A stretch of 64,000 bases of DNA, from NCBI RefSeq assembly GCF_000374105.1, contig NZ_KB893650.1:1172862-1236861 (forward strand). Direction: 5' to 3'. Position numbers and translations under genes: made by a program. Below are positions 1 to 64,000 of the stretch, piece after piece. Position 1 is the first letter of the stretch. Every line of letters starts with the position of its first letter. The notes under the pieces were generated by a model, which ran no database searches, was not told the DNA's origin, and was given only the letters and a program-made list of their open reading frames with translations. This DNA comes from Kangiella aquimarina DSM 16071 (GTDB lineage Bacteria; Pseudomonadota; Gammaproteobacteria; Enterobacterales; Kangiellaceae).

Positions 1-100
1 TGGTTTGGAATTCTACTTCTTTCATACTTCCTAACCCAGCACACCCAATCAGACTGAACAAAACTAAAAAGATAATAGTAGCTCGGAATATCGCGTGCAT
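1..100 (-). CDS. Putative lipoprotein, 5' end only (runs off the window)
   Basis: The reverse strand from 100 down to 1 reads an open frame of 33 codons whose start is a typical lipoprotein signal: two charged residues, a hydrophobic stretch (ATIIFLVLFS) and the lipobox LIGC followed by AGLGS. An AGAGG ribosome-binding site lies about 8 bases before the ATG. The mature protein would be lipid-anchored at the cell envelope. The rest lies beyond the left edge, so no function can be given. It is divergent from yheS, with about 270 bases between the two starts. Confidence 0.72.
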   Translation of the reverse strand, partial: MHAIFRATIIFLVLFSLIGCAGLGSMKEVEFQT

Positions 101-315
101 TTAATTAACCTCTAATTCAATAAGTAGTAATTAATGGAACTGTTTTAGCTTTATTGTTTTGTTGCTTAGACAGGTACTAAAATGCCGATAGCTCTTTTGT
201 CGGTTTTGGCTAAGAGATACGGGCCTGAATTATTTGTCTGAGCAGATACTACCAAACCCTATATCTCAAAGGAAATCTAACCTTGAGCCAATATCACTAT
301 CTCTACTGATTCTGA

Positions 316-343
316 TTGTACTGCTTTTGCGAACCGATATAAT
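316..343 (+). promoter_or_regulatory. Putative sigma70 promoter of yheS
   Basis: TTGTAC at 316-321 and TATAAT at 338-343 are separated by 16 bases, about 30 bases before the yheS ATG. The rest of the gap (101-315) holds no reading frame or strong hairpin that I can see. No Shine-Dalgarno sequence precedes the yheS start. Confidence 0.55.
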
Positions 344-372
344 GGCTGCACTTTTGACCAATCACTAATTCC

Positions 373-2328
373 ATGCTGTTTTTCGAGAACATGGCGCTGC
401 GCCGTGGCAAAAAAGTCTTATTTGAAGATGCCAGTTTCATCATTAATCCTCGCGACAAGGTGGGGGTGACGGGAGCTAACGGTACGGGAAAGTCGTCGCT
501 GTTTGCTTTGATTCGTGGTGAGCTTGAGGAAGATGCCGGTAATTTCTCGATGGCGGGCGGGATTACGATTTCTAGTGTACGTCAGGAAACACCGTCCGTG
601 GAAACGCCTGCACTGGAATATGTGTTGCAGGGTGATGAGGAGTTGTGTGCGGTTGAAGCGGAGCTGGCTCGTTTGGAAGAGAAAGCTGCGCAGGGTGATC
701 ATAATGAAGCGGATGGCCAACGGGTGGCGAAGCTGCATCAAAAGCTGGATGAGATTGACGGTTATTCGGCAAGGGCTCGTGCAGGCTCTTTAATGCATGG
801 TCTGGGTTTTAATGCTGAGCAGGAACAGTTACCAGTATCGAGCTTTTCCGGTGGCTGGCGGATGCGTCTTAATTTGGCACAGGCTTTGATGTGTCGCTCG
901 AACTTGTTATTACTGGATGAGCCGACTAACCACCTGGATATGGAAGCGGTAATTTGGCTGGAAAACTGGCTCAAGGCTTATCAGGGAGCGGTGTTACTGA
1001 TTTCCCATGACCGTGACTTTCTTGACCGCACCGTCAACCGAATCGCTCACATTGAGCAGGGAAAAGTCACTCTATACAGCGGCAACTATTCTGACTTTGA
1101 AATTCAGCGCGCCGAGCAACTGGCACAGCAGCAGGCGCAATTTGAGCGCCAGCAGAAAGAAATTTCCCACATGCAGTCCTTCGTTGATCGCTTTAAGGCT
1201 AAGGCTTCAAAAGCCAAACAGGCACAAAGCCGACTCAAGGCTTTGGAGCGGATGGAGAAGATTGCACCGGCGCATGTGGACTCACCGTTTCACTTTGAGT
1301 TTCCCGAGCTGGGTCATTTGCCGAGTCCTTTACTGCAACTTAAATCCGCTGACGCAGGCTATCAGCTCGAAGAGGGCGTAAAGAAAGTACTGTCTGGCGT
1401 GGGTTTTTCGTTAATGCCAGGAGACCGTATTGGTCTGCTGGGTAAGAACGGAGCCGGTAAATCGACGCTAATTAAAGTGCTTGCAGGCGAGCTGGCGTTG
1501 CTGGCGGGTGAAAAGGTTTTAGCAAAGACGCTCAAAATTGGCTATTTTGCTCAGCATCAGTTGGAGCAGTTGCACCCACAAATGTCGCCGTTGCAGCATT
1601 TGCAGCGTGACTATCCTAAAGCAACCGAGCAAGAGCTGCGCAATTTCTTGGGTGGCTTTGACTTTAATGGTGATAAGGCATTAGAGCCAGTAGCACCATT
1701 TTCCGGTGGTGAGAAAGCGCGATTGGTATTGGCCATGCTGGTTTATTCAAAACCCAATCTGTTGCTATTGGATGAGCCGACCAACCACTTGGATCTTGAG
1801 ATGCGTCTTGCCATGACCATGGCGTTTCAGAGTTTTGAAGGCGCCATGGTGCTGGTCTCACATGATCGCCACATGCTCAGAACGGTATGTGATGATCTCT
1901 ATTTGGTGGCAGACGGCAAGGTCGAACCGTTTAAGGGTGATCTGGATGATTATGCGCGTTGGTCATTGGAAGATACGCTGCAGCAAAAGAAGGCCGGACA
2001 AACTCAATCCTCACAGCAAAAAGTCACTGATTCTGGTAGTACAGACAACGAGTTGTCGCGAAAAGAGCAGCGCCGCATTGAAGCTGAAAAGCGCAAGCAG
2101 TTACAACCTCTGAAGAACAAGCTGAAAAAACTGGAACAGCAACTAGACGAATTGCAGCAGCGCAAGGCTAAGCTGGATGACGTCATGGCGGACCAGAGCC
2201 TGTATGAAGAGAGTAATAAATCGAAACTGGTACAACTCACTGCCGAATACTCTGAAGTTACCGGCCAATTGGAGCAAACCGAAGAAGAGTGGCTGGAGCT
2301 ACAAGATCAGCTGGAACAGGCGATTTAA
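373..2328 (+). CDS. yheS: ABC-F family ATPase YheS
   Basis: 651-residue soluble protein with two ABC ATPase domains and no membrane segments, the ABC-F layout. Walker A motifs are GANGTGKS (about residues 34-41) and GKNGAGKS (about 357-364). Signature motifs are FSGGWRM and FSGGEKARL, each followed by Walker B LLLLDEPTNHLD. A charged, Gln-rich linker (about 235-300) joins the domains and a Lys/Glu-rich coiled coil (about 555-651) closes the protein, as in E. coli YheS (close in length). ABC-F proteins bind the ribosomal E site and relieve stalled translation; which stalls YheS acts on here is not visible. It is alone in its transcription unit, and an 8-bp inverted repeat follows the stop. Confidence 0.93.
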   Translation: MLFFENMALRRGKKVLFEDASFIINPRDKVGVTGANGTGKSSLFALIRGELEEDAGNFSMAGGITISSVRQETPSVETPALEYVLQGDEELCAVEAELARLEEKAAQGDHNEADGQRVAKLHQKLDEIDGYSARARAGSLMHGLGFNAEQEQLPVSSFSGGWRMRLNLAQALMCRSNLLLLDEPTNHLDMEAVIWLENWLKAYQGAVLLISHDRDFLDRTVNRIAHIEQGKVTLYSGNYSDFEIQRAEQLAQQQAQFERQQKEISHMQSFVDRFKAKASKAKQAQSRLKALERMEKIAPAHVDSPFHFEFPELGHLPSPLLQLKSADAGYQLEEGVKKVLSGVGFSLMPGDRIGLLGKNGAGKSTLIKVLAGELALLAGEKVLAKTLKIGYFAQHQLEQLHPQMSPLQHLQRDYPKATEQELRNFLGGFDFNGDKALEPVAPFSGGEKARLVLAMLVYSKPNLLLLDEPTNHLDLEMRLAMTMAFQSFEGAMVLVSHDRHMLRTVCDDLYLVADGKVEPFKGDLDDYARWSLEDTLQQKKAGQTQSSQQKVTDSGSTDNELSRKEQRRIEAEKRKQLQPLKNKLKKLEQQLDELQQRKAKLDDVMADQSLYEESNKSKLVQLTAEYSEVTGQLEQTEEEWLELQDQLEQAI

Positions 2329-2343
2329 TTGAATTATGACCAA

Positions 2344-2375
2344 TTATGGAAATCGCTTATGGCGTGGTTCCATAA
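2344..2375. repeat. Inverted repeat between yheS and ruvB
   Basis: TTATGGAA at 2344-2351 and TTCCATAA at 2368-2375 are perfect complements with a 16-base loop. No U-tract follows, so it is not a standard terminator. It could be an operator or an mRNA 3' stem. Confidence 0.4.
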
Positions 2376-2438
2376 ATTACAGACACTTGGTAGACTAGCT
2401 TCACGTTATTTATCCCAAGTGCCTTTGCACGATATTCA

Positions 2439-3458
2439 ATGATTGAGCATGACCGCATCATTACACCATCAGAGTTTGCTGACGAAGATCAGTTTGATCG
2501 TGCTATTCGTCCAACGACCTTAGATGAATACGTTGGACAGGAAAAAGTCCGCGAACAGATGGAAATTTTTCTTGGCGCTGCCAAAAAGCGTCAGGAAGCT
2601 CTCGATCATGTACTTATCTTTGGACCTCCAGGTTTAGGTAAAACAACGCTTTCCAATATTATCGCCAATGAAATGGGTGTGGGCATTAAACACACCTCTG
2701 GCCCTGTGCTTGAAAAAGCGGGCGATCTGGCAGCCATGTTGACCAACCTTGAGCCTAATGATGTCCTCTTCATTGACGAGATTCACCGCCTAAGTCCGCA
2801 TGTTGAAGAAGTACTTTATCCTGCGATGGAAGATTACCAGCTGGATATTATGATTGGCGAAGGCCCTGCAGCACGCTCGATAAAGATTGATTTGCCACCC
2901 TTTACTTTAGTTGGCGCGACAACGCGAGCCGGTCTTCTGACCTCGCCGTTGCGTGATCGCTTCGGCATTGTACAAAGGTTGGAGTTTTATAACTTAAAAG
3001 ATTTAACCCATATTGTGATGCGCTCGGCGCGCATTCTGGATTTGCCGATCGAAGAGAAGGGCGCACTTGAGATTGCCCGTCGCTCTCGCGGTACGCCAAG
3101 GATTGCCAATCGTCTGTTAAGACGGGTTCGAGATTATGCAGAAATCAAATCCGATGGCGTGATTACTCAAAACATTTCCGATCGCGCGTTGGATATGCTC
3201 GACGTTGATCACAAAGGCTTCGACATGATGGATCGCAAATTATTGCTGACCATTATTGAGAAGTTTGCCGGAGGTCCGGTCGGCCTGGATACTTTGGCGG
3301 CTGCCATTGGCGAAGAGCGCGATACGATTGATGAAGTGTTGGAGCCATTTTTGATCCAGCAGGGTTTCATTCAACGAACTCCACGTGGTCGAATTGCCAC
3401 CAAGCTCGCCTATCAGCATTTTGAGATTATTCCGCAAGATCCCGACTTGTTTGATTAA
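2439..3458 (+). CDS. ruvB: Holliday junction branch migration ATPase RuvB
   Basis: 339 residues, matching the family (336 in E. coli). AAA+ core: Walker [10 protein letters not shown] (about 62-70), Walker [10 protein letters not shown] (about 109-117), sensor 1 GATTRAG, and LRDRFG carrying the conserved arginines. The C-terminal winged-helix DNA-binding domain ends [16 protein letters not shown]. RuvB hexamers pump DNA through a RuvA-bound Holliday junction during recombinational repair. The N-terminus (MIEHDRI...[15 protein letters not shown]) aligns with known RuvB starts, supporting this ATG. ruvC and ruvA, often directly upstream, are missing here; yheS is upstream instead, while the tol operon downstream keeps the usual order. 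Confidence 0.97.
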
Positions 3459-3564
3459 TTTATCCGATAAATAAGGCAAACTTGCCAATGAGCCTGCAAC
3501 TTTTTCGAGATCCTATTAACACTTTTTACAAATTCAATCGTTATAATACAGAGTCGCAAAACTG

Positions 3565-3984
3565 ATGAGTGTGCGTGAATTTATTTGGCCCGTTAGAGTC
3601 TACTACGAAGACACCGATGTGGCAGGCGTAGTGTTTTACGCCAATTATTTGAGGTTTTATGAACGTGGCCGTACTGAATGGCTTCGTTCTTTGGGGTGGG
3701 AACAGGATATCTTAATCGACAAGGGCTTGGCTTTTGCTGTCGCTCATGTGGATGCCAAATACCTCCTACCTGCGCGTTTTAATGACAAACTTCTGATCAA
3801 AACCCGAATCGCCAGCGTTCGTAGAACCAGTGTGATTTTTGAACAGGAAATTGTCACTGACGACGAACAACAATTATTAGTAAATAAAGCAACTATACGC
3901 GTGGCTTGCGTTGATATGAAAACCATGAAACCTGCTGCCATGCCTGAATATTTAAAAGAGGAGATAGCTCGTGACTGGTGCTGA
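3565..3984 (+). CDS. ybgC: Tol-Pal associated acyl-CoA thioesterase YbgC
   Basis: 139-residue hot-dog-fold thioesterase. The active-site block YYEDTDVAGVVFYANYL contains the catalytic Asp (residue 18) and is followed by the family helix FYERGRTEWLR. YbgC hydrolyses acyl-CoA thioesters in the cytosol at the inner membrane and is regularly the first gene of the tol-pal cluster; its role in Tol function is not settled. Its last 14 bases overlap the GTG start of tolQ, indicating translational coupling. A TATAAT hexamer at 3542-3547 lies just upstream but has no good -35 partner. Confidence 0.94.
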   Translation: MSVREFIWPVRVYYEDTDVAGVVFYANYLRFYERGRTEWLRSLGWEQDILIDKGLAFAVAHVDAKYLLPARFNDKLLIKTRIASVRRTSVIFEQEIVTDDEQQLLVNKATIRVACVDMKTMKPAAMPEYLKEEIARDWC

Positions 3985-4684
3985 AACAACGACTGCAGTT
4001 TTGTCTACGTCCGATGATCCAATGTCGATTGCCAATTTATTTTTACATGCCAGTATTCCGGTGCAGGCCATTATGGTGCTGTTATTATTGATATCGGTTA
4101 TTTCCTGGGCCATGATTTTCCAACGCTCAAGTGTGCTCAACAAAGCTGCCAGAGAAGGGAAAAAATTCGAAGACAGGTTCTGGTCGGGTATTGATTTAAG
4201 CAAGCTATCCACTGATTTATCTCAACGTCAAAAACCCGTCACTGGTTTGGAATCCTTGTTTCAAGCTGGTTACCGTGAGTTCATGCGTTTACGCCAGCAA
4301 AGTGGTGTCAGCCCAGAAGCCGTCATGGACGGTACTCACAGAGCGATGCGTGTGGCACATAGCCGTGAAGTCGAAAAGCTTGAGCGTAATTTGGCATTCC
4401 TGGCAACTGTGGGTTCGGTGACACCTTATATCGGTCTGTTTGGTACGGTATGGGGCATTATGAACTCTTTTATCGCCCTCGGTTCAGTCAAGCAGGCGAC
4501 GTTGGCAATGGTTGCACCAGGTATTGCAGAAGCTTTGATCGCAACGGCCATGGGTCTGTTTGCAGCGATTCCGGCGGTTATTGCCTACAACCGATTTACC
4601 AACCGTCTCCAGCGAATAGAAACTCAGTACGAGAACTTCCTTGAAGAATTCTCGGGCGTATTGCACCGTAAAGCGCATAGCTAG
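3971..4684 (+). CDS. tolQ: Tol-Pal system inner-membrane proton channel subunit TolQ
   Basis: 237 residues of the MotA/TolQ/ExbB family. Three membrane segments are visible: about 28-50, 138-160 and 172-195. The last two contain the conserved TVGSVTPYIGLFGTVWGIM and APGIAEALIATAMGLFAAIP stretches of the proton channel. TolQ forms a pentamer around a TolR dimer and uses the proton motive force to energise TolA. The GTG start lies inside the ybgC 3' end with an AGAGGAG site about 8 bases upstream; no ATG has a comparable site. tolR follows after 8 bases. Confidence 0.96.
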   Translation: MTGAETTTAVLSTSDDPMSIANLFLHASIPVQAIMVLLLLISVISWAMIFQRSSVLNKAAREGKKFEDRFWSGIDLSKLSTDLSQRQKPVTGLESLFQAGYREFMRLRQQSGVSPEAVMDGTHRAMRVAHSREVEKLERNLAFLATVGSVTPYIGLFGTVWGIMNSFIALGSVKQATLAMVAPGIAEALIATAMGLFAAIPAVIAYNRFTNRLQRIETQYENFLEEFSGVLHRKAHS

Positions 4685-4692
4685 GAGTAATT

Positions 4693-5121
4693 ATGACTCA
4701 ACTGGTTCGAAGAGAACGTCGACGCCCTAATGCAGAAATCAACGTCGTACCTTATATCGACGTGATGTTGGTATTGCTGGTGATCTTTATGATCACGGCG
4801 CCATTGATTACCGCTGGTATTGATGTTGAGTTACCTTCTGCTCACGCAGAACCTATTTCACCAGACGAAGTGACACCATTTGTAGTGGGAGTCAGAGCTG
4901 ATGAATCATTTCACATGGATATTGGTTCAAGGCAGTTCCGTGATATGACACTGGAAGAGCTTATGAGTGTCATCGCTAAAGAACAGCAAAATACACCCAA
5001 CGCGCCAATTATGATTAAAGGCGATAGAAATGTGCCTTATGGAACTATTGTTGAGTTAATGGATCAATTAAGACAACAGTTTGGTGTCGAGAACGTTGGT
5101 TTAATGACAAATCCACTCTAA
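4693..5121 (+). CDS. tolR: Tol-Pal system protein TolR
   Basis: 142 residues, ExbD/TolR family. A basic N-terminus (RRERRRPNAEINVVPYIDVMLVLL) leads into a single membrane helix (about 20-42) that carries the conserved Asp in PYIDVMLVLLVIFM, the proton-relay residue of the TolQR motor. The periplasmic domain (about 45-142) ends with the GTIVELMDQLRQ segment of the peptidoglycan-binding fold. A GGAG site precedes the ATG. It works with TolQ to drive TolA during outer-membrane constriction at division. Confidence 0.95.
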   Translation: MTQLVRRERRRPNAEINVVPYIDVMLVLLVIFMITAPLITAGIDVELPSAHAEPISPDEVTPFVVGVRADESFHMDIGSRQFRDMTLEELMSVIAKEQQNTPNAPIMIKGDRNVPYGTIVELMDQLRQQFGVENVGLMTNPL

Positions 5122-5141
5122 TGTCGAATAGGTATTAATTC

Positions 5142-6038
5142 GTGTCAGACAAGAAAAACATAGTGCCAATAGTACTCTCCATTGCGGTTCATGTAATCGT
5201 TATTGGCTTATTGTTGTTTAATTTTGCCTGGGATGAGGAGGTCGATGTTAAGCATCAATATGTGGATGCTCCAATTAATGCACAGCTAGTAACTGCGCCA
5301 GAGCGCCCTAAACCTGACGCCAATGCCATCAAGAAACAGCAGGAAGCTGAAAAAAAACGCAAGGAAGAAGAGCGTAAAAAACAGCTAGAAAAAGAGCAGG
5401 AGCAAAAGCGTCTTGAAGCTGAAAAGCAGCGTCAAGAACAGAAAAAGCTGGAACAAGAGAAGCAGCAGAAACTAGAAGAGGAAAAGCAGAAGCAACTGGC
5501 ACTTGAGCAGCAAAAAAAGCTTGAAGAAGAAAAAAAGCAAAAAGAATTAGAAGAAAAGCAACGTAAAGAAGCCGAAGAGAAGCAGCGATTAGAAGAAGAA
5601 AAGCGTAAGAAAGAAGAGGCAGAACGTAAGCGTAAGGAAGCAGAAGCAGAAGCAGAGAAAAAGCGTAAAGAGGAAGAGCTTAGGAAACTGGAAGAAGAAA
5701 TGGCTGCAATGGATAACGAATTCTTCGAAGCACAGCGTGATACGGTTCGACAAGGACAGATAATGTCTGAAGTTGAGAAGTTGACCGCATTAATTACCGC
5801 AAAAATTAAGCGTAATTGGTATCCTCCTAAGGCACCGGGAGCTTGTTCTATTCGGATTTCGATGGGGCCGGGTGGCGTAGTGCTACAAACGGAAGCTTTA
5901 GGCGGTGATTACGATTACTGTGAAACCGGTAAAGCCGCCATTACGCGTTCTTCGCCACTGCCATCATCAGATGATCCGGAAGTCATGAACCAATTACGTG
6001 AAATGACCATTGTATTTGACCCAAGCTTTAAAGAATAA
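5142..6038 (+). CDS. tolA: Tol-Pal system protein TolA
   Basis: 298 residues from a GTG start. Residues 8-30 form one membrane helix with the conserved Ser/His pair (S13, H17) that contacts TolQR. Residues about 60-195 are almost only Lys, Glu, Gln, Arg and Ala: the long helical domain II that spans the periplasm. The C-terminal domain III (about 200-298) has two cysteines (PGACSIRI and YDYCETGKA) and the IVFDP ending typical of TolA. It transmits energy from TolQR to TolB-Pal. The GTG is placed by the conserved MSDKKN-membrane start; no strong Shine-Dalgarno sequence is visible. Confidence 0.94.
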   Translation: MSDKKNIVPIVLSIAVHVIVIGLLLFNFAWDEEVDVKHQYVDAPINAQLVTAPERPKPDANAIKKQQEAEKKRKEEERKKQLEKEQEQKRLEAEKQRQEQKKLEQEKQQKLEEEKQKQLALEQQKKLEEEKKQKELEEKQRKEAEEKQRLEEEKRKKEEAERKRKEAEAEAEKKRKEEELRKLEEEMAAMDNEFFEAQRDTVRQGQIMSEVEKLTALITAKIKRNWYPPKAPGACSIRISMGPGGVVLQTEALGGDYDYCETGKAAITRSSPLPSSDDPEVMNQLREMTIVFDPSFKE

Positions 6039-6085
6039 AGCTTAAGAGTAAAAGACATTAAAAAATTAAAGATTAAGGCTAAAGC

Positions 6086-7450
6086 ATGAAACATATTTTA
6101 AAGTCGATAGTAATTATCAGCATCAGCCTTATGGCTTTGGCCAGTAAGGCTGAAATTCAGATATACATCACCGAGGGACGCTCCGATGCGCGCCCGGTGG
6201 CGGTTGTCCCATTCAAGTTTGAGTCAGAATCAGAAGTTCAGGCTCAGCCGCCTTTTGATTTTGCAAAAATTATCGCCGATGACTTGCGTCGAAGCGGTAA
6301 ATTTAACCCAACTGAAATATCAAAGCTTCCACAACACCCTTACTCTATTGAGGATGTAAAGCTTGAGCAGTGGCGTGAGCTAGGTGTTGACGGTGTTGTA
6401 TACGGGACAGTGACTCAGACCGCGTCCGGTAATTACATGGTGTCTTATGATTTGATTGATCCTTTTAACGATAAGGCAATTTTTTCATCAGATATTGAAG
6501 CCGGTAGCTACCCGATTATTCCAACCTCATCACACTTGATGGTTCTTAAAACAAAGATTGTCGATAATGACAACTTCCGTTGGGGAGCGCATATTGCAGC
6601 CGACGAAATTTATGAAGCACTAACGGGAGAGCGTGGCGCTTTTGCAACACAAATCGCTTATGTGGAAGTAAATCGCAATGACCCAAGACCTCATCAGTTA
6701 TTTGTTGCTGATAGTGATGGTTTTAACGCAAAACGTATTTTTGCTTCCAGAAGCCCAATTATGTCGCCAACCTGGTCACCAGACGCAACTAAGCTTAGTT
6801 ATGTTACTTTTGAGAATGGTCGCTCGGAAATTGTGGTACAAAATATTGCTTCTGGACAACGTGAAATTGTTGCCAGTTACAAGGGCTTCAACAGTGCTCC
6901 AGCCTGGTCGCCTGATGGCTCAAAAATGGTAGTGGTTCTATCAAAAGATGGAAATCCAGAACTTTACCTGCTGGATTTAACAGGCAAAAGATTACAAAGA
7001 CTTACCCGACATTATGCGATTGACACCGAGCCATCATGGGCTCCAGACGGAAAAAGTTTGATCTTTACCTCAGATCGAGGAGGAAGACCGCAAATTTATC
7101 GCATTACACTTGCAGATAATAAGGTAGAAAGGGTAACCTTTGAGGGTATACATAACGCAGGTGCGGAGTTTGCACCGGATGGTAAAAGTATCGTAATGGT
7201 TCATCAGGCCAACGGTGCATACCATATCGCAGCTCAGGATTTGGCGACAGGTCAGCTTACAGTTTTGACAAAAACTACGCTTGATGAGTCGTTATCAGTT
7301 GCTCCCAATGGCAGTATGATTATTTTCTCTACTGTTGATGGTGGGCAAAAAGTTCTTAGCGCGGTTTCAATGGATGGGCGTTTTAAAGCACGGCTACCAG
7401 CTACTGTTGGGGAAGTTAAAGCACCAGCATGGTCGCCTTTTATTTTATAA
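6086..7450 (+). CDS. tolB: Tol-Pal system periplasmic protein TolB
   Basis: 454 residues with a Sec signal peptide (hydrophobic [15 protein letters not shown], cleavage about residue 22). An N-terminal alpha/beta domain (about 25-165) is followed by a six-bladed beta-propeller with repeated [27 protein letters not shown] and [14 protein letters not shown] blades. TolB shuttles between Pal and TolA in the periplasm and helps release Pal from peptidoglycan during division. The family length is about 430. It lies 47 bases after tolA and 36 before pal. Confidence 0.96.
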
Positions 7451-7486
7451 AGTTAATAACAGTGACAACAATCCCGGAGGATAACA

Positions 7487-8005
7487 ATGAAACGTTCGGT
7501 TCAATTACTACTAGCTCTTACAGCTGCTCTATCTTTGGCTGCATGTAGCACTACTCAGCCAGAAGAAGAGCAGGTTGATACAACTGCACAGGAAGATGCC
7601 GCAGCACAAGCTGAAGCTGAAGCCCTGGCACGTCAACGCGCTGCTGAAGAAGCTGAAAGACAACGTATTGCTGCTTTGTTAGAAAACAATGTCGTTTACT
7701 TCGACTTTGATGATGACTCAATCCGCAGTGAGTATGTTGAACTTTTAGAAGCTCACGCTAAATACATCCAAAGCAGCGGTAAAAGCGTTGTACTAGAAGG
7801 CCACGCTGATGAGCGCGGTACTCCAGAGTACAACTTGGCATTGGGTGAGCGTCGTGCAAAATCAGTTGCTCAGTTAATGAGAACTTATGGTGTTTCTGAT
7901 TCAAGCATTGAAGTCATCAGCTTTGGTGAAGAAGCTCCAGCTAACCCAGCTCATAACGAAGAAGCATGGCAAGAAAACCGTCGTGTAGAGATTAAATATC
8001 AGTAA
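7487..8005 (+). CDS. pal: Peptidoglycan-associated lipoprotein Pal
   Basis: 172 residues. Lipobox LAAC gives lipidated Cys20, then an acidic/Ala-rich linker (about 21-65). The OmpA-like domain follows with VYFDFDDDSIR, the peptidoglycan-binding GHADERGTPEYNLALGERRA block and the final ENRRVEIKY. Pal tethers the outer membrane to peptidoglycan and is mobilised by the TolQRAB machine. A strong GGAGG site lies 8 bases before the ATG. The stop codon TAA shares one base with the cpoB start. Confidence 0.97.
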   Translation: MKRSVQLLLALTAALSLAACSTTQPEEEQVDTTAQEDAAAQAEAEALARQRAAEEAERQRIAALLENNVVYFDFDDDSIRSEYVELLEAHAKYIQSSGKSVVLEGHADERGTPEYNLALGERRAKSVAQLMRTYGVSDSSIEVISFGEEAPANPAHNEEAWQENRRVEIKYQ

Positions 8006-8739
8006 TGAAAAAAGTTGTATTTAATCTTTTAAGTGCAACATTACTCACAGCCTCGGCTGTGAGTAATGCAGCTGCACCAGTTGTTGACGCGAGAGACATT
8101 ACAGCAGTCCAACAACAGCAAACCAGTCAACAAAGTCAAATTATGGCTGAGTTGATCCTTCAAGTGAATCAACTCCAGCAAGAAGTCCGCCAGTTACGTG
8201 GACAAGTTGAAGAGCAGGATTACCGTATCAAGCAGCTGACTAAGCAACAACGGGAACTCTATCTTGATCTTGACCGTCGCCTGCAAGGTGGAGCAGCACT
8301 TTCCAGTTCTGAAACTGATGAACTGAGTTCTGAATCCTCTGCTGATAGTTCAGGAACTAACTCAAGTGAAAGGGCTCAACAAGCTTACAACCAAGCCTTT
8401 ACCTTATTTAACGAAAAGAAGTATCCGCAAGCTAAAAGTGCGTTTAAATCTTTCGTTGCAGATTACTCAACAGACCCTCTTGCTTCAAATGCTCATTACT
8501 TATTGGGGCAATTACATTTCAGCGACAAAGAATACGCTGAGGCTGAAAAGCAATTTAAGTCTGTTTATGAGAAATTTCCTGAAACCAGTATTAAAGACAA
8601 AGCAATGTTAAAGCTTGCCCAGGTTCAGGAGCTCAAAGGCGATAAAACAGCAGCTAAGGCAACTTACCAGCAAGTCAGTAAGTTATTCCCAAATACCACT
8701 GCTGGCCGTTTAGCTAAAGCCAAACTGGATACTCTCTAA
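8005..8739 (+). CDS. cpoB: Cell division coordinator CpoB (YbgF)
   Basis: 244 residues with a signal peptide (VVFNLLSATLLTASAVSNAAA). A Gln-rich coiled coil (about 33-90) for trimerisation is followed by a Ser-rich linker (about 95-125) and C-terminal TPR repeats (about 128-240, e.g. AQQAYNQAFTLFNEKKYPQA). CpoB binds TolA in the periplasm and links septal peptidoglycan synthesis by PBP1B to outer-membrane constriction. Translationally coupled to pal (TAATG). A weak hairpin after the stop (8760-8783) may end the tol operon. Confidence 0.94.
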   Translation: MKKVVFNLLSATLLTASAVSNAAAPVVDARDITAVQQQQTSQQSQIMAELILQVNQLQQEVRQLRGQVEEQDYRIKQLTKQQRELYLDLDRRLQGGAALSSSETDELSSESSADSSGTNSSERAQQAYNQAFTLFNEKKYPQAKSAFKSFVADYSTDPLASNAHYLLGQLHFSDKEYAEAEKQFKSVYEKFPETSIKDKAMLKLAQVQELKGDKTAAKATYQQVSKLFPNTTAGRLAKAKLDTL

Positions 8740-8759
8740 AATCCTAAATCATAGCTAAT

Positions 8760-8783
8760 AGCTGTCTTTATAGGCAGCTTTTG
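8760..8783 (+). terminator. Weak terminator-like hairpin after cpoB
   Basis: AGCTGTC at 8760-8766 pairs with GGCAGCT at 8773-8779 (one G-U pair) across a TTTATA loop, followed by a short TTTT run. It is the only candidate end of the tol-pal operon before queE. Confidence 0.4.
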
Positions 8784-8843
8784 CTACAATCCGCGCATAT
8801 TTTCACCATTTCTATCCTCTAGCCAGAGTTTTGAGCTGACTCC

Positions 8844-9485
8844 ATGAGTAAATTACGCATAACCGAGATTTTCCACTCGTTACAGGGTGAGAGCCTGACC
8901 GTTGGCGTGCCGACAGTCTTTGTTCGCCTGACAGGCTGCCCTTTGCGCTGTGTCTATTGTGATACCGATTATGCTTTTGGTGGTGGCCAGTGGATGACTT
9001 TTGAGGAAATTCTGGCTGAAATTAAACAATACGGATGCGAGCATGTCTGTGTGACTGGTGGCGAACCGTTAGCGCAAAAACGTGTTTTTGAGTTTTTTAA
9101 GTTACTCTGTGATGAAGGCTTCAAAGTCTCAACTGAAACTGGTGGGGCGCATGATATCAGTGAACTTGACTCAAGAGTGATGGTTGTCATGGATCTGAAA
9201 ACCCCTAATTCACAAGAAATGGCACGCAACCTCTATTCAAACATTGAGCACCTAAAGCCCACCGATCAGGTGAAATTTGTTATTTGTAGCCGTAAAGACT
9301 ACGAATGGTGCAAAATGACGGTGGAACAATACGATATCACCAGTAAATGTGAAGTCCTATTTTCGCCAAGCTATGGGCAGGTTGAGTATGCTGATCTGGC
9401 TGAGTGGATATTGAAAGATCGGTTAAAGGTTAGAATGCAGGTGCAGTTGCACAAAATCATTTGGGGTGAACGCACCGGCGTCTAA
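8844..9485 (+). CDS. queE: 7-carboxy-7-deazaguanine synthase QueE
   Basis: 213-residue radical SAM enzyme. The cluster motif is CPLRCVYC (Cx3Cx2C), followed by DTDYAFGGG and the SAM-binding GGEPL. It converts 6-carboxytetrahydropterin to 7-carboxy-7-deazaguanine in queuosine (preQ0) biosynthesis. The short N-terminus (KLRITEIFHSLQGES) is of the Pseudomonas-type QueE, shorter than parts of the E. coli enzyme. No clear Shine-Dalgarno sequence. queC, which uses its product, follows after a 257-base repeat-containing gap. Confidence 0.94.
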   Translation: MSKLRITEIFHSLQGESLTVGVPTVFVRLTGCPLRCVYCDTDYAFGGGQWMTFEEILAEIKQYGCEHVCVTGGEPLAQKRVFEFFKLLCDEGFKVSTETGGAHDISELDSRVMVVMDLKTPNSQEMARNLYSNIEHLKPTDQVKFVICSRKDYEWCKMTVEQYDITSKCEVLFSPSYGQVEYADLAEWILKDRLKVRMQVQLHKIIWGERTGV

Positions 9486-9496
9486 TCTAAGGCGCT

Positions 9497-9601
9497 AAAA
9501 TGCTTTTATACTGCGTTATACGACTTAAATATAATCCTCATTTACTGCATCATGTAAAATCCTATTCTATTTAAGTCGAAAGCCTTGTCTAAAAGCATTT
9601 T
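9497..9601. repeat. Nested inverted repeat between queE and queC
   Basis: The outer arms aaaatgctttta (9497-9508) and taaaagcatttt (9590-9601) are perfect complements. Inside them, cgacttaaata (9521-9531) and tatttaagtcg (9568-9578) are again perfect, with a small tttac/gtaaa pair (9541-9545 / 9554-9558) at the centre. This builds a long cruciform or mobile-element-like unit. No reading frame is seen in it. Confidence 0.6.
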
Positions 9602-9679
9602 CTCAGTCTCAGATAGTGCTAGACCGTATGAGTAGCGCATAGTGAGCATTTTCGCTCCTTCCAATGGTATTCTGATGTA

Positions 9680-9708
9680 CGTAGGGATCTAGAGGGGCAG
9701 ACCCTACG
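9680..9708. repeat. REP-like hairpin (GTAGGG type) upstream of queC
   Basis: cgtaggg at 9680-9686 pairs with ccctacg at 9702-9708 around a 15-base loop that contains ggggcag. It shares the GTAGGG head with palindromes at 54257-54282, 57512-57539, 57630-57676 and 60975-61046. Confidence 0.5.
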
Positions 9709-9742
9709 CCTTGGTACACATTTTTAAGTTTCAAAGGTAATT

Positions 9743-10417
9743 ATGAACAAAAGAGCAGTAGTATTACTTTCAGGTGGTTTAGACTCCACAACGGCTTTAG
9801 CGATTGCTAAATCGCAGGGTTATGACTGTTATGCCATGAGCTTTAACTACGGACAGCGTAGTTTGGCTGAGCTTAATGCCGCAAAAGAAGTGGCCAAGTC
9901 AATGAATGTAATCGAACATATCGTTGTTAATCTTGATATGAGTCAGATTGGTGGTTCCGCATTAACTGATCACTCTATTGACGTTCCGACTTCAGGTGTT
10001 GAAGAAGGTATTCCGGTTACTTACGTTCCTGCTAGAAATACCGTTTTCTTATCAATTGCGTTGGGTTGGGCTGAGGTCCTAAACGCTGAGCGAATTTTTA
10101 TTGGCGTCAATGCCGTTGATTATTCGGGTTACCCTGACTGCCGCCCAGAGTTTATAAAGGCCTTTGAAACCATGGCTAACCTTGCAACTAAAGCCGGTGT
10201 AGAAGGGCAAAAGCTCAAAATAGAAGCGCCTCTTATTAATCTAACCAAATCACAAATCATTGCCAAAGGTATAGAGCTGGGTGTTGACTACAGTCAGACC
10301 GTTTCTTGCTACAAGGCTACTGATGATGGAAACGCCTGTGGTGTTTGTGACTCTTGCCGCTTGCGTAAGCAGGGCTTTGAAGGGCAGGGCTTCCCTGATC
10401 CCACACGATATATATAA
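9743..10417 (+). CDS. queC: 7-cyano-7-deazaguanine synthase QueC
   Basis: 224 residues. The PP-loop ATP-binding motif [12 protein letters not shown] is at the N-terminus, and the zinc-binding cysteines of QueC ([21 protein letters not shown]) near the C-terminus. It converts 7-carboxy-7-deazaguanine to preQ0 with ATP and ammonia, the step after QueE. A moderate AAGGTAA site precedes the ATG. It is separated from queE by a repeat-rich gap, so it may have its own promoter. Confidence 0.96.
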
Positions 10418-10490
10418 CTTGAAGCTATTGAGTTAAGCCTCTTACCATCTGCCGGTAGACTATCAGCAGCAGTGTGCTAAGCTGGCAGGC

Positions 10491-10931
10491 ATGAATTATC
10501 CTGCATATAAAGGCATAGAAGTTTCAGCATCATTTCCTGCCGAAACAGTCATGCTTAATAAAACCGACAGTGTTGAGGCCTATATGACCTTAACGAATCA
10601 AACCTCAGAACCAATCGAGCTAACATTTAATAGTGGTCAGCTATTTGATATTTATCTTTATGATAGCAATGACCAACTAGTCAGTCAGTGGTCAAATGGT
10701 CGTATGTTTACTCAGGCTTTTCAGACTATTACGCTACACCCAGGGCAACAGGAGCGCTTCGGAGATAAGCTTGAGCTCAAGGACTTATCTGGCAATCCAC
10801 TGGAAGTAGGTACCTATAAAATAAAGATTGAAGTTAAAACTTCCACTAAAGCTTCAGGCGAACTGTTTCAGTTAATTCCATTTGAAGCCGAAGGCCAATT
10901 ACAGCTCGATGACATGACGCAACGCAATTAG
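10491..10931 (+). CDS. BsuPI-domain protein (intracellular proteinase-inhibitor-like)
   Basis: 146 residues without a signal peptide or membrane segment. It fits the BsuPI domain (named from the Bacillus intracellular proteinase inhibitor): an Ig-like beta-sandwich with EAYMTLTNQTSEPIELTFNSGQLFDIYLYD..., then SNGRMFTQAFQTITLHPGQ and the final VGTYKIKIEV strand. The family is usually a domain of unknown role in proteobacteria; protease inhibition here is only a possibility. A GCAGG site lies just before the ATG. It stands between queC and ndk. Confidence 0.7.
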   Translation: MNYPAYKGIEVSASFPAETVMLNKTDSVEAYMTLTNQTSEPIELTFNSGQLFDIYLYDSNDQLVSQWSNGRMFTQAFQTITLHPGQQERFGDKLELKDLSGNPLEVGTYKIKIEVKTSTKASGELFQLIPFEAEGQLQLDDMTQRN

Positions 10932-10963
10932 GCCCAAAAGCTCGACAAATCAAGCCTTGCGCA

Positions 10964-10992
10964 TTGCCCAAATAATAGACATTCAGTATAAT
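10964..10992 (+). promoter_or_regulatory. Putative sigma70 promoter of ndk
   Basis: TTGCCC at 10964-10969 and a perfect TATAAT at 10987-10992, spaced 17 bases, about 130 bases upstream of the ndk ATG. Confidence 0.6.
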
Positions 10993-11125
10993 GCGCGCGA
11001 TTTTAAGGGGTTAGTCAAAAGCCAAATAGGCAATGTGCTAGCCCCTTAACCTTTATTATGAATCCTTAATGTAATGCTGACTTATAGCTGAGGAAGCATT
11101 TGACTGAATATTGATGGAGTCCGAA

Positions 11126-11557
11126 ATGGCTATCGAACGTACTTTTTCTATCGTAAAACCAGACGCAGTTGCAAAAAATGTTATTGGCGAAATCTACAGC
11201 CGTTTCGAGCGCGCTGGTCTTCGCATCGTTGCAGCTAAAATGATCCACCTTTCTCGCGAAAAAGCTGAAGGCTTCTACGCAGAACACAAAGAGCGTCCTT
11301 TTTTCGGTGCTTTAGTTGACTTCATGACTTCTGGCCCAGTTATGGTTCAAGTTCTTGAAGGCGAAAATGCGATTAAAGCAAACCGTGAAATCATGGGTGC
11401 AACTAATCCTGCTGAAGCACTACGCGGTACTATCCGTGCAGATTACGCTGTATCTGTAGATGAGAATGCTGCCCATGGTTCTGACAGCCCTGAGTCAGCA
11501 GAGCGTGAGATCAGTTATTTCTTCGGTGCTGATGAGATTTGTCCTCGCACTCGATAA
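11126..11557 (+). CDS. ndk: Nucleoside diphosphate kinase Ndk
   Basis: 143 residues, the standard length. Contains [13 protein letters not shown], the active-site histidine segment [16 protein letters not shown] and FFGADEIC near the end. It transfers the gamma phosphate of ATP to NDPs to balance the (d)NTP pools in the cytosol. The start MAIERT is fixed by homology and by a TGGAG site 9 bases upstream. Upstream in-frame TTG and ATG codons would add residues not typical of the family. Confidence 0.97.
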
Positions 11558-11561
11558 AAAC

Positions 11562-11725
11562 GGTTGTTTTGTTCAATTTCTTTGTTGCCTGATAGATTTT
11601 CATGCTCAACGACCACTCAGGTCGCCTCCGCTGAAAACCCATCAGGCGCCTCGAACTTGAAGCAAACCTCCACGTTTTAAAGTTTAAGGTTGTTTTACTC
11701 AATTTTTTTGTTGCCTGAGTGATTT
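11562..11725 (+). repeat. Imperfect 38-bp direct repeat after ndk (two copies)
   Basis: Copy 1 at 11562-11599 and copy 2 at 11688-11725 match at 33 of 38 bases (both begin ggttgtttt and contain ttgttgcctga), with a period of 126 bases. The gap 11558-11909 otherwise holds a terminator and a candidate rlmN promoter; I see no gene in it. Confidence 0.6.
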
Positions 11726-11760
11726 AACCTTAACGACAAAGAGATTAGTAAGGCACATAG

Positions 11761-11790
11761 AAAAGGGATGATGTTGTCATCCCTTTTTTA
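11761..11790. terminator. Intrinsic terminator between ndk and rlmN
   Basis: AAAAGGGATGA and TCATCCCTTTT form a perfect stem around a TGTTG loop, with an A-tract on the 5' side and a T-tract on the 3' side. It can therefore terminate on either strand. It probably ends the ndk transcript. Confidence 0.8.
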
Positions 11791-11819
11791 ATTAGTGATT
11801 TTTGCTTAAAAGCGTGCTT

Positions 11820-11848
11820 TTGCTATTCGCAGCAATTGCGCATAAAAT
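11820..11848 (+). promoter_or_regulatory. Putative promoter of rlmN
   Basis: TTGCTA at 11820-11825 and TAAAAT at 11843-11848 with a 17-base spacer, placed just after the terminator and about 60 bases before rlmN. Confidence 0.45.
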
Positions 11849-11909
11849 GTACAAAATTTTGATTGTAGCTAGTCCTCTCTAGTTATTAATCGTGTAAAGG
11901 TGTCCTGTA

Positions 11910-13034
11910 ATGAGTAACGAAAAAACTAATCTACTCAACCTGACGCGCGATGAAATGGTCGAGTTCTTCGTTGAACTTGGTGAAAAGCCATTCCGTGCCC
12001 AGCAGGTGATGAAGTGGGTTCATCAGTTCGGTGTCGAAGATTTCGACGAAATGACCAATATCAGCAAGTTATGCCGTGAGCGCCTGAAAGAAGTTGCTGA
12101 AATCAAAGGTCCTGAAGTCCTTAGTGTACAAGAATCTAAAGACGGTACTGTTAAATGGGCTTTGAAGATCCCTGGCGGCCAGGCTGTGGAAATGGTCTTT
12201 ATTCCTGAGCGTCATCGTGGAACTCTATGTGTTTCTTCTCAAGTAGGCTGTGCGCTGGAATGTACTTTCTGCTCCACAGGATATCAGGGCTTCAACCGAA
12301 ATCTGACGACTGCTGAGATTATTGGTCAGGTCTGGTTGGCTGCCCGTTACCTGCATGGCAAGCATAAAAGCGATGAAAGGGTAGTGACAAACGTAGTGAT
12401 GATGGGTATGGGCGAGCCATTGGCAAACTTCGACCCGGTAGTGAAGTCCATGCAAATTATGATGGATGACCTGGCTTATGGGTTATCTAAACGTCGTGTA
12501 ACTTTGAGTACCTCGGGTATGGTACCGCAACTCGATCGTTTGATTGATGAAGTGGATGTAGCCTTGGCTATTTCACTGCATGCTCCTAATGACCCATTGC
12601 GTGATGTCTTGGTACCTATTAATAAGAAGTACCCGATTTCAGAACTAATGGCCAGTGTACATCGTTATCTGGAACGCTCTAATGCCGCGCGCAAGGTGAC
12701 GATTGAGTATGTGATGCTGAAAGATGTTAATGACACCTTAAAGCACGCCAAAGAATTGGCTGAGCTATTGAAGAATACGCCGTGTAAAATTAACCTGATT
12801 CCGTTTAATCCTTTCCCACAGGCCAATTATCAGACTTCGACGCAGGAAGCTATTGATTTATTTAGTGATTATTTAATCAAGAAAGGGTATGTTGTAGTGA
12901 CTCGACGGACTCGAGGCGATGATATTGATGCAGCCTGCGGCCAGTTGGCCGGCAAGATCAATGACAAGACCAAGCGTCAGCAACGCCGTCAGCAATACCA
13001 AAAAGATATTGTTGTTGAGACATTAGCCAATTAA
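11910..13034 (+). CDS. rlmN: Dual-specificity RNA methyltransferase RlmN
   Basis: 374-residue radical SAM enzyme that methylates C2 of A2503 in 23S rRNA and A37 in some tRNAs. The cluster motif is CALECTFC (in [13 protein letters not shown]), the SAM motif GMGEPLAN. A conserved C-terminal cysteine in [10 protein letters not shown] is the second cysteine of the mechanism. AAGGTG lies about 8 bases before the ATG. It heads the well-conserved rlmN-pilW-rodZ-ispG-hisS-yfgM-bamB-der cluster. Confidence 0.97.
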
Positions 13035-13040
13035 TTTCAA

Positions 13041-13063
13041 AAGGCGCTGAACTATAGCGCCTT
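13041..13063. terminator. Hairpin after rlmN
   Basis: AAGGCGCT (13041-13048) pairs with AGCGCCTT (13056-13063) over a 7-base loop. There is no T-tract on the + strand, so it may act as a weak terminator or only as an mRNA 3' end. Confidence 0.35.
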
Positions 13064-13080
13064 GTACTGTGTCCAACTTC

Positions 13081-13101
13081 CTGATTTATTGAATAAATCA
13101 G
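13081..13101. repeat. Palindrome upstream of pilW
   Basis: CTGATTTAT (13081-13089) and ATAAATCAG (13093-13101) are perfect complements around a 3-base centre, 70 bases before the pilW start. It is a candidate operator for a dimeric regulator or an mRNA stem. Confidence 0.4.
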
Positions 13102-13170
13102 CTCATAACGTGAAATTACCGAGTAAAACTTTTATTATAAATAGCAATAAAAATTGATAGGAAGTAAGCA

Positions 13171-13962
13171 ATGACGAAGCATGCCAAGTGGGTGATGGTT
13201 ATTTTAGCAGTCATGTTGGCTGGGTGTCAGACTACAACCAGAGAAACAACTAGTGCTGCAACTAAAGATGGAGCGGTGCAACGTACCAAATACGAGCCTA
13301 AAGAAGCTGCAGCTAAGCGCTTATCGCTGGGGCTGCAATATTTACAAGCCGGCCATATGGAATGGGCCAAACATAATCTTTTGAAAGCATATGAACATGC
13401 TCCAGATATGCCGGATGTTCTGTATGGTCTTGCCTATTACTATCAAACTGTTTTTGAATACGATAAAGCCGAAGATTATTATCAGAAAGCAATTGACGAA
13501 TCTCCTAAAAATGCGGACTACCTCAATGCTTATGGCGTCTTTTTGTGTGATTCTCGCAAGAAGTATGACGAAGGTATTCGTTACTTTTTAAGAGCGGTAG
13601 AGCAACCAAATTATACTTCGGTAGGTGCTGCCTATGAAAATGCAGGATTCTGTGCCATACGTGCCGAGAAATATGAGCCTGCTAAACAGTACTTTGAAAA
13701 AGCATTGTCATATAACCCTAATTTGACTCGTTCATTATATGGCATGGCAGAAGTAAACTATGTTACTGAGAACCACCGCTTAGCAGAAGCCTATTTGTAC
13801 CGCTTTGAAGCTAAAACCAAGCCGACAGCAAAGTCTTTGTTGTTGGGCTATAAGATAGCGAAAAGTCTGGATGCGCGTGGCAATATGCGTGGGTATGGAG
13901 AAAAATTAATGGAGCTTTATCCGACCTCTGATGAAGCTCAAGAATATATTAGTATAAGATAA
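13171..13962 (+). CDS. pilW: Type IV pilus biogenesis lipoprotein PilW/PilF
   Basis: 263 residues. Lipobox LAGC gives lipidated Cys19. The rest is a stack of TPR repeats (about 50-250), e.g. GLAYYYQTVFEYDKAEDYYQKAIDESPKNADYLN. The family is the pilotin that takes the PilQ secretin to the outer membrane during type IV pilus assembly. Position between rlmN and rodZ is the normal one in gammaproteobacteria. AGGAAG site before the ATG; 3 bases separate its stop from rodZ. Confidence 0.92.
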   Translation: MTKHAKWVMVILAVMLAGCQTTTRETTSAATKDGAVQRTKYEPKEAAAKRLSLGLQYLQAGHMEWAKHNLLKAYEHAPDMPDVLYGLAYYYQTVFEYDKAEDYYQKAIDESPKNADYLNAYGVFLCDSRKKYDEGIRYFLRAVEQPNYTSVGAAYENAGFCAIRAEKYEPAKQYFEKALSYNPNLTRSLYGMAEVNYVTENHRLAEAYLYRFEAKTKPTAKSLLLGYKIAKSLDARGNMRGYGEKLMELYPTSDEAQEYISIR

Positions 13963-13965
13963 TTA

Positions 13966-14916
13966 ATGTCAGAATCTGAGCAAACTCCAGAAAACGATAT
14001 TCAGTTTAGCCCCGGAAGTCTGTTGAAGCAGGCTAGAGAAGCGGCTGGGATTTCTATTGAAGAAGTCATTCAGCAATTAAAGCTGACCCGACAGACCGTC
14101 CTCGCTATTGAAAGCGATGATTACTCTTCAGACCTTCCAGCAACTTTTTATCGTGGCTATTTACGAAATTATGCAGAGTTATTGAAATTGGATGACAATG
14201 ATATTGTCGAAAACTTTGATAATTTCTGTAAGCGCAATAATTTATTTGTTAAAGCGGAGCAGTCGCTTGCGACGATAGAGCTTGAGAAACCAATCAATTC
14301 CAGCAACTGGCTGGTTAAAATCTTTACCGCACTAATTGTTCTTATTTTACTTTTGGGTGCTTACTATTTATTAGTTGAGAAAAAGGTGTGGCAGCAGCTA
14401 ACCTCTTCATTAAATAGCTCAGAGGGTCAGGTTGAATCAATATCGGACAGTCCTAATAGCGAGCTTTTACTGCCTATTTCCGAGAATTCTTCAGGCTCAG
14501 CAGACGACAGTCTGCAAACCGTTGGCGAGCAGACCTCTGAGCAAACTAATGCTCAAGAAGATCAAAGGGTAAGCTTATCTGAGAGTGAACTTTCATCTGA
14601 AAGTTTGAATCTTCAGGGAGATGCTTCCAATGAAGCTCTTGCAGAAGAAAGTGCCCAGCCTGAATCAGTGGCTTCTAATGGAGAGTTGGTGTTGGTATTT
14701 TCAGATGATTGCTGGGTAAGAATTACTGATGCTAATGGCAAGGTGCTTGCATTAGGAATTAAGAAAGGCGGTACATCGATGACTTTGTCTGGTCCAACGC
14801 CTTATGAACTAACACTTGGTAAGCCTTCTGCTGTACAATTGTCCTATCAAAATGAACCCATCGATTTATCGAGCTATCCGGATACTCGTGCTGCTCGATT
14901 GACCTTGGGGAACTAA
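13966..14916 (+). CDS. rodZ: Cytoskeleton protein RodZ
   Basis: 316 residues. Cytosolic helix-turn-helix of Xre type (about 14-90; GSLLKQAREAAGISIEEVI), one membrane helix (about 112-134; LVKIFTALIVLILLLGAYYL), a Ser/Glu-rich periplasmic linker (about 140-235) and a C-terminal DUF4115 beta domain (about 240-316; VLVFSDDCWVRITDANGKVL). RodZ links MreB filaments to the elongasome and keeps rod shape. Coupled closely to pilW. Confidence 0.93.
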   Translation: MSESEQTPENDIQFSPGSLLKQAREAAGISIEEVIQQLKLTRQTVLAIESDDYSSDLPATFYRGYLRNYAELLKLDDNDIVENFDNFCKRNNLFVKAEQSLATIELEKPINSSNWLVKIFTALIVLILLLGAYYLLVEKKVWQQLTSSLNSSEGQVESISDSPNSELLLPISENSSGSADDSLQTVGEQTSEQTNAQEDQRVSLSESELSSESLNLQGDASNEALAEESAQPESVASNGELVLVFSDDCWVRITDANGKVLALGIKKGGTSMTLSGPTPYELTLGKPSAVQLSYQNEPIDLSSYPDTRAARLTLGN

Positions 14917-14963
14917 TCTTTCGGTTTTAGCCTGTAGATTCAACAACCTGTATGTGAAATATT

Positions 14964-16103
14964 ATGAACGGTCGATCATGGATTAAGCGACGCAAATCGC
15001 GTCAAATAATGGTTGGTAATGTGCCAGTGGGCGGTGATGCTCCCATTGCTGTACAAAGTATGACCAATACAGATACCTGTGATGTAGATGCAACGGTAGC
15101 ACAAATTCGTGCCTTGGCGGATACGGGTGCAGATATCGTAAGGGTCTCGGTACCCACCATGAAGGCAGCCGAAGCTTTCAAGCTGATTAAACAACAGTCG
15201 CCAGTTCCCTTGGTGGCGGATATTCATTTTGACTATCGCATCGCCCTTAAAGTAGCGGAGTATGGCGTTGATTGCTTAAGAATTAATCCAGGCAATATTG
15301 GCTCGGAAGAAAGAGTGAAAGCGGTAGTCGATGCTGCAAAAGCTCGTAACATACCCATTCGTATCGGTGTTAACGCTGGTTCCCTTGAGAAAGATTTGCA
15401 GGAGAAATACGGTGAGCCGACCCCTGAAGCATTAGTTGAATCAGCGTACCGCCATATCGATATTCTGGAACGTCATAATTTTAAGGACTATAAAATAAGC
15501 CTCAAGGCTTCTGATGTCTTTATGACTGTGTCAGCCTACAGAATCCTGGCAAAAGAAATCGATAACCCACTTCATTTAGGTATTACCGAAGCCGGTAGCT
15601 TCCGCTCAGGTGCAGTTAAGTCTGCTGTTGGCCTGGGTATGTTACTGGCAGAAGGTATCGGTGACACCATACGTGTCTCATTAGCCGCTGACCCGGTTGA
15701 AGAAGTCAAAGTGGGTTACGATATTCTGAAAAGTCTTGGCCTGCGTCAACGAGGCATTAACCTTATCGCCTGTCCATCTTGTTCTCGCCAGCAATTTGAT
15801 GTGATCAAAACCGTTAATGAGCTTGAGCAGCGATTAGAAGACGTTAATGAACACATTGATGTTGCAGTCATTGGGTGTGTAGTTAATGGCCCGGGCGAAG
15901 CTAAGGAAGTGACTATCGGATTAACTGGGGGCTTCAAGAAAAGTATGCTTTATGAGAATGGCGAAAAGAGTCATAAAGTGGAAAATGAAGCACTGGTTGA
16001 CGAGCTGGAGGCACAGATTCGACGTAAGTTAGCCGAAAAGCGCGAAAAGACCGAAGAAATCACCAAAGGTGCTGAGCAGGTGCCTGTCACCCAAGTTCGT
16101 TAA
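14964..16103 (+). CDS. ispG: 4-hydroxy-3-methylbut-2-enyl diphosphate synthase IspG (GcpE)
   Basis: 379 residues. A TIM-barrel N-terminal part ([31 protein letters not shown]) and the C-terminal 4Fe-4S domain with CPSCSR and [10 protein letters not shown], which supply the three cluster cysteines. It reduces MEcPP to HMBPP in the MEP isoprenoid pathway. Length and start are like E. coli IspG. The C-terminus has a charged Lys/Glu tail. It precedes hisS as usual. Confidence 0.97.
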
Positions 16104-16125
16104 AATCACATTTCCAATCGAAGAG

Positions 16126-16157
16126 TTTGGCGGAAAAAGCTACTGTTTTTCGCCAAA
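16126..16157 (+). promoter_or_regulatory. Hairpin upstream of hisS, arm repeated at the hisS start
   Basis: TTTGGCGGAAAAA (16126-16138) pairs with TTTTTCGCCAAA (16146-16157) with one bulged G. The 5' arm recurs exactly at 16213-16225, where it contains the hisS TTG start codon. The 3' arm could therefore pair with either copy. A TATAAT at 16163-16168 follows and probably gives a transcript without this hairpin. Confidence 0.45.
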
Positions 16158-16213
16158 TTCGCTATAATCTCGCACTTTAATCCAATTTTTCAATTGATGG
16201 AGCCAGGTTAGTT

Positions 16214-17485
16214 TTGGCGGAAAAAATACAAGCAGTCCGAGGCATGAATGATATCCTGCCGGACTCTACACCTCACTGGCAAAAATTAGAGTCGGTATTA
16301 AGACAACTGATGGCTAGCTATGGCTACAGCGAAATTCGTATGCCTGTTGTCGAAAAAACTCATCTATTTAAACGATCTATCGGCGAAGTGACTGATATCG
16401 TTGAAAAAGAGATGTACACCTTTGAAGACCGCAATGGCGAAAGCCTGACTTTGCGTCCTGAGGGTACTGCCAGTTGTGTCCGCGCCGGTATTGAGCATGG
16501 TCTGTTATATAATCAGGAGCAACGCCTGTGGTATATGGGCCCCATGTTTCGCCATGAAAGACCGCAAAAAGGCCGCTACCGACAGTTTTATCAACTTGGA
16601 GTTGAAACATTTGGCGTTGGGACACCTGATGTAGATGCTGAACTTATTTTGATGACAGCGCGCCTCTGGAAAAAGATAGGCATACATGATTCGGTACGCC
16701 TAGAAATTAATTCCCTTGGTTCCAATGAAGCCAGAGCTAACTATAGAGATAAACTGGTTGAGTTTCTGTTACCAATAAAAGACCAGCTTGACGAAGATAG
16801 CCAGCGTCGATTGCAAACTAACCCTTTACGCATTCTGGATAGCAAAAATCCAGAGGTTCAAAAGCTGGTAAAAGATGCACCGAAGTTGAGTGAACATCTG
16901 GATGATGAGTCTAAGCAACACTTTGAGCGTCTTTGCCAGATTTTGGATACCAATAATATACCCTACACCATCAATACCAACCTGGTACGTGGTCTGGATT
17001 ATTATAATCGGACCGTATTTGAGTGGATAACAGATAAGCTTGGCGCGCAAGGTACAATATGTGCTGGTGGTCGCTACGATGGTCTGACTGAACAGTTGGG
17101 TGGTCATGCAACACCAGCAAGTGGATTTGCCATGGGCCTTGAAAGAATCGTTGCCTTGATTGAGGAAATGGAAACAGACGAAATTCCATTGGCTGATGTC
17201 TACATGGTAGCCCTGGGTGATCAGGCGGAGTTAACTGCCACGCAACTAGCTGAGCAGTTACGAGATCAATGGCCAGATATTAAAGTGCGTATGAACTGTG
17301 GTGCTGGAAACTTTAAGAAGCAATTTAAACGTGCTGATAAGAGTGGCGCAAAAATCGCACTTGTGATTGGCGAGCAGGAAGTTAAGGATGGCACCGTTGG
17401 TGTTAAATATCTACGTGAACATAAAGAGCAGTTGGTGATATCACAGCGTGATGTCTGTCAGCTACTTGACCAGTATCTTGTATAA
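16214..17485 (+). CDS. hisS: Histidyl-tRNA synthetase HisS
   Basis: 423 residues (424 in E. coli), class II synthetase. Motif 2 is [15 protein letters not shown], the histidine-specific block [14 protein letters not shown], and motif 3 region [13 protein letters not shown]...[11 protein letters not shown]-terminal anticodon-binding domain follows (about 325-423). It charges tRNA-His. The start is [18 protein letters not shown] aligns with the E. coli N-terminus and no ATG upstream fits. GGAG (16199-16202) lies upstream. A 13-base stretch over this start is duplicated at 16126. Confidence 0.96.
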
Positions 17486-17540
17486 AAGAACGGGTCTAAA
17501 CAGTTAATATAAATTAGAGCAATTATTGAGGAGGCCGACA

Positions 17541-18170
17541 GTGGCTTACGAAACAGAAGAACAACAGGTCGAAGCGATCAAACAGTTTTGGAAGGAAAAC
17601 GGCACAGCGATTATTTTAGGTGCCGTTATCGGTTTTGGTGCTTTGTTTGGCTGGAACTACTATCAGGACCACAAAACAAAACAGGGTGAGCTTGCTTCTT
17701 TGGCCTACTCAGAGATTTTGACTATGACTGAACAAAGTTCATCAGACAATTCTGAACTTATCAGTAAAGTTGATGCTATCAGAACTGAGCATGCAGCCTC
17801 TAGTTATGCTTCTTTGGCAGCTATGAGTCTTGCGCAAACCTTTGCCAGCGATAATAAATTTGAAGAAGCTGCGGAACAATTGCAGTGGGTTGTTGACCAA
17901 AGTAACGATACTTTTGAGTCTATTGCTCAGTTGCGATTAGCGCGAGTTCAACTTCAATTAGAAAAGTACAACGATGCGATTGCTACTGCTGATAGTATTG
18001 ATGAGCAAGCTTTTAAAGCTAATGCCTTGTTAGTCAAGGCTGAAGCTCTGATTGCTCAAGGTAAAAATGATGAAGCTAAAAGTGTCTTAATCGAAGCTCG
18101 TGATGCGGGAAATGGAGCAGTTAACCCATTACTTCAGATGCGTATTAGCGAGTTTGGCATTGAAAACTAA
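17541..18170 (+). CDS. yfgM: Inner-membrane TPR protein YfgM
   Basis: 209 residues from a GTG start. A short cytosolic N-terminus (AYETEEQQVEAIKQFWKENG) is followed by a membrane helix (about 21-40; IILGAVIGFGALFGW) and a periplasmic TPR region. YfgM associates with the SecYEG translocon and periplasmic chaperones in E. coli. GAGGAGG at 17528-17534 is an excellent site for the GTG at 17541. An in-frame TTG at 17526 overlaps that site and is unlikely. It sits between hisS and bamB as in other gammaproteobacteria. Confidence 0.92.
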   Translation: MAYETEEQQVEAIKQFWKENGTAIILGAVIGFGALFGWNYYQDHKTKQGELASLAYSEILTMTEQSSSDNSELISKVDAIRTEHAASSYASLAAMSLAQTFASDNKFEEAAEQLQWVVDQSNDTFESIAQLRLARVQLQLEKYNDAIATADSIDEQAFKANALLVKAEALIAQGKNDEAKSVLIEARDAGNGAVNPLLQMRISEFGIEN

Positions 18171-18195
18171 TTGATACTAATAACGGGATAAATTT

Positions 18196-19362
18196 ATGAT
18201 TTCTGGTTGGACACAACGAATAGTCACTTTATTGATCGCTACCAGTTTTCTGGTGGCTTGCTCCGATGAAGTGGTCAATCCACCTAAAGAGCTTGACGAT
18301 ATTGAAGAGAAGTTCTCTATAGAGTCAGCGTGGGTTGAAGTTATTGGAGATGGTGATGACGGTAAGTTCAACAGCTTAATTCCAGCAATCTGGGAAGATA
18401 AAGTCATTACGGCTGATGTTAAAGGTTTGATTTCAGCTTTTGATCTTAAAACTGGTGACCTGATCTGGGAAACACAACTGAAAGAACCTTTATCGGGTGG
18501 CGTAACGGCAAATGCTGGCCTTGTAGCAGTTGGAACCAAAGATGCCAAGGTTCATGTCTTAGATATTAATGACGGCAAAAAGTTGTGGCATGTAGATGTG
18601 ACTACTGAAGTGCTGGCAAAACCTGCCATTGATGATGGTCGTTTAGTGGTTCGCACACCCGATGGCAGAATTTTTGCTTACTCGCTGGCTACCCAGAAAC
18701 AGGAATGGTTCTACGATCGTATTATCCCTAATTTAACATTAAGAGGGACATCGGCGCCTGTTGCAACCAGTGGAATTGTTATTAGCGGATTTGCCAATGG
18801 CAAAATGGCAGCTTTTAATATTCGTACTGGTGACTTATTGTGGGAGCAGCGTATTTCTGCCCCTCGAGGAAGCTCTGAGATTTCACGAATTGTTGATGTA
18901 GACTCAAGCCCTGTTATTTATTCTAATTACCTTTATGCCGCTGGCTTTAATGGTTATGCGATTGCAATGGATTTAACTAATGGTCGCTACTTATGGCGAG
19001 AGGAAACATCCGTTACTCAGGAATTACTGGTGGATGCAACTCGTGTATATCTTGTCGAAACAACAGGTAAAATTGTTGCTCTAGATCGCTTTACTGGAGA
19101 ACAGGTTTGGAGCCAGGAAGGTCTGTTATATCGCAAGCCGACAGGTGCTGCAGACAATGAAGATTATATTGTTGTAGGTGATTTTGAAGGTTACCTGCAC
19201 TGGCTAGACAAAAGTACGGGTGAATTTGTCGCCCGAACCCATCTGGATCGTTATGGCGTAGCTCACGCTCCAATCGTTACAGATGAACACATTATTGCTA
19301 CAACTCGCTATGGTTACCTCCACGTAATGGAAAACCCTATAGCTTCATCCTCTGAAGAGTAA
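18196..19362 (+). CDS. bamB: Outer-membrane assembly lipoprotein BamB
   Basis: 388 residues. Lipobox LVAC gives lipidated Cys22. The rest is an eight-bladed PQQ-type beta-propeller with repeats such as [45 protein letters not shown] and [14 protein letters not shown]. BamB binds BamA in the beta-barrel assembly machine and helps outer-membrane protein insertion. It is 25 bases after yfgM and 5 before der, consistent with one operon. Confidence 0.96.
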
Positions 19363-19367
19363 AATTC

Positions 19368-20771
19368 ATGCTACCAGTTATCGCTCTCGTTGGTCGTCCC
19401 AACGTTGGTAAATCTACATTATTTAACAGACTAACTAAGTCTCGCGATGCGCTGGTAGCAAACCTGCCTGGACTGACTCGTGACCGTCAATATGGACAAG
19501 CCACATTAAAAGGCCAGAAGTTTATTGTGGTTGATACCGGTGGTATTGCCGGTGATGAAGAGGGTATTGATGGCTTAATGGCAGGGCAGTCATTGCAGGC
19601 TATCAATGAAGCAAACATAGTTCTTTTCCTGGTAGATGCCAGAACTGGCATGACTGCCGCAGATGAGTTCGTAGCTAGTCACTTAAGACGTCAAAACAAA
19701 CCTATTATTGTGTTGGTTAATAAGGTCGATGGTATCCATGCCGATGCAGCCCTTTCTGATTATTACAGCTTAGGTTATCAAACTGTATTGCCACTGGCCG
19801 CAGCCCATGGTCGTGGTGTTAATACGTTGGTTGATACCATATTTGACGAACTGCATCTGGAATCTACTGATGACGAAGAGCTGATTGGCTATGAGAAAGC
19901 TCAAGGCTTAAAGCTTGCAATCGTAGGCCGTCCAAATGTTGGCAAATCTACACTGGTAAACCGTTTCCTCGGTGAAGAGCGTGTTGTTGTTTATGACATG
20001 CCAGGCACCACTCGTGACAGCATCTATATTGAAATGGAGCGTCGTGATAAGAAATACACCCTTATTGACACTGCGGGTGTTAGACGTCGTGGCAAAGTTA
20101 AAGAAACTGTAGAAAAGTTTTCTGTTCTGAAAACCTTACAGGCAATCGATGATTCCAATGTCACCATCATGGTGATGGATGCACGTGAACCCATTACCGA
20201 TCAGGACCTCAGCTTAATCAGTTATATTATTGATGCTGGCCGCTCAATGGTTATTGCAATTAATAAATGGGACGGCATGACTGAGGAGCAACGTGATAAT
20301 GTTAAGCATGAAATTGATCGCCGCTTAGGCTTTATTGATTTCGCCCGTATTCATTTTATTTCCGCTCTGCACGGTTCTAACGTTGGCCACCTTTGGGAGT
20401 CTGTTGATGAAGCCTGGGCCAGTGCGCAAGTGGAGATGAGTGCTTCGAAATTAACTCGACTGCTCGAAGAAGCTGCTGAGAAACATCAGCCACCAACAGT
20501 CCGTGGACGTCGTATTAAATTGCGGTATGCTCATCCTGGTGGACATAACCCGCCACTGATAGTCATTCACGGTAATCAGGTCAGTAAACTACCTGAAAGC
20601 TATAGACGTTTCCTGGTGAATTTCTTTCGCGATAAATTAAAGCTGATTGGTACCCCAATTCGTCTTGAGATGAAAGAGGGCGATAATCCGTTTAAGGGCA
20701 AGAAAAACGAAATCACAAGACGTCAACGCCTGAAGCGTAAGCGCGCTATCAAGAAGTGGGGCGGAAGATAA
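19368..20771 (+). CDS. der: Ribosome-assembly GTPase Der (EngA)
   Basis: 467 residues with two tandem GTPase domains. Domain 1 has [18 protein letters not shown] and NKVD. Domain 2 has [18 protein letters not shown] and NKWD. A C-terminal KH-like domain (about 360-450) follows, then a basic tail ([17 protein letters not shown]). Der is essential for 50S subunit maturation. It ends one base from the convergent xseA stop, with no terminator hairpin between them. Confidence 0.97.
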
Positions 20772-20772
20772 T

Positions 20773-22134
20773 TTAGCTTTTGGTCGGTATGCTTTTAACC
20801 TCACCATCTGCAAAGCGGGTAGTGAGGAGTTTTGCTTTCTTAGCCTTTGCAGCCGAAGTTATGGCCTTTCCTGTTTCATCTTCCGTTATTGTATAACCAC
20901 GTTCTAAAGTAGCTAGAGGACTGATGTTATTCAGTTTCTGTGCTTTAAGAGCTAGCAACTGCTGCTTCTGCTTAAGCAGATAATGCCATGATTGCTGAAG
21001 GTTTTTGTTTGCCTGCTGCAAAGTGGTTTTAGCCTGATTGAGCTGTAACCTGGGGTTGTAGCTGTGTAGTCGAGACAACAAGTCTTTAAATTCTGCCTGT
21101 TTAGTTTGCATCAAATATTTTTGTGCATTGAATAGGCTCTTATTCAGTGAGTGCAATTCAACCTTGTAATGATTAAGTTGCTGCTTGGGGTGTACAATAC
21201 GAGCAATCAATGTATCCAGCTTGGACTGGGCAACCTGAAGTTTATGTTCAAACTCTCCAGCAAGGCGACGCTCGAACTGTATAAGTTTGTGGCGTAAATC
21301 GGCCTGGTCTGGAACAAGTAATTCAGCAGCTGCTGAAGGTGTAGGTGCTCGCAAATCCGCTACCCAGTCACTGATAGAGGTATCAACTTCGTGACCTACC
21401 GCTGATACCACCGGGATTTTGCTTTCGCGAATTTTTCGAGCCAATGTTTCGTCATTGAAGCACCACATGTCTTCTAAAGAGCCACCGCCCCGAGTGATCA
21501 GCAACACATCACATTGAGCATGTTGATTGGCGATTTCGAGTTGCTCTATCAAGGTTTTTGCTGCTTTTTCGCCCTGAACCTGACTTGGGTAAATAATGAC
21601 TGGAATCTGTGGCATCCGACGCTTCAGGACACTCAATACATCCCTTATGGCTGCACCGCTTGGTGACGTGACAATCCCTATTCTATTTGGAAATTTAGGA
21701 ATCGGGCGCTTTAACTCAGGTGCGAACAAGCCTTCGGCCTGTAGCTTTTCTTTCAGGCGGTTAAATGCTATTTGCAGGGCGCCTTCTCCAGCTGGTTCGA
21801 TATATTCACCAATCAGCTGAATGTCACCACGGGGTTCATAAAGACTGAGTTTGGCTCTTATGAGCACTTGCTGACCGTCTTCTGGTGTAAAACGAGCACT
21901 ACGATTACGATTCTTGAAAATGGCGCAACGTAACTGAGCACCATTGTCTTTTAGTGTGAAGTACCAGTGGCCTGAGGCGGGAAGGGCAAGGTTAGATATT
22001 TCGCCAGTAATCCAGATTTGACCGATGACATCTTCAAGCTGTTTTCGAACTTTGAATGCCAATTCGCTCACAGAATAAATCTTACGTGTTTCGCCGGTTT
22101 GTTGTGGTTCAAGAATTGGCTTAATCATAGACAA
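20773..22134 (-). CDS. xseA: Exodeoxyribonuclease VII large subunit XseA
   Basis: 453 residues. N-terminal OB fold (about 25-115; QIWITGEISNLALPASGHWYF), the catalytic core (about 125-320) with GIVTSPSGAAIRDVL, ITRGGGSLEDMWCFND and VVSAVGHEVDTSISDWVADLRAPTPSAAAE, and a long coiled-coil region that contacts XseB. The enzyme degrades single-stranded DNA. Divergent from guaB and convergent with der. xseB is not in this window. Confidence 0.96.
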   Translation of the reverse strand: MSMIKPILEPQQTGETRKIYSVSELAFKVRKQLEDVIGQIWITGEISNLALPASGHWYFTLKDNGAQLRCAIFKNRNRSARFTPEDGQQVLIRAKLSLYEPRGDIQLIGEYIEPAGEGALQIAFNRLKEKLQAEGLFAPELKRPIPKFPNRIGIVTSPSGAAIRDVLSVLKRRMPQIPVIIYPSQVQGEKAAKTLIEQLEIANQHAQCDVLLITRGGGSLEDMWCFNDETLARKIRESKIPVVSAVGHEVDTSISDWVADLRAPTPSAAAELLVPDQADLRHKLIQFERRLAGEFEHKLQVAQSKLDTLIARIVHPKQQLNHYKVELHSLNKSLFNAQKYLMQTKQAEFKDLLSRLHSYNPRLQLNQAKTTLQQANKNLQQSWHYLLKQKQQLLALKAQKLNNISPLATLERGYTITEDETGKAITSAAKAKKAKLLTTRFADGEVKSIPTKS

Positions 22135-22151
22135 ATCGAATCAAATAGTTA

Positions 22152-22181
22152 TTTACCTTGCAAGGGGGAAGACGTTATAAT
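22152..22181 (+). promoter_or_regulatory. Putative guaB promoter
   Basis: TTTACC at 22152-22157 and a perfect TATAAT at 22176-22181, spaced 18 bases, about 60 bases before the guaB ATG. I see no convincing PurR operator. Confidence 0.5.
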
Positions 22182-22239
22182 AACGCGCTTCATCGAGCCA
22201 GCGCCTTTTGCGTTGGCGTAATAATACGTGGTACACAAT

Positions 22240-23703
22240 ATGCGCATTATAGAGGAAGCTCTTACCTTTGACGACGTTTTATTAGTGCCGGCACACTCCA
22301 AAGTATTGCCTGCTGACGCAGACCTGCGCACTAAGATTACCCGCGAATATAGCCTCAATATCCCACTTGTTTCTGCTGCAATGGACACGGTCACAGAATC
22401 GCGTTTAGCTATTGCATTAGCCCAAGAAGGCGGTATGGGATTTGTTCATAAGAACATGACTATTGAGCAGCAAGCTGAACATGTTCGTCGCGTCAAGAAG
22501 TTTGAGAGCGGAATTGTCAGTGATCCAATCACAATCACTCCTGATACTACCATTGGACAAGTCAAGCAAATGACTCGTGAGCATGGTATTTCGGGAATGC
22601 CTGTCGTTGATGGTAATCAACTTGTGGGTATTGTGACCAACCGTGACATTCGATTTGAAACCAGCCTGGACAAGCCTGTCTCTAAAGTCATGACGCCAAA
22701 AGAGCGTTTGGTGACGGTAAAAGAGGATGCCAGTCAGGAAGAAATCTACGACAAGTTGCATGAGTTTCGTATCGAAAAACTATTAGTCGTTAATGATAAT
22801 TTTGAGCTGAAAGGCCTGATTACCGTTAAAGACATAAACAATGCCGAAACAATGCCTAACGCCTGCAAAGATCGTTATGGTCATTTGCGTGTTGGCGCAG
22901 CTGTCGGTACAGGTCCAGAGACTCCTGATCGCGTCGCGGCAATTGTTGCAGCAGGTGTTGATATTATTCTTGTTGATACTTCACACGGTCATTCGCAAGG
23001 TGTGTTGGATCGAATTAAGTGGATTAAGCAGAATTATCCTGAAAAACAGGTCATTGGTGGTAACGTTGCCACTGCTGCTGGTGCTCGTGCTTTAGTTGAT
23101 GCTGGTGCTGATGGCGTTAAAGTTGGTATTGGCCCCGGATCAATCTGTACAACTCGTATCGTTACTGGCGTTGGTGTTCCTCAGATTTCAGCAGTTTCCA
23201 GCGTAGCTAAAGAGTTGGCAGGAACAGGCGTTCCATTTATTGCTGATGGCGGCATTCGTTTCTCAGGTGATATTTGTAAAGCATTAGCTGCCGGTGCATA
23301 CAGCGTCATGGTTGGCTCCATGCTTGCAGGTACCGAAGAAGCTCCTGGTGAAGTTGAGTTATATCAGGGCCGTTCATATAAGTCATACCGTGGCATGGGC
23401 TCATTAGGCGCCATGTCTCAAAAGCAAGGCTCAAGTGACCGTTATTTCCAGAGTTCTAACGCTGCTGATAAATTAGTTCCAGAAGGTATCGAGGGTCGAG
23501 TACCTTACAAGGGGCCGGTGACACAGATCATTCATCAGATGATGGGTGGCATTCGCTCCAGCATGGGGCTTACTGGCTGCGCAACTATTGAAGAGATGCG
23601 TACCAAAGCGGAATTTGTAAGAGTGACTAATGCTGGCATGAACGAAAGCCATGTGCACGACGTTGCCATCACAAAAGAAGCTCCTAACTATCGTGTTAAG
23701 TAA
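22240..23703 (+). CDS. guaB: IMP dehydrogenase GuaB
   Basis: 487 residues (488 in E. coli). TIM barrel interrupted by two CBS domains (about 90-200). The catalytic loop [15 protein letters not shown] holds the active-site Cys, and the flap includes [16 protein letters not shown] and [11 protein letters not shown]. It oxidises IMP to XMP with NAD, the committed step to GTP. The ATG at 22240 gives [20 protein letters not shown], matching the family; an in-frame GTG 12 bases upstream is less likely. guaA follows after a 129-base gap with a terminator. Confidence 0.97.
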
Positions 23704-23711
23704 GTGATGCG

Positions 23712-23787
23712 CCAGTATTTGGTACTGGTGTCAGAGCGAACAATAAGACGGGTTATTTCAAAGCCGCAGTATCAGTCTGCGGCTTTT
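23712..23787 (+). terminator. Hairpin plus intrinsic terminator between guaB and guaA
   Basis: CCAGTA/TACTGG (23712-23717 / 23723-23728) forms a small hairpin. It is followed by a strong stem AAGCCGCAG/CTGCGGCTT (23761-23769 / 23777-23785) with a T-run. I see no clear promoter between this terminator and guaA, so it may set the guaB:guaA ratio by partial readthrough. Confidence 0.75.
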
Positions 23788-23832
23788 TGATTTTTTTAAG
23801 ATTTCTACCTAACTTGATAAAAGGTAATAGCA

Positions 23833-25410
23833 ATGCAAGCAAACATTCATGAGCATCGAGTTCTGATTCTGGATTTTGGTTCGCAATATACTCAGTTAAT
23901 TGCGCGTCGCGTACGTGAAATTGGCGTTTATTGTGAGTTGGTACCATTCGATGTCGAAGACGAGTTCATTCGTGAGTTTAATCCAAAAGGTATTATTTTA
24001 TCCGGTGGGCCAGAGTCGGTAACCGGTGAAAATACACCACGTGCACCGCAGCTTGTTTTCGAGTTAGGAGTTCCTGTTTTAGGCATTTGTTATGGTATGC
24101 AAACCATGGCGCATCAATTTGGTGGCCGTGTCGGTGGCTCAGAAAAGCGTGAGTTTGGTTACGCAGAAGTTTTCACCAAGTCGCATAGCACATTGTTCGA
24201 AGGCATTGAAGACCGTTTCAACACAGAAGGTCATCCAGTACTTGATGTGTGGATGAGTCATGGTGATAAAGTTCTTTCAGTTCCAGAAGATTTTGTGGTC
24301 ATTGCTTCCAGTGATAATGCTCCGATTGCAGCAATTGCTCATAAAGAAAAGCCTTTCTACGGTATCCAGTTCCACGCAGAAGTAACGCACACCAAGCAGG
24401 GCGGTCGAATACTAGAGCGTTTTGTTGATGAAATCTGTGGCTGTGAAAAGTTATGGACCGCAGAAAACATCATTGATGATGCGATTGAGCAGATTAAACA
24501 ACAGGTAGGCGACGATGAGGTTGTACTTGGCCTTTCAGGTGGTGTTGACTCATCAGTAACGGCTATGTTGTTGCATAGAGCTATTGGCAAGCAGCTTACC
24601 TGTGTATTCGTAGATAATGGTCTATTACGTTTAAATGAAGGTGATCAGGTGATGGCCATGTTTGGTGATAACTTTGGTCTGAACATTATCCGTGTAGACG
24701 CAGAGGATCGTTTCCTATCTGAATTGAAAGGTGTTGATGAGCCTGAAGCTAAGAGAAAAATTATTGGTAAAGTGTTCGTAGATATCTTTGACGAAGAGTC
24801 CAAAAAGCTGGTCAATGCAAAATGGTTGGCGCAAGGCACGATTTATCCAGATGTCATTGAGTCAGCTGGTGCAAAAACGGGTAAGGCACACGTTATTAAG
24901 TCACATCATAATGTGGGCGGTTTGCCCGAAAAAATGGATCTTAAATTAGTAGAACCATTACGTGAATTGTTTAAAGATGAAGTTCGCAAGATCGGTTTAG
25001 AGCTGGGGCTTCCATACGATATGCTATTCCGTCATCCTTTTCCGGGACCCGGTTTAGGTGTTCGTATTTTGGGTGAAGTAAAAAAAGAATATGCGGATCT
25101 GCTTCGTCGCGCAGACGCCATCTTCATCGAAGAATTGTACAAGCACGACCTATACGATAAAACCAGTCAGGCATTTACCGTATTCTTGCCAGTTCGTTCT
25201 GTTGGTGTGATGGGCGACGGCCGTAAATATGATTACGTGGTAGCACTTCGTGCGGTAGAAACTATCGACTTCATGACAGCTCGCTGGGCGCACCTTCCAT
25301 ACGAGTTTCTGGAGCATGTATCAGGCCGTATTATTAATGAGGTGGATGGGATTTCGCGGGTGACTTATGATATTTCCAGTAAACCCCCAGCCACTATTGA
25401 ATGGGAGTAG
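23833..25410 (+). CDS. guaA: GMP synthase (glutamine-hydrolysing) GuaA
   Basis: 525 residues (525 in E. coli). Class I glutamine amidotransferase domain (about 1-205) with nucleophile Cys in [17 protein letters not shown] and the catalytic His in [11 protein letters not shown]. The ATP pyrophosphatase domain follows with PP-loop [14 protein letters not shown], and a C-terminal dimerisation domain ends PPATIEWE. It aminates XMP to GMP, the step after GuaB. Weak AAAGGTAAT site before the ATG. Confidence 0.98.
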
Positions 25411-25438
25411 ACTTGTCTTTTTGCGATTCTACTTTGTT

Positions 25439-25496
25439 AAAAACAGATTTTAGTGCTCAGGGACTTTGTGTCCATTCCGCGCTAAAATCTGTTTTT
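25439..25496. terminator. Intrinsic terminator after guaA
   Basis: AAAAACAGATTTTAG (25439-25453) and CTAAAATCTGTTTTT (25482-25496) are 15-base perfect complements around a 28-base loop, ending in a T-run. The stem is unusually long and the loop large. A further GTAGA/TCTAC pair (25502-25506 / 25525-25529) follows. Confidence 0.7.
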
Positions 25497-25665
25497 GCCG
25501 CGTAGAGATCACAAAAATCCTGCGTCTACAGAGCTGGCGCAAATAAGTTAATCCAATATTTCTTCTCGCAAATTTGAAACCAAATAATTGTATGACTCTA
25601 TAGGATGGTTTAGCTTGTAAAGCGTAACCCATCATCAGATCCTCCATTATTGCCAAAACTAACCT

Positions 25666-26145
25666 ATGACTGACTTTACTGAATTCGACCACAATTGCAT
25701 GCAACGAGCTTTTGAATTGGCGGCTATCGCTGAAGAGAAGGGCGAGGTTCCTGTTGGTGCGGTATTGGCGAAAGAGGGTGAAATTATTTCTGAAGGCTTT
25801 AATCAACCGATATTAAGCCATGACCCAACGGCTCATGCTGAAATGGTAGCTTTAAGGGCTGCAGGGGCGCAGATAGAGAATTACCGCCTCGTAAATTCAA
25901 CTTTGTATGTCACTCTTGAACCTTGCGCCATGTGTGCAATGGCGATGGTTCATGCGAGGGTAGCTAGGGTGGTGTTTGCAACTCCCGACCCAAGAACTGG
26001 CGCTGCGGGATCCGTGCTCAATATTTTGCAAAATCCTAACTTCAATCACCAGTGTCAGGTCGAATCAGGTCTTTTACAGGACGATTGTAGCGAGCAGCTA
26101 AAACGATTCTTTAGAAACAAAAGAAAAAGCTCGGACAAAAAATAA
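25666..26145 (+). CDS. tadA: tRNA-specific adenosine deaminase TadA
   Basis: 159 residues. Zinc-dependent deaminase signature: HAE (His57, Glu59) and PCAMC (Cys87, Cys90), then ARVARVVFATPDPRTGAAGSV. TadA converts A34 to inosine in the tRNA-Arg(ACG) anticodon; it is essential in E. coli. No good Shine-Dalgarno sequence is visible. The C-terminus is basic. A promoter and the lysine-rich leader of the next gene begin directly after the stop. Confidence 0.95.
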   Translation: MTDFTEFDHNCMQRAFELAAIAEEKGEVPVGAVLAKEGEIISEGFNQPILSHDPTAHAEMVALRAAGAQIENYRLVNSTLYVTLEPCAMCAMAMVHARVARVVFATPDPRTGAAGSVLNILQNPNFNHQCQVESGLLQDDCSEQLKRFFRNKRKSSDKK

Positions 26146-26156
26146 CCATTTATTAT

Positions 26157-26184
26157 TTGACATTATCGTGAAATAACTTATATT
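26157..26184 (+). promoter_or_regulatory. Putative promoter of the lysine leader and LysC-LysA gene
   Basis: Perfect TTGACA at 26157-26162 and TATATT at 26179-26184, spaced 16 bases. The expected transcription start (about 26190-26192) falls at the leader-peptide ATG at 26193, so the leader would be translated from a leaderless or nearly leaderless RNA. Confidence 0.65.
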
Positions 26185-26192
26185 CCGCAGTT

Positions 26193-26267
26193 ATGAAAAT
26201 GACTTTTACGTTCAAGAAACACAGCAAGAAGGCACTTAAAAAACGTGTCTCGATAAGTTGTGGGTGA
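26193..26267 (+). CDS. Lysine-rich leader peptide of the lysC-lysA attenuator
   Basis: A 24-codon frame with 7 Lys codons, six of them in three tandem pairs: 26214-26219, 26226-26231 and 26238-26243. The peptide is MKMTFTFKKHSKKALKKR followed by VSISCG. It lies between a promoter and an intrinsic terminator in front of a lysine-biosynthesis gene. The function inferred is to sense charged tRNA-Lys: a ribosome stalled on the Lys pairs leaves the segment over the stop codon free to form an antiterminator. No Shine-Dalgarno sequence is present. Found by eye; lysine-rich short frames can occur by chance in A-rich DNA, but the RNA pairings support it. Confidence 0.7.
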   Translation: MKMTFTFKKHSKKALKKRVSISCG

Positions 26268-26330
26268 AAGAATAGTTAAGCATTTATCAATATTTCAAAC
26301 CCGCACAGGACATCCTCTGCGGGTTTTTTT
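26220..26330 (+). promoter_or_regulatory. Transcription attenuator (1:2, 2:3 and 3:4 RNA structures)
   Basis: Segment 1, CACAGC (26220-26225, inside the Lys codons), can pair with GTTGTG (26257-26262) in segment 2. Segment 2, TGTGGGTGAAA (26259-26269, over the leader stop codon), can pair with TTTC and ACCCGCA in segment 3 (26293-26305, two-base bulge, one G-U pair). Segment 3, AAACCCGCA (26297-26305), pairs with segment 4, TGCGGGTTT (26318-26326), to give the terminator. The 2:3 and 3:4 stems exclude each other, as in trp and his attenuators. Confidence 0.7.
26297..26330 (+). terminator. Intrinsic terminator of the lysine attenuator
   Basis: AAACCCGCA and TGCGGGTTT form a 9-bp stem with a 12-base loop and seven consecutive T bases at its end (26324-26330). 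It lies 62 bases upstream of the lysC-lysA ATG, inside its leader. Confidence 0.85.
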
Positions 26331-26392
26331 ATGGGCTAAATATATTTAGAGTAAAGATTCGTATTCGTATAAAGAAAAGCGATCGGAGAACA

Positions 26393-28963
26393 ATGATGAC
26401 AACAAATAACACAGCTTGGCATGTTTTAAAGTTTGGCGGAACGAGCGTATCAACGCGAAGTAACTGGGATACTATTGCTAGAATCGTCAAACGAAAACGT
26501 GCGAAGGGCATTAATGTATTTGTTGTTCATTCAGCGGTCAGTACTGTTTCTAATCGCCTTGAGCAGCTCATTCAATTTGCTATTGCAGGCGAACATGAGA
26601 CAGCTTTTAAGGAGCTGGTAGAGCTTCATCAACAATTGATTGAGCAGTTAGATGTCAATCAGAGTTTGTTAGATGACGAGTATCGTTATCTGAAGCGCCT
26701 TCTTGATGGCATCAATTTGCTGGGCGAAGTCAGTGATCGAATCCGTGCATTGATTATGGCGCAGGGAGAGTTATGGGCCACTAAAATAGGTGCGCGGTAT
26801 TTACATAGTCAGTTAGAAGATAAACCGCATTGGCTCGATGCCAGAGAGTATTTATCAGCAAACCGCCAAAGTCAGAATGATTATCTTGCTGCTGGATGTG
26901 ACTGTGACTTGGATGAAGCCTTGTTACAGCAAATCAGAAACAATTCAGTCATTATTACTCAAGGCTTTATTGCCAGTAATCAGGAAGGCGATACAGTATT
27001 ACTTGGGAGGGGCGGTTCAGACACATCTGCTGCATATTTTGCGGCAAAAACTGGTGCAGACAGGCTCGAAATTTGGACAGATGTTCCTGGTATTTTCACC
27101 GCCAATCCAAACCAGGTGCCTAATGCTCGCCTGCTCAACCATCTTAATTATGATGAAGCACAGGAAATGGCGTCAGCTGGAGCAAAAGTACTTCATCCCA
27201 GAGCTATTCGTCCGGCACAATTATCTAATATTCCAATTTATATCCGCTCAACCATTGATTCTGAACTCGCCGGTACTCAAATTCATCACTTCGATAATCG
27301 CTGGGGAATGGTTAAAGCGATTACTGCCAAGAATGGTATCACCTTGATATCTATGGAAAGCCAGGGCATGTGGCAACAAGCCGGTTTCTTGGCAGATATG
27401 TTCGCTGTTTTTAAAAAGCATCAAGTTTCCGTTGATCTGGTATCAACGTCTGAAACCAATGTTACAGTTAGCCTCGACAGTCTGACTCAGGTAGTCAGCG
27501 AACGCAGACTTAAAAATCTGGTAGATGAATTGTCCACCATTTGCCGGGTTAATGTCATGAAAAACTGCTCAGCAGTTTCGATTGTAGGTCAAAACGTCCG
27601 CGCCATTTTACACAAGATTGCGCCGGCATTTTCTATTTTTGAAACCTATAAAGTGTATTTATTATCGCAGGCCGCTTCTGACCTGAATCTTACTTTTGTC
27701 ATTGATGATGAGCACTGCGATAAAGTGATTGCAGCCCTTCATGAGTTGTTAATTAGCAATAACCCTAATAGTGAAATTTTGGGGCCGACTGCTAAAGAGC
27801 TCAAGAAACCTATTGAAAGCGAAACCCTTAGCGAAAAGTGGTGGCAGAAACGCCGAGCTGATATTGAGCTTTGTCTGGAGAGTCGTGAAAACGCCTATAT
27901 TTATAACCTGTCAGCAGTTAAAGATAACATCAGTGCATTAAAATCGATAAGTGCTGTTGACCAGATATTTTTTGCCGTCAAAGCTAACAACCACCCACAA
28001 GTATTAACCACGGCTTTCCAGCAGGGAATCGGATTTGAAACTGTATCAATTTTTGAAGTAGAAAGAGTTTTAGAATTGTTCCCGGATATCGGTAAAGAGC
28101 GAATCTTTTTTACACCAAATTTTGCCAGCCGTGTTGAGTATGAAAAGGCATTGGAATATGGAGTAATGCTTTCACTCGATAGCAGTTACCCTCTAAAAAA
28201 ATGGGCGGAGACTTTTGCTAACAAAAGCATCTTTTTACGAATTGATCCTAATATTGGTAAAGGTCATCACGAGAATGTACGAACTGCTGGTGCTACTTCT
28301 AAATTTGGAATTCCCATACAGGAAATTGAACAGTTATTACCAATCATAGAAGAGAATAATATTAAAGTCGTTGGTCTTCACGCGCATGCGGGAAGCGGCA
28401 TTTTAACCAACGAGCACTGGGCAGAACATGCAAAATTATTAGCCGATGTTGCCAGCCAATTCCCTGATGTGAGATTTCTAAATCTTGGTGGCGGCTTCGG
28501 TATCAAGGAACGGGCTCAGCAAACAGAGCTTACTATGGAGCAAATAAATCATAGTCTGCAGCAGATAAAATCTCAATATCCACAGTATCAGCTCTGGATC
28601 GAACCGGGGCGCTACATAGTTGCTAATACTGGTGTTCTGGTAGCTAAGGCCACTCAAGTTAAACAAAAGCAAAACTATTACTATGTTGGTATAAATACTG
28701 GCATGAATTCGTTGATGCGTCCTGCTTTGTATGGCTCCTATCATCCTATTGTTAATCTGTCGCGGCTTTCAGAGACCAAAAAGCATCTGGCCACTGTTGT
28801 TGGGCCTATCTGTGAAAGCACTGATAAACTGGGAATTGAAATTCCGTTTCCAGATACTTTTGAGGGGGACCTGATTCTTATTGAAAATGCAGGGGCCTAC
28901 GGCCATGTCATGTCTACTCATTACAACATGAGAGCCCCGGCCGAGGAGGTTTGTATACCTTAA
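26393..28963 (+). CDS. lysC-lysA: Bifunctional aspartate kinase / diaminopimelate decarboxylase
   Basis: 856 residues combining the first and last steps of lysine synthesis. N-terminal aspartokinase: VLKFGGTSVSTRSNWDTI, GRGGSDTSAAYFA, then ACT regulatory domains (about 310-460; SMESQGMWQQAGFLADMF). C-terminal PLP-dependent decarboxylase from about residue 490: FAVKANNHPQVL with the PLP lysine, HAHAGSGIL, NLGGGFGI, EPGRYIVANTG, CESTDKLG, and GAYGHVMSTHYNMR. Such fusions are known in several gammaproteobacteria. GGAG is 4 bases before the first ATG and 7 before a second, in-frame ATG at 26396. It is preceded by an apparent lysine attenuator. Confidence 0.95.
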   Translation: MMTTNNTAWHVLKFGGTSVSTRSNWDTIARIVKRKRAKGINVFVVHSAVSTVSNRLEQLIQFAIAGEHETAFKELVELHQQLIEQLDVNQSLLDDEYRYLKRLLDGINLLGEVSDRIRALIMAQGELWATKIGARYLHSQLEDKPHWLDAREYLSANRQSQNDYLAAGCDCDLDEALLQQIRNNSVIITQGFIASNQEGDTVLLGRGGSDTSAAYFAAKTGADRLEIWTDVPGIFTANPNQVPNARLLNHLNYDEAQEMASAGAKVLHPRAIRPAQLSNIPIYIRSTIDSELAGTQIHHFDNRWGMVKAITAKNGITLISMESQGMWQQAGFLADMFAVFKKHQVSVDLVSTSETNVTVSLDSLTQVVSERRLKNLVDELSTICRVNVMKNCSAVSIVGQNVRAILHKIAPAFSIFETYKVYLLSQAASDLNLTFVIDDEHCDKVIAALHELLISNNPNSEILGPTAKELKKPIESETLSEKWWQKRRADIELCLESRENAYIYNLSAVKDNISALKSISAVDQIFFAVKANNHPQVLTTAFQQGIGFETVSIFEVERVLELFPDIGKERIFFTPNFASRVEYEKALEYGVMLSLDSSYPLKKWAETFANKSIFLRIDPNIGKGHHENVRTAGATSKFGIPIQEIEQLLPIIEENNIKVVGLHAHAGSGILTNEHWAEHAKLLADVASQFPDVRFLNLGGGFGIKERAQQTELTMEQINHSLQQIKSQYPQYQLWIEPGRYIVANTGVLVAKATQVKQKQNYYYVGINTGMNSLMRPALYGSYHPIVNLSRLSETKKHLATVVGPICESTDKLGIEIPFPDTFEGDLILIENAGAYGHVMSTHYNMRAPAEEVCIP

Positions 28964-29045
28964 GGTAGGAGCTTGAAGCACCTCACTTTAAATTATTCGA
29001 CTGAGGAGTATGATAGATATATGTCATGAGAATAAGGAGGTGCAT

Positions 29046-29471
29046 ATGGCTCATTCTAAAGTAGGTATTTGGCTTGATCATAGAGAAGCAGCTTTAGTCG
29101 AAATCAGTGACAAAGGAATCAGTACGCGATTTATTCAATCTGGTGTCGAAGAGCATATTGATGAAAAGCGTGGCTCCCGATCCAAGACCCCATATGGTCC
29201 TCAAGGTGTATTTGCAGAGGATAAGGCTGATCGTAGAAGCCAAAACCTGTTAAATCAGTACTATTCAGAAGTGGCTTCGGGAGTAAATAATGCTGAAAGT
29301 CTCTATATCTTTGGTCCTGCTGAAGCGAAGCAGGAGTTTGCAAAGTATCTTGACCAGCACCAGAACCATAAGCCAGCAAAGGTCGAAGTGGAAAGTGCTG
29401 ATAAAATGACGGAAACCCAGATTATTGAAACAGTCAAAAAACACTTTCGCTATAAACCCGATTTATTCTGA
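29046..29471 (+). CDS. Conserved protein of unknown function (WLDHREA family)
   Basis: 141 residues, soluble, no signal peptide. N-terminal KVGIWLDHREAALVEIS is a beta-strand/loop block seen in small bacterial proteins that databases often label translational machinery protein, related by fold to eRF1/Pelota-type domains. That assignment is from memory and is not certain. The middle is charged and disorder-prone (EKRGSRSKTPYGPQG). A strong AAGGAGGT site lies 6 bases before this ATG; an earlier in-frame ATG at 29010 has none. It lies 82 bases after the LysC-LysA gene and is followed by a terminator. Confidence 0.6.
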   Translation: MAHSKVGIWLDHREAALVEISDKGISTRFIQSGVEEHIDEKRGSRSKTPYGPQGVFAEDKADRRSQNLLNQYYSEVASGVNNAESLYIFGPAEAKQEFAKYLDQHQNHKPAKVEVESADKMTETQIIETVKKHFRYKPDLF

Positions 29472-29498
29472 TGCGAATATATGGCTAAAAATGGCTAT

Positions 29499-29529
29499 AA
29501 AAAAGGCGCTGATTATCAGCGCCTTTTTT
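29499..29529. terminator. Bidirectional intrinsic terminator
   Basis: AAAAAAGGCGCTGA and TCAGCGCCTTTTTT form a perfect 14-bp stem around TTA. It lies between two convergent genes and has A- and T-tracts on both sides, so it serves both strands. Confidence 0.9.
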
Positions 29530-29546
29530 ATTTTCTGATTTGGTTT

Positions 29547-29891
29547 TTAATGAATAAAGTATTCCATTTCAACCGCTGAATCATTTTCAAGTCCAGTCCA
29601 CATTAAGCAGTAGGTCTGATCAATTGGGGCAGTAAATGTTTCAGTAATTGCTTTTGTTTCATGATCTTTTACCGGATAAGTCACTTCACTTTCCTGATGG
29701 TAGTGAAAGTTAAACATAACCGGCTTATTACTTTTAATACTGTAAGTCAGCTTTTGCCCCTCTTTTAATTCAGGACAAGCCTCACCAATTTGACCTTTGG
29801 AGAACTTAAAATAGCCGTAATGTTTTTGGGATTCATTGGCAAGTGCCGTGAACCCTACAAAAAAGGTCAAAATAATAATTAATAACTTCAT
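29547..29891 (-). CDS. Small secreted protein of unknown function
   Basis: 114 residues. A Sec signal peptide ([17 protein letters not shown], cleavage about residue 18) precedes a mature domain of about 95 residues with two cysteines (GEACPELK and QTYCLMWTG), probably all beta ([19 protein letters not shown]). The pattern resembles small periplasmic beta-sandwich proteins. I do not recognise the family. Its ATG overlaps the valS stop by the ATGA arrangement, so it is co-transcribed with and coupled to valS. The bidirectional terminator follows. Confidence 0.7.
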
Positions 29892-32659
29892 AGTGCCTCC
29901 AGTTGCTTAATTTGCTCAGCGACTTTACCCAAAGTCGACTCAACTTCCTCAAGCTTTTCCTTTTCTTTATTGACGACCGCTTCAGGTGCTTTATCAGTAA
30001 AGTTCTTGTTGGACAGTTTGCCGCTGATACGCTGTTGCTCTTTCTCAAGCTTTTCCTTTTCCTTGTTGAGACGAGCCATTTCCTGCTCAACGTCAATCAG
30101 GCCAGCCATTGGAATTAGGATTTCCATTTTTCCCGCTAAAGCAGTTGCAGACATTGGTGCTTCCTGACCAGCTTCAAGCCACTCAATGGAATCCAACTTA
30201 GCCAGTTTGCTCAAGAAGGTACGGTAGCTGTCGAGACGAGACTTGTCTTGCTTAGAGCCATTACGGAACAATACGTTAAGTGGCTTGCCTGGTGCAATAT
30301 TCATTTCGCCACGAATATTACGAACCCCAACAATAATAGTTTTTAACCATTCGATATCCTGCTCAGCCTGATCATTAATCAGTCCAGCCTGAGAAACTGG
30401 GAAGGGTTGTAACATGATGCTTGCATGGTTTTTAGTATCGATACCAGTTAATGGTGCAACACGTTGCCAGATTTCTTCGGTGATAAACGGCATGAATGGA
30501 TGTAGCAAACGCATTAGACTTTCGAGCACAGACACCAGCGTATGGCGAGTCCCGCGCTTTTCAGCTTCACTATACTCGTCGCCATACAAAATCGGTTTAG
30601 ATAGCTCAAGGTACCAATCACAGTAGGTGTTCCAGGTGAACTCATAGAGTGCATTGGATGCTAAGTCAAAGCGGTAATTGGCGACTGCTTTTTCAAACTC
30701 GGTAATGGTTTTCTGAAGTTCACTTTTGATCCAGTGGTCGGCAACACTCAAGGTCATCTCGCCACCATTGATACCGGTGTCCTGCTCTTCAGTATTCATC
30801 AGAACATAGCGCGCTGCATTCCAGATTTTATTACAGAAGTTGCGGTAACCCTCAACACGGTTCAAATCGAAATTGATATCGCGTGAGGTTGAGGCCATCG
30901 CGCAGAAAGTAAAGCGCATGGCATCAGTACCATAGGGTGCAATTCCTTCGGGGAATTCTTTACGAGTGCGTTTGGCAATTTTTTCCGCATCTTTGGGGTT
31001 CATCATGCCGGTGGTACGCTTTTCCACCAGAGAATCTAAATCAATGCCGTCGATAATATCGATAGGATCCAGAACATTACCTTTGGATTTCGACATTTTC
31101 TGGCCATGCTCATCGCGAATCAGGCCTGTGATGTAGATTTCCTTGAAAGGAACCTTTCCGGTGAACTTAAGCCCCATCATGATCATGCGGGCAACCCAGA
31201 AGAAAATAATATCGAAACCTGTTACCAATACACTTGTCGGTAGGAAAGTTTCCAGCTCAGGTGTTTCTTCCGGCCAGCCAAGTGTCGCAAATGGCCAAAG
31301 GGCAGAGGAGAACCAGGTATCCAGAACATCCTCATCGCGACGTAGTTTAATATCGCCAAGATTATGTTTCTGGCGAACGTCTTCTTCGCTACGACCAACG
31401 TAGACATTGCCATCATTGTCATACCAGGCTGGGATTTGATGGCCCCACCAAAGCTGACGACTGATACACCAGTCCTGAATATTTTCCATCCAGTGATAGT
31501 AGGTGTTTGACCAGTTTTCGGGAACAAATTTGATATCGCCATCTTTAACCGCTTTCAGCGCTGGTTCTGCTAATGGCGCAATTTTGACGTACCATTGATC
31601 AGTCAGATAAGGCTCAATCACAACACCACTACGGTCACCGCGAGGCACTTTCAATTTGTGTGGTTCAATTTTTTCGAGCAGACCTAATTGTTCAAAGTCT
31701 TCCACGATTTTCTTACGAGCTTCGTAACGGTCTAAGCCGCGGTAAGCTTCAGGAGCAGTATCACTGATGTGTGCAGTGGGTGTGAGCACATTAATCATTT
31801 CTAGATTATGTCGCTGACCCATTTCATAATCGTTAAAGTCATGCGCTGGTGTAATTTTCACACAACCAGAACCAAAGTCTTTTTCCACATAGTCATCAGC
31901 AATGATTGGAATTTCGCGATCAGTCAATGGTAGCTTGATGGTTTTGCCAATCAGGTGCTGATATCGCTCATCTTCAGGATGAACAGCTACCGCGGTATCA
32001 CCGAGCATGGTTTCTGGTCGAGTTGTGGCAACTACTAAATGGCCTGAGCCGTCAGACAAAGGATATTTTAGGTGCCACAAATGACCATTTTCTTCGTGAG
32101 ATTCAACTTCCAGATCAGATACCGCAGTTAACAGCTTGGGATCCCAGTTGACCAGACGCTGACCACGGTAAATCAAGCCTTCTTCATAGAGGCGAACAAA
32201 AACTTCAAGCACCGCATCGGATAAATCGTCATCCATGGTAAATGCTTCGCGCGACCAGTCACAGGAATCGCCCAAACGGCGCATTTGGCGGGTAATGGTT
32301 CCGCCTGAGTGTTCTTTCCACTCCCAGACTTTATCAATAAACGCATCGCGTCCTAGGTCATGGCGGCTTTTGCCTTCTTTATCCAGCAAACGTTCAACTA
32401 CCATCTGAGTTGCAATACCGGCGTGATCGGAACCCGGTTGCCATAAGGTATTGTCACCTTTCATGCGGTGATAACGGGTTAGCGCGTCCATAATCGTGTG
32501 CTGGAAAGCGTGGCCCATGTGCAGACTGCCCGTGACATTGGGCGGAGGGATCATGATGCAGTAGCTATCATCACCACCTTTTGGTGAAAAATAGTCATTA
32601 TCTTCCCAGGTCTTGTACAAGTTTTGTTCGATCGATTTCGGGTCGTATGCTTTTTCCAT
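29888..32659 (-). CDS. valS: Valyl-tRNA synthetase ValS
   Basis: 923 residues, class I synthetase. HIGH-type motif in [16 protein letters not shown] (about 38-53), KMSKS in [14 protein letters not shown] (about 518-531), the CP1 editing domain between them (about 190-345; [17 protein letters not shown]), an anticodon-binding domain, and a C-terminal coiled coil (about 850-923) typical of ValS. It charges tRNA-Val and edits mischarged Thr. A minus-strand TATAAT (complement of 32705-32710) lies about 50 bases upstream. Confidence 0.98.
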
Positions 32660-32729
32660 GATTAGGTCTTAGCCAGTTGAACGTTATTCGTAGTGAAGCC
32701 CTGAATTATAGCGTCTATGGCTTAGATAT

Positions 32730-32777
32730 CTAGGATTTGTTGAACTTTCATGCCGCTTTTATGCTAACAAATCCTAG
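32730..32777. repeat. Inverted repeat between valS and the methyltransferase gene
   Basis: CTAGGATTTGTT (32730-32741) and AACAAATCCTAG (32766-32777) are perfect 12-base complements around a 24-base loop. No T-tract follows on the minus strand, so terminator activity is uncertain. Confidence 0.5.
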
Positions 32778-32787
32778 GCTTGAGAGG

Positions 32788-33327
32788 TTATTTTGCTGGT
32801 TTTGCAATATAGATAAAGGAAGGAGGGATATTCAGCGCAATCCATTTGGATTTGGTTTCAGGAAAGTACTCCATGATCAGTCTGCGATCCTTTGGTAAAT
32901 ACTGGTACTGAACAAATAAACCATTGGGTGATAGCACCTGGTGAATTTGCTGTAATAGATCGCGTTTCATCTTCTCATCGAACAGGGCAATCGGCAAACA
33001 AGACAGCAAAAAATCAACACTATCAGGCTCAAAGTCGTTGGTTAGCTCTAATGCGGAGTGATTATTGATGCTGAAGCCGGGGTGCTTGATACCCTGTAGT
33101 AGAGGCAGAAGCTGGTCGGAAAGTTCGTAAGCCGTTAATTTGGCATCATCATTCATAGTTGCAAGCAGATGGCGTGTGATTACACCATCTCCAGCACCCA
33201 GTTCAATTAAGGTTTTAGCTGTTGGTGGTATAGTTTTTGCAATCTTCTTAGCCAGAAAGCGTGAGCTTGGGGCAATGCTTCCTGTGCTCTTAAGGTTTTT
33301 AAGGGCGTATCGGGTAAACCCATTCAT
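32788..33327 (-). CDS. SAM-dependent methyltransferase, phospholipid N-methyltransferase-like
   Basis: 179 residues from the ATG at 33327. Motif I of class I methyltransferases (TLIELGAGDGVITRHLL) is followed by an acidic strand (LTAYELS) and VDFLLSCLPIALF. The N-terminal SIAPSSRFLAKKIAKTI resembles the start of bacterial phosphatidylethanolamine N-methyltransferase/rRNA dimethylase-like proteins (COG3963 type). The substrate is not established. A longer frame up to 33444 would run into holC and encodes Asn/Ile-rich non-family sequence, so I prefer the shorter start. Third gene of the pepA-holC series. Confidence 0.7.
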   Translation of the reverse strand: MNGFTRYALKNLKSTGSIAPSSRFLAKKIAKTIPPTAKTLIELGAGDGVITRHLLATMNDDAKLTAYELSDQLLPLLQGIKHPGFSINNHSALELTNDFEPDSVDFLLSCLPIALFDEKMKRDLLQQIHQVLSPNGLFVQYQYLPKDRRLIMEYFPETKSKWIALNIPPSFIYIAKPAK

Positions 33328-33379
33328 ACAAAATGTCTCGTCTAAGCTATTAAAATTATTATAAATTTTGTTTAAAAAA

Positions 33380-33808
33380 TTAATGTTTTTTATGTTGCAA
33401 AGGATAGCCGTGTCCCCGATAGAACTTATAGCGTTCACGAGCACTTTCTTTGTGTTCTTCCTGATTTGGCACTATCTCATAGCATTTGAGAAAGTAACTG
33501 AAAAAAGGTTGCACGTCACGCGAAAGATTTATCAGGCAGTCGTGCTGTTCTTCGGGAGGTTGAGTAAATCCAATCTGCACCGGAGGGGCTTTTGCCGGCC
33601 CTTCACCAACCAGATTATGAGGTATAAACTCGTTTAAATCCAAAGCCCAGAGGTATTCATCAACTGCATGCGCCTGTTCCTGATCGTGTGCGTGGATATA
33701 GACTTTCCGCCCTTGTTTGTAGAGGCTTTTAACACATTGACCAATCAGGCGAAGATAAGCTTCTTCGCCTGGTTGGCTTTCAAGAATATGGAACTCGACC
33801 TGCGTCAT
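33380..33808 (-). CDS. holC: DNA polymerase III chi subunit HolC
   Basis: 142 residues (147 in E. coli). Opens with VEFHILESQ, has KSLYKQGRKVYIHAHDQEQAHAVDEYLWA, FIPHNLVGEGP, PVQIGF and LINLSRDVQPFF, and ends ERYKFYRGHGYPLQHKK, all typical of chi. Chi joins the clamp loader (via psi) to SSB. It starts 3 bases after the pepA stop, the standard pepA-holC-valS order; a methyltransferase gene separates it from valS here. Confidence 0.94.
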   Translation of the reverse strand: MTQVEFHILESQPGEEAYLRLIGQCVKSLYKQGRKVYIHAHDQEQAHAVDEYLWALDLNEFIPHNLVGEGPAKAPPVQIGFTQPPEEQHDCLINLSRDVQPFFSYFLKCYEIVPNQEEHKESARERYKFYRGHGYPLQHKKH

Positions 33809-33810
33809 AG

Positions 33811-35301
33811 TTACTTGATTCGGTTAAGAACAATTTGTGACAAAAGGGGAACAGGTCGGCCGGTTGCACCTTTTTTGGCACCGCTGTTCCAGGCTGTACC
33901 CGCGATATCAAGGTGAGCCCAGCGGTACTTCTTGGTGAATTTGGCCAGGAAGCAGGCCGCAGTAATGGAACCTGCTGCACGTCCACCAAGGTTGGTAAAG
34001 TCGGCCACATTACTCTTGAGTTGCTGGTGATACTCTTCCCAGATTGGTAAGCGCCAAACGCGATCGTTAGTAATATCACTGGCAGATTCGATTTCATTTG
34101 CCAGGCCGTTATGATTACTCATCATGCCAGAGGCTTCGTGACCCAAGGCGATAATGATGGCGCCAGTTAAGGTTGCAATGTCGATAACGATATCTGGATC
34201 ATAACGCTCGATATAGGTTAGTGCATCACACAACACCAAGCGGCCTTCGGCATCGGTATTTAATATTTCAATTGTCTGGCCAGATAGAGACGTCACTACA
34301 TCACCTGGGCGAGTTGCGCGTCCACTAGGCATGTTTTCAGCTGCTGCTACAACACCAATGACATTGACCGGCAGGTTCATTTCCGCAATAGACTGCATCA
34401 CACCGAATACAGATGCAGCACCGCCCATATCAAATTTCATTTCATCCATTGACGCGGACGGCTTAATGGAAATGCCACCGGTATCGAAAGTGATGCCTTT
34501 ACCAACGAATACCACTGGCTTTTCATCTTTGTCGCCAGCCATGTATTCCATGCAGATTAACTTGCCTGGCTCATCTGAACCTTGAGAAACAGACACAAAT
34601 GCACCAGCGCCCATGTCAGCTAATTCTGATTCATCCAGAATAGTGGTTTTCATGGCGTCATAGTGCTTGGCTAACTCTTCAGCACGTTTGGCTAGATAAG
34701 TTGGGTTACAGATATTGCCCGGTAAATTTGCCAGATCTTTAGTTAATGATTGACCTTTACTGATGGCCTGGGCATGTAGAATGGCTTTTTCACCCTCTGA
34801 AAGATCTGCACGCGACTCAACGAATAAAGTCATTTTTTTCAAAGGACGACGGGTTTCGGACTTTTTGCTCTTCAGCTCTTCGAACTGATATAGGCTTTCA
34901 TTGGCTGCTTCAACTGCGAATCGAACTTTCCAATAGAGATCCTGTCCTTTAACATTGAGAAGAGGCAAGCAGCTAATGGCATCAGTAGTGCCTGTTTCAT
35001 GAAGGAACTTGATGATTTTGCTACAGAGTTTTTTGTACTGAGATCCATCAAATTCGCGCTCTTTGCCACAGCCAACTAACAATACACGCTCACAACTGGT
35101 ATGCGGAACATTATGTAATAAAAGTGTTTGTCCAAATTTGCCTTCCATGTCGCCGCGACGAACGATGGCGCTAATGTAGCCCTCGCTGATTTCGTCAATA
35201 TGTTGAGCCTGAGCGGAAAGTTTACGTGACTCAAATACAGCAACAATCAGGCAACCGGTTTTTTGTTTTTCCGGACTGCCACTTTTTACAAAGAATTCCA
35301 T
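33811..35301 (-). CDS. pepA: Leucyl aminopeptidase PepA
   Basis: 496 residues (503 in E. coli), M17 family. The C-terminal catalytic domain has VGKGITFDTGGISIKPSA with the catalytic Lys and metal Asp, MKFDMGGAASV, and the signature NTDAEGRLVL. It cleaves N-terminal residues from peptides as a two-metal hexamer and in E. coli also binds DNA (cer/Xer recombination, carAB control). AGGTGAT site before the ATG. Divergent from lptF. Confidence 0.97.
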   Translation of the reverse strand: MEFFVKSGSPEKQKTGCLIVAVFESRKLSAQAQHIDEISEGYISAIVRRGDMEGKFGQTLLLHNVPHTSCERVLLVGCGKEREFDGSQYKKLCSKIIKFLHETGTTDAISCLPLLNVKGQDLYWKVRFAVEAANESLYQFEELKSKKSETRRPLKKMTLFVESRADLSEGEKAILHAQAISKGQSLTKDLANLPGNICNPTYLAKRAEELAKHYDAMKTTILDESELADMGAGAFVSVSQGSDEPGKLICMEYMAGDKDEKPVVFVGKGITFDTGGISIKPSASMDEMKFDMGGAASVFGVMQSIAEMNLPVNVIGVVAAAENMPSGRATRPGDVVTSLSGQTIEILNTDAEGRLVLCDALTYIERYDPDIVIDIATLTGAIIIALGHEASGMMSNHNGLANEIESASDITNDRVWRLPIWEEYHQQLKSNVADFTNLGGRAAGSITAACFLAKFTKKYRWAHLDIAGTAWNSGAKKGATGRPVPLLSQIVLNRIK

Positions 35302-35308
35302 AGATCAC

Positions 35309-35336
35309 CTGCAAATCGTTGATTTTGGTTTATAAT
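35309..35336 (+). promoter_or_regulatory. Putative lptF promoter
   Basis: CTGCAA at 35309-35314 and a perfect TATAAT at 35331-35336, spaced 16 bases, about 100 bases before the lptF start in the pepA/lptF divergent gap. The -35 match is weak. Confidence 0.4.
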
Positions 35337-35438
35337 GCGCCATAGTTTAACCGATATGAGAATTAATACCAGCACAGCAACTCGCTGTTTGACAGGGTAT
35401 TAAAGCTTGGGCATAGCCAGTAAAACCAAGGAATTCCT

Positions 35439-36554
35439 TTGATTTTAAGTCGTTATTTAAATCGCGAAGTGTTAACCAGCACCACTGCAATTCTCGGGGT
35501 GCTCTTTGCAATTTTTATGAGTCAGCGCATTGTTAAATATCTGGCGCAGGCTGCGGCTGGGGATATTTCCGGAACCATGGTCTGGCAAATGGTGGGTTTA
35601 TATAGCCCGGTTCTGATTGGATTCTTGCTTCCGCTGGCTTTCTTTCTTGGTTGCCTGTTAGCTTTTAGTCGACTCTACGTTGATAGCGAAATGGCGGTAT
35701 TACGCTCGGTAGGCGTCAGTGAGCGATTTCTGATCAAAATGTTGATGCCTGCGGCATTGATTATTGCCTTAGTAGGTGGGGCCGTAACTTTATGGTTATC
35801 GCCACAGGCTAATGAGCTGACCTATCAAATTCGCGATGAGCATGCCAGCAAGCTGGAGCTTAGTATGCTGACTCCTGGCCACTTTCAAGTGTTTCAGGAA
35901 GGTGAGGGTGTTGTTTATGCCGACTCTTCCGAACGCTCTACTCAGTTAGGGAATTTCTTCCTGGCAGAAATGCCTAGCGAGACCAATCCTAATACTCGTA
36001 TTATCTCAGCTCAGAGTGCTGAGCGTTTTTACGACGAGTCCATTGATAAAAACTTTTTGCAGTTAAACGACGGGCATGTCTACGAGTTGGATGAGAATCA
36101 GCAGATTAGTAAGATCACGCAGTTTGAAAGTTATTTTGCACGTCTTGACGCTGAGCGCAGCATTGTTTCCCGTAGAAAAATCAGTGCAACATCAACCCCT
36201 GTGCTTTGGAATACTGCAGATGGTGCAAGTTGGGCTGAGTTGCATTGGCGTTTGGCCGTTCCGATTTCAGTTCCATTATTCATGTTCCTGGCTATCCCAT
36301 TGAGTCGTGTGCGTCCGCGGGAAGGTAAATTCGCAAAAATGCTGCCAGCGTTGATGGTTTATATCGGTTACATTGTTCTCATCGTTGTTTTCAGGCGTGC
36401 GCTGGAATCTGAGCAGATTCCTGGCTGGATAGGCTTCATACCGATTTATCTGGTTATGTCACTGTTAGTTGCAAGACTTCTTTATTTGCATGGTCGAGCC
36501 AATACGGTAAATAACAAAAAACAGGATACCGATAAAGAGGAGGCTGGCTCATGA
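35439..36554 (+). CDS. lptF: LPS export ABC transporter permease LptF
   Basis: 371 residues, YjgP/YjgQ family. Membrane segments at about 12-32, 50-78 and 100-120, a periplasmic beta-jellyroll domain (about 125-260), then three more helices (about 270-355). LptF with LptG and LptB extracts lipopolysaccharide from the inner membrane and passes it to LptC/LptA. The start is TTG with AAGGAAT 5 bases before it; ILSRYLNREVL aligns with the E. coli start. Its end overlaps lptG by ATGA. Confidence 0.94.
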   Translation: MILSRYLNREVLTSTTAILGVLFAIFMSQRIVKYLAQAAAGDISGTMVWQMVGLYSPVLIGFLLPLAFFLGCLLAFSRLYVDSEMAVLRSVGVSERFLIKMLMPAALIIALVGGAVTLWLSPQANELTYQIRDEHASKLELSMLTPGHFQVFQEGEGVVYADSSERSTQLGNFFLAEMPSETNPNTRIISAQSAERFYDESIDKNFLQLNDGHVYELDENQQISKITQFESYFARLDAERSIVSRRKISATSTPVLWNTADGASWAELHWRLAVPISVPLFMFLAIPLSRVRPREGKFAKMLPALMVYIGYIVLIVVFRRALESEQIPGWIGFIPIYLVMSLLVARLLYLHGRANTVNNKKQDTDKEEAGS

Positions 36555-37615
36555 ATATCCTTCGCTTCTATATTGGTAAAACCATTCTCGCCACTTCCAT
36601 CATGACCTTGGCTATGCTGGCAATCATTCGAGTGCTGTTTACTTTGATTGATGAAAGCGGTGATTTTGGCAAAGGCAGCTACCAGTTTGTGGATGGCCTA
36701 TCCTACTCGTTATTGCTTGCTCCCCAATATATTTACGAATTTTTCCCCATGGCGATTTTGATTGGCTCTATTGCTGGCCTGGGATTACTGGCCTCGCGCA
36801 GTGAGCTTACGGTTATGCGAGCAGCCGGCAAGACAACCATGCAGATTGTCGGATCCGCATTAAGTTATGGACTGATTTTAATCGCCTTTGCCATATTCCT
36901 GGGTGAATATGTGTCACCAAAAACTACTAGAATGGCTGAGGATATTCGTAATCGAGCTATTCTGGGTGATCAACTGGTGAAGGGTGAGCAGGGTGTCTGG
37001 GTTAAAGATGGTGGCAAGATGGTTCATGTTAAGGACGTGATTGGTAACGAGCGTATGGAAGGTGTCTCAATCTACCAATTTGACCAAAGCCAGACTCTAG
37101 AATCAGTTATACATGCTTCCAGTGCCTTGCTGGATAATAATATTTGGCAGCTAAAAAACGGTTATAAATCGATTATTACTCAGGATGGAATTGAGCGGCA
37201 GCGCTTTGACGCTTTCGAGTGGCAAACCAATATTGAAATGGAGAATCTATCAGTACTGAGCGACGATCCTGAAACTCTGGATATCGTTAGTCTCTACACG
37301 TATCGACAGTATCTGGCTAATAATGGACTGGAAACTCAAAGTTACGATCTGGCATTCTGGCGCAAACTTATTCAGCCCATCAGTACCGCGATTATGATTG
37401 TTCTGGCTGCTTCTTTTGTCTTTGGCCCGATGCGAAGTGTTTCAATGGGGGCCAGAGTGTTGGTAGGAGTTTTGACCGGAATGGCCTATTTCTTTGCGGT
37501 ACGCACTTTTGGGCCGGTCAGTCTGGTATTCGGCATGCCTGCGATATTTGGAGCCATTTTGCCGCCAGCCATTTTTGCAGCTGGTGCCTGGTATCTTTTA
37601 CGGCGAGCAGGTTAG
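36551..37615 (+). CDS. lptG: LPS export ABC transporter permease LptG
   Basis: 354 residues of the same family as LptF. Helices at about 12-30, 55-80 and 95-118, a periplasmic jellyroll domain (about 125-255), and C-terminal helices (about 275-350) including FGPMRSVSMGARVLVGVLTGMAYFF-type sequence. The ATGA overlap with lptF shows translational coupling and equal stoichiometry in the LptB2FG complex. No terminator is visible after it. Confidence 0.94.
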   Translation: MNILRFYIGKTILATSIMTLAMLAIIRVLFTLIDESGDFGKGSYQFVDGLSYSLLLAPQYIYEFFPMAILIGSIAGLGLLASRSELTVMRAAGKTTMQIVGSALSYGLILIAFAIFLGEYVSPKTTRMAEDIRNRAILGDQLVKGEQGVWVKDGGKMVHVKDVIGNERMEGVSIYQFDQSQTLESVIHASSALLDNNIWQLKNGYKSIITQDGIERQRFDAFEWQTNIEMENLSVLSDDPETLDIVSLYTYRQYLANNGLETQSYDLAFWRKLIQPISTAIMIVLAASFVFGPMRSVSMGARVLVGVLTGMAYFFAVRTFGPVSLVFGMPAIFGAILPPAIFAAGAWYLLRRAG

Positions 37616-37773
37616 TATCCTTTCACTGCTAAACTCAGTAAACGACACTTTTTATCGTTATTGTGCCGTGGATCGGTTAAAGTAACCACTTCGGCAATGC
37701 CAGATTGGGTTAAGTTGTTAGCAAAAGACTCCTTGTCGCACTGCTATGACGACTACCGAGACCTAATTTCAAT

Positions 37774-38436
37774 ATGCCTTCCCTACGTTTTCGTTACCAG
37801 ACCATAGAATTTGGTGGTGCTGGTAATATGGATATCCATGTGCGCACTTTGCGCGACAAGCAGCAGTTTTCCGATATTAACCAGTCAGCAGAGAATCTTG
37901 GTATCAGTTCTGCCTCATGGCCTATTTTTGGAGTGGTCTGGGATTCGAGCCGAGTATTGGCCGAGCTAATGCATGACTTTGATATTAAAGGGAAAAGGAT
38001 TTTAGAAGTCGGTTGTGGAATTGGATTAGCAAGCCTGGTTCTCAATAAGCGTGAAGCTGATATTACGGCCACCGATTACCATCCAGAAGTCGAAAACTTT
38101 CTAAACATCAATGCGCTGTTAAATAACGACCAGGTGATTCCATTTGTTCGAACGGGCTGGGCTGACGATGACTGTGGCATTGGCAGATTTGATCTAATCA
38201 TAGGCAGCGATCTGCTGTATGAGTCTGAGCATGTTGAATTATTATCAGATTTTATTGATCAACATGCCAAGCCGAAGTGTGAAGTGATCTTAATCGATCC
38301 TGGCCGTGGCCATCATGCTAAGTTCAGCCGCAAAATGGTCGGACTCGGCTATGAGCATACACAAACAGCAGCGATTCCTAATGATGCTATGGCTAAAGGC
38401 TATAAAGGACAGGTATTGCGTTACGAGAGGTCTTAA
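37774..38436 (+). CDS. Class I SAM methyltransferase, METTL21/PF10294-like
   Basis: 220 residues. A central Rossmann fold with motif I ILEVGCGIGLASLVL, acidic ADITATDYHPE, and post-I DLIIGSDLLYE. The preceding SASWPIFGVVWDSSRVLAELM matches the substrate-proximal segment of the lysine-methyltransferase-like family found in eukaryotes (METTL21 type) and many bacteria. The bacterial substrate is unknown; a protein target is an inference. It converges on the RDD gene, and the two stop codons overlap by 4 bases. Confidence 0.7.
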   Translation: MPSLRFRYQTIEFGGAGNMDIHVRTLRDKQQFSDINQSAENLGISSASWPIFGVVWDSSRVLAELMHDFDIKGKRILEVGCGIGLASLVLNKREADITATDYHPEVENFLNINALLNNDQVIPFVRTGWADDDCGIGRFDLIIGSDLLYESEHVELLSDFIDQHAKPKCEVILIDPGRGHHAKFSRKMVGLGYEHTQTAAIPNDAMAKGYKGQVLRYERS

Positions 38437-38915
38437 TCGTCTTTCTTATCAGGTAAAGCTACTACTCGCGTTCCACTGAGCATGTCATGCCAGCCCAGCT
38501 TTTTGCTATTAAACAGGCTGAATAGCATACCTATTCCCAATATTGCAGTGATGTCTCGAACCAGAGTCTGTCCCAAGGTGACCGGTTTACCGTTGTTTTG
38601 AACCAGCATCAGCTTCCAGGAACTCATGCCTACGGTTTGTCCGAAGCGGACATGAGAGCCGACGAAGTAAAACAGTATCAGTAGCGTGGGTAGAATCGAG
38701 TAAACTCTATAAGTTAGTGTGTCCTGCCAGCCGGTATCCACTTGCATATCTTCAACACCTAGTAACCAGCGGATCAATGGAAAAGTGAATAGTCCCCACA
38801 AAAACCAGATGGCAATGCAGATTAGTGCATCGTAAAGCCAGGCACCTAGCTTTTTAGTCAGTGGAGCAGGTGTGGTGACCAGTGGTTTAGGGGAAGTCGG
38901 TTTGGACATTGGCAT
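38433..38915 (-). CDS. RDD family membrane protein
   Basis: 160 residues. After a Pro/Thr-rich N-terminus, LGAWLYDALICIAIWFLWGLF carries the Arg/Asp-type RDD first helix in a diverged form (Asp kept in YDAL). Membrane segments lie at about 26-50, 75-95 and 130-148. SHVRFGQTVGMSSWKLMLV is the usual RDD second block. RDD proteins are small inner-membrane proteins proposed as transporters. An alternative start is 2 codons downstream. Convergent overlap with the methyltransferase gene. Confidence 0.75.
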   Translation of the reverse strand: MPMSKPTSPKPLVTTPAPLTKKLGAWLYDALICIAIWFLWGLFTFPLIRWLLGVEDMQVDTGWQDTLTYRVYSILPTLLILFYFVGSHVRFGQTVGMSSWKLMLVQNNGKPVTLGQTLVRDITAILGIGMLFSLFNSKKLGWHDMLSGTRVVALPDKKDD

Positions 38916-39078
38916 TGTTTGGGCTGGTATTAATGTGGCGCTAGTCTACCAAAAGCGTCCACATGACTCCATATGAAACATTCCGTAACAGCATATCGGT
39001 AACTCTATTTCTTCTTGGCTTTATCAAGTCGTCAAATCTTGCTATAAAAGGTTCACGAACATTTCTTTGGTGATAATA

Positions 39079-40875
39079 ATGAAGTTAATCAAGACGCTCT
39101 TTATTTCAAGCCTAATTTCAACTGGCTTATTGGTTGGTAGCCTGTCTGCTCAGGCCGGTGAAGATTACACACAATGGTTGCATGAATTTTTTGACAAGGT
39201 TGAAGAGTACAATCTTAAACAGAACCCTATGTGGGCCGCCAGTCGTGGTGATGAGTCAGCTAAAGGTAAATTGCGCGATGTTAGTCCCGAAGCCTACCAG
39301 GCGCGAAAAGTAGAGTTAGAGAAGCTTATTAAAGAGTTGAAGTCGATCCAGAGAGATGACCTATCAGCCGAAGATCAAATCAGTTACGACATGATGCAGT
39401 CGCAGCTGCAACAGCAGGTAGCTGAGATTGATTTCAAGACTTATGAAATGCCACTTAATTCAGAGTGGGGGTTTCATGTTGAAGCAGCCGGCTTAGCACA
39501 GCGAGTGAGTTTAAGAACGTATGAGGATTACGAAAATTACCTCACTTTACTGACTCAAATTCCAGGTTTCTTCCAACAGAACATTAGCAATATGAAAGCG
39601 GGCCAGGCTCGTGGTTTTAGCGTACCGAAAGCTGTGTTAGAAGGTTACAGCGATGGTATCAAGGCTTACATCAAGGACAATGCCATTGACACCGCATGGT
39701 TTGCTCCTTTCAATAATTTCCCGAAACACTTTACCGAAAAACAGAAAAATGAGCTGGTGAAACAAGCCAAGACCATCATTGGGCAGGTGGTGGTGCCAGA
39801 GTATCAAAACTACCTCAAGTTCTTTGAGGAAGAGTATTATCCAAACGCCAAGGAAACCATTGCAGCCTATGACTTTCCTGAAGGTAAAGCCTATTACCAG
39901 AATCAGCTGAAACTCTACACCACATTGGATATGTCACCGGATGAGATTCATGAGATTGGTCTTTCTGAAGTTAAGCGTATCCGAGCCGAAATGGAGCAGG
40001 TCATCAAGGACAGTGGTTTCGAGGGCAGTTTTGCCGAGTTTCTGGAGTTCCTAAGAACCGATCCTCAGTTTTATGCTAAAACGCCTGAAGAGCTGATTAA
40101 AGAAGCATCTTATATTTCAAAACGCATGGATCATAAGTTACCTCAATTTTTCGGAAAGTTGCCGCGCCAACCCTACGGAGTTGTACCTGTACCAGAAGCG
40201 ATTGCGCCAAAATACACCACCGGTCGTTACTCTGGAGCGCCTCTGGATAGCACTCGTGCTGGCGAATACTGGGTCAACACTTACGCACTCGACAAGCGCC
40301 CTCTGTACAATCTGGAAGCGCTTACATTACATGAAGCGGTTCCTGGTCATCACTTACAAACAGCCCTGGCCAAAGAGTTGGAGCATCTACCGAACTTCCG
40401 CCAAAATACCTACATTTCAGCTTTCGGTGAAGGGTGGGGACTCTATAGTGAAAAATTGGGCCTGGAAGCAGGTTTTTATCAGGACCCTTATAGTAATTTT
40501 GGTCGACTAACCTATGAGATGTGGCGTGCAATCCGCCTGGTTGTCGATACCGGTATGCACACCAAAGGCTGGACGCGAGATCAGGCCATAAAGATGATGG
40601 AAGAAAATACCGCGCTTTCGACTCATAATGTACGCACTGAAATTGATCGCTACATCAGCTGGCCAGCCCAGGCACTGTCTTACAAACTTGGAGAGCTTAA
40701 AATTCTTGAGCTTCGTGCCAAGGCTGAAAAAGAATTAGGTCAAGATTTTGATATCCGAAAATTCCATGATGCGATATTGGCAAATGGTTCAATTCCTTTA
40801 AGCGTACTCGAAGATCAGATTGAGCAGTTTATTGAAGCTGAGAAAGCTTCAGTTGAGAAGGGAAGTTCGAAATAA
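39079..40875 (+). CDS. Secreted DUF885 metallopeptidase-like protein
   Basis: 598 residues from the ATG at 39079 (GGTGA 5 bases upstream; in-frame TTG and GTG lie just before it). A signal peptide (FISSLISTGLLVGSLSAQAG) precedes a helical DUF885 domain. HEAVPGHH (about 418-425) is a zinc-binding HExxH-type motif, and GEGWGLYSEKLGLE about 25 residues later supplies the third ligand, as in M32-type carboxypeptidases. The family is annotated as uncharacterised or as peptidases; substrate unknown. It is a single gene with a terminator behind it. Confidence 0.82.
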   Translation: MKLIKTLFISSLISTGLLVGSLSAQAGEDYTQWLHEFFDKVEEYNLKQNPMWAASRGDESAKGKLRDVSPEAYQARKVELEKLIKELKSIQRDDLSAEDQISYDMMQSQLQQQVAEIDFKTYEMPLNSEWGFHVEAAGLAQRVSLRTYEDYENYLTLLTQIPGFFQQNISNMKAGQARGFSVPKAVLEGYSDGIKAYIKDNAIDTAWFAPFNNFPKHFTEKQKNELVKQAKTIIGQVVVPEYQNYLKFFEEEYYPNAKETIAAYDFPEGKAYYQNQLKLYTTLDMSPDEIHEIGLSEVKRIRAEMEQVIKDSGFEGSFAEFLEFLRTDPQFYAKTPEELIKEASYISKRMDHKLPQFFGKLPRQPYGVVPVPEAIAPKYTTGRYSGAPLDSTRAGEYWVNTYALDKRPLYNLEALTLHEAVPGHHLQTALAKELEHLPNFRQNTYISAFGEGWGLYSEKLGLEAGFYQDPYSNFGRLTYEMWRAIRLVVDTGMHTKGWTRDQAIKMMEENTALSTHNVRTEIDRYISWPAQALSYKLGELKILELRAKAEKELGQDFDIRKFHDAILANGSIPLSVLEDQIEQFIEAEKASVEKGSSK

Positions 40876-40907
40876 CCAACTATTAATAAACAACAACCAG
40901 TAGACTC

Positions 40908-40936
40908 AAAACCCAGCCGTTTGTGCTGGGTTTTTT
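40908..40936 (+). terminator. Intrinsic terminator after the DUF885 gene
   Basis: AAAACCCAGC (40908-40917) pairs with GCTGGGTTTT (40925-40934) around a 7-base loop and runs into a T-tract. Confidence 0.88.
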
Positions 40937-40954
40937 ATTGGCCAAGAAAAAAAC

Positions 40955-41008
40955 TTGACTTGGTATGCTTAGTGGTCATAATGAAACCCTTGGGTATCAT
41001 TAAGGGTT
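40955..41008 (+). promoter_or_regulatory. Promoter with inverted repeat for the membrane protein/XRE pair
   Basis: TTGACT (40955-40960) and CATAAT (40977-40982) are spaced 16 bases. Just downstream, AACCCTT (40985-40991) and AAGGGTT (41002-41008) form a perfect inverted repeat across the expected transcription start, a good place for autoregulation by the XRE protein encoded second. Confidence 0.5.
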
Positions 41009-41063
41009 GTTTAGTTCTCTTCCGATGCCTCTATATCAATCATAATTTATGGAGAAATGATCT

Positions 41064-41534
41064 ATGAAACAAAATAACTGTGCAGAAACGGTCGATAGGA
41101 TGCAGCGAGGCGTAGCTTGGGGGATGCTGCTATGTGGGATCACTTATTTAATCATTCTTGCAGAAGATTTAACGCCTAAGGGTACACTTAATAGTATCTT
41201 GGATAAGGTTACACTCGGTGGTGTTGCAATCACAATGGCAGTCACAATTATTGCTATATGGCCGGCATTAAAACAAAAGCTTAGCGGACAGCTTATTGGC
41301 GCAAAGGAACCAGAAGGATTCTTGTCAGGCGCGATGCTTACCAGCTTTAAAAATGGCTGGATAGCGACAACGCTTAGCATTACCATTTTGCTTAGTTTGT
41401 CCTCTAGATTCGAACTTCTGGAGCTGCCTATACGGTTCTACTTTACTTCATTATTTGCCATTGCAGTTCTTTCAGTCAGCATAAGCTTCTTTTGGCTAAC
41501 TCGTGAGGATGATCTGGAAAATATGGAGGACTAG
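41064..41534 (+). CDS. Four-helix membrane protein of unknown function
   Basis: 156 residues with four hydrophobic segments (about 17-32, 50-70, 99-115 and 126-147) and short charged ends. I do not recognise a family. It is followed after 3 bases by a 74-residue XRE regulator; small membrane proteins paired with such YozG-like regulators are common in bacteria. GGAG site (tatGGAGaaatg region) before the ATG. It may sense a membrane or host signal through its partner, which is inference. Confidence 0.7.
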   Translation: MKQNNCAETVDRMQRGVAWGMLLCGITYLIILAEDLTPKGTLNSILDKVTLGGVAITMAVTIIAIWPALKQKLSGQLIGAKEPEGFLSGAMLTSFKNGWIATTLSITILLSLSSRFELLELPIRFYFTSLFAIAVLSVSISFFWLTREDDLENMED

Positions 41535-41537
41535 CTT

Positions 41538-41762
41538 ATGCATCCTGAAATCGATAATAGAATTCGTGTTTTTAGGGCAGAGCACCGAATGAGCCAAGGT
41601 GAATTAGCTGAGGCAATTGGTGTTTCAAGAAAAACCATTAGTACTATTGAGGTTGGAAAGTTCGTCCCTTCAACCATCATAGCTCTGAAAATTGCCAGAT
41701 ACTTCAAGGTTCCCGTTGAAGAAGTGTTTAGCCTGACTGACATGGAGCAGCAAAGCGCCTAA
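41538..41762 (+). CDS. Small XRE-family (YozG/Cro-like) transcriptional regulator
   Basis: 74 residues, almost all one helix-turn-helix domain: RIRVFRAEHRMSQGELAEAIGVSRKTISTIEVGKFVPSTIIALKIARYFKVPVEEVFSL. Helix-turn-helix core about residues 18-40. It sits directly behind the membrane-protein gene and probably represses their shared promoter. The small single-domain size is normal for this class. Confidence 0.9.
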   Translation: MHPEIDNRIRVFRAEHRMSQGELAEAIGVSRKTISTIEVGKFVPSTIIALKIARYFKVPVEEVFSLTDMEQQSA

Positions 41763-41779
41763 AAAGGGTAACGCTAGTA

Positions 41780-41807
41780 TTGCAAAAACAGTCTGTTAGT
41801 TTATAAT
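41780..41807 (+). promoter_or_regulatory. Putative promoter of tRNA-Leu
   Basis: TTGCAA (41780-41785) and perfect TATAAT (41802-41807), spaced 16 bases. GCGCCTC, a GC-rich discriminator-like stretch typical of stable RNA promoters, follows. Confidence 0.65.
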
Positions 41808-41848
41808 GCGCCTCACTTTTGGGACCTTGCCTAAAAGAAAGATTTAAA

Positions 41849-41935
41849 GCCAGAGTGGTGAAATTGGTAGACACACGGGATTCAAAATCCCGCGCCCTTA
41901 AAAGCGTGCCGGTTCGAGTCCGGCCTCTGGTACCA
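41849..41935 (+). tRNA. tRNA-Leu (anticodon CAA)
   Basis: 87-base class II tRNA including encoded CCA. Acceptor GCCAGAG pairs with CTCTGGT (G1-U72 wobble). The anticodon stem CGGGA/TCCCG encloses loop TTCAAAA with anticodon CAA. A long variable arm (GCGCCCTTAAAAGCGT region) and T arm GCCGGTTCGAGTCCGGC follow. It reads UUG codons. It resembles E. coli leuX. Confidence 0.95.
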
Positions 41936-41940
41936 TCTCA

Positions 41941-41972
41941 AAGCCGTTGTTTGAACAACGGCTTTTTTTTTT
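41941..41972 (+). terminator. Intrinsic terminator of tRNA-Leu
   Basis: AAGCCGTTGTT (41941-41951) and AACAACGGCTT (41954-41964) form an 11-bp stem followed by a run of ten T bases. The following gap, to 42364, is A+T-rich; it has a TATAAT at 42166-42171 with no good -35 hexamer and I see no gene in it. Confidence 0.9.
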
Positions 41973-42364
41973 GCTCAAAATACAGTGAACTTAATCACAA
42001 AATGATTAAATACCTAAGTCATAACTGACTTAATAGAGCCCTTTTCTTTACGCTTATCTGTACTTATGCCATGAATAGCCAGCTCTGGCGTTTGAATTCC
42101 TGCCTTTTGTTTCAAGTACGTGTTTTAATAATTAATATAAATGTTTTAAAAACAATTGCTTAAAGTATAATGCATGTATGATTTTTAGTCGTTTTGTCGC
42201 CCGCCAGTGTTTTAAACTTGTGTTTTTTACAATTAGAAAATCTGATGATATAACCTTCTTGCCTTATAAAAACTAATCAAGGCGATGAAGGAATGCTTGC
42301 AGGGTGATATCAAAATAACAACTTGCAAGTGAAGCATCAGCTTATTAAACCTAGGGGGTAGAAA

Positions 42365-43243
42365 ATGCTGAAGAAATCTTTCCTAAACAAGTTGTTGTTG
42401 GGGGCCTCATTAATTGGTGGTTCCTTAATGGCAGCCTCCGCAAGTGCTAATGTCGGTGTTGCTTTTGTTCATGGCACAGGCCAGCAAAGCGACGCCTATA
42501 ATGATTATTGGACTGGTTCTATGATTCAGTCAGTGATTCAAGGCCTACCAAATTCAAGCAACTATACCGTTATCAATTGTGACTTTACTCAATACATGTG
42601 GGATAGCCGTGCATCAGGCTGTCTGGCAGGTCAGTTGACTAATTTTATCAATAATAAAGGCATTACCCAGATGACCCTGATCACTCATTCCAACGGTGGT
42701 AATGTGGTTCGCTGGATTCTCTCTAACCCAACCTGGGACAGTCGATTCCCTAATATCATTAACAAGACAAAAGAAGTGATTGCCTTGGCGCCTTCCAGTG
42801 GCGGTACTCCGTTAGCTGAAGCCGTGTTAAGCGGTAATGCTTTCGAGCAATCGCTTGGCTGGTTGCTTGGCTACCAGAATGATGCGGTTCGTATGCAGCA
42901 GGAGTCCTGGATGGCAAGTTATAATGCCAACTGGTTATACGGTACAGCGGGACGTCCTAGCTTGCCTAAACCTTTCGTTAATGTAGTTGGTACCGATGTT
43001 GAGTCGGCAATTTGGGATGGCGACAGTTACTGCGGCGGTTATTCGCAGAATGTTGGTCTTGAGTTTACTCAAAACTGGTTAGACAGCTGTTCTGATGGTT
43101 TCCTCAATTGTAGTTCGCAAAGTGCAGCGGGTTCTGTGTGGTTCTATGACAAGTGGTATACCAAAGGTGGTGAGCCTCTCAGTCACGCCCAAAGCCGTCG
43201 CAACTGCTTCTATCTAGACACATACCTACGTAACCGTATTTAA
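42365..43243 (+). CDS. Secreted triacylglycerol lipase-like alpha/beta hydrolase
   Basis: 292 residues with a signal peptide (LLLGASLIGGSLMAASASA, cleavage about residue 28). VAFVHGTGQQSDAYNDYW is the oxyanion-side HG motif; LITHSNGGNVVRW is the nucleophile elbow with Ser109. Asp in VVGTDVESAIWDGD and His in GGEPLSHAQ are candidates for the rest of the triad. Six or more cysteines in the mature protein suggest disulfides. A GGGGG site lies 6 bases before the ATG. It is followed after 10 bases by a secreted partner gene. Confidence 0.85.
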   Translation: MLKKSFLNKLLLGASLIGGSLMAASASANVGVAFVHGTGQQSDAYNDYWTGSMIQSVIQGLPNSSNYTVINCDFTQYMWDSRASGCLAGQLTNFINNKGITQMTLITHSNGGNVVRWILSNPTWDSRFPNIINKTKEVIALAPSSGGTPLAEAVLSGNAFEQSLGWLLGYQNDAVRMQQESWMASYNANWLYGTAGRPSLPKPFVNVVGTDVESAIWDGDSYCGGYSQNVGLEFTQNWLDSCSDGFLNCSSQSAAGSVWFYDKWYTKGGEPLSHAQSRRNCFYLDTYLRNRI

Positions 43244-43253
43244 GGAGCCCGTC

Positions 43254-44375
43254 ATGAAGAATATCGTATTAATTACTTCTACCACGCTGGCTCTTGTCTT
43301 GAGTTCAGCCGTTAACGCGAAAGACACCACCAGCTACAGTTTTGCAATTGAGTCTAGTAACAAGTTTGTTGTCAGTCATAGCGAGTATGTTCCCTCAACG
43401 CAAAGCCGTGAATACAGCATTGATGTTAATGGCCAATCATTGCAACGTGGTGTGTCTTTAACCACAACAGCACCAGGAGCTTTGGTTCGCATTTCTGCTG
43501 CAGATGGTCGTTCAGCTGTTGAACCGCAAATGATGAACATCAGCCAAAAGGGTGGCAAAAGTTTCGCCAAAGGCAGTGGCTTCGACATGCTGGTCGATAG
43601 CAACTCAATGCAGGCACAAGGCATTGGATTCCAGCGCGGAACCACCGGCTTTAAAATTGCCGATGAGCTGGGAAAAGGTGAGTTCACTCTGCAAACCAAC
43701 CAAAAAATCAATCCAAACGGAAACTACCGCATCAATGTCTTTGAGAAAAATAGTGATACGGCGTTATATCTTAAATCGCAGCGTGGCGGATACTTCAAAG
43801 GTGATACTTTAAGTGTTGATGCCCATGTTTTTGATCAAGGTCAGGCGCAAACTATCCGTAATATTAAAGGGCAGCTAGTGTCGCCAACTGGCCAAAGTTA
43901 TCCTGTGATTTTCAAAAAATCAGGTGATGGCTATCAGGTTAAAATGCCTATGAAGATGTCGGCTGATAATGTGCCCGGTGCTTTGTGGGAGCTACACACC
44001 GAAGTTAAAGCTCATGTCAATGGTAAACTGGTTCAGCGTAACGGTCGCGTACCATTTTCCTATGACGAAATGACCGCTTCAGTTGGCAGCAAAGTGCAAA
44101 TTGTTGGTGGTGATAAGAACCTGAAAGCGATGGTTCCAGTGAGCGTTAAGCAAGACAGCCGTTTTGAAGTGCGCGGTGTTTTATATGGCACAGACAAAGC
44201 AGGTAACATGAAACCTATCATGACAACCCACACCGCACAGAATCTTGGTCGTGGTGCTGGTCAAATCATGATGGAGTTCGACGCAAAAATCTTAGCTAAC
44301 AGTGGCCTTAGCGCACCTTATGAGCTGAGAAATGTAGAGTTGCGAGACCAAAGCCAAATGGCTATTTTAAAATAA
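43254..44375 (+). CDS. Secreted beta-rich protein, DUF4785-like, partner of the lipase
   Basis: 373 residues with a signal peptide (IVLITSTTLALVLSSAVNA). The mature protein looks like two or three Ig-like beta domains: SYSFAIESSNKFVVSHSEYV..., QGQAQTIRNIKGQLVSPTGQSYPVIF, and VGSKVQIVGGDKNLKAMVPV. I believe it belongs to the DUF4785 family, from memory. The KSQRGGYFKGDTLSVDAHVFDQGQ section has the shape of a macroglobulin-type or CARDB-like domain. It is in an operon with the lipase (10-base gap, GGAG site), so it may stabilise, fold or anchor it. Confidence 0.6.
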   Translation: MKNIVLITSTTLALVLSSAVNAKDTTSYSFAIESSNKFVVSHSEYVPSTQSREYSIDVNGQSLQRGVSLTTTAPGALVRISAADGRSAVEPQMMNISQKGGKSFAKGSGFDMLVDSNSMQAQGIGFQRGTTGFKIADELGKGEFTLQTNQKINPNGNYRINVFEKNSDTALYLKSQRGGYFKGDTLSVDAHVFDQGQAQTIRNIKGQLVSPTGQSYPVIFKKSGDGYQVKMPMKMSADNVPGALWELHTEVKAHVNGKLVQRNGRVPFSYDEMTASVGSKVQIVGGDKNLKAMVPVSVKQDSRFEVRGVLYGTDKAGNMKPIMTTHTAQNLGRGAGQIMMEFDAKILANSGLSAPYELRNVELRDQSQMAILK

Positions 44376-44397
44376 TCATCATTGTTTTGATTGATTC

Positions 44398-44421
44398 AGG
44401 CAGCTTCGGCTGCCTTTTTTT
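44398..44421 (+). terminator. Intrinsic terminator after the lipase operon
   Basis: AGGCAGC (44398-44404), tetraloop TTCG, GCTGCCT (44409-44415), then a T-run. The T-run overlaps the end of the convergent acetyltransferase gene. Confidence 0.9.
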
Positions 44422-44911
44422 AATATTTAAGTAGTAACTGCCAAAACCCTACATCTACCCATTGATCAAATTTACGGCCAACCTCTTTCAAATGCCCGAC
44501 TTTTTCCATGCCGAACTTTTCAAGCAAAGCGATGCTTGGATTATTAGGCAGTGCGACACTTCCTATTACTGCATGTATGTGATGTGCTTTTAATATTTCC
44601 AGTAATTCCTTGAAAAGCTTTGTCCCCCAGCCTTGACCTCTACTTTCTGGCGCAAGGTAAACTGAAGCCTCTACAGTATGCTGATAAGCAGAGCGGGCTT
44701 TCCATTGAGTGGCATAAGTGTAACCAATGATTTCGCCATCACGTTCGGCAACCAGCCAGGGGTAACCATGTTTTTCACACTCTTCAATACGCGCTATCAT
44801 TTGAGTGACACCAATGGGCTCAACCTCAAATGTGGCGGAGGAGTTTTTTATGTAATGATTGTAGATGGAGGTAATATTTTCAGCGTCTTCTAATCTAGCT
44901 GGCCGAATCAT
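44420..44911 (-). CDS. GNAT N-acetyltransferase, phosphinothricin acetyltransferase-like
   Basis: 163 residues. GNAT fold with N-terminal IRPARLEDAENITSIYNHYIKNSSATFE, the acetyl-CoA motif A ESRGQGWGTKLFKELLEIL, and IGSVALPNNPSIALLEKFGMEKVGHLKEVGRKF, all features of the PAT/MnaT group that acetylates phosphinothricin or methionine derivatives such as Met sulfone. In a marine bacterium an amino-acid detoxification role is more likely than herbicide resistance. Single gene. Confidence 0.88.
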   Translation of the reverse strand: MIRPARLEDAENITSIYNHYIKNSSATFEVEPIGVTQMIARIEECEKHGYPWLVAERDGEIIGYTYATQWKARSAYQHTVEASVYLAPESRGQGWGTKLFKELLEILKAHHIHAVIGSVALPNNPSIALLEKFGMEKVGHLKEVGRKFDQWVDVGFWQLLLKY

Positions 44912-44975
44912 TGCGTTATCTCTTGAGTCATTAGAACGGAGGGTATTGATTTAAGTTTAGCTTACCACAAATATA

Positions 44976-44998
44976 AAAAGGCCATCGAGTGATGGCCT
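44976..44998 (-). terminator. Intrinsic terminator of the M15 peptidase gene
   Basis: AGGCCATC (44979-44986) and GATGGCCT (44991-44998) form a stem with a GAGT loop. Read on the minus strand, it ends in five consecutive T bases, 30 bases after the M15 gene stop. Confidence 0.85.
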
Positions 44999-45027
44999 AA
45001 AACTTATCTAACGTTTCTAAATCTGAC

Positions 45028-46023
45028 TTAGATTCCCCAGCGGGCTTTGGTGCCTCTTACGTCAACATGCACAAAAGGTCCACGTACGGCGTTAGGTTTA
45101 TAGACGCCGATACCACCGACAAGATCATCACGATGATCGTGTGTTTCTGGGTTGTTGGCGAATTCATAAAGACGCAGGGCATCTTTTTCATTCACTGCGC
45201 CATCACCATTGATGTCGTCCATACGGCCGTTGGCTAGCGTATCAATAAAAATATCAGATGCATCACCATAAACATGGCGGCTGTTTGCTACGTTGCCGAT
45301 TGCTTTGTTATATGCTGGCGTACGATATCCGCTCATAATGACGAAGCTATCAGTGCGGATACCTTTGTTGTTCACATCGGTCAGCAGGTTCTCCAAATTT
45401 TCCAGCAGGTTCTGTCTTAACACCATGTACTTTGGGAAACCACTGGGTTGTTTGCACAGAAACTGTCCCAGCGTGAAATGCGGGGTAATTTTGGTATGCA
45501 TGTTTTCTTTGGTCACTTCGATAAAGCCTTTTGGCGCAGCATAATTTGGCAGGCCCTTTAATGGAGATGGATACTCGCCAATCTTATAGCCATTCAGCAC
45601 GCCATTTTTCATTTCTGAAGCAGGGCGCAATACAAACACAGATACTGTAATCTGATGACCGGTTTCCGCATCAGTGGTTTCCAGTTTGTATAGACCTGGT
45701 GCTTTAGGGGCTTTCCACAATAAGCCGCCATTTTTCCAACTCAGTTTCTGCCACTGCTGGTTCACTTGGATTCTGCTGGATAATTGTTGACGGCTCGATT
45801 TTAACTGTAATGATTGCTCAGGCATTACAGTATGAAAAAATACATCGTAGGGAATACTTTTGCTGTTAACGGATAGATCAAACTGGGCTTTACCGCTTTG
45901 ATAGTCCTTAACCTGGGTAACTGCCTGGCTTAGATTTGGGGTTAAGATGCTGAGGCTTGCGATTAGCAAAAACGCCAACATAAATCGCCCTTTGTATAAG
46001 TCATTCAGTAAAATTTTCGGCAC
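45028..46023 (-). CDS. Secreted M15-family peptidase (YcbK/MepK-like) with a dockerin-type loop
   Basis: 331 residues. Signal peptide (about 14-34), an N-terminal beta domain (about 35-140), and a C-terminal M15 zinc peptidase domain (about 175-331): MSGYRTPAYNKAIGNVANSRH with His250, Asp257 in GDASDIFI, and His319 in FVHVDV, the metal ligands. Between them lies DINGDGAVNEKD (about 270-281), a dockerin/EF-hand-like calcium loop inserted in the catalytic domain. The family includes DD- and LD-endopeptidases that trim peptidoglycan. Start is GTG with GGAG 5 bases upstream. It lies directly downstream of the L,D-transpeptidase gene, the same order as ycbB-ycbK in E. coli. Confidence 0.85.
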   Translation of the reverse strand: MPKILLNDLYKGRFMLAFLLIASLSILTPNLSQAVTQVKDYQSGKAQFDLSVNSKSIPYDVFFHTVMPEQSLQLKSSRQQLSSRIQVNQQWQKLSWKNGGLLWKAPKAPGLYKLETTDAETGHQITVSVFVLRPASEMKNGVLNGYKIGEYPSPLKGLPNYAAPKGFIEVTKENMHTKITPHFTLGQFLCKQPSGFPKYMVLRQNLLENLENLLTDVNNKGIRTDSFVIMSGYRTPAYNKAIGNVANSRHVYGDASDIFIDTLANGRMDDINGDGAVNEKDALRLYEFANNPETHDHRDDLVGGIGVYKPNAVRGPFVHVDVRGTKARWGI

Positions 46024-46115
46024 ATATACTCCTTCACTGGTTACAGTGAACTTAAAATAAACAAAATTATGCCCTAGACCGTCCAGTTGGCCCTTTGAGG
46101 TGAGTCCTTTGAGGG

Positions 46116-47828
46116 TTAGCGCAGAAGGATTCCTGTCGCTGGTTGTTGCAGTGCTTGATACAGTTTAGTATCACGTTGATAAATGTCTGTTCTGAACTGA
46201 ATCGTCTGATCCAGGCCCCAATAAGCGGTTCGATATTCGAGTCTTATTGGCACAGGCAGAGGTAAGCTTACCGTATTTGTATGTTTTTTGTTCAATTGAT
46301 TTTCTATATCAGTATCGCTTAATCCATTAGTCCGCAAGATCCACCACAGTAATTCCATGGGTTCCTGAACCCTGATACAACCTGAGCTAAAAGCCCTTAT
46401 GTCGTTTTTAAACAATGACTTAGCTGGTGTGTCATGGAGGTAAACTTCATAGTTATTAGGGAACATAAATTTGACCTGCCCGAGCGCATTGTCTGCTCCA
46501 GGTTCCTGTACCAATCGATACGGAAAACGTGATTTTGTGACTTGTTTCCAGTCAATTTGCATCGGATCTTCGATTTTGAAGTCATTTAGATAGACGCTGA
46601 AACGGTTATCCAGTAGATATTGTGGGTTTTCCTGAATGAGAGGAAGTTTATCCTTGGTTGCTAGCTCCCAGGGCACAACCCAGTTTGGATTTAGAACCAG
46701 ATACTGAATTTTATCTTCAAAAATTGGTGTCTGCCGCTCTAATTGGCCGACAATCACCGGCATTCTCAATTGTTCTTCGTTATTAATCAAAGCTACAAGC
46801 TCAAAGCTTGGGATATTCACTTTAATCAACCGGTTGGCTGGCTTCAGTTCATGCCAGCGAATTTGTTCCAGGTTAACCACCAACTGCTCGATGCGTTGTT
46901 GCGGTGTGATATTTAATGCTGCAATGGTTTTTTTTCCCAGAACGCCGTCTGCTTCCAGGCCATGGCGTTTTTGGAAATGCTCAACTGCTCGAATTAAATC
47001 GTCTTCGTAAACCATCGGTGAGGGCGCTAAATACGACCAGTCCGAGGGAAGATCTCCCCAGAACATCAGGCGCTCCGCAATGGCTACGAGTCTATGGTCG
47101 ATCATTTGAGGCTTTATGGAGGGTTGTAATTCAATCTCTGGCCATTGTGGCGCATTGCGACTTCTTAGTTCAGAAAGGTAGTTCCTAAGTCCGGTGTAAT
47201 CCTGTGAGTGGGGTTCTATCTCTTTAAAATAGTCAAAAAGACTGGGCATACTGGCTGCTCTGGTTAGCAGGTCAGAAAGATTGGTTGTGGGTTTGCCGAC
47301 CTCTGTGTCTTTCAACAACTGGTTGGGATTCACTTTACCAATTTGTAAGTGCTGGGAAAGGGTCAGAATTGCATCGCTTTGCAGCAAATCGCACTCGGTT
47401 ATGGCTGCTGGAACGGGTAGCTGGCAATGTTCAGTCAGCGGTTGCAGGTGGTAGTCACTGCCTAATAGGCCGTGTGAATCAACCTGACGAAGGTACTTTA
47501 ATAATTCTTGTATTGGGTCTTGTTCACGATACAGCGGGCTCCAAAGTCGTCTGAAACCTCTTAAGCCATAGAAACCATAGAGAGTGGAGCTGTTGGCAAG
47601 CGCAACGCCCAGATGCGGGAGGAAGCCTGTTTGCTGGTGAAATTCGAGATTGGCTTTTATCTCCATCTCTGTAATAGAACCGTCCGCTGTGTTGGTCTCA
47701 GGTTCTAACAATACGTACGGAGGCATTTCAGCTGATAAGGTCTGGCAATAAATTAGGGCCGCACTAAGAACGATAACTTTAAGATAAAAGTTACAGCCTC
47801 TAATGCAATCCATCAGCCAAAACCACAT
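46116..47828 (-). CDS. ldtD: L,D-transpeptidase LdtD/YcbB-like
   Basis: 570 residues. Signal anchor or signal peptide (about 14-33), a helical N-terminal region, a peptidoglycan-binding domain (about 270-310; DLIRAVEHFQKRHGLEADGVLG) and a YkuD catalytic domain (about 340-510) with HDTPAKSLF and the active-site AFSSGCIRVQEP Cys. It forms 3-3 cross-links between meso-DAP residues in peptidoglycan. GGAG 7 bases before the ATG. It is in an operon with the M15 peptidase. Confidence 0.92.
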   Translation of the reverse strand: MWFWLMDCIRGCNFYLKVIVLSAALIYCQTLSAEMPPYVLLEPETNTADGSITEMEIKANLEFHQQTGFLPHLGVALANSSTLYGFYGLRGFRRLWSPLYREQDPIQELLKYLRQVDSHGLLGSDYHLQPLTEHCQLPVPAAITECDLLQSDAILTLSQHLQIGKVNPNQLLKDTEVGKPTTNLSDLLTRAASMPSLFDYFKEIEPHSQDYTGLRNYLSELRSRNAPQWPEIELQPSIKPQMIDHRLVAIAERLMFWGDLPSDWSYLAPSPMVYEDDLIRAVEHFQKRHGLEADGVLGKKTIAALNITPQQRIEQLVVNLEQIRWHELKPANRLIKVNIPSFELVALINNEEQLRMPVIVGQLERQTPIFEDKIQYLVLNPNWVVPWELATKDKLPLIQENPQYLLDNRFSVYLNDFKIEDPMQIDWKQVTKSRFPYRLVQEPGADNALGQVKFMFPNNYEVYLHDTPAKSLFKNDIRAFSSGCIRVQEPMELLWWILRTNGLSDTDIENQLNKKHTNTVSLPLPVPIRLEYRTAYWGLDQTIQFRTDIYQRDTKLYQALQQPATGILLR

Positions 47829-48016
47829 AACGGCACTCCAGTGAAAAGTAGCTTCCTAGCTATAGACCAGTATAGAACTTTTATGGTTGTTTTTTGAACA
47901 GTTGTTGAGATTGTTTTTGTAAAAGATTGCTTTTTTTTATGAATGGGAAGTAAGGGATAGTCTTATTCGGTAGATTATTGCTGCCTGTGAGCTTCTCAGG
48001 GCTACTCGACAAAGGT

Positions 48017-48044
48017 TTGCACAAAAAACAACCTGCATTATGAT
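48017..48044 (+). promoter_or_regulatory. Putative promoter of the GGDEF gene
   Basis: TTGCAC (48017-48022) and TATGAT (48039-48044), spaced 16 bases. The palindrome at 48052-48070 begins at about the expected transcription start. Confidence 0.5.
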
Positions 48045-48051
48045 TTAGAAC

Positions 48052-48070
48052 ATGCTAATTTAATTAGCAT
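48052..48070. promoter_or_regulatory. Palindrome at the GGDEF gene transcription start
   Basis: ATGCTAATT (48052-48060) and AATTAGCAT (48062-48070) are perfect complements around a single central T. Location between promoter and start codon suggests an operator. Confidence 0.55.
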
Positions 48071-48090
48071 CTTAAAGAGTGGCTAGCTGC

Positions 48091-49992
48091 ATGGATAGAC
48101 GGAATCAAGACAGACGTTTAAGAACCCGCGAAAAGCTGACAACGGCACTTCTCGTTCATATCAGTTTATGGGCACTGTCGATTGTGATTCTGGCATCAAT
48201 TGTGACCTTCCTCACCACCTATCAATCCACTAGAGAACAGTACATTCAGTTACTCAAGCAGGACATAGCTCCTAAGCTTGAGAAGAAGCGTTGGCAGTTT
48301 GAACAGGTGCAGTCCCAGGCAGAAATCCTTGCTGAGCAATTTTTAAAGCGCTATCAGCAACTCATGGCAAACCCAGAGCCGAGCATTGCTGCATTTGATG
48401 AATGGTATGAGGAGACCTCGCCCGGAGTTCTGCGCCTTAAAGCCGAATTTAATCGCGGTAAGACTGTTGATTTCGACCTGTTCGAAGATCTGTCTACATT
48501 TGTAGGCCCCCGCAAGAAGGCAATTGATGATGAGCTAAAAGTTCGTGTTATCGCAGCTCAATATACCCTGAATGAGCTTGGGCCTGGCTGGCAGGAACGG
48601 GTAGCTAATAGTCATTTCTCTTTTCCAGAAAATATTATCGTCATGTATTCTCAGAAGGAGCCATGGGGGCTGTTAGCGGATAAAGATTTAGTGATAACTG
48701 ACTTTTCGGTGGTGCAGTCAACATTGCAGGAATTTAATCCTGAACGCGAGTCTATTTGGACAGGTCTCTATTATGATATTTCTGCAGATTTCTGGGTTAC
48801 CACCTATCAAAAACCTGTCGACCTCAATGGTAAGCATCTGGTTAATGCCAGTTTTGATGTCAGTCTTTCCAAACTGTTAGAAGAGCTTGTTAAAAAGAAG
48901 CAACCCAATGCAGAGCACTTGGTGTTGAACGATAAAGGTGGATTAATCGCTGCATCAAACATGTCTATGAGTGCCCTGAATACCCATCAGGTATTAACGC
49001 CGGACAATTATCAGGAACCTCTGTATGAAGCAATTTTTCAGCTTCTTCAACAGCAGCCAGATTTGACAGACAGCATTGTCCTAGATGAAGGGATAGAAGA
49101 TCATTTAGTCATCGTCAATAAAATTGAAAGTCTTAACTGGTGGTATTTCACGGTCTATCCGCGATCAGAAATTCAAAAGCAGGCTATCATATTTCCGATC
49201 AAGCTGACCCTGGCGGGGATTGCTCTGGTTGGGTTGATTTTATTGATGGTTTACTGGCGGATCAAAGCAGAAGTATCAAAGCCACTGCAGATAGTGGCCA
49301 AAGTCGTTTCTATGATGGGTGCTAAAAACTACGAAGATGTCGTTTCGAGTAATATCGTAGATTCGAAAACCCATGGTGAAGTGCGTAGAGCTATTGAAGC
49401 TTTCAAAACCATGGCCAAGCGTTTTATTGGTGCTCAACAGGAACTTGAAGCCAAAGTGGAGCAGAGAACCGCTGAGCTGGCAAAAGCCAATCGCAGATTA
49501 GAAGAATTAGCTCATTCGGATGGACTGACCGGCTTACTCAACCGCCGCTCCTTCGATCAGGATTTAGATAAAATCATCAAGACGCCAGAAGAACGATATG
49601 TGTTGGCAATTGCCGATATTGATGACTTCAAACTCTACAACGACAACTATGGCCACGAAGCAGGCGATAACGCACTGAAAGCGGTATCTGCTTATATGCT
49701 CAATAAATCCAGCGGCAACTGTTATCGCTATGGTGGAGAAGAGTTAACCATCTTACTTAAGCTCGGTGATTTAGAAGCTATGAGATCGGAACTCGAATCA
49801 ATTGTAAGCGGCATCAATGAGCTACAGATAAAACATGACTATGGAAAGAAAGGTGGCAATTATCTTTCCATCAGCATTGGTGCCGCCATCATAGCCGCCA
49901 ACGACTCACCGCAACAGGCCATTAAACGCGCCGACCAACAGCTCTATATAGCTAAAGCTGAAGGTGGTAATCGAGTGTGTTTTGGGGAGTGA
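48091..49992 (+). CDS. Membrane-bound GGDEF-domain diguanylate cyclase
   Basis: 633 residues from the ATG at 48091 (a GTG 12 bases upstream is possible; neither has a good Shine-Dalgarno site). Membrane helix about 18-42, a large periplasmic sensor of dCache type (about 43-365), a second helix (about 368-388), a HAMP-like linker and coiled coil (about 390-470), and a C-terminal GGDEF domain. The GGDEF domain has DGLTGLLNRRSFD, IADIDDFKLYNDNYGHEAGD and the active loop RYGGEEL, in which the last residue is Leu instead of Phe. No RxxD inhibitory site is seen before it. It probably makes c-di-GMP in response to a periplasmic ligand. Confidence 0.88.
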   Translation: MDRRNQDRRLRTREKLTTALLVHISLWALSIVILASIVTFLTTYQSTREQYIQLLKQDIAPKLEKKRWQFEQVQSQAEILAEQFLKRYQQLMANPEPSIAAFDEWYEETSPGVLRLKAEFNRGKTVDFDLFEDLSTFVGPRKKAIDDELKVRVIAAQYTLNELGPGWQERVANSHFSFPENIIVMYSQKEPWGLLADKDLVITDFSVVQSTLQEFNPERESIWTGLYYDISADFWVTTYQKPVDLNGKHLVNASFDVSLSKLLEELVKKKQPNAEHLVLNDKGGLIAASNMSMSALNTHQVLTPDNYQEPLYEAIFQLLQQQPDLTDSIVLDEGIEDHLVIVNKIESLNWWYFTVYPRSEIQKQAIIFPIKLTLAGIALVGLILLMVYWRIKAEVSKPLQIVAKVVSMMGAKNYEDVVSSNIVDSKTHGEVRRAIEAFKTMAKRFIGAQQELEAKVEQRTAELAKANRRLEELAHSDGLTGLLNRRSFDQDLDKIIKTPEERYVLAIADIDDFKLYNDNYGHEAGDNALKAVSAYMLNKSSGNCYRYGGEELTILLKLGDLEAMRSELESIVSGINELQIKHDYGKKGGNYLSISIGAAIIAANDSPQQAIKRADQQLYIAKAEGGNRVCFGE

Positions 49993-50020
49993 ATACTCAA
50001 TAACTAGAGAAGGAAAATAT

Positions 50021-50266
50021 TTAGCGTTGCTTGTATTGAGTAGGGCAATATCCACGCTCAACTTCTGGGCTGCGTAATTTTAGATGTTTCGTTTTCCGCC
50101 CAGAGACTCGTTTGCGCCATAATCGAAAACTAGAAGGCTTTAACTCTTTACGCATCAATTCAATGACTGACTGTTCTGATAAGCCATATAAGGTTTCAAT
50201 AGCCTCAAAAGGCGTACGATCTTCCCAGGCCATTTCAATGATTCGTGATACGTCACTTGCTTTCAT
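50021..50266 (-). CDS. DUF2805 / TIGR03643 family protein
   Basis: 81 residues. IIEMAWEDRTPFEAIETLYGLSEQSVIELMRKELKPSSFRLWRKRVSGRKTKH is the conserved family block: a helix-turn-helix-like fold with a basic end. Function unknown; the family is common in marine bacteria as a stand-alone gene. The Arg/Lys-rich C-terminal half suggests nucleic-acid binding, which is inference. Confidence 0.85.
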   Translation of the reverse strand: MKASDVSRIIEMAWEDRTPFEAIETLYGLSEQSVIELMRKELKPSSFRLWRKRVSGRKTKHLKLRSPEVERGYCPTQYKQR

Positions 50267-50334
50267 GCTGAATTAGATTGTTGTTAACAGGTAAGCCATT
50301 ATGAGGGGCCGCTCGTCAAAAAAGCATGAAACCA

Positions 50335-51072
50335 TCACTTGCTGTGGTTGTTACCAATAAGTTGTGTAAAGTGCGAAAAGGATACCGAGTGTTCTTCGGC
50401 GATATTTCGTAGGCTTTCTATTATGTTATCAATGGTGTTGTTTGTTCTATGTGTTTGGTGTTTATTTAATGAAAACTCTTTGTTACATCGAGGCTTAATA
50501 TTGGCCAAAGCCTGTTTCTCTAATGTAGACACTATTGTCTTGGCTTCACTCTGTTCAAAAGAACCGGCCAAGCGCAAAAGATTGAAAGAAAATCGGTCTA
50601 AGATAGAGTTGTCTGAGCGAGAGGAAAGGTAATCCCAATTCTCATTGGCAAATCCAATTCGGTTTTTGCCAGTCACCACGCCTGTATCTTTTACGCGTTG
50701 CTTAGAGTTGTTGGTGAAGATGTCACTTAATGACCTCTGAAGGTGAGGGTGGCTAACCTGCTTGAAAATGGCTTGAAGTTTATTTACCGGATTTTTCGAT
50801 GCTCCGAATCCCACCCTAGAACCACGTAGCGTAATGGTCTCAAGGTGTCTCAACCAGCGATCGGCAAGAATTTTACCCCCAATAGGTTGGTACTTACCTA
50901 AGTAAATCACTTCGTCATCAAATCGTATTAAGTAAAGACCAGGTCCGGATAGATTCTGTTGAAGATCTGAGGAGACTTTGTGCAACCCAAAGGAAAGGTT
51001 AAGAGGCTCTGATAATGTGGCGACTGGGTTGACTTTGATGACTTCGTTAATGGGTACTGAAGTGACAATCAT
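50335..51072 (-). CDS. GIY-YIG nuclease-like protein of unknown function
   Basis: 245 residues. GPGLYLIRFDDEVIYLGKYQP has the GIY and YIG elements as GLY and YLG, correctly spaced. An Arg follows in ADRWLRHLETITLRG, and LEKQALANIKPRCNKEFS fits the distal catalytic Glu and Pro/Asn block. The middle part (about 95-190) is an insertion of unknown kind. No signal peptide. GAGGAATTC 5-9 bases before the ATG. It may be a nuclease or DNA-repair-type enzyme; no partner gene tells which. Confidence 0.55.
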   Translation of the reverse strand: MIVTSVPINEVIKVNPVATLSEPLNLSFGLHKVSSDLQQNLSGPGLYLIRFDDEVIYLGKYQPIGGKILADRWLRHLETITLRGSRVGFGASKNPVNKLQAIFKQVSHPHLQRSLSDIFTNNSKQRVKDTGVVTGKNRIGFANENWDYLSSRSDNSILDRFSFNLLRLAGSFEQSEAKTIVSTLEKQALANIKPRCNKEFSLNKHQTHRTNNTIDNIIESLRNIAEEHSVSFSHFTQLIGNNHSK

Positions 51073-51120
51073 GAATTCCTCGAAAATATTAATGACTATT
51101 GTGTTAAATGACCGATCGAG

Positions 51121-51435
51121 TTATTGATTCTTACCGGATTTTGATTTTTTGGATCGTGCCATTTGGTTGAGCAAATCTTGAACCTGCTGTCTTGAACGAC
51201 AGACGTTCTCGCAGGGAATGCCATCATTGTCGCCATCTCTTTTTCCGAACTTACCATCAGGATAATCCGCAATAACCTCTGCACATGAGCGGTAATACTT
51301 GCAATACTTCGCCGCACTAACTTCAGGTGATAGAAGTAATACAGCAAGCAATAGAGATAAGAAGTGTTTTGTCATTTTCTTCTTGTTAACGCCATGTTTA
51401 ACTGCGAGAAAAAAGCGAGGCTTTTTGTGAGTCAT
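51121..51435 (-). CDS. Secreted excalibur calcium-binding domain protein
   Basis: 104 residues if started at the ATG at 51435, which has a good GAGGT site 5 bases upstream. An ATG at 51375 (84 residues) would place the signal peptide (HFLSLLLAVLLLSPEVSA) at the very N-terminus and is equally possible. The mature part is an excalibur domain: AAKYCKYYRSCAEVIADYP, then KRDGDNDGIPCENVC, a DxDxDG calcium loop flanked by cysteines. The C-terminal tail is basic. Exported; role unknown. Confidence 0.75.
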   Translation of the reverse strand: MTHKKPRFFLAVKHGVNKKKMTKHFLSLLLAVLLLSPEVSAAKYCKYYRSCAEVIADYPDGKFGKRDGDNDGIPCENVCRSRQQVQDLLNQMARSKKSKSGKNQ

Positions 51436-51487
51436 TGCTACCTCAGGTAGCGACTTGGTTAGAACACTTGTTAGGGACATTTTAAAC

Positions 51488-51898
51488 CTATATAGAATTT
51501 AGCCAAGAAATATATTCACTTGCAACCTTTGCTTGAACATCGCACAACGGCGGCTTTGACTCAATAGCAAACTCTGTAGCATTTACAATATCAGCAACGG
51601 GATGAAGAATGTCTCCATTATAGTGTTTTAGCACATATATCATTGCAGGCGGCAAATAGAAGGCAGCATTCTTTTCACCACTATGATTAAGAACACCATG
51701 CGTTCCAAATAGATGCATATCACTCTCTGGGATATCTTGCCATTTAGTACATTCAGATATACCCGCTAATTCTGGATTACTTTCTTCGATCCGGCTATCA
51801 ATAGCTGCGCATTTCCGTAATGTCATACCATCAGTCAAAGTCGAATCTGAGAATGCCGCCTCTATTTTATTTATCAAGATGCTTCTTTGTCGTTCCAA
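51488..51898 (-). CDS. Hypothetical protein, DUF6714-like
   Basis: 136 residues, soluble. LINKIEAAFSDSTLTDGMTLRKCAAID, CTKWQDIPESDMHLF and NAAFYLPPAMIYVLKHY resemble the DUF6714 family pattern (small proteins found in polymorphic-toxin or accessory contexts, function unknown). This assignment is by eye. Its region is A+T-richer than the neighbouring housekeeping genes. No clear Shine-Dalgarno sequence. Confidence 0.5.
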   Translation of the reverse strand: MERQRSILINKIEAAFSDSTLTDGMTLRKCAAIDSRIEESNPELAGISECTKWQDIPESDMHLFGTHGVLNHSGEKNAAFYLPPAMIYVLKHYNGDILHPVADIVNATEFAIESKPPLCDVQAKVASEYISWLNSI

Positions 51899-51954
51899 TT
51901 TATTTTCCTAACATTTTATTACCGAACATTACCGGTAACTTTTTTGATTCTAAA

Positions 51955-52500
51955 TTAATTATTTTGTTTGCCCTTTAATAAGTCAGAGATTTTGATTGCA
52001 TCTCCATTGCATGAGTTAATTGTGATCTCTGATAGAAAATTATCTTCAAAATGAAACGTGATGTTTGGATTTTCGCCGTCATACCAAATTCTTTTTAATG
52101 TAACAGTCTCTAAGCAGTATTTTAGGTTTCCTTGACCATGGTTCAGAAAAGCTCGTATTGAACCGTTAGAGTCAAAAAGCATCAGTGCTGTCTTTGGTAG
52201 GCCACTGTTAGACACTGCAACGAAGACTGTTTGATCTTTGGAAGCGGCTATTTGCTCAAATGACATACCAGGAAAAACAGCTATTTGTTTGTTACCTTTA
52301 TAGATCTTTATGTAGAACTCAGGAAATCGTTGATTTTCTCTTGAGTCCACTCCCCTAACTATTTGTATTTCTCCGAAGTTAAATTTAGTTTCGTCGAGTT
52401 CTGGCTCAAATCGCCATGAGTCCGCAAATAGCGGGGTGGAAACCATGGAACTAATGATAAGAATGATTATTAGTAGTGCTTTGTTTGAAAGGTTATCCAT
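51955..52500 (-). CDS. Secreted protein of unknown function
   Basis: 181 residues from the ATG at 52500, which places a signal peptide (LLIIILIISSMVSTPLFA, cleavage about residue 26) at the N-terminus. A longer frame from a TTG at 52593 adds Asn/His-rich sequence and is less likely. The mature domain is predicted mostly beta and ends ISDLLKGKQNN; two cysteines (YCLETV, NSCNGD). I do not recognise the family. No convincing ribosome-binding site for either start. Confidence 0.55.
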   Translation of the reverse strand: MDNLSNKALLIIILIISSMVSTPLFADSWRFEPELDETKFNFGEIQIVRGVDSRENQRFPEFYIKIYKGNKQIAVFPGMSFEQIAASKDQTVFVAVSNSGLPKTALMLFDSNGSIRAFLNHGQGNLKYCLETVTLKRIWYDGENPNITFHFEDNFLSEITINSCNGDAIKISDLLKGKQNN

Positions 52501-52666
52501 TTGGTAAGACTGGTAAGTATCCGTAAAACATGCGTTTATAATAGTTAGGTTTTTGTTGATTGCAATGTGTTTGTGGGGTTGGTTTGTTTTCAAAGTGTAG
52601 GCGAGGAGCTGAAGAGCAGATCACCTAAAGGTACTTCCTTCGGTCGTCTTAATTACCTAAGAGCAG

Positions 52667-52687
52667 ATTCTGAATCCAGTTCAGAAT
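52667..52687. repeat. Palindromic repeat upstream of the SatD gene
   Basis: ATTCTGAA (52667-52674) and TTCAGAAT (52680-52687) are perfect complements over a 5-base loop. The wording (attctgaatccagttcagaa) is of a type that recurs as an intergenic palindrome in many gammaproteobacterial genomes, which is from memory. Confidence 0.45.
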
Positions 52688-52745
52688 GACATTACTTATG
52701 GCATTTTTTTGCTGTGAGTTATAGGGCAGTCCTTAGGGGGGTGAG

Positions 52746-52809
52746 GGAATATCTCAAGATATAGGAAATATTCCGTATAATTGACAATATACAATTTAAA
52801 GCGTATAAA
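52746..52809 (+). promoter_or_regulatory. Promoter with overlapping palindromes for the SatD operon
   Basis: TTGACA (52781-52786) and TATAAA (52804-52809) with a 17-base spacer is a near-consensus promoter. GTATA-N8-TATAC (52775-52792) overlaps the -35 box. Upstream, ATATCT-CA-AGATAT (52749-52762) is a perfect palindrome and GGAATAT/ATATTCC (52746-52752 / 52768-52774) another inverted repeat. These are candidate operators. The transcription start would fall at the GTG at 52817. Confidence 0.7.
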
Positions 52810-52816
52810 TTGTTTT

Positions 52817-53446
52817 GTGAGTACAAAAAACATACCGACAGTCGCGGTGATTACCGGTGACATTATCAATTCCAGGGCGAAGAAGGACTCGACGGATTGG
52901 CTTGAGCCTTTGAAAAAGGCGTTGGCGACTCTGGGTGAATCTCCTCGTCAGTGGCAGATCTATCGTGGAGACAGTTTTCAGCTGCGGTTGGATAAACCTG
53001 AGTATGCGCTGGATATTGCGGTCTGGTTGAAGGCGGTGGTGCGTTCGACCAAGGGGCTGGATGTACGGATGGCGGTGGGGATCGGTGATATGACGCATAA
53101 GGCTGATTCAATCCTTGAGTCGAATGGTTCTGCGTTTGTGAATTCCGGTGATCTGTTTGATAGTTTGAAAAAGCGGACGCTGGCGATTAAGACGCCGTGG
53201 GATGAGGTGGACGAGTTGTTGAACTTGTATCTTAAACTGGCATTGTTGACGATGGATGGTTGGTCAGTGACAGTGGCCGAGGTGGTGCGGGCCAGTATGC
53301 AGATGCCGAACGCGACGCAAACAGAAATTGCTGAAATGTTAGGTATTACACAAAGTCGGGTCAGTGAGCGACAGAATCGGTCGGGGTTCGATGCTATTAT
53401 GGAGATGTTGGCTTACAGTCAAAAGCTAATAAAACAACACCTGTAA
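52817..53446 (+). CDS. SatD family protein
   Basis: 209 residues from GTG at 52817. VAVITGDIINSRAKKD near the N-terminus and YRGDSFQLRL, VRMAVGIGD are the SatD family hallmarks. The domain resembles a nucleotide-cyclase-like fold, a speculation. A C-terminal helix-turn-helix (about 165-200; TQTEIAEMLGITQSRVSERQNR) suggests DNA binding and perhaps self-regulation. No ribosome-binding site; the mRNA is probably leaderless. It is followed after 34 bases by a DUF3307 membrane protein; the SatD-DUF3307 pairing recurs in bacteria with unknown function. Confidence 0.8.
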   Translation: MSTKNIPTVAVITGDIINSRAKKDSTDWLEPLKKALATLGESPRQWQIYRGDSFQLRLDKPEYALDIAVWLKAVVRSTKGLDVRMAVGIGDMTHKADSILESNGSAFVNSGDLFDSLKKRTLAIKTPWDEVDELLNLYLKLALLTMDGWSVTVAEVVRASMQMPNATQTEIAEMLGITQSRVSERQNRSGFDAIMEMLAYSQKLIKQHL

Positions 53447-53480
53447 TTTCACCGTATTCTAAGGATTTTGTGGGAAGCCT

Positions 53481-54221
53481 ATGACATTACTATTCCTAAA
53501 ATTATTACTCGCACATCTGGTCGCGGATTTTGTCATTCAACCGTTAAAGTGGATTAAGGATAAGGAACAAAAGGCGTTTGCTTCGACTGGATTAATTCTT
53601 CATGCTGCGGTTCACGCGGTACTCTATGCCATAGCCTTTTCATTCAATCCTGATTACTGGCTGGGCTTTGCTATTTTGGTGGTTTCTCATTACCTTATTG
53701 ATGGCTTTAAGTGCATGGCAGGGCGCTATGCCGATAACTACAGTCGTCCCGAGTCATTCATCAATCGTCGTACTTTCTTTGTTATTGATCAGCTATTGCA
53801 CCTGGTGATTATTGCTTTCGTGGTATCGCTGTATTTCTCAGGTTTAAGCGAGTGGGTCATTCCGCAGGAGAAAATCCTGGCGCTGATTATTGCCGTACTT
53901 CTATTGACTCGAGTTTCATCGATTATCATCAAAGTGCTAATTTCGCGCTGGGCGCCATTGAATGTTTACGATGGTGATCATTCGTTGGCCAATGCCGGAA
54001 GCTTTATTGGGATGCTGGAGCGTTTATTTATCTTTGTATTTATTCTTTCTGGCAACTGGCATGGAATTGGCTTCCTGCTGGCTGCTAAATCGGTGTTCCG
54101 TTTTGGCGACTTGAAAGAAGCGCATGATCGCAAGCTGACTGAGTATATTTTGATCGGTACTTTGATTAGCTTTGGATTGGCGATAGCGGTTGGGCTGGGT
54201 TATATCGGTTTCATTCAATGA
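53481..54221 (+). CDS. DUF3307 domain membrane protein
   Basis: 246 residues. Seven to eight hydrophobic segments; the N-terminal LLLAHLVADFVIQPLKWIKDKEQKAF followed by HAAVHAVLYAIAF and VVSHYLIDGFKCMAG is the DUF3307 block, with conserved His and Asp residues (HLVADF, HAAVHA, SHYLID) that look like membrane-embedded metal or proton ligands. Function unknown. It forms a transcription unit with the SatD gene upstream. Confidence 0.82.
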   Translation: MTLLFLKLLLAHLVADFVIQPLKWIKDKEQKAFASTGLILHAAVHAVLYAIAFSFNPDYWLGFAILVVSHYLIDGFKCMAGRYADNYSRPESFINRRTFFVIDQLLHLVIIAFVVSLYFSGLSEWVIPQEKILALIIAVLLLTRVSSIIIKVLISRWAPLNVYDGDHSLANAGSFIGMLERLFIFVFILSGNWHGIGFLLAAKSVFRFGDLKEAHDRKLTEYILIGTLISFGLAIAVGLGYIGFIQ

Positions 54222-54256
54222 GTTGGTAACAGTAGGCGAGTATTTAAGAGTATTTT

Positions 54257-54282
54257 GGGCGCACACATAGGTTGCGCCCCTA
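54257..54282. repeat. REP-like palindrome (GTAGGG type)
   Basis: GGGCGCA (54257-54263) pairs with TGCGCCC (54273-54279), then CTAC. On the minus strand it reads GTAGGGGCGCA..., the same head as the elements at 57512 and 57630. Confidence 0.55.
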
Positions 54283-54316
54283 CCTAGAAGTTTTAATGAT
54301 GTAGTAATCGGACAAT

Positions 54317-55168
54317 CTAATCGTCTATCAGATCTTCAAAGTCTTCGCGGTAGTCTGCAATTTCTTCGAGCAAGTGGCGTTTTTGTTTAGCGCTTAGAGT
54401 ACGCAGCATTTTAAGCTGGTATTCTTTATAGATTTCGCCATTGTGGTCTCTGATAGCATTAAGCTCTTCGCCACCGACTTGATAGGGATCGATTATCAGG
54501 CTTTTGATGGCGGCTTGGCCGGCTGGTGTTGTGCGCTCTGTTAGGGCGGTGCGAAAGGCATCACGCCATCTCGATCTGTATTGATAGGTTACTTCGCCTG
54601 AAGATTTGAGTAGGCTGGCCATTTCTTTAATCAGTGCTTGTTGGTCATCGTTAAGACTGCCAATCCATTCGCTGAAGCTTTCTTCCAGTCGTTCAATCCG
54701 TTCTTCCTGTCTATCTTCCTCTTTGGTTTCCTTAAATTCTTCGTACTGCTCTTTAGCTTCTTTATCGAGGTTGTCCATTAGTTGCTTGACCTGCTCATCA
54801 CTGAGGCTGGCGGTTTGTGCTACCAGGTCGTCACTCATTTCAGCCAGCAGGGTGTTGTAGAAGCCTCGCATATCACGGCGATAGCGATCATAGGTTTGGT
54901 GAATGGCGCCTGATTTAATATCAGCTTCCATACGGTTGAGCATGGAAACATATTTGGGTAATTCGTTGGAACGATGCCATTCAGTTTTAATTTCCAATAA
55001 TTTTTCCAGGGTATCTTCCTGTTGGCTGGTCAGCTCAACATAATCATCCAGATACCAGGGCACGACCCAGTCCAGGCGGTTGTACCAGAATTTAATACCG
55101 CAGGCCTGAATAAAGAAAATACCTATCAACACGATGATAAAACGAGACTGTTTATTTTGGATGGTCAT
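54317..55168 (-). CDS. DUF6279 family lipoprotein
   Basis: 283 residues from the ATG at 55168 (AAGGA site 6 bases upstream). A 12-codon longer frame exists. Lipobox IQAC gives lipidated Cys23. The mature protein begins GIKFWYNRLDWVVPWYLDDYVELT, the family signature, and is then highly helical and acidic (KEAKEQYEEFKETKEEDRQEERIERLEE, in part). Function unknown; often a single gene in marine gammaproteobacteria. No terminator visible after it; a REP-like palindrome lies there. Confidence 0.8.
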   Translation of the reverse strand: MTIQNKQSRFIIVLIGIFFIQACGIKFWYNRLDWVVPWYLDDYVELTSQQEDTLEKLLEIKTEWHRSNELPKYVSMLNRMEADIKSGAIHQTYDRYRRDMRGFYNTLLAEMSDDLVAQTASLSDEQVKQLMDNLDKEAKEQYEEFKETKEEDRQEERIERLEESFSEWIGSLNDDQQALIKEMASLLKSSGEVTYQYRSRWRDAFRTALTERTTPAGQAAIKSLIIDPYQVGGEELNAIRDHNGEIYKEYQLKMLRTLSAKQKRHLLEEIADYREDFEDLIDD

Positions 55169-55361
55169 GCTTTTCCTTGGAGTTATATCAACCGCCATTA
55201 GCAATGGCAGTCATTATTATGATTACTATAGGCGATTCGAGTGAAAAAACCGTCAATTAGTTCCCTGTTTCAGGACTTAAACCAATGCGCTAGAATATGC
55301 TGGTTTTAAAAATTGGCCTTACACAACATAACACAGATAACCATAATACAGAGGGAATATC

Positions 55362-57485
55362 ATGAAGCGTTTTCTTGGGGTTTTTATGGTAGCGAGTTCG
55401 CTACTTTTTATGAGCGCCTGTTCAGATGACAAGCAGGAGACAGTAAAACCTGCGTCTAAACCATTAGTTCAGGCAGCCTGGTTGCAGGCATCACTTCCGG
55501 ACAGTACCGTTGCTTACGTTCGGGTACCTACCGCCTGGTTCCTGTTCACCGGTCAGGACAATGGATTCAAGCTTGCGCAAAATAACGAAGCGCATAATCA
55601 GCAAGTTCAGGCGATTCAAACTGCACTTAATCAAAATATTTTGAGCCATCTTGAAGCTCCAGCTGATGCCGTTGCGAAACTGTTTGTTGAACACATGACA
55701 TCACCGCTTGAAGTCGCTTTCATTCAAGAATCCGCTGGCAAGCCAATGCCTATCATGGTCTATGCAACACGTTTCAATTTTGCTGATAACAAAGCGTTTA
55801 ACGATACATTAGTGGCGTTAACTGCGGACTTAAAAGCTCAAGGAATTAACCATACGGCGAATGATGATGGTACAGGTTCTTTCGCGATGCCAGGAGCAAT
55901 GGCACGTTATCACTATGATGCAAATACTCAGCAATTCGTTATGGCGACAGGTTTTGCCACATCATTTACCGTGCTGAGCAATGTTATGGACTCTTTGAAA
56001 GATAACCCTCAGCATGCCATGCATGATATTCAAAGTCGTATCGACAGCAGCGGCAAGGGCCTGTTTACCTGGGTCAATACCAAGCAAATCATGCCGATCT
56101 TGACCATGAGCTTACCGCCACAACAGCTGAATGAACTTAAGGCGCTAGGACTTGATCAGATGAATGCAGCTGGTTTTGGCTATGGGGTCAGTAACGGTAA
56201 AACACGCTTAACCATGTTGATTGATATGCCAAAGGTTGGCATCCGCGATTTTATACCTGCGGTTAATAATGATTTTGATATTAAAACAGTAGGCACACCT
56301 CGCACCATGGCGATGCTGTCGATTCCAACCTATGAAGAGCAGATTCGTTTATTTAATAGCATCAATAAGGCTAATGGCGATAGTGCCAGTCTGGAAGAGC
56401 TTAACCAACAGGTGGTTGAGAAATTAGGCTTCAGCCTTGAGCAATTGGCAAGTGTGTTTGGTCCTGAGCTTATTTATTTCCGCGATGATGTTGGCGGCTT
56501 CACTGCAACAAAAGTGAATGACCCTCAATTAATGCAACAGATGATTGATAGCGTGGTTAAAAATGCCGAGGGCAATTATCAGGTAACCAAGCATCAGGGA
56601 AAAGAAATTCATGCCTTATCGTTTAAAGCGATGGCTAAGGAAGACCTGGCTGAACTTAATTCTGCAACTCCCTTAAGTTTTGAGAAAACCTTTTCCAAGC
56701 TCAATACGCGTCTTTATTGGACGATTGAAAATGGTTACCTGATTTATTCATCGGTGCCTCAGCCTCTGATTGAACGAAGCAAGCGTAGACCAACTGTATC
56801 CTTAGCAAAGTGGGTCAATGAGACTCAAGGACAGGATGTAAGCCACTCAATCTTTTCAGCAACCACTTCAGTGCGCGACCTGTCACGTAATTCTTATCAT
56901 TACTATTTAGAAGCTTTATTAATGGTGGCTGATATCACTGAAGCTGATTTCGATATCATGGCTTTGCCAACTGCTGATCAGATGGGTTTTTCTGAATATG
57001 GAGCGGTGGGATTTAAGTTGGACTCAAGCGATAAGTATTTGGGTGTTGAGTTTACCTTTGAGCAAAGTGCTAGCGATATTCTTTTTGCTGGTGGTGGAAT
57101 GCAGGCCGTAGCCGTCACGGGTGTTCTGGCTGCTGTGGCAATTCCTGCCTATCAGGATTACACCAAGCGTGCCAAGTTGATGCAGGTTAAGGTCAATGTG
57201 GGCATGATTAAAGATCAGGTAGCCTATGCACAGATGATGGGGGCACCACTGGAAGAGCTTGATGCTGGAAAGCATGGAATTATTGAAGGCTTTACCCCTA
57301 ACGAGTCCATAGAGCGAGTAGAGGTTGAAGATGGCGCTATTACCTTCTTTCTGAATAAAGCAACTTTTAGTGTCGGCTATTCTGTTCCTTTTGTTAGATA
57401 TGAGTACCCAACGGATGAAAGTAAGGAGTGGGTTTGTACGTCTAATCTGGAGCCAAAATTCCGCGAAACAGTGTGTGGGTTTTGA
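55362..57485 (+). CDS. Lipoprotein with a C-terminal type IV pilin-like domain
   Basis: 707 residues. Lipobox MSAC gives lipidated Cys20. Residues about 30-575 form a large beta/alpha domain of unknown family, with YVRVPTAWFLFTGQDNGFKL near the start. From about residue 580 the sequence switches to VAVTGVLAAVAIPAYQDYTK RAK, the hydrophobic helix and its exit that define type IV pilins. It is followed by a globular part with GAITFFLNKATFSV and the end EWVCTSNLEPKFRETVCGF, whose two Cys (692, 705) match the pilin D-region disulfide. The prepilin peptidase site (GFTLIE) is absent. The domain could lodge in the membrane or mimic a pilin. Good AGAGGGA site. Single gene. Confidence 0.75.
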   Translation: MKRFLGVFMVASSLLFMSACSDDKQETVKPASKPLVQAAWLQASLPDSTVAYVRVPTAWFLFTGQDNGFKLAQNNEAHNQQVQAIQTALNQNILSHLEAPADAVAKLFVEHMTSPLEVAFIQESAGKPMPIMVYATRFNFADNKAFNDTLVALTADLKAQGINHTANDDGTGSFAMPGAMARYHYDANTQQFVMATGFATSFTVLSNVMDSLKDNPQHAMHDIQSRIDSSGKGLFTWVNTKQIMPILTMSLPPQQLNELKALGLDQMNAAGFGYGVSNGKTRLTMLIDMPKVGIRDFIPAVNNDFDIKTVGTPRTMAMLSIPTYEEQIRLFNSINKANGDSASLEELNQQVVEKLGFSLEQLASVFGPELIYFRDDVGGFTATKVNDPQLMQQMIDSVVKNAEGNYQVTKHQGKEIHALSFKAMAKEDLAELNSATPLSFEKTFSKLNTRLYWTIENGYLIYSSVPQPLIERSKRRPTVSLAKWVNETQGQDVSHSIFSATTSVRDLSRNSYHYYLEALLMVADITEADFDIMALPTADQMGFSEYGAVGFKLDSSDKYLGVEFTFEQSASDILFAGGGMQAVAVTGVLAAVAIPAYQDYTKRAKLMQVKVNVGMIKDQVAYAQMMGAPLEELDAGKHGIIEGFTPNESIERVEVEDGAITFFLNKATFSVGYSVPFVRYEYPTDESKEWVCTSNLEPKFRETVCGF

Positions 57486-57511
57486 TGAGGACCGTTTTTA
57501 TTTACATTTAT

Positions 57512-57539
57512 GTAGGGGCGATTCATGAATCGCCCGTAC
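57512..57539. repeat. REP-like palindrome (GTAGGG type)
   Basis: The perfect 20-base palindrome gggcgattcatgaatcgccc (57516-57535) is flanked by GTAG and GTAC. Together with the next element it fills most of the 310-base gap 57486-57795, where I see no gene. Confidence 0.7.
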
Positions 57540-57629
57540 AAAGAGTTGAGAAGTAGTTAGACTTAAAGAAATTTGTCGAGATTGCCATGAGTTCTGCGAA
57601 CTCCCACAATGACGATCTAAATAGTGTCT

Positions 57630-57676
57630 GTAGGGACAACTCATGAGTACCCAGTGGGGCAGACTCTTGTCCGTAC
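57630..57676. repeat. REP-like imperfect palindrome (GTAGGG type)
   Basis: GTAGGGACAA (57630-57639) pairs with TTGTCCGTAC (57667-57676) with one mismatch; ACTCATGAGT (57639-57648) is an internal palindrome. It has the same GTAGGG head and GTAC tail as the element at 57512. Confidence 0.55.
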
Positions 57677-57716
57677 GACAGTATTCAACTAGAGCAGCTC
57701 TTTGTCTCGACAAACA

Positions 57717-57754
57717 AAAAAGCCCGCAGAACCTGATGGTCGTGCGGGCTTTTT
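57717..57754. terminator. Bidirectional intrinsic terminator between the pilin-like lipoprotein and fklB
   Basis: AAAAAGCCCGCA (57717-57728) and TGCGGGCTTTTT (57743-57754) form a perfect 12-bp stem with a 14-base loop. It can end both the + strand lipoprotein transcript and the minus-strand fklB transcript. Confidence 0.88.
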
Positions 57755-57795
57755 GTTTCCTTCTAATTAAGCAAGGAAGAGGAGCTTACAGTCGC

Positions 57796-58416
57796 TTATG
57801 AAACGATATCCAGTAACTCAATTTCAAAGATCAAGGCCTGGAATGGGCCAATAGCACCACCGGCTCCTTGCTCGCCGTAGGCAAGGTTATAAGGGATATA
57901 AAGTTTCCACTTTGAGCCAACTGGCATTAACTGTAGTGCTTCGGTCCAGCCTTTAATCACGCCGCCAACTGGGAATTCAGCTGGTTCACCGCGCTTGTAT
58001 GAGCTGTCAAACTCCTGACCATTGACCAAAGTACCTGCGTAATGAGTACGAACCATTGAGTCAGCAGTTGGCTTTTCGCCAGAGCCTTCAGTGATGACTT
58101 CATACTGCAGGCCGCTTTCAAGTACAGTGACTTCATCGCGCTTAGCATTTTCAGCTAGAAACTCTTCGCCTTCAGCGGCATACTTTTTGGCCATTTCAGC
58201 TTGCTGGGCCTGTAAACGTTCCTGCATTTCCACGAACGCAGCATTAATGTCGTCGGCTGGAATTTGAGGATTCTGACCAGCGAATGCATCTTGAATGCCA
58301 GCTACAACTGCATCGATTGAGATGCCTTCAAAAGCACCTTTAACCTGCTGGCCCATTTGTAGGCCAATACCGTATGAGGCTTTGGCTTCGGTAGACGTGA
58401 AGTCTGGAGTAGACAT
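57796..58416 (-). CDS. fklB: FKBP-type peptidyl-prolyl isomerase FklB
   Basis: 206 residues, the same length as E. coli FklB (FKBP22). N-terminal dimerisation domain (about 1-95; ASYGIGLQMGQQVKGAF), then a full FKBP domain (about 115-206) with VRTHYAGTLVNGQEFDSSYKR, GWTEALQLMPVGSKWKLYIP, YGEQGAGGAIGPFQALIFEIELLD. It speeds cis-trans proline isomerisation; no signal peptide, so cytosolic. AGGA site before the ATG. Divergent from rdgC. Confidence 0.95.
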   Translation of the reverse strand: MSTPDFTSTEAKASYGIGLQMGQQVKGAFEGISIDAVVAGIQDAFAGQNPQIPADDINAAFVEMQERLQAQQAEMAKKYAAEGEEFLAENAKRDEVTVLESGLQYEVITEGSGEKPTADSMVRTHYAGTLVNGQEFDSSYKRGEPAEFPVGGVIKGWTEALQLMPVGSKWKLYIPYNLAYGEQGAGGAIGPFQALIFEIELLDIVS

Positions 58417-58610
58417 AATAATTTCCTAAATGATGAATCAATTAGCTATGTGGGGATAGATTGGCGGAATTAAAGGCTTTTAGCCGAATTTGTTAGCCTG
58501 CTTATTGATTTGAGGCATCATTAGCTAAAATTTGGCCAGCTCAAGCTATGGCGGATGAGGTTGAATTTCGCCATAATACGCCCCCTAATTCTAACGCAGA
58601 TATTGTCCTC

Positions 58611-59516
58611 ATGTGGTTTCGTAATTGTCATATTTATCACCTCACAACACCTTTTCAACACTCTCCAGAAGAGTTAGCCGAAGTTCTTGAAAATCAACGC
58701 TTTAGCTCGGTTGGCAGGCAGGATACTGAAACCCTGGGCTGGATTTCTCCATTAAATCGTCAGTTCGAGCATCTGGTCCATGCGGCCAATGGCTGTATCT
58801 TGCTGTGTATGCGTAAAGAACAGAAAGTGATCCCGGCAAGCATGGTCAAAGAAACGTTGGAAGAGCGTGTTGCGACTATTGAGGCTGAAGAGGGGCGCAA
58901 AGTCTTCGGCAAGGAAAAGTCAGCGCTGAAAGACGATATTCTGAGCCTGTTAAAGCCCAAGGCTTTAAGCAAGTCCAGTCATACCTATGGGTACATCGAC
59001 CCTCGTAATAACCTGTTGGTGATTAATGCTGGTAGCAACAGTGTGGCTGACAGCTTTATTCAGCTACTGATCGATAGTTTGGGAACATTGGGCGCCATTC
59101 GTCTGATGGGTGAAGAGAGTCCATCAGCAATCATGAACCGCTGGTTGAAAGAGGGTTTACCTCATGGCTGGACTCTGACAGGCCAATATGAATTCAAGGA
59201 TCCGCAGAATGATCGAGTGGCCAAATTCAAAGATAGTGAAGAGTCCAACCCTTTGATTGATGACTTGTTAGAAGATGGATATTGGGTAGAAAAGTTGGGT
59301 ATTCGTTTTAAGGATCAATTTAATGCAGTGATTCAGTCTGATATGCTGGTAAAAAGCATCAAGTTTGATGATGAATTGCTCAAAGAAAATGAAGATGTCG
59401 ATGATATTGAGCCTTATGCCCGACTGGATGCTGATCTGGTGTTGATGACTCAGACTTTTGCTGAGTTTATTGCAGAGTTGAAAACTGAATTTAAAGTGAT
59501 TACCGAGAAGGAATAA
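58611..59516 (+). CDS. rdgC: Recombination-associated protein RdgC
   Basis: 301 residues (303 in E. coli) from the ATG at 58611. WFRNCHIYHLT at the N-terminus, then NGCILLCMRKEQKVIPASMVKETLEERVA, KDDILSLLKPKAL and DADLVLMTQTFAEFI match RdgC. RdgC forms a ring that binds double-stranded DNA and inhibits RecA filament formation. A longer frame from 58548 is open but would add sequence unlike the family; neither start has a clear ribosome-binding site. The next gene starts 3 bases later. Confidence 0.93.
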   Translation: MWFRNCHIYHLTTPFQHSPEELAEVLENQRFSSVGRQDTETLGWISPLNRQFEHLVHAANGCILLCMRKEQKVIPASMVKETLEERVATIEAEEGRKVFGKEKSALKDDILSLLKPKALSKSSHTYGYIDPRNNLLVINAGSNSVADSFIQLLIDSLGTLGAIRLMGEESPSAIMNRWLKEGLPHGWTLTGQYEFKDPQNDRVAKFKDSEESNPLIDDLLEDGYWVEKLGIRFKDQFNAVIQSDMLVKSIKFDDELLKENEDVDDIEPYARLDADLVLMTQTFAEFIAELKTEFKVITEKE

Positions 59517-59519
59517 GTT

Positions 59520-60944
59520 GTGGTTGAACACGATAAAACCTTAACGACCGAACAGAAAGCGCTGGCGGTTAACCTGAATCCTACTCAGTATGGGACCATT
59601 GTTGAAATTGGTGCCGGTCAGGAAGTGGCGCGTCAGTTTTTCTCAGCAGGCGCTGCTGCGGGCACTGTTGCCAAAACCATGTCTGCCTATGATATGCAGG
59701 TCAGCGATGATATTTATGGCAAAGCTGGGCGCTATGTGAGTCGTGAGCGTGTCGAGCAGATGCTGGTTCATGAGTATGACCTGCTGCATTCTCGTCTTGA
59801 TGAAGTGCGCTCAGCCGACACTCAATATTTCAGTTATGCCGCGACGGTTACTGCCCGCAGTTACAGCCAGAAGAACGAATGTCATGGCTGGATCGGAATT
59901 CGCATGCAGTTGGAACCTAAAGCGCCACCCAGCGAGATTGTCATGCACGTTCGGATGCTGGATGAAAGTAATAAAGAGCAGTCGGAAGCGCTGGGTATTT
60001 TCGGCGTCAATGTGGTTTACGGTGCATTCCATTACCATAAAGATCCGAAGGTATTCATTGAGTCGTTACTGGATAATTTGGTCAATGACTTTGGGCAGAA
60101 GCGTATTGAAGTGGATCTGATTCATTTCGCTGGACACACTTTCGAAAACGTCGAAAACCGATTAATGAACTTACATCTGGTTCGTTCCTGGTGTTGTCGT
60201 GCAGTTATGTTTGATGCACAGGGTGCTTCGGAAGTGCCGGGTACCATGTTACGTAAAAAAGATGTGCTGGTCATTCGTGGCTCTTTCAAGCCGCCAACAA
60301 AGGTCCATGTGGACATGACCGAAGCCGCGATGAAGCAGTTTCTTGAAGAAGAGGGCGTGCAGCGAGACAAAGTCTTTACCGTCGCTGAAATCACCATGGC
60401 GGAGCTTGCCAACGATGCGGAAACTGACGATGCCAGCTTTCTTGCGCGCGTCGACCTTCTCAACAAGCTTGGGTACAACGTACTGATTTCCGATTACCTG
60501 CGTTTCTTCCGCCTGCGTTCATGGATGCGTCGATATACTCAGAACCGAATTGGTATCGTACTGAGTATTCTTGATTTCGATCAGTTATTTAATGAGTCAT
60601 ATTACGAAGGGCTTGAGGGCGGCATACTTGAAGCCATGGGTAAATTATTCTCAGGCAATACTAACGTGTATGTATACCCAACCCGCGTTGGCGAAAAACT
60701 AGTCACGCTTGAAAATGTTGAAGTGGCAGAGAACACTAAATATTTATTAAAGCACCTGATTGAAAACAAACACCTCGTCGCTACCAAAACCTGGAATGAC
60801 GAAAACCTTCACATCTCCGCACGCAACATCGCTAAAGAAATCCCTCTCGGCCAAGGTGACTGGGAAAAGCAGCTGCCCGATGCCATACGCGATGAAATTA
60901 AAGCACGTTGTATGTTTGGGTACTGTGAGTTGCCGGAGAAGTAG
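59520..60944 (+). CDS. Large conserved protein of unknown function
   Basis: 474 residues from GTG, AAGGA 6 bases upstream, 3 bases after rdgC. The N-terminal EIGAGQEVARQFFSAGAAAGTVAKTMSAYDMQVSDDIYG, RYVSRERVEQMLVHEYDLL and TVTARSYSQKNECHGWIGIRMQL are characteristic of a family that databases often call TonB-dependent receptor. That label is wrong for a soluble protein without a signal peptide or plug/barrel. The pattern GSFKPPTKVHVDM and LISDYLRFFRLR suggest additional conserved regions. I do not know the function. Tight linkage to rdgC suggests one transcript. Confidence 0.7.
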   Translation: MVEHDKTLTTEQKALAVNLNPTQYGTIVEIGAGQEVARQFFSAGAAAGTVAKTMSAYDMQVSDDIYGKAGRYVSRERVEQMLVHEYDLLHSRLDEVRSADTQYFSYAATVTARSYSQKNECHGWIGIRMQLEPKAPPSEIVMHVRMLDESNKEQSEALGIFGVNVVYGAFHYHKDPKVFIESLLDNLVNDFGQKRIEVDLIHFAGHTFENVENRLMNLHLVRSWCCRAVMFDAQGASEVPGTMLRKKDVLVIRGSFKPPTKVHVDMTEAAMKQFLEEEGVQRDKVFTVAEITMAELANDAETDDASFLARVDLLNKLGYNVLISDYLRFFRLRSWMRRYTQNRIGIVLSILDFDQLFNESYYEGLEGGILEAMGKLFSGNTNVYVYPTRVGEKLVTLENVEVAENTKYLLKHLIENKHLVATKTWNDENLHISARNIAKEIPLGQGDWEKQLPDAIRDEIKARCMFGYCELPEK

Positions 60945-60974
60945 GCAGGGTTTCTGAAGCGAAAAGTTGCTTTA

Positions 60975-61046
60975 TCGTAGGGTGCGTCGTGACGCACCAT
61001 TGAGCTACTTGGCACTAAAAGAGGTGCGTCACGACGCACCCTACGA
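60975..61046. repeat. REP-like element pair (BIME-like inverted repeat)
   Basis: Left arm 60975-60998 and right arm 61023-61046 are perfect 24-base inverted copies separated by 24 bases. Each arm is itself palindromic (GGTGCGTC-GT-GACGCACC) and starts TCGTAGGG. It lies between the unknown-function gene and the SUKH-like gene. Confidence 0.85.
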
Positions 61047-61066
61047 ATAAGAAAGGAACTCCAATA

Positions 61067-61684
61067 ATGATATCTGAATTAAAATCCTTAATTGAAGAAC
61101 ATTTCGGCGTATTTAAATGCGTAGAAATTGGCAATGAGAATAATTGTAAAGAGGTGTCTTTCAAACACTCAGTCGGCTTATTAAAAGATTGTAGTGACTT
61201 ACCTAAGGTTGGAGATATTCCTGACTTTTACCATGCCTTCGGCAGTTTAACGCTTTACCATGATGAGGTAAGTGGCGATTCAGCTGTCTATATTGCGAAT
61301 CCAAAGCAGTGGCCTGAACTTCATAATTACTTTTCTGATTGGGTTGGCGACTTAGATGAGGATGAAAAAGAAGAGCTGGTTCCTGAATGGGTGGATACCT
61401 GTATTGTTATTGGGGAAATTCCAGCAACCGGAAATTACTTGTTAGTTCCAACCACTGGTGAAAAGACTGGTCACGTCTATTTATTTGAACACGATGGTTT
61501 TGAATTTATAGAATTAGCATCGAATATAGAGGCCTACATTCATAGGATGCTAAATTTAGATAGCCATATGCTAACTCAGATTGCTTCCCATATGAGATTT
61601 ATAGAAAAAGACAATTACAATCAGTGGTGGATAAAAGAACTGCGAGATAATAAAGGAAATTTAGTTAAAACTAATGATGACTAA
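61067..61684 (+). CDS. SUKH/SMI1-KNR4-like hypothetical protein
   Basis: 205 residues, acidic, soluble. LPKVGDIPDFYHAFGSLTLY, GEIPATGNYLLVPTTGEKTGHVYLFEHDGFEFIELASNIEAYIHRML has the shape of a SUKH-superfamily domain, often an immunity protein against polymorphic toxins. No toxin gene lies next to it, so it may be an orphan or have another role. AAGGA about 10 bases before the ATG. A REP pair lies directly upstream. A+T-richer than its neighbours. Confidence 0.55.
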   Translation: MISELKSLIEEHFGVFKCVEIGNENNCKEVSFKHSVGLLKDCSDLPKVGDIPDFYHAFGSLTLYHDEVSGDSAVYIANPKQWPELHNYFSDWVGDLDEDEKEELVPEWVDTCIVIGEIPATGNYLLVPTTGEKTGHVYLFEHDGFEFIELASNIEAYIHRMLNLDSHMLTQIASHMRFIEKDNYNQWWIKELRDNKGNLVKTNDD

Positions 61685-61702
61685 ATATAATGGAACTCTG
61701 CT

Positions 61703-62602
61703 TTGACCACTCTAAAAACACTTCTCGGCACAATCCGCCTTCCTTTTCTTCTGCTGACGCCGGCATGTGTTTCAGTAGGCATCGGTACTGCTTATTGGCA
61801 GACAGGAACTCTTAACGGCTTTTATGTACTGCTGATTATTATTGGTGCTTTGTCTGCTCACATCAGCGTCAATGTCTTCAACGAGTATTTTGATGCCAAA
61901 AGCGATTTAGATTCTAAAACTATACGCACGCCTTTTAGTGGAGGTAGTGGTGCTTTGCAGGCGAATCCTAGCCTAAGCAATGTGGCTTTACGGCTTGCCT
62001 GGTTAACTTTCGGGATAACGGCTCAAATCGGGATTTACTTTGTTTCTGAATTGGGTTGGCAGCTATTGCCTTTAGGACTTCTTGGTTTACTTTTACTGGT
62101 TACTTACACAACCTGGTGGGTCTACAATCCCTGGTTATGCCTTATTGCACCAGGTTTAGGTTTTGGTGTTTTGATGGTTGCAGGTGCGCATTTTGTTTTA
62201 ACCGGTGAGTATAGTTCCGTTGCATTTGTTGCCTCTTTGCCAGTTACTCTACTCGTCAGTGGATTACTGTTGTTAAACCAGTTTCCAGATGTTGAAGCAG
62301 ATGAGTCAATTGGGCGCAAACACCTTCCCATTGTTCTTGGATTTCAGAATAGTGCATGGGTGCTTGGCGGCTTTTATTTGCTGACTTATTTGATTGTGAT
62401 AATAAGTGTGTTATTAAAAATACTACCAATCTACTGCTTACTTTCACTAGCGACTGCTCCATTGGCGTGGAAAGCATTTTACGGGGCAAAAAGTTTCAAA
62501 GGTAATATCCCTCAACTAATTCCTGCGATGGGTATGAATGTTGCGCTAAACTTAATAACCCCTTTGCTGTTGACCATAGGTTTAATTTTAGGAACATCAT
62601 GA
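61703..62602 (+). CDS. UbiA-family prenyltransferase (MenA-like)
   Basis: 299 residues, eight to nine membrane helices. First Asp-rich motif NVFNEYFDAKSDLD (about 54-67) and second QFPDVEADESIGRKHLP (about 192-208), the two Mg-diphosphate sites of UbiA/MenA enzymes. It probably transfers a polyprenyl chain to an aromatic acceptor in quinone or lipid synthesis; the acceptor is not shown. The start is TTG at 61703 with TGGAA upstream. Its stop overlaps ychJ (ATGA). Confidence 0.85.
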   Translation: MTTLKTLLGTIRLPFLLLTPACVSVGIGTAYWQTGTLNGFYVLLIIIGALSAHISVNVFNEYFDAKSDLDSKTIRTPFSGGSGALQANPSLSNVALRLAWLTFGITAQIGIYFVSELGWQLLPLGLLGLLLLVTYTTWWVYNPWLCLIAPGLGFGVLMVAGAHFVLTGEYSSVAFVASLPVTLLVSGLLLLNQFPDVEADESIGRKHLPIVLGFQNSAWVLGGFYLLTYLIVIISVLLKILPIYCLLSLATAPLAWKAFYGAKSFKGNIPQLIPAMGMNVALNLITPLLLTIGLILGTS

Positions 62603-63084
62603 ATACAAATTGCCCCTGCCGTATGAAAGAAAACACTAATCTTTTAAATTACAGCGATTGCTGTGAGCCTTTTCATCTGGGCAATGCTTTGCCGGAAACC
62701 CCCGAACAGTTAATGCGCTCTCGATACACTGCTTATTATCTGGGGCTAGGGCAGTATATCTTTGATACCCACCACATTGATTTCAGAGGAAACACATCTG
62801 TAGAAGAATTTACTCACAGTGCTCAAGCTACTCGTTGGTGTGGTCTTGAAGTGATACATGCGGAGCAGGAAGCTGATAAAGGTCTGGTTGAGTTTAAGGC
62901 TTATTTTCTGGACAAAGATAAGTTGCATTGTCTGAATGAGGCTTCTAATTTTGTAAGAGAAACAGGACGCTGGCTGTATACCGACGGTGAATTCAAACCA
63001 AAATCAGTAGTTAAAAATTCCAGAAATGATCCATGCCCCTGTGGAAGTGGTAAAAAAGCAAAAAAATGTTGTCTAATGGATTAA
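62599..63084 (+). CDS. ychJ: YchJ family protein with SEC-C motif
   Basis: 161 residues (152 in E. coli). N-terminal CPCRMKENTNLLNYSDCCEPFHLG and C-terminal RNDPCPCGSGKKAKKCC are the two metal-binding Cys-rich SEC-C-type modules, around a central cystatin-like fold (about 30-130; LMRSRYTAYYLGLGQYIFDTHH). Proposed as a small metal-binding or protein-targeting factor; its function is not firmly known. Overlaps the prenyltransferase by 4 bases. Confidence 0.9.
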   Translation: MNTNCPCRMKENTNLLNYSDCCEPFHLGNALPETPEQLMRSRYTAYYLGLGQYIFDTHHIDFRGNTSVEEFTHSAQATRWCGLEVIHAEQEADKGLVEFKAYFLDKDKLHCLNEASNFVRETGRWLYTDGEFKPKSVVKNSRNDPCPCGSGKKAKKCCLMD

Positions 63085-63158
63085 ACCTTTTTGGGTGTCT
63101 GTGCATCTAAAGGACGTTGCAACGATAACCAACAATATAATGATAATTAGGAGAAGGG

Positions 63159-64000
63159 ATGATAGAAGTTAGGGGTATCTCTAAGCGCTACGGTAATCTG
63201 CAGGCCGTAGACAATCTTTCGATTACTATCGAGAAAGGCCATATTTTTGGTTTGCTGGGGCCTAATGGCGCGGGCAAAAGTACCACCATTTCCATGATGT
63301 GTGGGCTGATAAATCCTGACCAGGGGCAGGTTCTGCTCAATGGTAATGCACCGGGAATAAAAGAAACCAAACATAAAATTGGCCTGATTCCACAATCTAT
63401 TGCTTTGTATGAAGAATTAACTGCTCTGGACAATTTGAGCTTTTTTGCAGATTTATACAATTTGCCAGCCAGCCAAAAAGCAGAACGTATGGAGTGGTCT
63501 TTAGCTTTCGTCGGTTTACAGGACCGAGCAAAGGATGCGGTACAGGACTTTTCAGGCGGTATGAAGCGTCGATTAAATTTAGCGGCATCTTTGTTACACG
63601 ATCCTGAATTTATTTTTATGGATGAACCTACAGCTGGTGTTGATCCTCAGTCGCGTAACAAGCTTTTTGAAAGCGTTTTTGAACTAAAAGCTTTGGGCAA
63701 AACCATTATCTATACTACTCACTATATGGAAGAAGCGGAAAAGTTATGCGATAGGGTTGGAGTGGTTGATAAAGGACAGTTATTGGCATTGGGAACTGTT
63801 GATGAATTGATTGAGCAATATGGTGGTGAGTCCAGGGTTCATATTAAGTCTGAGCAGGGCGAAGAAAGCTTTATGACAGCCAATCCGGTTAATGATTTGA
63901 TGACACGCTTGAAAGGACTGACAACGGTTGAGAACTTAAGTTTACAACGTCCTAATTTGGAAACCGTTTTCTTGAACTTAACTGGCAAGCAATTGAGGGA
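63159..64000 (+). CDS. ABC transporter ATP-binding protein (3' end beyond the window)
   Basis: 280 codons visible, open to the window end. A strong TTAGGAGAAGGG site precedes the ATG at 63159. Walker A GPNGAGKST (about 37-45), signature FSGGMKRRLNLA (about 131-142), Walker B EFIFMDEPTAGVD (about 148-160), and the switch His in YTTHYMEEAE. MIEVRGISKRYGNLQAVDN is the start. It is the ATPase of an ABC-2-type exporter, as its C-terminal NLETVFLNLTGKQL tail suggests; a permease probably follows outside the window. Confidence 0.92.
   Translation, partial: MIEVRGISKRYGNLQAVDNLSITIEKGHIFGLLGPNGAGKSTTISMMCGLINPDQGQVLLNGNAPGIKETKHKIGLIPQSIALYEELTALDNLSFFADLYNLPASQKAERMEWSLAFVGLQDRAKDAVQDFSGGMKRRLNLAASLLHDPEFIFMDEPTAGVDPQSRNKLFESVFELKALGKTIIYTTHYMEEAEKLCDRVGVVDKGQLLALGTVDELIEQYGGESRVHIKSEQGEESFMTANPVNDLMTRLKGLTTVENLSLQRPNLETVFLNLTGKQLR

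Follow-up and report, generated by a model that had tools for sequence, protein, structure and literature searches.

The gene encoding a LysC-LysA fusion protein in Kangiella aquimarina is preceded by an element that is very probably a ribosome-mediated transcription attenuator sensing charged tRNA-Lys. Classical attenuators comprise a short ORF that is rich in codons for the product amino acid and has its stop codon inside region 2, together with 1:2, 2:3 and 3:4 pairings that exclude one another and, upstream of the gene, a T-tailed terminator. The his, thr, leu, trp, ilv and pheA attenuators of gammaproteobacteria share this overall scheme with the Kangiella leader, which differs from them in its amino acid, lysine, in lacking a Shine-Dalgarno sequence and in placing its ATG at the predicted transcript start.

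We analysed a window of 64,000 nt from K. aquimarina DSM 16071 (GCF_000374105.1, NZ_KB893650.1:1,172,862-1,236,861, forward strand). Direct reading of the DNA between tadA, which ends at 26145, and the fusion gene revealed a promoter that begins 11 nt further on, a Lys-rich frame, alternative pairings and a T-tailed terminator (Table 1). A preliminary description of this DNA had reported a TTGACA-16-TATATT promoter, a 24-codon frame with seven Lys codons and three Lys-Lys pairs, and the CACAGC/GTTGTG, antiterminator and terminator pairings; all of these were confirmed, position by position. The product of the fusion gene scored 1289.8 bits against NF006515 (cut-off 802) and contains the domains AA_kinase, ACT_9, Orn_Arg_deC_N and Orn_DAP_Arg_deC.

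Table 1. Leader features and the regulated gene, in window positions.
Feature	Position	Strand	Evidence
Promoter: TTGACA (26157-26162), 16-nt spacer, TATATT (26179-26184)	26157..26184	+	11/12 consensus letters
Leader peptide ORF MKMTFTFKKHSKKALKKRVSISCG, 24 codons, 7 Lys, probably leaderless; ATG at 26193, TGA at 26265-26267	26193..26267	+	Direct reading, comparison, in-frame purifying selection
Three Lys-Lys codon pairs, proposed stall sites	26214-26219, 26226-26231, 26238-26243	+	All six codons Lys in nine equal-length leaders
Region 1, CACAGC; partner GTTGTG 26257-26262	26220..26225	+	90.3% of cells paired (12 leaders), 79.6% (18 leaders)
Inner hairpin, GGCAC 26231-26235 / GTGTC 26245-26249	26231..26249	+	100% of cells paired, 18 leaders
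Region 2 across the stop codon; partner region 1, or region 3 as antiterminator	26257..26269	+	TGTGGGT versus ACCCGCA
Region 3, AAACCCGCA, terminator 5' arm	26297..26305	+	Pairing and folding analyses
Region 4, TGCGGGTTT (26318-26326), and T run (26324-26330), terminator 3' arm	26318..26330	+	Folding, covariation
LysC-LysA fusion gene (bifunctional aspartate kinase/diaminopimelate decarboxylase), regulated gene	26393..28963	+	NF006515 and domain matches

Conservation and coding constraint of the leader

The element was found before the fusion gene in all 19 Kangiella genomes with a full fusion, while a twentieth genome has neither. Each of the 19 copies comprises a short ORF, an antiterminator and a CCCGC terminator 5' of the gene. 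Since it is conserved in 19 genomes, the element is not a product of chance. One copy, L003, loses its 5' end at a contig end, so that 18 leaders are complete. A model (R1) trained on 12 leaders recovered the six divergent leaders that had been held out (E 1.7e-14 to 2.1e-6) as well as the incomplete L003 (E 1.2e-24), and its top score on L020-L030 was 14.9 bits (E 3.1).

Conservation of the Lys codons, proposed as a check in the preliminary description, was evident in these relatives: complete leaders hold three to eight, and 17 of the 18 at least five. Three Lys-Lys steps occur in 13 leaders, two in two leaders, one in two (L017 and L018) and none in one; the divergent L016 carries only three single Lys codons, along with five Met. 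ORF lengths change by whole codons (24, 25, 26, 28, 29 or 32), and the Lys codons persist while the RNA letters differ between clades. Within the window, the Lys richness of the frame is uncommon, not extreme: among the 419 frames that start with ATG and span 15-40 codons, two have 7 Lys, the leader itself counted, and likewise two have three Lys-Lys steps.

Coding constraint was estimated from the nine leaders of equal length among the 18. In the Lys-Lys core (codons 8-18), pS was 0.434 and pN 0.020 in frame (pN/pS 0.05), that is, substitutions are nearly all silent, compared to a pS of 0.000 and 0.026 against a pN near 0.12 in the other two frames. Constraint over the full frame (codons 2-24) was far weaker (pN/pS 0.37). 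Two of the six codons of the Lys-Lys pairs vary silently between AAA and AAG. The ORF thus appears to be conserved as a protein, and the codon constraint suggests that it is translated.

A TTGACA or TTGACT together with a -10-like hexamer was present in 18/18 leaders with upstream sequence; L017 and L018 carry a weak -10, AAGTAT. The distance from the -10 to the ATG is 6-8 nt in 17 of the 18 (8 nt in the window leader), the exception being L014 with 33 nt. AGGA, GGAG and GAGG were absent from the 20 nt 5' of the ATG in all 18 leaders, and the window leader has no Shine-Dalgarno sequence. The Kangiella leader ORF is therefore probably leaderless, with its ATG at the predicted transcript start, as the preliminary description had suggested.

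Alternative pairings and folding

In the antiterminator, TGTGGGTGAAA (26259-26269) pairs with TTTC (26293-26296) and ACCCGCA (26299-26305). With region 2 lying over the stop codon, the predicted 1:2, 2:3 and 3:4 pairings are mutually exclusive. The 144 nt from 26193 to 26336 fold with a z of -3.48, which none of 200 shuffles equalled. A pattern scan for terminators found none in the leader region (0.8 expected by chance); the terminator stem contains an interior mismatch, and folding nonetheless forms the stem.

The pairings 1:2 and 3:4 are well supported, whereas 2:3 is complementary in 19/19 leaders with little covariation. By itself the 2:3 duplex is weak in the window leader (equalled by 38 of 500 shuffles), it is matched by 25 or fewer of 500 shuffles in just 11 of 19 leaders, and it is nearly invariant within the large clade. 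The preliminary description had envisaged conserved stems with compensatory changes in 2:3 and 3:4. Conservation was found, but the compensatory changes are clearest in a helix that it did not contain, the inner hairpin, whose loop holds the third Lys-Lys pair.

Across the 18 leaders, nine pairs are doubly changed versus 4.5 in shuffles, and none of 500 shuffles reached nine. The inner hairpin, the best-covarying helix, contributes five pairs, in four of which both partners have changed. Six of seven inner-hairpin pairs are doubly changed among the six divergent leaders, a count without a shuffle control. Among the 12 close leaders alone the picture is mixed: the covariation score was reached by 0/500 shuffles, whereas their two doubly changed pairs were equalled in 259/500 and their further pair types in 500/500. 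Counts from alignment A4 are flattered because it was fitted to the structure of the model, and several of its rows place the outer helix out of register, with 79.6% of cells paired.

Pre-terminator folds gave z values of -1.7 to -5.6 in 19/19 leaders, and in all of them region 2 is mainly paired upstream (4-7 of 7 or 8-9 of 10 bases). Spacing is regular: 15 nt separate the last Lys codon from region 2 in 16/19, and the start of region 2 lies 6 or 9 nt 5' of the stop codon in 19/19. When a ribosome was placed at the stop codon, the remainder folded into the terminator in all 19. On the third Lys-Lys pair, a ribosome leaves region 1 partly or wholly exposed in most leaders. In L014 the second pair does not yield 2:3, and Lys codons that lie a long way 5' (codon 2 in L009, L010 and L013; codon 9 in L012) would fail to release region 2.

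Searches for riboswitches, relatives and other leaders

Using covariance models, we found no match to the lysine riboswitch (RF00168) in the window, the genome or six Kangiella loci; genome search detected it in 4/14 control genomes. Neither a T-box nor any other Rfam leader reached its gathering score in the window leader, where Trp_leader was the best sub-threshold leader match (20.5 bits versus 41, mostly the terminator portion). In family f176, Lys-rich leaders precede the same fusion gene, and in family f163 the gene is preceded by a covarying RNA with no Rfam match and no clear coding signal. An Rfam scan of 18 loci (six Kangiella, three f176 and nine f163, eight of the latter containing the f163 core) returned nothing at gathering score.

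The genome contains one strong site for the element. Five of seven weaker sites were examined and all were T-tailed hairpins; one led to a Pro-rich leader before a proB-like gene, which is present in 13 of the 14 Kangiella genomes having that gene and likewise has its ATG near the -10. A search of 369 genomes of the class with R2 returned the window's own element and five weak matches (E 1.1e-4 to 7.8e-4). On inspection by eye these showed no leader architecture, and four had a hairpin plus T run. Since the search scored about nine candidates per genome under stricter filters, weak relatives would be missed by it.

Family members outside the genus gave seven fusion loci, and none of the six with readable upstream sequence has the leader; in five of these six, the upstream frame resembles the end of a threonine synthase. 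For stand-alone lysA, the 30 top-scoring loci from 324 genomes with a match had no frame with at least three Lys before a terminator within 700 nt, in a scan that recovered 6/6 positive controls, two of them with just three Lys. No terminator-linked leader was found upstream of the second aspartokinase gene of the genome.

Proposed mechanism, rival explanations and precedents

In the mechanism that we propose, RNA polymerase would begin transcription with the A of the leader ATG or a neighbouring base, and the leaderless 5' end would take up a ribosome. If charged tRNA-Lys is scarce, the ribosome would stall at one of the Lys-Lys pairs and cover region 1, above all from the first and second pairs, with the inner hairpin open and region 2 free. 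Region 2 (UGUGGGU) and region 3 (ACCCGCA) would then pair, no terminator would form, and the aspartokinase/diaminopimelate decarboxylase gene would be transcribed. With ample lysine, the ribosome would get to the stop codon within region 2 and cover that region, regions 3 and 4 would pair, and transcription would stop at the T run, 5' of the gene. In the absence of a ribosome, the long 1:2 hairpin would sequester region 2 and the terminator would form too. The repeated codons specify lysine, which is also what the product of the downstream gene makes. Conserved Lys codons, conserved stems and the lack of an RF00168 match support, at the level of sequence, the leader-peptide attenuation put forward in the preliminary description.

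An attenuator of this kind might instead respond to general translation rate, to another amino acid (Arg or Met) or to ribosome release. Such a signal would suit the three Lys and five Met of L016 and the Arg codon after the third Lys-Lys pair in the nine equal-length leaders, but we consider it unlikely: at least five Lys are present in 17/18 leaders, the paired codons always encode Lys in those nine despite silent changes, and the gene product makes lysine. Less probable still is direct binding of lysine or some other ligand by the RNA, as an L-box or unknown riboswitch, with the frame incidental. A structured leader does precede a lysine gene, and the f163 RNA at the same gene covaries without a clear coding signal. 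However, no Rfam family reached gathering score in the window leader and five other Kangiella loci, RF00168 is absent from the genome, the Lys-Lys core is under strong purifying selection in frame, and its Lys codons outlast the RNA letters between clades.

We give least credence to the view that the hairpin is the tadA terminator or a constitutive one, with a chance frame 5' of it. The short distance between tadA and the promoter, and the position of tadA immediately 5' of the element in most genus loci, would fit this; yet promoter, ORF and alternative pairings intervene and recur in 18/18 complete copies, and in L017-L019 the element still adjoins the fusion gene with tadA about 0.65 to 1.25 kb upstream.

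While the mechanism of attenuation is known, we did not find its specificity for lysine described, and searches of open-licence papers for a lysine leader peptide or attenuator yielded nothing pertinent. In the part consulted, the attenuators that a 2013 survey names are confined to those for His, Leu, Thr, Trp, Ile/Val and Phe, in part because Rfam contained no further ones at the time (PMC3766115); lysine is not among them. The preliminary description had called a lysine leader non-standard. The same part places the L-box at lysine biosynthesis genes in most gammaproteobacterial lineages (PMC3766115). Both it and the Kangiella leader belong to lysine biosynthesis genes, but the latter has no RF00168 match and has a conserved frame. 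For Sinorhizobium meliloti, the relevant passages describe trpL/rnTrpL as a leaderless leader ORF with its AUG at the transcript start (PMC10117765), which resembles the predicted start in Kangiella but concerns tryptophan in an alphaproteobacterium. They also suggest that the SEP5 sORF is a leader peptide with a Thr/Lys codon cluster before an aspartate-pathway gene; it differs in having six Thr and three Lys codons and in its gene, and the passage mentions no attenuator structure (PMC10117765).

We see about an even chance for a broader reading, in which Kangiella reads lysine by translation via a leaderless leader peptide, not an L-box, the fusion gene has gained at least three unrelated leader-RNA sensors (the Kangiella Lys leader, an independent f176 Lys leader and the f163 covarying RNA), and Pro and His leaders reflect a general leaderless habit. 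In it, the Kangiella Pro and His leaders would have their ATG at the predicted transcript start, which would make leaderless attenuation a habit of the genus. The apparently non-coding f163 RNA may be an undescribed lysine-responsive riboswitch.

The Kangiella leader thus seems to be a translation-based lysine gauge where related bacteria usually use a riboswitch. A lysine leader that is conserved would demonstrate that control of lysine can pass to a design based on ribosome stalling, and the fusion gene would be a naturally occurring example of one gene with several kinds of sensor. With the leaderless start of the leader, attenuation in the absence of a Shine-Dalgarno sequence could be tested in a small, clean system.

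The lysine-rich leader in Kangiella

Direct reading of the sequence bore out the positions that the preliminary description had given for a promoter, a lysine-rich frame and a terminator (see table). The gene behind them encodes a bifunctional aspartate kinase/diaminopimelate decarboxylase (LysC-LysA) of 856 residues (NF006515, 1289.8 bits; cut-off 802). The leader stretch folded better than 200/200 shuffles (z -3.48), and an Rfam scan of it returned 0 families at gathering score. The lysine riboswitch occurs in most gammaproteobacterial lineages, as stated in passages of PMC3766115. The leader had been set apart from this riboswitch at the outset; RF00168 was unmatched in the genome, with the same search positive in 4 of 14 control genomes.

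Among 40 family genomes searched, 19 of the 20 from the genus Kangiella, the window's own counted, carried the full-length fusion gene, and the leader element was present in all 19 (the L003 copy is truncated by a contig end). An RNA model built from 18 of these leaders (R2) located a single strong site per genome in all 19 (E 2.7e-26 to 9.6e-14). At E <= 0.001 it matched 20/20 genus genomes, the match in G031, which lacks the full fusion, being weak at 39.6 bits. We rejected this match as a lysine leader; read by eye it is a His-rich leader with a T-tailed terminator, followed by a second His-rich frame, MNRLNNLHQHHHSLHKRRC, and probably belongs to a his operon. Seven genomes of the family outside Kangiella had the fusion gene (44-50% identity), and the leader was absent upstream of it in 6/6 readable loci. 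A model from 12 leaders (R1) scored at most 14.9 bits in the non-Kangiella loci L020-L030.

The pattern of substitutions points to translation of the leader frame. In nine leaders of equal length, the six codons of the Lys-Lys (KK) pairs all encode Lys, as expected from the preliminary description, and two of the six vary between AAA and AAG. Codons 8-18 gave pS 0.434 and pN 0.020 in frame, versus pS 0.000 and 0.026 and pN near 0.12 in the two other frames; for codons 2-24, pN/pS was 0.37. Length differences among Kangiella leaders are whole codons. In L006, GCA and CGT are silently replaced by GCG and CGC; this turns an A-U pair within the inner hairpin (26231-26249) into G-C and keeps the stem. 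The most degenerate leader, L016, has three Lys codons, all of them single, and five Met codons, and keeps the RNA pairings.

Alternative pairings and modelled ribosome position

The preliminary description had proposed three alternative pairings among region 1 (26220-26225), region 2 over the leader stop codon, and the terminator arms 3 and 4. These recur in 19/19 leaders and the inner hairpin covaries, but the antiterminator 2:3 is weak in single sequences. In an 18-leader alignment fitted to the RNA model, 100% of inner-hairpin cells were paired, and both sides had changed in 4/5 pairs; the whole structure had 9 doubly changed pairs versus 4.5 in shuffles, a value reached by 0/500. Six divergent leaders, aligned separately, showed double changes in 6/7 inner-hairpin pairs, a count without shuffle control. 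Twelve closer leaders gave a mixed result, their covariation score being reached by 0/500 shuffles and their doubly changed pairs by 259/500. The 1:2 arms differ widely in sequence (CACAGC/GCTGTG; CCAAGC/GCTTGG in L014; GCAATA/TATTGC in L018), and region 2 was mostly paired upstream in 19/19 single-leader folds. The antiterminator consists of UGUGGGU or UGCGGGU paired with ACCCGC; that of L014-L016 is UGUGCUUGGU-like, with an interior loop. Since its energy was equalled by <=25/500 shuffles in 11/19 leaders, 2:3 is the least supported pairing taken alone.

In 19/19 leaders, region 2 starts 6 or 9 nt upstream of the stop codon; the distance from the end of the last Lys codon to region 2 is 15 nt in 16/19, 18 nt in two others and 9 nt in L019. 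With the model ribosome covering RNA as far as 11 nt beyond the start of the A site, a stall at the first or second KK pair would cover region 1 and free region 2 for region 3 in almost every leader; one exception is the second KK pair of L014. At the third pair, region 1 would be partly or wholly exposed behind the ribosome in most leaders, and a stall at Lys codons far upstream would often fail to free region 2. With the ribosome at the stop codon, the terminator is predicted to fold in 19/19.

The leader had also appeared leaderless from its predicted start site, and it probably is: the ATG lies 6-8 nt past the -10 end in 17/18 leaders (33 nt in L014; L017 and L018 have a weak -10), and none of the 18 has a Shine-Dalgarno-like motif within 20 nt upstream of the ATG. 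A precedent for a leaderless leader is that of S. meliloti trpL, reported in PMC10117765. Of the 14 matching Kangiella genomes, 13 have a Pro-rich leader with terminator before a glutamate 5-kinase-like gene (TIGR01027, 259.5 bits versus 186), and in the 12 leaders scored the ATG lies 6-7 nt past a -10-like hexamer. This may be a leaderless attenuator that responds to proline. Twelve of the 14 genomes have a second proB-like match.

Positions of leader features
Feature	Location	Strand	Details
Promoter	between tadA and fusion gene		TTGACA-16-TATATT; sequence read
Leader frame	between tadA and fusion gene		24 codons, MKMTFTFKKHSKKALKKRVSISCG; sequence read
T-tailed terminator	3' of leader frame, 5' of fusion gene		sequence read
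His-rich leader	L152:300-700 (G031:C2)	minus	MKLFSTNKHHSNHHDFFMGLV; ATG 6 nt after -10-like TTTAAT
Pro-rich leaders	L125-L135, L137, L146		LPVPG / LPGQPxP and similar
Pro-rich leader L125	~200 nt before proB-like gene; G000:C1, near 1523766-1523858	minus	
f176 leaders	L058, L063, L064		MRSMTSKCKRVKQEADSKKLFPAR, MRFISKCKPAIKEAGSDVLFIAR, MIGMCAKRKVEKKEVSKKLGSAR; Lys counts: L058 5, L064 6, L063 3
f163 RNA	L107:1207-1399	+	CACCCRCGTAATGTGCC ... TAAAANNNATGGCGCGCCAGAGGTGCGYGGGTG, then terminator AACCCGC/GCGGGTT
f163 RNA, further loci	L052, L100-L103, L105, L106, L108-L111, L113, L115, L116		before LysC-LysA fusion

Leaders of the fusion gene in other families

Across 369 genomes of the class, R2 revealed no convincing second lineage in a search of limited sensitivity. 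The upstream regions of 13 other fusion genes in this sample, read by eye, held one more Lys-rich frame with terminator, that of L058 in family f176. Three of the four f176 genomes examined have the fusion, each with a related leader and terminator. A KK pair lies within a small hairpin loop in L058 and L064. Because the sequence differs and AGGA precedes the start codon in 2/3, these leaders are probably independent of those of Kangiella.

Family f163 carries another type of leader in 16 of the 18 fusion loci read. Its core, GGCGCGCCAGAGG, is invariant in 15 aligned leaders, the structure has 16 doubly changed pairs versus 9.1 in shuffles, and Rfam was unmatched in the eight core-bearing loci scanned. 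Among the 369 class genomes, one, the f163 member, has the exact core; four others match with one mismatch, as does the reversed control. The RNA is conserved and covarying, and apparently non-coding: pN is about equal to pS in the ORF frame (12 rows). A peptide may nevertheless have a role, since 9/12 rows begin with ATG and remain open, with few Lys codons. The 3' strand of P1 could pair with the terminator arm, and we regard this RNA as a candidate for an undescribed riboswitch or attenuator. One f163 locus, L112, is without the core and has, before a terminator upstream of the fusion, the frame MDMSGSRIATGEKKFGKRKMHRIRAGAHGRRI with four Lys; here a peptide leader perhaps replaces the RNA motif.

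A known mechanism with a probable lysine specificity

Leader-peptide attenuation by ribosome stalling is a textbook mechanism. The Kangiella leader is probably a case of it with a specificity for lysine that we did not find described; our literature search found no lysine-specific leader attenuator, and the attenuator amino acids named in passages of PMC3766115 are His, Leu, Thr, Trp, Ile/Val and Phe only. Counting against the scheme are the three single Lys codons of L016, the longer leader of L014, the geometry at the third KK pair and the weak 2:3 statistics in single sequences. Overall, the classical scheme fits the Kangiella leader, and its presumed response would be to lysine: under lysine starvation the ribosome would stall, 2:3 would pair and transcription would read through, and with lysine plentiful the ribosome would reach the stop codon, 3:4 would pair and transcription would terminate.
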